In this document: piece by piece, positions 1 to 20,911 of the stretch
How positions within the stretch are numbered: the first letter of the stretch is position 1
Layout of the letters: each line of letters starts with the position of its first letter
DNA from: a virus
DNA length: 20,911 bases
Virus record (IMG/VR): IMGVR_UViG_3300041997_000007
Location: 1 to 20,911 of that record
Direction: 5' to 3' (one strand)
The notes under the pieces: model-generated
The model's input: the letters and a program-made list of their open reading frames with translations, nothing else
Told to the model about the DNA's origin: nothing
Databases searched by the model: none
Position numbers and translations under genes: made by a program

Positions 1-1
1 T

Positions 2-37
2 TTGGGCCTGAACGAATCGCCCGCCGAGCGGGAATGA
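2..37 (+). CDS. 3' end of upstream gene, probably phage portal protein (partial)
   Basis: Only the last 11 codons and a TGA stop at 35-37 are visible, reading LGLNESPAERE. Their frame and the 10-nt gap to the protease start suit the end of a head gene. In HK97-type operons the portal gene comes directly before the maturation protease, so a portal is inferred from position alone. Frame 1 is also open until a TGA at 49-51, so the choice of frame is not certain. Confidence 0.4.
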   Translation: MGLNESPAERE

Positions 38-47
38 GGAAGAAGCA

Positions 48-917
48 ATGACGATCAAAACGATGCCGGGCGCTCCGGAAGGCCGACTGCATGCTGGCGT
101 TTCCAGCCATATCCTGCCGCGGGCGCTGGACCGGTGGAACCCTGGCATCCAGGCGGCGACCGATCCGGATGAGGAGCGGACGATCAGCATTTACGACGTG
201 ATCGGCTATGACTACTGGACCGGTGAGGGCGTGACGGCCAAGCGTGTCGCCTCCGCACTTCGAAGCATGGGTGCCGGCGCGGTGACGGTGAACGTCAACA
301 GCCCCGGTGGTGACATGTTCGAAGGTCTGGCGATCTACAACCTGCTGCGCGAGCACAAGGGCGAAGTCACGGTGAAGGTGTTGGGCCTGGCGGCTTCCGC
401 TGCCTCGATCATCGCCATGGCCGGCGACACGGTGCAGATTGCCCGGGCCGGGTTCCTGATGATCCATAACGCTTGGGTCGTGGCGATGGGCAACCGGAAC
501 GACCTACGGGAATATGCGGACACGCTGGAGCCGTTCGATGCGGCGATGGCAGATATCTATGCGGCCCGTACCGGCAAGACCGACAAGCAAGTAGCCAAGA
601 TGATGGACGCGGAGACGTGGATCGGCGGCAGTTCAGCCGTTGAGGATGGCTTCGCTGACGAGCTTTTGCCCTCCGATCAGGTCAAGCAGGACGGCAAGAA
701 GGCCAGCGCATCGGCGGTCCGCAGGGTTGAAAGCGCGCTCCGGGCCTCCGGCATGCCGAAATCCGAAGCCATGAAATTGATTAGCGAACTCAAGTCCAGC
801 GCGGGTGATCCCGCTGGCGGCGGTGAGGGTGATCCCACCGAACACGACCAGCCGGTCGTATTCAGCGAAACCGCGGCCGTTGCCGCATCCCTTACCTCAA
901 TCTTCGAAAGGAAATGA
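48..917 (+). CDS. Head maturation protease, ClpP-like serine peptidase (S14 type)
   Basis: This 289-aa protein probably cleaves the scaffolding region of the capsid protein during prohead maturation. It shows a ClpP-like fold signature: VNVNSPGGDMFEGLAIYN at about residues 81-98, the nucleophile region GLAASAAS with likely catalytic Ser117, MIHNA with likely His140, and a likely acidic partner Asp169 just before IYAARTG. The C-terminal part after about residue 210 is Ala/Lys/Ser-rich and is probably a flexible or scaffold-like tail. The start ATG has an AAGAAG purine stretch upstream. The gene lies between the probable portal and the major capsid gene, as expected for HK97-like head modules. 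It overlaps the next gene at ATGA 914-917 if that gene starts at its first ATG. Confidence 0.93.
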   Translation: MTIKTMPGAPEGRLHAGVSSHILPRALDRWNPGIQAATDPDEERTISIYDVIGYDYWTGEGVTAKRVASALRSMGAGAVTVNVNSPGGDMFEGLAIYNLLREHKGEVTVKVLGLAASAASIIAMAGDTVQIARAGFLMIHNAWVVAMGNRNDLREYADTLEPFDAAMADIYAARTGKTDKQVAKMMDAETWIGGSSAVEDGFADELLPSDQVKQDGKKASASAVRRVESALRASGMPKSEAMKLISELKSSAGDPAGGGEGDPTEHDQPVVFSETAAVAASLTSIFERK

Positions 918-919
918 CA

Positions 920-2116
920 ATGGAAGACGATATCAAGAAAATCAATTCGAGCCTGAAGGAGGTCGGCGACCAGCTCAAGACCTTCGCCGAGCAGTCCCAG
1001 ACCGAGATCAAGGCGCACGCCAAGCTCTCCGAAGAGACCAAGGCGAAGGTGGATGAGCTGCTGACCCACCAGGGCGAACTACAGGCGCGTCTGGCCTCGG
1101 CCGAACAGCTGATGGCCAAGCTGGAACAGGGCGGTCTGCACAGCGAGCGTGAGCCGTCCCCGGGCGAGCAGGTTACCGAGTCGGAAGACTTCAAGGCCTT
1201 CGCGATCCGGGCGGCCAAGGGCTCCAGCTTCTGCATGCCGGTCAAGGCGGCGATCACCGAAGGTGCCGGTTCCGGTGCGGATCTGATCGTTCCCCAGCGC
1301 GTGCCGGGCGTCGTGACCCCGCCGATGCAGCGCCTGACCATCCGCGACTTGCTGTCGTGGGGCCGTACCACTTCGAACTCCGTTGAGTTCGTCCGTGAAT
1401 CCGGCTTCACCAATCTGGCCGCGCCGGTCTCGGAAAACCCCTCCGCGGGCAAGCCGGAGTCGCAGCTGACGTTCGAAATGGATTCGGCGCCGGTCGTGAC
1501 GATCGCTCACTGGATCCATGCGTCCAAGCAGGTGCTGTCCGATGTCCCGATGCTGCAGTCCTACATCGACGGCAGGTTGCGCTACGGCCTGAAGCTCGTG
1601 GAGGAAGCCCAGCTTCTGAACGGGTCGGGTGTTGGCCTGAACATCGACGGCATCTATACGCAGGCCACCGCGTATTCGCAGCCGGCCGGCTCGCAAGTTC
1701 AGTTCGAAACGATGATCGACCGTCTCCGCCTGGCACTGCTGCAGGTCGAACTGGCCGAATATTCATCGGACGGCATCGTGTTGAACCCGATCGACTGGGC
1801 CAACCTGGAACTGATCAAGACCACCGACAACGCCTACCTGTATTCGAACCCGCGCTTCATGACGGCTCCGGGTCTGTGGGGCCGTCCGGTGGTTTCGACC
1901 CAGGCGATGGGCGTCGGCGACTTCCTGACCGGCGCCTTCCAGTTGGGCGCGCAGGGCTGGGATCGTGAAGATGCCCGCCTGATCGTCTCGCTGGAAGACC
2001 GCGACAACGTGATCAAGAACATGGTCACGCTGCTGATGGAAGAGCGTCTGGCGCTGACGGTCTACCGTCCGGAGGCGTTCGTGAAGGGCGACTTCGACGG
2101 TCTGCCGGTCACCTGA
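920..2116 (+). CDS. Major capsid protein, HK97 fold
   Basis: This protein of about 398 aa builds the icosahedral shell. Residues from about 1 to 75 are charged and heptad-like (DDIKKINSSLKEVGDQLK), the usual coiled-coil delta domain that acts as internal scaffold and is removed by the upstream protease. The remainder matches HK97-type capsids: TPPMQRLTIRDLLSW, then VVTIAHWIHASKQVLSDVP, a spine-helix region around LRYGLKLVEEAQLLNGSG, and a P-domain/E-loop arrangement ending in MEERLALTVYRPEAFVKGDF. An in-frame ATG at 914 overlaps the protease stop, but the AAAGGA Shine-Dalgarno at 907-912 sits 7 nt before the ATG at 920, so 920 is preferred. The gene is followed by a strong terminator hairpin. 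The exact cleavage site cannot be read from the sequence. Confidence 0.95.
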   Translation: MEDDIKKINSSLKEVGDQLKTFAEQSQTEIKAHAKLSEETKAKVDELLTHQGELQARLASAEQLMAKLEQGGLHSEREPSPGEQVTESEDFKAFAIRAAKGSSFCMPVKAAITEGAGSGADLIVPQRVPGVVTPPMQRLTIRDLLSWGRTTSNSVEFVRESGFTNLAAPVSENPSAGKPESQLTFEMDSAPVVTIAHWIHASKQVLSDVPMLQSYIDGRLRYGLKLVEEAQLLNGSGVGLNIDGIYTQATAYSQPAGSQVQFETMIDRLRLALLQVELAEYSSDGIVLNPIDWANLELIKTTDNAYLYSNPRFMTAPGLWGRPVVSTQAMGVGDFLTGAFQLGAQGWDREDARLIVSLEDRDNVIKNMVTLLMEERLALTVYRPEAFVKGDFDGLPVT

Positions 2117-2137
2117 TCCATTGACAACGGCTAACGG

Positions 2138-2167
2138 AGCGGGGCGGCTTTCGGGTCGCCCCGTTTT
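2138..2167 (+). terminator. Rho-independent terminator after the major capsid gene
   Basis: A perfect 7-bp stem, CGGGGCG (2140-2146) with CGCCCCG (2157-2163), encloses a 10-nt loop and is followed directly by TTTT (2164-2167). It lies in the 65-nt gap between the capsid stop and the next ATG at 2182. A partial terminator here would make capsid mRNA more abundant than downstream late mRNA, in keeping with the high copy number of capsid protein. Confidence 0.8.
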
Positions 2168-2181
2168 GAACGGAGTGGAAC

Positions 2182-2460
2182 ATGATCGAAGTACGCGCGC
2201 TCGCTTCATTCGAGCACTCAGGAAAGCGGCTACGCGGGGAAAGGTTCTTTGTGATCCCCAAACAAGCGGCACAGTTGGCGGCAAAGGGACTGATCGAGAA
2301 GATTGCGGAGGAAACCGGAAACCCCAAGGTGCCCGCTGGGATCGCGTCGTCTGTATCGCCAGCGGGCCGAGTGTTACCACGGACGACATTGAGCGCATCC
2401 GGCGATGGCGTGAAGCGGAAACGGGGACGGCCCAGAAAGAATCCCGAGCCGTCATTGTAG
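2182..2460 (+). CDS. Small head-associated protein with basic AT-hook-like tail (unshifted product)
   Basis: This 92-aa protein lies directly after the capsid terminator and has a good Shine-Dalgarno (GGAG, 2172-2175) 6 nt before its ATG. The first ~45 residues (MIEVRALASFEHSGKRLRGE, then a stretch with QAAQLAAKGLIEKI) resemble small phage proteins often found next to the major capsid gene; no function is assigned here. The tail ends in KRKRGRPRKNPEPSL, whose RGRPRK core resembles an AT hook. DNA contact inside the head is possible but unproven. The 3' half of the gene overlaps a second frame that encodes a DUF115-like domain, and an in-phase slippery heptamer with a downstream hairpin suggests a fraction of ribosomes shift into it. 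Confidence 0.75.
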   Translation: MIEVRALASFEHSGKRLRGERFFVIPKQAAQLAAKGLIEKIAEETGNPKVPAGIASSVSPAGRVLPRTTLSASGDGVKRKRGRPRKNPEPSL

Positions 2461-2924
2461 TCAACACCAGTTTTAAGCTGGCCCTGTGGGCTGACGCCCT
2501 CTTCGCGATGGACCGGGTTTGGTGGGATCACTACATGGAGGAAGTGAAGCAGACCTTCACCGGAAGCCTGTATTCGCACGGGCATCGGCCCGACGTGAAG
2601 CGGGTGAATGGGGTCTATTTCAAGTCCTCAAACCAGAATAGCGGTGCCGGCGCGGTTGTGCTGGCCGCCGAGTGGGGCGCCAAGGAGATCATTCTGCTGG
2701 GGTATGACTGCCAATTCTCAGGCGGGAAACGACACTGGCACGGGGATCACCCCGCCAAAAACCGGCATGGTAAAGGAATGGGCAATGCTGGCTCTATGAA
2801 TAAGTGGCCCGAACAGTTCAGGAAGGCGCTTCCCTATTTGCGGGGCGCCAAGGTTATCAACGCATCGCGGGAGACGGCCTTGAAGGTCTTTCCCCGGATG
2901 CCACTGGAGGATGTGCTGACGTGA
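2182..2924 (+). CDS. Probable -1 frameshift fusion: small head protein N-terminus plus DUF115-like (glycosyltransferase-type) domain
   Basis: If translation shifts -1 at 2325, the product is 247 aa: 48 residues of the small head protein, then 199 residues from the other frame. The second part has a Rossmann-like pattern resembling DUF115/Maf-type enzymes: CIASGPSV (about 58-65), IVVNTSFKLALWADALFAMD (about 92-111) and NSGAGAVVLAAEWGAKEI followed by ILLGYDCQF (about 153-179). Members of this broad group include sugar-transfer and pterin-pyrophosphokinase-like proteins, so the substrate is unknown. The frame has no ATG, GTG or TTG between 2178 and the conserved core. Its only earlier starts are TTG 2121, TTG 2166 and GTG 2175, and the peptide they would add looks like antisense-quality filler. 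The stop overlaps the next start by 4 nt (GTGA, 2921-2924). Confidence 0.7.
2319..2367 (+). promoter_or_regulatory. Candidate programmed -1 ribosomal frameshift signal (head gene to DUF115-like domain)
   Basis: The heptamer A AAC CCC occupies 2319-2325 in phase with the gene starting at 2182 (codons GGA AAC CCC). A 5-nt spacer (2326-2330) follows, then a perfect 9-bp stem, GCCCGCTGG (2331-2339) with CCAGCGGGC (2359-2367), around a 19-nt loop. After a -1 slip, the Pro tRNA re-pairs fully with CCC and the Asn tRNA is mismatched only at the wobble position. The new frame starts at 2325 and reads straight into the DUF115-like domain. A second in-phase heptamer, A AAG GGA, lies at 2283-2289 and could serve as an alternative site. 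Confidence 0.6.
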
Positions 2925-3259
2925 GCGTAATCGACATCGGGATTGCGAAGCGCCGGCTGCGCGTGATCGGGAGCTTCAATGATGAGGATATCCAGCAGGC
3001 GTTAGATGGCGCCGAGCAGGAGGCATGTCGGTATCTGAACCGGTCCCAGCTTCCGACCCTGCCGCATGACTTTCCTTGCTGCGAGACCAGCTCAGAGGAT
3101 GTGCCGTCGAGTGAGGATGCCGTGGCCTCTGATGTGGTGGAAGGCGTGATGCTGTTGGTCCTGGCCTCGTTCAACGCCACGACTCCGGATGAGGTCGCCG
3201 GATATCGCCGCGCCGCGGAGGTCAAGCTGCATCCCTACCGGGTGTGCATCGGCGTATGA
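2921..3259 (+). CDS. Head-tail connector protein (HK97 gp6-like)
   Basis: This 112-aa protein probably forms the ring that extends the portal and receives the tail. Its length and helical pattern fit the gp6-like connector family: a start of VSVIDIGIAKRRLRVIG, then DEDIQQALDGAEQEACRYL, then a C-terminal helix with VAGYRRAAEVKLHPYR. The start is the GTG at 2921, with GGAGG at 2906-2910 ten nt upstream and a GTGA overlap with the preceding stop; longer versions in this frame add unconvincing residues. Its stop overlaps the start of the next gene (ATGA, 3256-3259). Position between capsid genes and the head-closure adaptor supports the call. Confidence 0.8.
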   Translation: MSVIDIGIAKRRLRVIGSFNDEDIQQALDGAEQEACRYLNRSQLPTLPHDFPCCETSSEDVPSSEDAVASDVVEGVMLLVLASFNATTPDEVAGYRRAAEVKLHPYRVCIGV

Positions 3260-3618
3260 CGACCTTTAGCCAGCACCTGATTCACCGGATTACCTTCCAG
3301 GAGCCGATCGAATCCAAGGACAGCGAAGGGTATCCGACGGTCGAATGGGACAACGTGTGGCTCGATTCGGAGACGGAACTTGCCGATGTGCCGGCTGAGG
3401 TTCTGACTGGCCCGGGCCGTGAATTCCCGCAGTCTGGCCAGATACAGGCTGACATCGCCGCGCGCATCCGCTGCCCGTGGTTCCCTGGCGGAATCAATTC
3501 GGCATGGCGAATTCTGTGGGATGGGTTCGTGTTCAACATTGACGGCATCCCTGACTTGGATGCTACGGGACGTAGGGAGTATCGAATCAAGTGCAAGGCA
3601 GGGGTCAATGACGGATGA
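3256..3618 (+). CDS. Phage head-tail adaptor / head closure protein
   Basis: This 120-aa protein matches the small beta-rich head-tail adaptor family (SPP1 gp16-like): an opening LIHRITFQEPIESKDSEGYP, then VEWDNVWLDSETELADVPA, and an ending FVFNIDGIPDLDATGRREYR. These proteins close the connector channel after DNA packaging. The start chosen is the ATG at 3256, which gives an ATGA overlap with the connector gene; an in-frame GTG at 3244 is possible but less likely. The 3' end overlaps the next gene, whose ATG is at 3608. Confidence 0.82.
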   Translation: MTTFSQHLIHRITFQEPIESKDSEGYPTVEWDNVWLDSETELADVPAEVLTGPGREFPQSGQIQADIAARIRCPWFPGGINSAWRILWDGFVFNIDGIPDLDATGRREYRIKCKAGVNDG

Positions 3619-4330
3619 GTTAGCGGCTAAGGCAGAACCTTTGACAATTGTTACTTTTAAATGGAGCACCCCAGGCTACCGGGCAAATTTCGAGAGCCGG
3701 CACGTCAACATCCTTCGCCGCATGGTGCTTCGTCACTATCCAGACCCGGTGCGGTTTGTTTGCTTTACGGATGATCCTGTTGGCATTGAGCCAAAGATTC
3801 AGACCCATCCGCTGTGGGATGACCACCGGCAGGTTCCCAACCCTACTGGAGGCGGTCGACCCTCTTGCTATGTGCGGCTGAAGCTGTGGGACCCGGCAAT
3901 GCTGGAACTGATAGGCCCGCGGTTCGTCATGCTGGACTTGGACACCATCATCTGCGGAGACCTGCGGCCCATCTTCAACCGTACCGAAGACGTGGTGATG
4001 TGGAAGTCGCCGACCAATGAGTGGCCCTACAACGGGGCGATGTTCATGGCCAACACTGGAGCACGGCCCCAGGTTTGGAATGACTTCGACCCGATCAAGT
4101 CGCCGGCGCTGACCCAGGCCAAGGGCTACCGCGGCAGCGATCAGGCCTGGCTGTCCCACTGCATGGGTCCAAATGAGGCGGTCTGGACGGCGCGCGATGG
4201 GGTGATCTTTCAGAACGATGTGTGGAAGCGCCAGTCCCGCAAGCCGTCTGGTGCTCGGATCGTGTTTACCACCGCAGGACATCCGCCTTGGACAGCTCGC
4301 GCGCCATGGGTGAAGGAGCATTACCGGTGA
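3608..4330 (+). CDS. GT-A type glycosyltransferase-like protein with DxD motif
   Basis: This 240-aa protein opens with a beta strand (LTIVTFKWSTPGYRANF), followed by VRFVCFTDDPVGIEP. It carries a DxD metal/nucleotide-sugar motif, D110-L-D112, within FVMLDLDTIICGDLRPIF, and a GSDQAW motif at 176-181, as in GT8-like enzymes. It probably transfers a sugar from a nucleotide-sugar donor; acceptor and sugar are unknown. No signal peptide or membrane segment is visible, so it should act in the cytoplasm. It starts inside the end of the head-closure gene (11-nt overlap), with AGGGG just upstream, and overlaps the next gene by 4 nt (GTGA). A virion protein is a plausible acceptor, given its place among head and neck genes. 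Confidence 0.78.
   Translation: MTDELAAKAEPLTIVTFKWSTPGYRANFESRHVNILRRMVLRHYPDPVRFVCFTDDPVGIEPKIQTHPLWDDHRQVPNPTGGGRPSCYVRLKLWDPAMLELIGPRFVMLDLDTIICGDLRPIFNRTEDVVMWKSPTNEWPYNGAMFMANTGARPQVWNDFDPIKSPALTQAKGYRGSDQAWLSHCMGPNEAVWTARDGVIFQNDVWKRQSRKPSGARIVFTTAGHPPWTARAPWVKEHYR
4315..4330 (+). repeat. Direct repeat, upstream copy, flanking the GT2-like gene
   Basis: The 16-nt sequence GGAGCATTACCGGTGA is repeated at 4953-4968 as GGAGGCTTACCGGTGA (14 of 16 identical; the last 10 nt are identical). Each copy spans a Shine-Dalgarno, the end of one gene and the GTG start of the next. The pair exactly brackets the GT2-like gene. Confidence 0.6.
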
Positions 4331-4968
4331 TCACCGTCATCACGCCAACCTGCGGGCGTCCCCTTGGGATCGCTTTGGCCGAACGATGGATGGCGCGGCA
4401 GACGGTGAAGCCGGATCGGTGGATCGTGGCGGACGGCGGCGAGACACCTTCCCCGCTGACAATGGGGCAGGAACGGCGCTGGTCGCCCTCTGCGCCCGGC
4501 CCGGCAAACTTCGCGGGCAATGTACTGCGCGCGCTGGAAGGCGTCACAGGGGCTGTGGTGTGCGTGGAAGATGATGATTTCTATGCGGCCGACCACATTG
4601 AGCGCTGCCTAGATGGTTTGGAGAAAGGCGACCACGGCTGCGAATGGCTGCGGTACTGGAATGTGCAGTTCAAGGCGTGGAAGGAAATTCGCAACATCGG
4701 TTCCTCCCTCGCCCAAACCGCGACCCGGGATATTCCCCGTCTGCGTGCTGCCGCTGAGGCTGCGCTTGCGGCTGGGGACTACACGATAGATGGCAGGTTT
4801 TGGGACGGCCGCAAGGCGCGCGGTCCCAAGACCGTGGTCGGGATCAAGGGTCTACCGGGAATCAAAGGGCTGGGAATGGGCCATCGCCCCGGAAAGGGCT
4901 GGCACCCGGACCCCGCTGGCCGGAAGTTGCGGGAGTGGATTGGGACTGACACGGAGGCTTACCGGTGA
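4327..4968 (+). CDS. Family 2-like glycosyltransferase
   Basis: This 213-aa protein opens with ITVITPTCGRPLGIALAERW, the nucleotide-binding start of GT-A family 2 enzymes, then RWIVADGG at 31-38. Its acidic metal-binding motif is EDDD at 81-84 in VVCVEDDDFYAADHIERC. The C-terminal half is shorter than in many GT2 enzymes and has no membrane segment. The start is GTG 4327, with GGAG at 4315-4318 and a GTGA overlap; earlier in-frame ATGs would extend deep into the previous gene. It is likely to modify the same target, or extend the same glycan, as the preceding DxD enzyme. The gene is bracketed by a near-perfect 16-nt direct repeat, which suggests cassette-like gain. Confidence 0.75.
   Translation: MITVITPTCGRPLGIALAERWMARQTVKPDRWIVADGGETPSPLTMGQERRWSPSAPGPANFAGNVLRALEGVTGAVVCVEDDDFYAADHIERCLDGLEKGDHGCEWLRYWNVQFKAWKEIRNIGSSLAQTATRDIPRLRAAAEAALAAGDYTIDGRFWDGRKARGPKTVVGIKGLPGIKGLGMGHRPGKGWHPDPAGRKLREWIGTDTEAYR
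4953..4968 (+). repeat. Direct repeat, downstream copy, flanking the GT2-like gene
   Basis: GGAGGCTTACCGGTGA here matches 4315-4330 at 14 of 16 positions, with TTACCGGTGA identical. It contains the ribosome binding site and the GTGA stop/start overlap for the gp10-like gene that follows. Confidence 0.6.
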
Positions 4969-5456
4969 AGGTCGACTTCAAAATATCAGGACTTGAGGGT
5001 GTCCTTGCCACGCTGAAGTCTTTACCCCCAGAAATAGTTTCAAAAAGAGGCGGTCCGGTGAAGCTGGCCCTAGCCAAAGGTGCGCGCCTGATTCGGGACG
5101 AGGCAAAGAAGAACCTGCGGGCATCCATTGCGATACGTGGCGCTGATAGCACCGGGACTACGGTTAAGTCAGTAATCGCCACCCGTGGTAAAGCGCCATC
5201 ATCTGGCAAGGGTGAGAGGTATTTAGTTCGGGTCAAGAAAGCGACATTCGTAAATGCCAAAGGCCAAAAGACCAGTACGCTAATGACTGCCAATCTTCTC
5301 GAATACGGTTCAGCACACCAGCCAGCAACCCCGTGGCTGCGTCCTGCTGTCATCTCCAAGGGCCAGCAAGCGATCGACGTGATCGTGAGCGACTTGAAGC
5401 GCCGCATCGATCTAACGGTTCGCAAACTGGCCGCACAGAATAAGGCGAAGGGCTGA
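4965..5456 (+). CDS. HK97 gp10-like neck/tail completion protein
   Basis: This 163-aa protein fits the HK97 gp10 family. It has a start VDFKISGLEGVLATLKSLP, a basic helix ALAKGARLIRDEAKKNLR, and the family's closing pattern NLLEYGSAHQPATPWLRPA followed by a C-terminal helix. These proteins join the tail terminator to the head connector. The GTG start at 4965 has GGAGG upstream and overlaps the preceding stop by 4 nt. Its stop overlaps the next ATG by 1 nt (TGATG). Position between head-closure and tail-terminator genes is normal once the inserted glycosyltransferases are ignored. Confidence 0.87.
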   Translation: MKVDFKISGLEGVLATLKSLPPEIVSKRGGPVKLALAKGARLIRDEAKKNLRASIAIRGADSTGTTVKSVIATRGKAPSSGKGERYLVRVKKATFVNAKGQKTSTLMTANLLEYGSAHQPATPWLRPAVISKGQQAIDVIVSDLKRRIDLTVRKLAAQNKAKG

Positions 5457-5818
5457 TGTTTCCTCCGGTTTACACAACCCTACGCGCGAACGCTACGGTG
5501 CTGGCAACCGTAGCCGATCGCATCGGCCCGCACGGAACCGTAGCCCAAACCGAAACGCGCCCGTACATCACCTGGCAGGTAGTGCTGGGGCAGCCGCACG
5601 ACAACCTGAGTGACCCGCCGCCATCTGACTTCACCTCGCTACAGATCGATTGCTATCACGCGAACGCACTGGCTGTGGTCACGCTGGCCTCTGCTGTACG
5701 GGATGCTCTGGACGCGGCGTGGGTAGTCAATCGGACGATCATCAATATACGTGACTTTGATACCAAGCTATACCGCGTCGGCCTTGAGGCTGACTTCATC
5801 ACGCAACGTACACCGTAA
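5456..5818 (+). CDS. Tail terminator protein (DUF3168-like)
   Basis: This 120-aa protein resembles the DUF3168 group: PPVYTTLRANATVLATVADRI with PHGTVAQTETRPYITWQ, then LQIDCYHANALAVVTLASAV and a closing VGLEADFITQ. This family caps the tail tube and stops its growth once the tape-measure length is reached. It starts 1 nt inside the preceding stop. It is followed by a 93-nt structured leader before the major tail gene. Confidence 0.82.
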   Translation: MFPPVYTTLRANATVLATVADRIGPHGTVAQTETRPYITWQVVLGQPHDNLSDPPPSDFTSLQIDCYHANALAVVTLASAVRDALDAAWVVNRTIINIRDFDTKLYRVGLEADFITQRTP

Positions 5819-5827
5819 TTCAAGAAT

Positions 5828-5883
5828 CCAAGGAGTCGGTGGCCAACTGGCTCCCTTGGTGTTGCCCGCGTTTGCGGGTTATT
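5828..5883 (+). promoter_or_regulatory. Structured leader of the major tail protein gene with terminator-like hairpin
   Basis: The 93-nt gap 5819-5911 holds two consecutive hairpins. CCAAGGAG (5828-5835) pairs with CTCCCTTGG (5851-5859) with one bulged C. CCCGC (5865-5869) pairs with GCGGG (5874-5878) over a GTTT loop and is followed by TTATT. The second is a weak, terminator-like hairpin. Such leaders can set the amount of the highly expressed tail tube mRNA or protect its 5' end. No convincing promoter boxes were found. Confidence 0.45.
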
Positions 5884-5911
5884 GGCCGACCCACAAACTG
5901 AGGAAATTGAA

Positions 5912-6421
5912 ATGGCTATAAAGGGCACTCTGAAGACCGCTGGGACCGAGCTCTACACCGTAGACGCACTCTCCAGCAGCACCGCATCCGTCATCAAGTT
6001 CGCATGCCCGACCGGCATCACTGGCCTCGGCGGCGCCGCTGACCAGATCGACGATACATGCCTTGACGACTTGGTAGACAAGACGTTCAAGCGCGGCCTC
6101 GGCAATCCGGGACAGATCAGCGTTCCGTTCAACTTCATCCCTGAGAACGGATCGCACCAGATCCTGTTCGACTTGCAGGAATCGGGCGAAGTGTTGCCGT
6201 GGATGATCGGTCTGTCCGATGGTTTCGGTATCGCGCCGACGCTGGACACTGACGACACGCTGATCGCGCCGGCTTCCCCGCTTCGCACTTCGCTGGGATT
6301 CGACGCCTATCTGGCCGATCTGAACATCGATATGGCGACGAACGAGATCGTTCGCGGCACGCTGACCCTGCAACGCAGCGGTCCGGTGACCCCGTACTTC
6401 AACGGCCCGTACAGCGCATAA
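5912..6421 (+). CDS. Major tail protein (tail tube subunit)
   Basis: This 169-aa protein opens MAIKGTLKTAGTELYTVDAL and has the beta-sandwich pattern of siphophage tail tube proteins: QIDDTCLDDLVDKTFKRGLG, then QISVPFNFIPENGSHQ, and near the end ATNEIVRGTLTLQRSGPVT. It polymerises around the tape measure to form the tube. The ATG at 5912 is chosen because GAGGA (5900-5904) sits 7 nt upstream; a longer TTG start at 5882 would put this site inside the gene. It is preceded by a structured leader and followed by an 84-nt gap before the chaperone genes, the usual order for lambda-like tails. Confidence 0.85.
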   Translation: MAIKGTLKTAGTELYTVDALSSSTASVIKFACPTGITGLGGAADQIDDTCLDDLVDKTFKRGLGNPGQISVPFNFIPENGSHQILFDLQESGEVLPWMIGLSDGFGIAPTLDTDDTLIAPASPLRTSLGFDAYLADLNIDMATNEIVRGTLTLQRSGPVTPYFNGPYSA

Positions 6422-6441
6422 CGGCTTCCACCCCTCTCTAT

Positions 6442-6487
6442 GGGACGGGCCTCTGGTGTCGTTTAGCCGTGGCGCTATGTCCGTCCC
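6442..6487 (+). promoter_or_regulatory. Long-range stem in the gap before the tail chaperone gene
   Basis: GGGACGG (6442-6448) is perfectly complementary to CCGTCCC (6481-6487) across a 32-nt loop, within the 84-nt gap 6422-6505. There is no T-run after it, so it is not a standard terminator. It may affect the start at 6506 or mRNA stability. Confidence 0.35.
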
Positions 6488-6505
6488 GCCCTTACAGGAA
6501 CGGCT

Positions 6506-6865
6506 ATGTCTATCAGCGACAAGTTTTTCATTTCGCCCACGCTGCATGAGCGGTTGGTGAAGCTGCCAGATGGCAGTGAACACAAGCTGCATTTCAAGGA
6601 ACTACCAGCATCCGAATTCCGACGCTTCCGAAACGCGGAGCAATCCGAGGATGAGGAAAAGCAGGTAGGCAGCATGGCGATGCTCATCGCGGCAAGTCTG
6701 TGCGAGCCGAACGGTAAACCAGCCATGTCCTACACCAAGGCGCTGCAGTTGACCGCTGCTGCGGCTAACTCGCTGGTGGCCGTGGTGCTGGAAGTAAACG
6801 GATTCTCCGGAAAAAAAGACTCGCCGAGCGTGGAGCAGACTGGTTCCGACACGTCCTCGGCCTAG
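6506..6865 (+). CDS. Tail assembly chaperone, short form (lambda gpG analogue)
   Basis: This 119-aa protein, SISDKFFISPTLHERLVKLP followed by HKLHFKELPASEFRRFRNAE, is typical of the short tail assembly chaperone that coats the tape measure before tube polymerisation. Position between major tail protein and tape measure is diagnostic. The ATG at 6506 is preceded by ACAGGAA. Near the 3' end, at FSGKK, lies a run of seven A residues followed by a strong hairpin; most ribosomes read on to TAG 6863-6865, while some shift to make the long form. The last 15 residues after the slip site are Ser/Thr/Asp-rich and are probably only a tail. Confidence 0.88.
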   Translation: MSISDKFFISPTLHERLVKLPDGSEHKLHFKELPASEFRRFRNAEQSEDEEKQVGSMAMLIAASLCEPNGKPAMSYTKALQLTAAAANSLVAVVLEVNGFSGKKDSPSVEQTGSDTSSA

Positions 6866-7122
6866 CGCTCGGCAAATCCCTGCAAGAAATAGACGCCCTG
6901 CCTGAGCCTGAAATTCAGGCATGGCGCGAGTTCTACCGCATGTTCCCCTTTGATGACTACCACCGGTTCTATCGCCCCGCTGCGATGGTGGCGGTCTCAA
7001 TGGGTGGCGGCAACGTCAAGCCGATTCTGGAATGGCTGCAACCCGATCCAGTGATTGGCGAATTCGATAGCTCCGACCTGCGCACGTTTGCGGCGCTGGG
7101 TATTACTCCACCTAAAGGCTGA
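6506..7122 (+). CDS. Tail assembly chaperone, long frameshifted form (lambda gpGT analogue)
   Basis: A -1 shift at 6817 gives a 205-aa fusion: 104 residues of the short chaperone, then 101 residues from the other frame, beginning RLAERGADWFRHVLGLALGK and including QAWREFYRMFPFDDYHRFY. The second part has no useful start until an internal ATG at 6940, which would cut off half of the recognisable domain, so frameshifting is the natural way to make it. In lambda the G/GT ratio is essential for tail assembly and the T domain binds tube subunits; the same role is inferred here. The stop at 7120-7122 is 3 nt before the tape measure ATG. Confidence 0.88.
6811..6873 (+). promoter_or_regulatory. Programmed -1 ribosomal frameshift signal of the tail chaperone genes
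   Basis: The heptamer A AAA AAA (6811-6817) is in phase with the short-form gene (codons GGA AAA AAA GAC). A 5-nt spacer (6818-6822) is followed by a perfect 8-bp stem, GCCGAGCG (6823-6830) with CGCTCGGC (6866-6873). The zero-frame TAG stop at 6863-6865 lies at the end of the 35-nt loop, directly before the 3' arm. A smaller CCGA/TCGG pairing (6846-6849 with 6857-6860) may form inside the loop. Confidence 0.88.
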
Positions 7123-7125
7123 CCG

Positions 7126-9264
7126 ATGGGAACTGCTGGCTCAATCGTCGTTGACCTCTTGCTAAGGTCAGGCAGCTTTGCCACCGACACCGACCGCGCG
7201 TCCAAGCAATTCAAGAAGCTAAAAAAGGAGGCTCAGGAGGCTGGCAAGGTCATCGGCACAGCCATCGCTGCGGGCGCGACTGCGGCTGTGGCGGCTTTGC
7301 AGCTGACGATCAACAGCATGGACGACATGTCCAAGGCTGCGCAGAAGGTCGGGGCTTCTACGGAGGAGTTCTCAAAGCTGACGTATGCGGCGGGGCTGGC
7401 TGATGTTTCCATGGAGACGCTTGTCGGCAGCCTCGGCAAGCTGACCAAGGCGCAGTCCGCGGCGCTGAAGGAAACCAGCCAGCAAGCCAAGGTATTCGAC
7501 GCGCTTGGCATCTCAATCAAGAACGCAGACGGGTCGTTGCGTGAATCCACGGACGTTCTGTCCGACTTCGCCGATAAGTTCCAGGCGCTAAAGGGTTCGC
7601 CCGAGGCGATGGCAGCAGGCTTCGCCATCTTCGGGCGCAGCTTCCAGGAAATGATCCCGCTGCTGAAGGATGGCGGAGATGGTATCCGAGCTGCCGGTGC
7701 TGAGTTGGAAGCGTTCGGCGGCGTCTTGTCTTCTGAGGCGGGAAACAATGCGGAAGAGTTTAACGATAACCTGACCCGACTAGAGACCGCTGCCAAGGCG
7801 CTAGCGCAGGCGGTGGCGTCTGACTTGCTGCCCGATCTGATCGACCTCACCAACAACTGGATCAAGCTAGCCAAGGACGGAAGCACGCTACAGGATACGG
7901 CCCACGGAATCGCTGACATCTTCCGGGTTATCGGTGGCGTGGCTGAGTTTGTCGGCGGGTACTTCACTGCCTTAGATAATGTGATCCAAGGAGTGACCAT
8001 CGGCTTCGTTGGTCTTGCAGAAGCCGCAAAAGGTGTCATCAATCTCAACTGGGATCAGGTAAAGCGCGGCATTGATGTAGCCAACGGAGGCGCTGATCTG
8101 GCCTACTACGGTACGGCACCCGAGACAGCAACCGCTAGAAAGCCTCGCGCGCGCGCAGGGAGCAGCAGGCGCGGCGGCGCGGCCATGAACTACACGCCGG
8201 ACTATGACCCGTCTGCAGCCTTGCGCTTGGCGCTTGAGGATGCCAGCAAGCCAAAGGGCGCAAAAAAATCGGGCGGCGGCGGCAAGTCAGACGCAGAACG
8301 CGAGGCAGAGCAGCTTCAGAAGTCCTATGAAAGTCTGAGAGATAGCCTTAACGAAACGCACGCGCTTTTCGGAGAGAACACCGAAGCGGCGAAGGTTCTA
8401 TTTGAGACTCAGACAGGTGGCCTATCAGCCCTGAGCCAAGCCCGAAAAGACGAACTGGTCATGCTTGCCGAAAGGAACGACGCGCAGGCGTTGTCTGCGG
8501 AACTTGAAAAGGCCTCTGCCGATCGACTCAAGGAAGAAACCCAATCTATCGAGGCCCATAGTAAAGCGGTCAAGGATCAGATCGCGGATATGGAGTTTGA
8601 GAACAAGCTTATCGGCCTGACCGACATTGCCAAGGAGAAGGAAATAGCACTGCGCTATGCCAACGTAGACGCCATGAGCGAAGAGGGCCAGAAGATCACC
8701 GGCCTGATTGACGAGTATCACAAACTCAATGACAGCTATGGATTTGTGAACGACGCGATCGATGGGTTGGGCGATGCCTTCGCTGACTTCGCCACAGGTG
8801 CCAAGAGCGCCAAGGAAGCCTTCGGAGACTGGGCCGACGATCTCTACGCCACGGCCGTCCAGTGGCTCGCGGATCAGGCCATGAACGCGCTTAAGGATTG
8901 GCTGTCTGGTAAGCAGGATGGGAAGGGCGGTTACGGCGGCGCGAGCGGAAGCGGCGGAGGCTTTGACTGGGGCGGGTTTATTGGAAACATCTTCAGTGCG
9001 TTCGGCGGTGGTAAGGCTGGCGGCGGCGATGTGTTTGGGAATACCCCATATTTGGTAGGCGAACAGGGTCCGGAAATGTTCGTGCCACGCACCGCGGGCA
9101 CCATCCTGACGGCTGGCCAGACTGCGGGGATGGGCAGAGGAGGCAATGTCATGAACCTAAATAACAGCTTTATCCTTGCCGCTCCGACTAGCCAGCGAAC
9201 CCAAGAACAGATCGCACAACGCGCAGGCTTTGAAGTTGAACAAGCCCAGAGGAGAAATGGCTGA
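7126..9264 (+). CDS. Tape measure protein
   Basis: This 712-aa protein sets tail length and is ejected with the DNA. It starts SIVVDLLLRSGSFATDTDRA, followed by a Lys-rich helix and a small-residue hydrophobic segment at about 41-60 (KVIGTAIAAGATAAVAALQL). Long helical stretches follow with Ala/Lys/Glu heptads. A low-complexity Lys/Gly/Arg linker lies at about 330-400, and the C-terminus is Gly-rich with a tape-measure signature, NTPYLVGEQGPEMFVPRTAG, starting near residue 639. At about 0.15 nm per residue the tail would be roughly 105 nm long; this is a rule-of-thumb estimate. AAAGG just before the start serves as ribosome binding site. It overlaps the next ATG by 1 nt. Confidence 0.93.
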   Translation: MGTAGSIVVDLLLRSGSFATDTDRASKQFKKLKKEAQEAGKVIGTAIAAGATAAVAALQLTINSMDDMSKAAQKVGASTEEFSKLTYAAGLADVSMETLVGSLGKLTKAQSAALKETSQQAKVFDALGISIKNADGSLRESTDVLSDFADKFQALKGSPEAMAAGFAIFGRSFQEMIPLLKDGGDGIRAAGAELEAFGGVLSSEAGNNAEEFNDNLTRLETAAKALAQAVASDLLPDLIDLTNNWIKLAKDGSTLQDTAHGIADIFRVIGGVAEFVGGYFTALDNVIQGVTIGFVGLAEAAKGVINLNWDQVKRGIDVANGGADLAYYGTAPETATARKPRARAGSSRRGGAAMNYTPDYDPSAALRLALEDASKPKGAKKSGGGGKSDAEREAEQLQKSYESLRDSLNETHALFGENTEAAKVLFETQTGGLSALSQARKDELVMLAERNDAQALSAELEKASADRLKEETQSIEAHSKAVKDQIADMEFENKLIGLTDIAKEKEIALRYANVDAMSEEGQKITGLIDEYHKLNDSYGFVNDAIDGLGDAFADFATGAKSAKEAFGDWADDLYATAVQWLADQAMNALKDWLSGKQDGKGGYGGASGSGGGFDWGGFIGNIFSAFGGGKAGGGDVFGNTPYLVGEQGPEMFVPRTAGTILTAGQTAGMGRGGNVMNLNNSFILAAPTSQRTQEQIAQRAGFEVEQAQRRNG

Positions 9265-9869
9265 TGACCTTTTACGCAACAGAGATTGACGCCTGCCCGG
9301 CCTACGGCTGGCAGGGCGGCCCGAGTATCGACGTGCTGATCAAACGATTGGTTTCTGGTCGAGAGAAGCGCAAGCCCCAATCCTTCGTTCGCCTGCACAG
9401 CTACATCTTGCCTTATCAGAACATCTCCGATAGCGATCATCTGCAGTACATCAAGTCTGCCTATATGGCGCTTGGTGGTCCGACAGATTCGTTTCTGGTG
9501 AAGGATTATGAGGACTTCAGAGCGATCGATGAGCCGTTAGGAATTTCGCCGGCAGGCAGTACGCCTGTCCAGCTTCTGCGAACCTATACCTTCGGATCGG
9601 CCTCGTATTCCCGCACAATCACAAAGCCGGTAGCGGGTGCCGTTATCAGCCAAAACGGAATCCCCAAAGCCGGCACGCTGGACACGCTAACGGGCTTGTT
9701 CACACCCACCACTGCATGGACGGCAGCCGCGGTCCTGACTTGGGATGGACAGTTCCGTGTTCCCGTTAGGTTCGACCAGATGACCCTTACCTCTACCATC
9801 GACAACCGCACCGGCCAGCACTATGCGGTGAATGGATCTGTCACGCTCCTTGAGGTATACGGCGAGTGA
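9264..9869 (+). CDS. Distal tail-like protein, DUF2460 family
   Basis: This 201-aa protein fits the DUF2460 family over its whole length. It contains RKPQSFVRLHSYILPYQNI in the first third, a central DSFLVKDYEDFRAIDEPLG, and a final VRFDQMTLTSTIDNRTGQHY followed by LLEVYGE. In gene transfer agents and many siphophages the family forms the distal tail ring linking the tube to the hub. It begins within the tape measure stop (TGATG) and overlaps the next gene by 4 nt (GTGA, 9866-9869). With the next three genes it makes up the conserved tail-tip module. Confidence 0.87.
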   Translation: MTFYATEIDACPAYGWQGGPSIDVLIKRLVSGREKRKPQSFVRLHSYILPYQNISDSDHLQYIKSAYMALGGPTDSFLVKDYEDFRAIDEPLGISPAGSTPVQLLRTYTFGSASYSRTITKPVAGAVISQNGIPKAGTLDTLTGLFTPTTAWTAAAVLTWDGQFRVPVRFDQMTLTSTIDNRTGQHYAVNGSVTLLEVYGE

Positions 9870-10813
9870 GGATCATCCCTTCCGGCATGGTGGCAAACCT
9901 GACCGATGCTGCCCCGCGCTGGGCGTTCGGGGTCAAGATTATGCCTGTGGCGCCTGGCATTCCTGTGCTTGGCCTGACGAACTGGGACATTGATCTGGTC
10001 ATCACCGATCTGGATGGTCCGCTGACCTATAAGTCAAAGCGCGGCTACAACTCCTATGCGCTGGCATCCACTGCGGATCTGTCGGTCGATAATTCAGAAA
10101 TGGAGTTTCTGATCGCAGAGTTCGACATTGACGGCATCACCTCGGAGGCAATGAGAACGGGCAAGTACGACGGCGCCAAGTTCATACAGTACATCGTCAA
10201 CCCCTACGATATCGCGGCAGGGAAGGCGATCATCAGTTCCGGCTATATCGGGCGGATGAAGAATGTGGACGGCCTGATTGCTGTACTGGAAGCCCGCAGC
10301 CTGACACAGATACTGAAGCAGCAATCCATCATTGAGATGGGCAGCAATAGCTGTAGGGCACAGTTCGGTGATGCCCGCTGCGGCTACCCGGTGGAGACCC
10401 TTTGGAATGGCGGGGAGGTGGACACGGTAGGCGCAGAGACTGACCGGGAGTTCACCCTGATTGGCAGCGACATATCTACAGAGGACGCCTACTACGTTCC
10501 AGGCAAAGTGAAATTCCTGACCGGTGACAACTCCGGCCGCGAATTTGAAATCGAGTCCTACATTGCCGGCGTGTTGACGTTGATGTTCCCCACTGATTTG
10601 CCGATACAGGCAGGAGACGAATTGGAGATTCGCAAGGACTGCACTCACCTCTGGGGAGCACCCCTGACGGACGACCATAACTCTTGCAACTTCTTCGAAA
10701 ACCGGCCCAACTTTCGTGGCGAACCAAAGCGTCCCGTATCTGAAACGGGCCAGTTGATGAGTCCAGGCGGTGGCACCAGCTCCGCAGATAATGATTCCAC
10801 GGAGGAGGCGTGA
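9866..10813 (+). CDS. Tail hub protein, DUF2163/BR0599 type, possible iron-sulfur site
   Basis: This 315-aa protein resembles the GTA hub protein family: an N-terminal DUF2163-like part with WDIDLVITDLDGPLTYKSKR, and a C-terminal BR0599-like part containing CRAQFGDARCGYPVET and CNFFENRPNFRGEP. Four cysteines, C163, C172, C259 and C274, are spaced as in tail-tip proteins related to lambda gpL, where they hold a [4Fe-4S] cluster; a cluster is therefore inferred here. The start is GTG 9866, overlapping the preceding stop. The last ~20 residues are Ser/Gly/Glu-rich. It overlaps the NlpC/P60 gene by 4 nt (GTGA, 10810-10813). Confidence 0.85.
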   Translation: MRIIPSGMVANLTDAAPRWAFGVKIMPVAPGIPVLGLTNWDIDLVITDLDGPLTYKSKRGYNSYALASTADLSVDNSEMEFLIAEFDIDGITSEAMRTGKYDGAKFIQYIVNPYDIAAGKAIISSGYIGRMKNVDGLIAVLEARSLTQILKQQSIIEMGSNSCRAQFGDARCGYPVETLWNGGEVDTVGAETDREFTLIGSDISTEDAYYVPGKVKFLTGDNSGREFEIESYIAGVLTLMFPTDLPIQAGDELEIRKDCTHLWGAPLTDDHNSCNFFENRPNFRGEPKRPVSETGQLMSPGGGTSSADNDSTEEA

Positions 10814-11253
10814 GAGCTATCGGTCCGCCACTGACTCTGGAAGAATCGGCTGCGTTCGTGGCTCATGCTCGATCGCTTCGTGGCGTTAAGTTCAGGCATC
10901 AAGGAAGAAATCCAAAGATTGGTCTTGACTGCGCGGGCCTGGCATTGGTGTCGCTTAAAGCGATTGGTAGGAATACGCACGACATACGTGGCTATGGGAT
11001 GGAGCCTTACAAGAACGGCCTAGAAGCCGCTATAACGGCCAATCTGGGGAACCCTATACCTAAGCAGACCATGCGCGCTGGCGATGTGGTTGTGATGCGC
11101 TTTGCAGGGGACCCTAGGCACGTTGGAATCCTTGCCGACTATCCTGATGGCGGTTTCATGCTGATCCACACGCACGATACGCTGAAGTTCGTTAGCGAGC
11201 ACAACCTGAACGAAGAGCGTCGTGCGAGCATTACCGGAGTTTGGCGTCCATGA
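10810..11253 (+). CDS. NlpC/P60 family tail peptidase
   Basis: This 147-aa protein is a probable cysteine peptidase that locally opens peptidoglycan during DNA entry. The catalytic pattern is visible: Cys41 in GLDCAGLALVSL, His104 in DPRHVGILADYP, and a polar partner at His120 or His122 in FMLIHTHDTL. AGDVVVMRFAG before the first His is also typical. The GTG start at 10810 follows GGAGG. In gene transfer agents and related phages this gene sits between the DUF2163 hub and the large host-specificity hub, exactly as here. Its stop overlaps the next ATG (ATGA, 11250-11253). Confidence 0.9.
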   Translation: MRAIGPPLTLEESAAFVAHARSLRGVKFRHQGRNPKIGLDCAGLALVSLKAIGRNTHDIRGYGMEPYKNGLEAAITANLGNPIPKQTMRAGDVVVMRFAGDPRHVGILADYPDGGFMLIHTHDTLKFVSEHNLNEERRASITGVWRP

Positions 11254-14200
11254 GTGGCCAGCAATGGGGCGCAGCGATTGGTTTTGTTGTCGGCGCATTC
11301 TTTGGTGCGCCGCAACTGGGCGCTGCAATCGGTGGAATGATCGGCGGCTGGATTTCACCTACACAAATTAATGGGCCCCACATAGGCGATGGCGCTGACC
11401 AATCCAGCCAAGAAGGGCAGCCCATCCCTTGGGTGATCGGAACCTGTGGCTGGATCCAAGGCAACATCGTAGACAAGTCCAAGGTCCGCGAGGTCAAGAA
11501 GACCGACGACGGAAAGGGCTCTGGTACAGAGGTCAACACCTTTGAAGCCCACCAAGACTTCCAGATCATGATCTGCGAGTCTTCCGAGCATCGAGAAAGC
11601 CTGATGGTGGGCGTCCTGATCGTGAAGGTGGACGGCAAGATCGTCTACGACATGCGTCCTGAGTCTGACTTCTCAGCCGACAACGCAAAGTTCCTGAAGA
11701 ACCACACCTTCTACGACGGCAACGAAGCACAGCTGCCGGACCCGACGATGGAAGCTCTGCCACATAACGGGATAGGCAACACGCCTTACTATCGTGGCGT
11801 CTTCACGATGGTGGCCAGGGATATCAACCTAAGCCAGTATGGTGAGCGCATCCCGGTCTATCAGTTCGTGATGGTCGGCCAGGGAGAGACAGTAACGGAT
11901 GAAATCGAATATTACGCAGCACCTCAATACGGTCGTTTTGCGAACGCGGGGTATCCACTTCTTGACCCAGAATCCTTCTATACATTCACAGGATTGAGGA
12001 ATACTGGCTCTGGAGGAACAGTTAGTTTCTCAGCGTCTACCATTCAGGAAATAATCGATCATTTCAACACGCTGGGATATAACGGATTTGAGTCAAACAT
12101 CCAACATTATCTTGCCTATAGTGCAAGTTCTGGAACCGCGCCTCTTACTTTTAAGGTAAGCACAGTAGAGGAACAATTAGATGTTACGGAGAACACCAGT
12201 GTAGTCCTAGTTTACAGCGAGGAGCTTCCGGTTGATTGGTTCAACGCAGATGCTACTGATGCGGGTGAATCCTGTCCGCTCCTGCCTTATAGTTTCCCAG
12301 GATTTCCTGAATGGTATGGTTTTGAAGATGGACGGCTGGGCCGAGTGCAGAAGGGCACTGATCCGCCTCCTCAATATCCAGGTTTCACCAACTGCGTCAT
12401 ATATCCGCCGGATCCTGGAACCGGTAATTCGCCTTTTATCCAAGGCATCCATCCCCTGTATATCCAAGCTCAGTCTGCATCTGCACCACCCGAAGCAGTC
12501 AGCGGAGATCCGTGTCTTCTAGGAGTGCCGGTTCTTTTACCGGATGCGCCTGGCTTCGTGATCGACTGCGATGGCGTCATCTCTCCAGAGCCGACTTATG
12601 TACCGGTGACCGGAGACTTCCAGGCTTTGCAAGTAAGTGCTACGGCCACAGTTGACGGACGCACGGTCTATACCAAGCGCACCATCGGACCGATCCTGTT
12701 AACTAGTGATCCGGACAACACAGAAGCATTCTGGGAGGCTGCCTATGATGCAGCAGTATTAGCTGAAACTATGCCGCCAGGCTTGGTTTATAGCGTTGAC
12801 TATCCGAAGCCAATTGCCAACGTCTACCGAGCCGAATACTCCACAACATCGGTATCCACAGATCCGGTAGGACTGGACACAGTGCTGACCAGAATCGCTA
12901 TTCGCGGCGGCTTGACGGCAGACGACATCGACGTTTCTGAGATGGACCAGGAAGTTCTGGGTTATATGGTGACGCAGTCTTACACTGGTGCCGATTCAAT
13001 GCGTCCGTTGATGACAGCATTTAAGAGCTACGGCAGCGAGTACGATGCCAAGATTAACTTCCACAAGCACGGCGAGGACATCGGCCTAGTAGTAGATCCC
13101 CAGGACATCATCCAGGGAACTGAAGAATCCGATCAGACCACGCGAGATCAACAGGTAGAGTTCCCCCGGACCTACAGCATCACCTATATCGACGCCACAC
13201 AGGACTACACCGCACGTCCACAAGTTGATCGGCGCATCAGCAGCGACGTTCGGGCCATTGGTGAGATACAGACGCAAGTTGCAGTGGTTCTTCCTCCGGA
13301 CTATGCCCGCCAGCTTGCCAATGTTGGTATGAAGGTCAATTGGGCAAGAGCTATAGGAAGTCGTGAATTTTCTCTGCCTTATGCAGGTTATGACGTGTAC
13401 CTGCAAGCAGTCGCAGGAAAGCCGTTCGCTATGGACGCTCAGCGGAGAATCGTGTCCGAGATGTCCTTGCAGGATGGGGAGATTCAGTTCAAGGGGATAT
13501 ACGACCGACAGAGCGCCTACACCAGCGATATTAGTGCAACCCCTGCAATCCCCCCCACGCCCCCTCCATCCAACATCGGTGGCGTAACCTTGCTCGCCCT
13601 GATGAACATCGGCGTCCTTCGGGATCAGGATGACCGAGTGGGTATCTATGTCGGTGCTGCTGGGTTGCTAGCCGGCTGGCCTGGCTGCCTGCTTCAAGTC
13701 AGTTATGACGACGAGGCGAGCTGGGTTACGGCTATCGCATCAATCACCCAATCTTCCACGATCGGTTATCTTACCGCTCCGTTGGAACTGGCTCCATCTT
13801 CTGGCGATGACGTAACCAACACCCTTAGTGTTGCTGTACACGGTGGACAGCTGAACACCATCACCAGGATGCAGTTCCTTAATGAGGGAAATCCTTGGGC
13901 AATTATCAGCAATACAGCTACTGGTGAATGCGAGCTAGGACAGTTCCAGACAGCGCTGGAAACAAGCACAGATGAATACGATCTTACGATACTGGCGCGC
14001 GGCGGATTGAATAGCACACCAGCTGCGCATATGGCAGGGGCACGGTTCTGTATGCTGGACTCTGTGTACTTCTGCGAGCTTCCCAGCACAGCTATCGGAC
14101 AGGCGCTTAAATTCCGAGCGGTTACCTTCGGTACGGCGCCGGATAGTAACCCGATTTATTCTCTCCTATTTGATCCTGCAGTCAGTCAGACGGAATGGCA

Positions 14201-14477
14201 ACCTGCCTATCTGACAGGAAGCTACGGGGTAGGAAGTTCATTCCGATTGTCGGTGGTTCCCCGTCACCGCCTGGGCAATGATCTGAATCCGATTGCCTCT
14301 TCCAATTTCACTGGCTACCGCTGGATAGGAACGGATGGAACAGTTACGCAGACCGTCGACACTGTGGATCCTAACTACACCTTCGATTTGGACGCTTTCA
14401 CAGGGACAGTCACCTTTAGCGTTTCCCAACTTAACCGTTTCACCGGCCCCGGCCCCTCTCTGAGTATTGTGCTATGA
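11250..14477 (+). CDS. Large central tail hub / host specificity protein
   Basis: This 1075-aa protein starts with a Gly/Ala-rich hydrophobic segment at about 7-35 (GAAIGFVVGAFFGAPQLGAA), common in tail hub proteins. Hub-like segments lie before about residue 220 (YYRGVFTMVARDINLSQYGE) and again from about 550 (DTVLTRIAIRGGLTADDIDV, then GYMVTQSYTGADSMRPLM). Between them is an unusual block of about 300 residues rich in aromatic, Pro and Cys residues and coded by visibly AT-richer DNA (about 11930-12550). After a PPTPPP linker near residue 770 the C-terminal third is beta-rich and may be exposed for host contact. The ATG at 11250 gives an ATGA overlap; a TTG at 11241 is less likely. It overlaps the fibre gene by 4 nt. 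Confidence 0.85.
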   Translation: MSGQQWGAAIGFVVGAFFGAPQLGAAIGGMIGGWISPTQINGPHIGDGADQSSQEGQPIPWVIGTCGWIQGNIVDKSKVREVKKTDDGKGSGTEVNTFEAHQDFQIMICESSEHRESLMVGVLIVKVDGKIVYDMRPESDFSADNAKFLKNHTFYDGNEAQLPDPTMEALPHNGIGNTPYYRGVFTMVARDINLSQYGERIPVYQFVMVGQGETVTDEIEYYAAPQYGRFANAGYPLLDPESFYTFTGLRNTGSGGTVSFSASTIQEIIDHFNTLGYNGFESNIQHYLAYSASSGTAPLTFKVSTVEEQLDVTENTSVVLVYSEELPVDWFNADATDAGESCPLLPYSFPGFPEWYGFEDGRLGRVQKGTDPPPQYPGFTNCVIYPPDPGTGNSPFIQGIHPLYIQAQSASAPPEAVSGDPCLLGVPVLLPDAPGFVIDCDGVISPEPTYVPVTGDFQALQVSATATVDGRTVYTKRTIGPILLTSDPDNTEAFWEAAYDAAVLAETMPPGLVYSVDYPKPIANVYRAEYSTTSVSTDPVGLDTVLTRIAIRGGLTADDIDVSEMDQEVLGYMVTQSYTGADSMRPLMTAFKSYGSEYDAKINFHKHGEDIGLVVDPQDIIQGTEESDQTTRDQQVEFPRTYSITYIDATQDYTARPQVDRRISSDVRAIGEIQTQVAVVLPPDYARQLANVGMKVNWARAIGSREFSLPYAGYDVYLQAVAGKPFAMDAQRRIVSEMSLQDGEIQFKGIYDRQSAYTSDISATPAIPPTPPPSNIGGVTLLALMNIGVLRDQDDRVGIYVGAAGLLAGWPGCLLQVSYDDEASWVTAIASITQSSTIGYLTAPLELAPSSGDDVTNTLSVAVHGGQLNTITRMQFLNEGNPWAIISNTATGECELGQFQTALETSTDEYDLTILARGGLNSTPAAHMAGARFCMLDSVYFCELPSTAIGQALKFRAVTFGTAPDSNPIYSLLFDPAVSQTEWQPAYLTGSYGVGSSFRLSVVPRHRLGNDLNPIASSNFTGYRWIGTDGTVTQTVDTVDPNYTFDLDAFTGTVTFSVSQLNRFTGPGPSLSIVL

Positions 14478-16246
14478 GCGAATCCTTCGGTGATCTAGAA
14501 AGCTGGCTGGAGGGAGCAATCTCCGGTGGCCGTATACCTTTCAACAACAACATGCGGACGCTGGAGGCGTGGATGAATCCAGCCATCAGTGCAACCACAG
14601 CAGCCCAACCCAGTACACCAAATGAGTTGGATGTTTATATCCTGCCGTCGGCGCCATCAGGGACGCAGTGGGCAGGATTTTCCGAGGGAGATGTGGTTAT
14701 CTTCTTCAATAACACATGGACCGCTTATGAGCCTCTAGAAGGGCAGCGCAAGTTTGTGGAGGATGAAGGAGAAGATTGGCAGTTCATAGCATCATCCAGT
14801 GGTGGATGGGCTGCTGCTGGGGGAGGCGGTGGTGGAGGATCAGTAGCTGGTGCAGACAAACAGATCCAGTACAACAATGCTGGTGATTTTGGTGCTGAAG
14901 CTGGTTTTGAATATGACCAATCTACCAACACTCAAACTGTACCCAACCAGATTATCTCCGCTCTGCAGAATCTTTCCAAAGGCGCTGATATTGCGAGCGC
15001 AGGCACGACCAACATAGCAGCGGCAACCGGGAACTATGTCCACGTCACCGGAACGACGACTATAACGGCACTCGGAACGGCACAGGCAGGTGCGTCCCGA
15101 GTAGTAGTCTTTGACGGAATCCTGACCCTTACCCATAACGGAACTTCGCTAATATTGCCAACGGGAGCAAGCATCACCACGGCTGCCGGCGATTCCGCTA
15201 TGTTCGTGTCAGAAGGCTCTGGGAATTGGAAGTGTGTCGATTACCAGAGGGCGGACGGAACCGCATTGGTAGGAGGGGGAGCCCTTATCAACTGGACGGA
15301 GGCAGTCAACACATCGGCTCCGAATACCACGATCCCTGCTGTCTCTTTCACCACAAACAATGCAGCAACAAACGTAGACGCGGTGATTGTGGCAAAGGGT
15401 ACGGGCGCTTTGCTGGCTAGCATCCCTAATAACCTTTCTTCAGGCGGCAATAAGCGTGGAAACCACGCAGTTGACTGGCAGAAATCCCGTTCTGCTAATA
15501 CCCAAGTAGCATCAGGAACCAACGCCACAATCGGCGGTGGCATAAACAACACTGCAAGTGCTACTTCCTCAACGGTCTCTGGCGGTGACACCAATACTGC
15601 AAGCACTCAGAACGCAACAGTAAGCGGAGGCGCATCAAACTCTGCGTCTGCCACTGCGGCCACGGTAGGAGGAGGTAGCACCAATACCGCTACTGCTAGC
15701 TATGCAGTAGTATCTGGTGGACAGAACAATGTTGCTGATGCTACTCATTCCTTTGTTTATGGTGGCTTTAAAGGAATCGCCAGGGGGATTATCGCAGCTG
15801 GTGTTAGAGGAAACGGCGGCTTTAACAACTTCGCTGGCGATTGTCAGGATCGAGTATTTCTACTCTGTATCCAGACCACGAACAACACTCAGACTACGCT
15901 GACTACTAACAATTCCGCAGCATCTACTACTAATCAAGTAGTCCTGCCGAACACATCATTATTTACTGTGAAGGGCACGATTCAGGCTAAACAGGCCGCT
16001 ACGGGCGATTGCTCAGCCTGGGACTTCACGGCGCTTATAAAGCGCGGGGCTAATGCTGCGGCGACGGCGATGGTGGTAGCCTGTACGCCTGTTCTAATCG
16101 GGCAGGACGCTGGGGCTGCCGCTTGGGCAGTAGCGGTAGATGCCGATACCACGAATGGTTGCCTGCGCATCCGAGTGACGGGCGAAACGGCCAAGACGAT
16201 CAAATGGACGTGCGACATCTACCAGTGCAACGAGCTTCAGACCTAA
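14474..16246 (+). CDS. Tail fibre / receptor-binding protein with YadA-like repeats
   Basis: This 590-aa protein is modular. Residues 1-110 resemble a DUF2793-type attachment domain (NELDVYILPSAPSGTQWAGF, then GDVVIFFNNTWTAYEPLEGQ). A run of glycines at 116-122 forms a linker. Residues 127-155 carry the common fibre motif KQIQYNNAGDFGAEAGFEYD. Residues 350-432 hold five to six repeats of about 14-16 residues, of the form ATVSGGASNSASAT, like the left-handed beta-roll of YadA/Hia adhesin heads. The C-terminal ~150 residues contain several cysteines and end in TCDIYQCNELQT; they probably form the receptor-binding tip. The fibre is expected to be trimeric. It starts 4 nt inside the hub gene and ends the + strand late operon. 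Confidence 0.85.
   Translation: MSESFGDLESWLEGAISGGRIPFNNNMRTLEAWMNPAISATTAAQPSTPNELDVYILPSAPSGTQWAGFSEGDVVIFFNNTWTAYEPLEGQRKFVEDEGEDWQFIASSSGGWAAAGGGGGGGSVAGADKQIQYNNAGDFGAEAGFEYDQSTNTQTVPNQIISALQNLSKGADIASAGTTNIAAATGNYVHVTGTTTITALGTAQAGASRVVVFDGILTLTHNGTSLILPTGASITTAAGDSAMFVSEGSGNWKCVDYQRADGTALVGGGALINWTEAVNTSAPNTTIPAVSFTTNNAATNVDAVIVAKGTGALLASIPNNLSSGGNKRGNHAVDWQKSRSANTQVASGTNATIGGGINNTASATSSTVSGGDTNTASTQNATVSGGASNSASATAATVGGGSTNTATASYAVVSGGQNNVADATHSFVYGGFKGIARGIIAAGVRGNGGFNNFAGDCQDRVFLLCIQTTNNTQTTLTTNNSAASTTNQVVLPNTSLFTVKGTIQAKQAATGDCSAWDFTALIKRGANAAATAMVVACTPVLIGQDAGAAAWAVAVDADTTNGCLRIRVTGETAKTIKWTCDIYQCNELQT
15521..15769 (+). repeat. In-gene repeat array encoding YadA-like head repeats
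   Basis: This stretch encodes consecutive units ATIGGGINNTASATSS, TVSGGDTNTASTQN, ATVSGGASNSASATA, ATVGGGSTNTATASY and AVVSGGQNNVADATH, then a diverging SFVYGG. The DNA copies are clearly diverged, so the array is old or under selection rather than a fresh tandem duplication. Confidence 0.75.
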
Positions 16247-16269
16247 CCCCCCCGGTCTTCATGCGGCTC

Positions 16270-16545
16270 CTACCCCTCCACCGTCGCAGAGGGGGATAGC
16301 GGTCTACCCTTGGATATTCCACCAAGTACGTTCTCTTCCGCATCATAAAAAACAATCCGATGGGTCCCTTTCGGCTGCACACTGAAGGGAATCATTTCAC
16401 CCAGCGCCCGGAGTTCGGTGGCTGCTTCTCGGAGTAGGTCAGCCCGTTGCTGTAGGTATTCGCGTCGTTGGCCAACGGTGCCGGGTATCAGACTCAGCGC
16501 GTAATCCGCCTCATCCGTCAATCGCTTAGTGAGCGGCGCGGTCAT
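16270..16545 (-). CDS. Hypothetical phage protein, 91 aa, last gene of the minus operon
   Basis: This protein is not recognised. It begins MTAPLTKRLTDEADYALSLI and has a long Arg/Glu/Leu-rich helix (QRREYLQQRADLLREAATEL), then a beta-rich end containing HRIVFYDAEENVLGG. A GGAG Shine-Dalgarno lies 7 nt before the ATG at 16545, and the start overlaps the stop of the 37-aa gene upstream (ATGA). A longer frame to 16626 exists but would swallow that small gene. Its stop lies 23 nt from the fibre stop on the other strand. Confidence 0.7.
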   Translation of the reverse strand: MTAPLTKRLTDEADYALSLIPGTVGQRREYLQQRADLLREAATELRALGEMIPFSVQPKGTHRIVFYDAEENVLGGISKGRPLSPSATVEG

Positions 16546-16655
16546 GACTTGCTCCACGGATTCTTGAAATTGAACAGGTCTTGCAGGAAGCACCACGGCT
16601 TGACCAGCCCGGCACTGGCGACCCACTCGGGGATGATGTCGACGCGATCCATCAT
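16542..16655 (-). CDS. Very small phage protein, 37 aa, Trp-rich
   Basis: The peptide is MMDRVDIIPEWVASAG, then LVKPWCFLQDLFNFKNPWSK, then S, with three Trp and three Phe in 37 residues. It is supported by position rather than homology. Its first ATG (16655-16653) overlaps the TGA of the Lar-like gene, and its own TGA overlaps the ATG of the next gene in an ATGA, the same coupling used throughout this operon. Without it there would be a gap of about 107 nt in an otherwise gapless operon. A GGGGTGGG stretch precedes the start. The pattern could suit a peripheral membrane or protein-binding peptide, but no function is claimed. Confidence 0.6.
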   Translation of the reverse strand: MMDRVDIIPEWVASAGLVKPWCFLQDLFNFKNPWSKS

Positions 16656-17059
16656 CCCACCCCGCCGCGCCCCGAGCCGGGAGGGGTCAGCCGCTTTGCG
16701 ATTTCCTGCGCGTATGGCAGTGACAGGAACTTGCGAGCGGACTTAACCATTTCGCCCTTTGCCTGACGTTCGACGTACTCGGCAAACTCTACGGCTTGGG
16801 CGAGCGCAATATCCTTGTCCGAATCGGAAAGCACCTCGCACCCACCAACCTCCGCCCCGGCCAATGCGCGGAGTTCGGCTCGGGTGTTCCATGCTTTGCG
16901 TGCCCAAATTCCATTTGACCGATAGGGGCCTCGCGCTCCGCATCCGCCATCACCCGAGTTGCAGACAATGGCTTGGTTATGCGCATCGGTAGTGAGCAAC
17001 ACTTGGGCAGCAGCTCCACAAAACGGACAGTCAGCCAGCCCAACCAGGTCAGCGGTCAT
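16652..17059 (-). CDS. Lar-like restriction alleviation / zinc-finger protein
   Basis: This 135-aa protein has the Lar-family pattern at its N-terminus: CPFCG (C11, C14), a His at 27, C33 and C40 in IVCNSGDGGCGARGP, then KAWNTR at 55-60. The second Cys pair is spaced wider than the usual CxxC. Lar of the Rac prophage eases type I restriction, so a role in escape from host restriction is inferred; many phage proteins with this motif are untested. The C-terminal half (AQAVEFAEYVERQAKGEMVK onward) is helical and not part of the minimal family. It overlaps its neighbours at both ends (ATGA at 17059-17056; TGA within ATGATG at 16655-16650). Confidence 0.75.
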   Translation of the reverse strand: MTADLVGLADCPFCGAAAQVLLTTDAHNQAIVCNSGDGGCGARGPYRSNGIWARKAWNTRAELRALAGAEVGGCEVLSDSDKDIALAQAVEFAEYVERQAKGEMVKSARKFLSLPYAQEIAKRLTPPGSGRGGVG

Positions 17060-17295
17060 GGGGTTTTCTCCAATTCCTTCCGGTGCTCTATGACGCTCAT
17101 GGTTAGGTGACGAGCAGCGGCTTTTGCCGTGTCCGTGATGCTATCTGCGCACGTCAGGAATATCTGTTCTATATGGTGCTGGTTGAGACGCAACGTAACT
17201 TCGCCTGCATCACCTGTGAATGTAGCTTTACCTACATGCTTTCCCTTGTCGGCACCGAAGCGCGCAAGTTCAATTCTCAGGTCTGTAAGGATCAT
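17056..17295 (-). CDS. Hypothetical phage protein, 79 aa
   Basis: This protein is not recognised. It starts MILTDLRIELARFGADKGKH and continues with an alternating beta/helix pattern, including VTLRLNQHHIEQIFLTCADS and a basic helix RHLTMSVIEHRKELEK. The ATG at 17295 has AGGAAGGA about 6 nt upstream and overlaps the stop of the 48-aa gene (ATGA). A longer frame to 17421 would run through that gene in a different frame, so the shorter start is preferred. It overlaps the Lar-like gene by 4 nt at its end. Confidence 0.7.
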   Translation of the reverse strand: MILTDLRIELARFGADKGKHVGKATFTGDAGEVTLRLNQHHIEQIFLTCADSITDTAKAAARHLTMSVIEHRKELEKTP

Positions 17296-17438
17296 GGCTG
17301 ATCCTTCCTGCGCGGAACCAATGGCTGGGCCTTGAAAGTTAGTCCGATGAGAAATTGACGGCGCGGAGTTGTGACGATCCAGCCGAACACTCGCCCACGC
17401 CCGCCGTGATGGTTCCAACACCAGTTGAGCTTAAACAT
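17292..17438 (-). CDS. Small phage protein, 48 aa, basic and aromatic
   Basis: The protein starts MFKLNWCWNHHGGRGRVFGW and continues TTPRRQFLIGLTFKAQPLV, ending in a basic RRKDQP. Its ATG at 17438 lies 8 nt inside the end of the preceding 145-aa gene, and its TGA overlaps the next ATG (17295) in an ATGA. Without it the operon would have a gap of about 135 nt here. The Shine-Dalgarno is weak, so translation probably depends on coupling. The same frame extends upstream to 17792, but that part is the shadow of the 145-aa gene. Function unknown. Confidence 0.6.
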   Translation of the reverse strand: MFKLNWCWNHHGGRGRVFGWIVTTPRRQFLIGLTFKAQPLVPRRKDQP

Positions 17439-17868
17439 GGGTTGCACCGTCGCAACCTGACAGGCCGGCGTGCTTGTTCGTTTGGTCTCCCGCCTCAGCC
17501 CGCGCTGCGATGGCTGCTGCTTGCTTCTGTGAGCGCACTTCGATCTTGCGACTAATGTCCGCCGCGCTATCATGTAGCCAGTCGATGAAGGGCTGCACCA
17601 AATTGTCTTGAAGTTCGCCATCGTCGGAGTACAGGTTCGCGCCGCTATACGAACACGCCCAGCCAACGCGCCATTCCCGCTCCCCATCCAAGGCGTCCGC
17701 CACATGGGGTGGGGAGCAGAAAGTTTCCAGCGCTTTGTACATAGCCGGATACTCGGCCATATTTTCTCCGATGCGCTCGTCATCGTAAGCATTGCAGGCA
17801 GCCAGTACGTCCGCTTCCGTGATCTTTCGCCCCTCTCCGTGCTGAGCGGCTATTTCGCCGACATTCAT
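17431..17868 (-). CDS. Hypothetical phage protein, 145 aa
   Basis: This protein is not recognised. It contains RKITEADVLAACNAYDDE near the start, a motif style frequent in small phage proteins, then ALDGEREWRVGWACSYSG and a C-terminal helix, ISRKIEVRSQKQAAAIAARA. It starts 4 nt inside the TnpB-like gene (ATGA, 17868-17865) and shares 8 nt with the 48-aa gene downstream. Because it begins exactly at the tnpB stop, any guide-RNA scaffold following tnpB would have to lie inside this coding region. Confidence 0.7.
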   Translation of the reverse strand: MNVGEIAAQHGEGRKITEADVLAACNAYDDERIGENMAEYPAMYKALETFCSPPHVADALDGEREWRVGWACSYSGANLYSDDGELQDNLVQPFIDWLHDSAADISRKIEVRSQKQAAAIAARAEAGDQTNKHAGLSGCDGATHV

Positions 17869-18965
17869 ATCATCACCTTCTGGCGTGATTCGTTCCCGCT
17901 GACGGACACCGATGCCTCGGCGCGACGAAGGATGTTCCGGGCTGCGTTAACATCCCGGTCGTGCGACTCACCACAGTCGGCACACGTCCAATGTCTTACA
18001 TCGAGCATGTCCAGACCTGTAGGCCCACTAAGGCACCCGCAGCCGCTGCATGTTCGTGAGGTGTAGCTTTCATTGACCACTTGAATGCTGCGACCGGCCT
18101 GCTGGCCCTTGTAATGAAGCTGCGTTTTAAGGATGCCCCAGCCGGCGTCATACACGGATTTTGCCATCCGAGTTTTGCCCAATCCGAGACTGCTCACATT
18201 GCCAATGACAATCTTTTGGTACTTGCTCACTATCGTCCGTGAAAACTTGTGCAGCGCATCCCCGCGCTGGCGCTGGGCTTTCCGATGGATTCGCTTTGCT
18301 TGACGCTTATGGCCTCGCCTTTGTGCTGCTGCTATTTTCGGTTCAGCCAGTCGGAAGTGCCTTCCTGCTGCCAGGCGCTCATTATCGGTGGTGACTGCGG
18401 TGTCCTTCAGCCCAAGGTCAATTCCAACTGCTTCCAAAGGGGCGGGATCGTTGGTCTGTTCAATCACAACTGGAACACAGAGCCACCAATCGCCGCACGC
18501 GTCTTGCGCGAAGCATCCGTCTCGCCACCTCATACCTACTAAGCGCTCTGACTCAAAAACCCGAAAAGTCTTGCCCAAGAACCGGAGGCCATTCCCCTCA
18601 TTCCTTAATGTCTTGCCTTTAAACGGAACCCAGCCGAGGGATTTCTTAGATCCACCCGAGCGCCTCCAATTCAGGCGAGCCTTCTTTGCTTTGCTGCGCT
18701 TCAATGCGAACTCGAAATTAACGCAGTTGATTACGTCCGCACCAATCTTATTGAAGAACTTGCTCGATCCCGACGACAGCTTGTTAAGATCATATTTAGA
18801 AAGCCAGATCGGTTTTCCGGAATAACGACGGATAGCCTTCTCGCTGGTTTCGTTTGCCCAATTCCAGACAAAGTTCACTTCTTTGGCGGCGGCATTGAGC
18901 CATGCCGTGCATTCGGGTTTAACCTTTAAGCGGATGGCCTTCGTATGTTTCATCGGAACGCTCAT
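17865..18965 (-). CDS. tnpB: TnpB-like (IS200/IS605 OrfB family) protein with relocated RuvC glutamate
   Basis: This 366-aa protein has the TnpB layout: an N-terminal part with VKPECTAWLNAAAKEVNFVW, RuvC-I GIDLGLKD (Asp183), basic helices (KRQAKRIHRKAQRQRGD), a RuvC-II region IVIGNVSSL, a zinc finger (C306, C309, C328, C331) and RuvC-III HDRDVNAARNI (Asp336/Asp338). Canonical TnpBs have Glu in the VVEDL-type RuvC-II motif; here it is Gly255. Glu299, in VVNESYTSRTC, lies 44 residues later and may replace it, as described for Fanzors and some TnpBs. TnpB proteins are RNA-guided nucleases. The ATG at 18965 is 3 nt after the preceding stop, with GAGGAA upstream; the stop overlaps the next start. 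No TnpA and no obvious IS ends are present, so it appears to be a resident phage gene. Confidence 0.9.
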   Translation of the reverse strand: MSVPMKHTKAIRLKVKPECTAWLNAAAKEVNFVWNWANETSEKAIRRYSGKPIWLSKYDLNKLSSGSSKFFNKIGADVINCVNFEFALKRSKAKKARLNWRRSGGSKKSLGWVPFKGKTLRNEGNGLRFLGKTFRVFESERLVGMRWRDGCFAQDACGDWWLCVPVVIEQTNDPAPLEAVGIDLGLKDTAVTTDNERLAAGRHFRLAEPKIAAAQRRGHKRQAKRIHRKAQRQRGDALHKFSRTIVSKYQKIVIGNVSSLGLGKTRMAKSVYDAGWGILKTQLHYKGQQAGRSIQVVNESYTSRTCSGCGCLSGPTGLDMLDVRHWTCADCGESHDRDVNAARNILRRAEASVSVSGNESRQKVMI

Positions 18966-18968
18966 TGC

Positions 18969-19364
18969 TTATTCCTCACTCTCGGTATTTGCGGCGGCGG
19001 GGATTAGGGCGCGGATGTCCGCTCCATAACGACGGCACGAATTTCTGTATCCGTCGTGATACCACTCATTGGCTGCATCCTTTTCCATCTCCCCAGCCAG
19101 CGCCTCCAGGCCGGAGAGTAGGCTCTGTAACTGTTCGTGCTTACGTAGGTTCAGCATGCCAAGGTCGGTAGACAGCGCCTCGTCTTCCTCCATGTAGGTT
19201 TCGATCACGGCGAACTCTGCTGCCGTGATGTAGGTCCGTTCAACCGGAACCGAGTTGCCAGACTTGAACCGTGACTCCAGTTCGGTCATTAGCCGGAGTT
19301 GCGCCTTCAACGCAGCCGCCCACCCGCTACGACCCACGCCCACGGTTTCGGATTTGGCGGTCAT
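18969..19364 (-). CDS. Hypothetical phage protein, 131 aa
   Basis: This protein is not recognised. It is mostly helical and acidic, with AAALKAQLRLMTELESRFKS, AAEFAVIETYMEEDEALSTD, LRKHEQLQSLLSGLEALAGE and a closing YRNSCRRYGADIRALIPAA. It starts 4 nt inside the end of the 61-aa gene (ATGA, 19364-19361) and ends 3 nt before the TnpB-like gene. Its final codons contain the GAGGAA that probably serves as ribosome binding site for tnpB, tying expression of the two genes together. Confidence 0.7.
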   Translation of the reverse strand: MTAKSETVGVGRSGWAAALKAQLRLMTELESRFKSGNSVPVERTYITAAEFAVIETYMEEDEALSTDLGMLNLRKHEQLQSLLSGLEALAGEMEKDAANEWYHDGYRNSCRRYGADIRALIPAAANTESEE

Positions 19365-19546
19365 TGGTGCGGGTCCTGGGTTGTGACGGCGAGGGTTTCG
19401 CCACGAATCGTTATGATGATCCTGTGCAGGGCCTGCATCGTTTCAACCGCAGCCAATGTTGCTGGAACGTGCCGAGAGTCCCCGGACGTATCCTTGTAGT
19501 GCTGGGTTAGCGCCTGAATTAATTCGCGCATGGTGAACGTTTCCAT
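19361..19546 (-). CDS. Hypothetical phage protein, 61 aa
   Basis: This protein is not recognised. It reads METFTMRELIQALTQHYKDT, then LAAVETMQALHRIIITIRGE, and appears helical with a short beta end. The ATG at 19546 overlaps the TGA of the upstream gene by 1 nt (TGATG), with GGGG just before it. Longer frames to 19789 are shadows of the upstream gene. It overlaps the next gene by 4 nt. Confidence 0.65.
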   Translation of the reverse strand: METFTMRELIQALTQHYKDTSGDSRHVPATLAAVETMQALHRIIITIRGETLAVTTQDPHQ

Positions 19547-20094
19547 CACCCCACCCCCTGCCCTGGCTGAAGGGCGGTGTTCTCGTTTTCCATGTAGGCA
19601 CCAACCAGATCGAACAATCCAACGTTGTCCACGTCGGCATGCGATAGGCCCATGTAATCGGCGACGGTCTGCGCTTGCGAATGCTTCAGGGAGTCGAACC
19701 ACCGATACAAGGCATTCAACCGCGCAGAGTCCCCATCCTTCCCTTCTGCGCCACTTTGGAGGGTTGAGAGGGCGGCGCGGATAGCGCAACGCATGGACTC
19801 AAAGTCCCAATTGATGTGCCGGAACTTGTAGAACGCAGCGCCGGCCGCTTCCACCATTTCGTCGGTGACTTCGGAATCCGAAACCACACGCGCCGGGGGT
19901 GTTGAAGCCGTCAGCAATGCGTCGGCCAGCGCGTACAGCAATCTCGCTTCCAGCCGACCCTTCCCCGGTTTGACATAGGTCATGCCAGGAGTCGCTTGCG
20001 GAGCGCAAACCGATATCTCGTCACCTTCGCGACGAATCAGCCAGCCGGCCGGAATCACCGCTTCCTGCGCTTGGGGGCCGGTGTGGGTGTTCAT
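19546..20094 (-). CDS. Hypothetical phage protein, 182 aa
   Basis: No function is assigned. The N-terminal third is beta-rich (AGWLIRREGDEISVCAPQAT). The middle holds VTDEMVEAAGAAFYKFRHIN followed by MRCAIRAALSTL, a motif seen in many small phage proteins of unknown role. The C-terminal part, ARLNALYRWFDSLKHSQAQT, is helical. The ATG at 20094 overlaps the preceding stop (ATGA, 20094-20091). Confidence 0.7.
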   Translation of the reverse strand: MNTHTGPQAQEAVIPAGWLIRREGDEISVCAPQATPGMTYVKPGKGRLEARLLYALADALLTASTPPARVVSDSEVTDEMVEAAGAAFYKFRHINWDFESMRCAIRAALSTLQSGAEGKDGDSARLNALYRWFDSLKHSQAQTVADYMGLSHADVDNVGLFDLVGAYMENENTALQPGQGVG

Positions 20095-20333
20095 GGCGTC
20101 GATTCCTCTTCCATCTCTTCGATTTCCATCTCGTCAACATTGAGATGGTCGAAGTAGTTGAATGGCGCATGCGACAATAGTTCGTCGGCGATGTCCGTTT
20201 CTTCATGCGACTTGCGCCGGCCCGGACCCATCCGCTTACGCAGATCGGCCAACACGTCGCGGTCAATTTCAAAGCTGCCGCCGATCATGCCCTTGACCAG
20301 AATCGTAAATTTCACGTTCACTTTGCTGCTCAT
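20091..20333 (-). CDS. Hypothetical phage protein, 80 aa, acidic C-terminus
   Basis: This protein is not recognised. It starts MSSKVNVKFTILVKGMIGGS, has a helix DRDVLADLRKRMGPGRRK, and ends in a strongly acidic stretch, NVDEMEIEEMEEESTP. A GGAG lies upstream of the ATG at 20333, which also overlaps the preceding stop in an ATGA, so this start is preferred to one at 20420. The acidic tail could be DNA-mimic-like or simply disordered. Confidence 0.65.
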   Translation of the reverse strand: MSSKVNVKFTILVKGMIGGSFEIDRDVLADLRKRMGPGRRKSHEETDIADELLSHAPFNYFDHLNVDEMEIEEMEEESTP

Positions 20334-20539
20334 TCCAACACTCCGATAGTTGACGGGGTAAGAGACGGTGTGGCGGTGGCTTCGATACGCTTGCGTAGCT
20401 CCCCATAGAAGTGCCGGCATATCTCATTACTGTTGTATTCCAGCGTGCTAACTCGGACTATCTCCGCCTCAAACGCTGAGTCCATAAGAGCCAATAGGGG
20501 AGATTGGGTAGATTCGGTATTCATGCTAGTGGCTCTCAT
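20330..20539 (-). CDS. Hypothetical phage protein, 64-69 aa
   Basis: This protein is not recognised. The sequence includes MNTESTQSPLLALMDSAFEA, then EIVRVSTLEYNSNEICRHFY and GELRKRIEATATP. Two starts are possible, ATG 20539 and ATG 20524; neither has a clear Shine-Dalgarno, the region before 20539 being pyrimidine-rich. Its stop overlaps the next ATG (ATGA). It is the first complete gene of the minus operon in this window, about 30 nt after the stop of the partial gene at the window edge. Confidence 0.55.
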   Translation of the reverse strand: MRATSMNTESTQSPLLALMDSAFEAEIVRVSTLEYNSNEICRHFYGELRKRIEATATPSLTPSTIGVLE

Positions 20540-20569
20540 GGAAAGGATTGATCGGCGGGCGGCCAGTTA

Positions 20570-20911
20570 TTAGCCGCGCGGCACTCTGGGTTCTTTGAAC
20601 TGGATCAGCGGAAGCTGTTGGGGTTCCACGACACTGGAAATACAAGGACGGATGACGATACGCACGCCGGCCTGGCTGTAGCTGTTGCCCTTGCCGGCAG
20701 AGATACCGCCACCACCACCGGGACCATACCCCTGCAGGCCAAGTTGGGACGACGTGGAACTGCCGTAGGTGCTGGCGATGTAGGTGGCATGGGATCCGCG
20801 CAGGTAGTAGCCGCCGTTGCCCGTTTCGACGCGCTGGAAGTCGATCTGTACGCCATTGGCGTCCATGTACGGCGCCACGTCTTCGTCATAGCCGACTTCC
20901 CGCTTGGTCTT
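20570..20911 (-). CDS. Partial unrecognised protein, glycine-rich, running off the window end
   Basis: The frame is open from the window edge to a TAA at 20572-20570, giving 113 visible C-terminal residues. It begins KTKREVGYDEDVAPYMDANG and contains GNGGYYLRGSHATYIASTYG, a Gly run in GYGPGGGGGISAGKGNSYSQ, and a closing VRIVIRPCISSVVEPQQLPL. The frame continues straight through the edge, so an internal GTG at 20878 is unlikely to be the start. Composition suggests a surface or structural protein, but no family is recognised. It is uncertain whether it belongs to the same transcript as the small genes that follow. Confidence 0.55.
   Translation of the reverse strand, partial: KTKREVGYDEDVAPYMDANGVQIDFQRVETGNGGYYLRGSHATYIASTYGSSTSSQLGLQGYGPGGGGGISAGKGNSYSQAGVRIVIRPCISSVVEPQQLPLIQFKEPRVPRG

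Follow-up and report, generated by a model that had tools for sequence, protein, structure and literature searches.

In phage lambda and its relatives, a −1 frameshift close to the end of a small gene in the structural operon turns gpG into the minor fusion product gpGT (PMC5009743). Frameshifting also adds a C-terminal domain to a fraction of a structural protein in T7 (10B), in T3 and Lactobacillus phage A2 (Ig-like extensions) and in Listeria phages PSA and A118 (PMC5009743); these extensions, Ig-like or of another non-enzymatic kind, are carried by a major capsid or tail protein. The locus described here resembles lambda gpG/gpGT in having a small zero-frame gene in the structural operon with a predicted −1 shift and minor fusion product, and differs from it in the genes concerned, in the position of the site after the capsid gene and in its C-terminal part, an enzyme-fold domain of ∼200 amino acids. 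Unlike the T7, T3, A2, PSA and A118 extensions, the module that would be added is a transferase fold, and its recipient is a small neighbour of the capsid protein. The mechanism is known, and this is a new case of it: based on comparison of the sequences, we estimate at about 93% the probability that the small protein is fused to the enzyme through conserved, programmed −1 ribosomal frameshifting.

The direct homologues of the two parts in Pseudomonas phage D3, orf6.5 and orf7, have the overlapping arrangement with the heptamer C_CCA_AAG and are annotated as two separate genes, and the P1 homologue, pmgO, stands alone and begins at its own ATG. In the text of open-licence papers we found no published description of this frameshift in D3, or of one involving a sialyltransferase or glycosyltransferase.

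A small gene and a startless enzyme frame behind the capsid gene

The window is the whole 20,911-base stretch of the virus record that was studied, and its own locus (L001) belongs to a head operon comprising a ClpP-type protease, an HK97-type capsid protein, a 92-residue ORF, the −1-frame domain and then head-tail connector proteins. The features are as follows:

48–917: ClpP-type protease, head operon
914–2116, + strand: major capsid protein gene (Phage_capsid, HK97 type; Pfam PF05065, E 1.7e-54), immediately 5′ of the small gene
2182–2460, + strand: zero-frame small protein gene (ATG 2182, stop 2460, 92 aa; phrog_2616/phrog_7993)
2319–2325, + strand: slippery heptamer A_AAC_CCC, which includes the conserved tetramer C_CCC and is in phase with the small gene
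2326–2330, + strand: 5-nt spacer, of equal length in both classes of relatives, −23 and −29 (see below)
2331–2339, + strand: 5′ arm of the predicted stimulatory stem, GCCCGCTGG, from folding and from covariation over 49 loci
2359–2367, + strand: 3′ arm of that stem, CCAGCGGGC, which also encodes A-S-G of the conserved IASGPS motif
2325–2924, + strand: −1-frame PHROG 4603 domain with a Maf/Cst-like glycosyltransferase fold, ∼199 aa, lacking a start codon of its own
2325–2460, + strand: dual-coded overlap of the zero-frame tail and the start of the enzyme domain

A first-pass annotation of this DNA had proposed the small ORF, heptamer, spacer and stem at these positions; every coordinate was correct on rechecking, as was the predicted size of the fusion (48 + 199 = 247 aa). 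Past a stop at 2082 the enzyme frame stays open to 2924, and the only ATG, GTG or TTG codons before the enzyme core (the three start codons that were counted systematically) are TTG 2121, TTG 2166 and GTG 2175, which bears out the earlier claim that no such codon lies between 2178 and the core.

Elsewhere in the window, positions 6506–7122 hold a tail assembly chaperone G/GT pair, with an A-rich run (GGAAAAAAAGAC) near the end of G and a second, −1 frame that opens at 6769; this is the usual first frameshift of such phages. Two more glycosyltransferase-like ORFs, which overlap each other, lie in the head-tail operon at 3419–4968 (phrog_1962; weak Glycos_transf_2 match), so that three sugar-transferase-like genes, the PHROG 4603 domain included, stand close together. 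A TnpB-like transposase gene occupies 17868–18965 on the minus strand within this phage record (phrog_506, E 3e-63).

Scans of IMG/VR, GTDB genomes and INPHARED yielded 126 distinct loci, that of the window included, as the main set. A further scan added 13 entries, some of them from contigs already sampled, bringing the collection to 109 overlap and 30 non-overlap loci; the window was set against 138 relatives. In the main set, the enzyme frame overlaps a small ORF in a frame that requires a −1 shift at 100 of the 126 loci. At 82 of these 100 the enzyme frame is devoid of any ATG, GTG or TTG, and the other 18 have scattered, mostly distant starts only. All 26 loci without the overlap have their own start, and none lacks both the overlap and a start; the 13 further loci (9 overlap, 4 not) fit the same pattern, such that an ordinary start is present at all 30 non-overlap loci. 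Between the slip site and the core, a start codon is found at 2 of 71 loci, versus 27 expected. The two arrangements also differ in their surroundings: where enough upstream sequence is available, a capsid homologue precedes 93 of 95 overlap loci, usually by ∼190–290 nt before the core, versus 3 of 26 non-overlap loci.

Some of these results concern outcomes that the first-pass annotation had named as telling against a frameshift. Relatives with a normal start near the core do exist, but nearly all of them are without the overlapping small gene. The relatives rule out a sequencing error within CCCC, since error could not explain one frame relation common to 109 loci; an exact-sequence scan for another copy of this phage found none.

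Slip site, stem-loop and selection on both frames

Signal statistics were collected on 78 non-redundant overlap loci. C_CCN occurs in the small frame at −23 or −29 from the core at 69 of them (71 if two neighbouring positions are included), and elsewhere in the small gene at a background rate of 1.5% per codon; the 6-nt difference between the two positions corresponds to a loop indel. Because selecting C_CCN rows makes the leading C trivially invariant, the test was repeated with the stem's Trp codon as the anchor of the alignment, independently of the choice of slip site. A Pro codon is then found at the predicted site at 67 of 74 loci. It is preceded by C in 66 of the 67 (background 28%, p 3e-33) and is CCU or CCC in 62 (background 40%, p 2e-18), while CCG is absent (0/67) despite being the Pro codon that these genes use most. 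CCA at the site stands mostly within C_CCA_AAG (D3, L005, L099, L131). Several of the seven loci without Pro show another shifty site, A_AAG, A_AAA and T_TTG among them, and there are relatives that use A_AAA_AAG (L162/163/168), T_TTT, or a C_CCT further upstream. An in-phase slippery sequence, as in programmed −1 ribosomal frameshifting, is present both in the window (A_AAC_CCC) and in relatives, and many relatives have the tetramer C_CCY as their signal in place of a full heptamer.

Measurements in E. coli found the tetramers C_CC.U and C_CC.C to be shifty and C_CCA and C_CCG barely so, and the best heptamer was C_CC.A_AA.G (PMC4066793). The codon choice at the site, as read from the sequences, matches these slip preferences. 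Judging by the measured tetramers, slippage at C_CCY is suggested to be low; at the C_CCA_AAG of D3 it is possibly high.

An alignment of homologues had been put forward as a check on the frameshift; in it the slip site, spacer and stem are conserved and the amino acid encoded just before the site varies, ranging across a dozen different residues among relatives. At seven loci (L046, L088, L113, L117, L118, L121 and L128) a stop codon in the enzyme frame abuts the slip codon on its 5′ side, so that the shift cannot lie further upstream. An internal Shine-Dalgarno stimulator was considered and rejected: GGAGG-like motifs 6–21 nt upstream of the site are only mildly enriched over those further upstream (GGAGG 5 vs 1).

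In the window the two arms of the stem pair perfectly over 9 bp, as first described, and the RNA fold of 2326–2380 has an energy of −23.8 kcal/mol (z −2.1). In relatives the stem is 11 bp long, with slip+8 to +18 paired to core+21 to +11, and pairing is high in this register alone (74% over 13 positions; the next best register reaches 55%). Across 49 loci of equal length, 87% of cells are paired, compensatory changes exceed those in all 500 shuffles and in every slid control, and one pair is seen variously as G-C, C-G, G-U and A-U. The folding z score at the site has a median of −2.8 and is ∼0 in the flanks and in non-overlap loci. A structure beginning 5–8 nt after the slip site, as is characteristic of such signals, is therefore present, here with a 5-nt spacer. 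Default RNAalifold on the full 49-row alignment did not return the stem; with ribosum scoring it was returned in both length classes once the CCA-type and two odd rows were excluded. The CCA loci have weaker stems (7.2 vs 9.6 pairs), and the D3 site by itself folds no better than its shuffles (z −0.3). The Trp codon in the 5′ arm may owe its conservation to the protein in addition to the RNA.

Both frames are under coding selection, with the switch between them at the slip site and no independent start for the second. Among related pairs, not all of them independent, substitutions 5′ of the slip site fall at small-frame codon positions 1/2/3 in numbers of 85/82/273, those after the overlap fall at enzyme-frame positions in numbers of 176/138/744, and the rate within the overlap is about half that of the flanks. 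At a Leu codon where CTG would stop the zero frame, CTG is never used in overlap loci and is the commonest choice in non-overlap loci; this avoidance indicates that the zero-frame tail is kept.

The two domains and their natural variants

The model of the small protein is folded over residues 1–41 (pLDDT ∼92 for residues 1–40) and is followed by a disordered basic tail (pLDDT 54–60). Since the fold is restricted to residues 1–41 and the slip is at codon 48, slippage would exchange the tail only. The end of the zero-frame tail in the window (KRKRGRPRKNPEPSL, 2420–2457) encodes an AT-hook-like basic KRGRPRK, and a GRP/GR-type motif is found at the tail end in 27 of 109 relatives. DUF7210 (PF23843) matches 11 of 43 relatives at E up to 0.01 (best 8e-6), and does not match the small protein of the window. 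A fold search with the small domain returned uncharacterised phage proteins, DUF7210 members among them, that indicate no function. Its designation as a head protein is putative, following from the placement of its gene after the capsid gene. A mixed alignment of small-protein and enzyme rows was poor and was left out of the results.

The enzyme domain matches the PHROG 4603 profile over nearly its whole length (positions 1–173 of 178, E 1.8e-47) and contains the conserved motifs SGPS, N-SG and HWHGDH. The earlier description of the domain as 'DUF115-like' holds at the level of fold and not of sequence: the match to PF01973 (MptE-like, the former DUF115) has an E value of 0.013 and scores 15.7 bits against a curated cut-off of 34.6, making that family a fold relative only. 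A search of PDB sequences with the domain found no relative, and relatives came from fold comparison alone. The AlphaFold model (pLDDT 88.8, pTM 0.88) gave Z scores (VIA) of 14.8 over 176 residues to the Maf flagellin glycosyltransferase (5mu5), 11.8 to Cst-I and 10.8 to Cst-II (both GT42), with unrelated rows at ∼7. As modelled, the domain shares a Rossmann-like fold with Maf and Cst; sequence identity to them is only 13–18% and sugar transfer by the phage domain is putative, although glycosyltransferase activity of the predicted enzyme is plausible. We infer that it would transfer a nonulosonic-acid-like sugar, perhaps to virion proteins. Production by frameshifting is not known for any cellular homologue. 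The first strand of the model is the segment directly after the junction, and no internal start could therefore supply that strand.

Free-standing homologues in PAJU2 (ORF010; L036 1471–2040) and Eowyn (L038 1477–2049) are annotated as structural proteins, an annotation that provides a lead toward virion association. At another locus (L027 3447–4603) the PHROG 4603 domain is found twice in tandem, overlapping, after the connector genes, each copy with its own start.

Natural variants of the overlap arrangement include L129 and L022. In L129, directly behind the capsid gene, the small domain and enzyme form a single open frame; stops close the alternative frame, and hence this is no simple indel artefact. 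In L022 the two genes are separate and the enzyme has its own ATG, so that fusion is not obligatory there. In a tree of 111 domains, in which the deep branches are poorly resolved, L129, L022, L020 and L027 fall among overlap forms. By this nesting, the frameshift arrangement is of long standing and its replacement took place more than once, on several occasions.

Proposed mechanism, rival readings and meaning

In the mechanism that we propose, ribosomes would translate the small gene just 3′ of the capsid gene, and the stem-loop 5 nt downstream would stall them at C_CCY (A_AAC_CCC in the window). Most would read on and complete the small protein with its disordered basic tail. A minority would slip back by one base, with both the slippage in vivo and its rarity being presumed, and would join the shared N-terminal domain to the Maf/Cst-like glycosyltransferase-fold domain, giving the 247-residue product in the window. 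The small domain may then direct the enzyme to the head or its site of assembly.

An ordinary gene overlap, with the enzyme starting independently at a weak or non-standard upstream codon such as GTG 2175 or TTG 2121, could draw on the three candidates in the window and on some start in the open stretch of 18 of the 100 overlap loci. Those positions are not conserved, however, the window's candidates precede the small gene's own ATG, and the remaining 82 loci offer none; the stops that abut the slip codon at seven loci, and substitutions that obey only the small-gene frame 5′ of the site, make this reading very improbable. That the RNA polymerase rather than the ribosome slips at the C run seems to us scarcely credible. 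CCCC in the window and the A-rich run in L162/163/168 would suit transcriptional slippage, but most sites have C runs of only three or four, which are short for polymerase slippage, and a conserved stem 5 nt downstream, together with the preference for C_CCY in codon phase, is in keeping with a ribosomal event.

What the frameshift is for is a separate matter. It could be an expression device only, which keeps the enzyme low and gives the small domain no targeting role; the free-standing homologues in P1 and PAJU2 and the unfused neighbours in L022 point this way, while the hard fusion L129 retained the small domain despite its closed alternative frame, the overlap arrangement extends across most of the tree and the small gene lies beside the capsid gene at 93 of 95 loci. 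We regard this as a real possibility, at well under even odds. Alternatively, the programmed frameshift might, in a widespread group of phages, set a fixed small number of glycosyltransferases that the small domain would tether to capsid or procapsid, with the head-borne enzyme either adding sugars to virion proteins as particles assemble or working on the host when the phage enters; this proposal is tentative, and we think it somewhat unlikely as it stands.

The conserved recoding event seems to have escaped notice in many phages, D3 included. With its annotated start ∼30 codons into the conserved domain, D3 orf7 (L033 1600–2058) loses the first strand and the SGPS loop; in other D3-like records the start lies ∼48 codons in. 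Enzymes are annotated from ∼30 or 48 codons inside the domain in D3, FBPa47, 5399, phPA-G, D14Q and D14C, and late also in Psp6 and S20; such annotation costs the enzyme gene its first strand and nucleotide-loop motif. None of these eight records has a joined feature, and proteomic searches would consequently miss the fusion. With this family an enzyme-fold domain joins the phage modules known to be added by frameshifting, and the weak tetramer C_CCY is the family's main slip site; glycosylation of the virion or capsid by a head-linked enzyme becomes directly testable in a laboratory phage.
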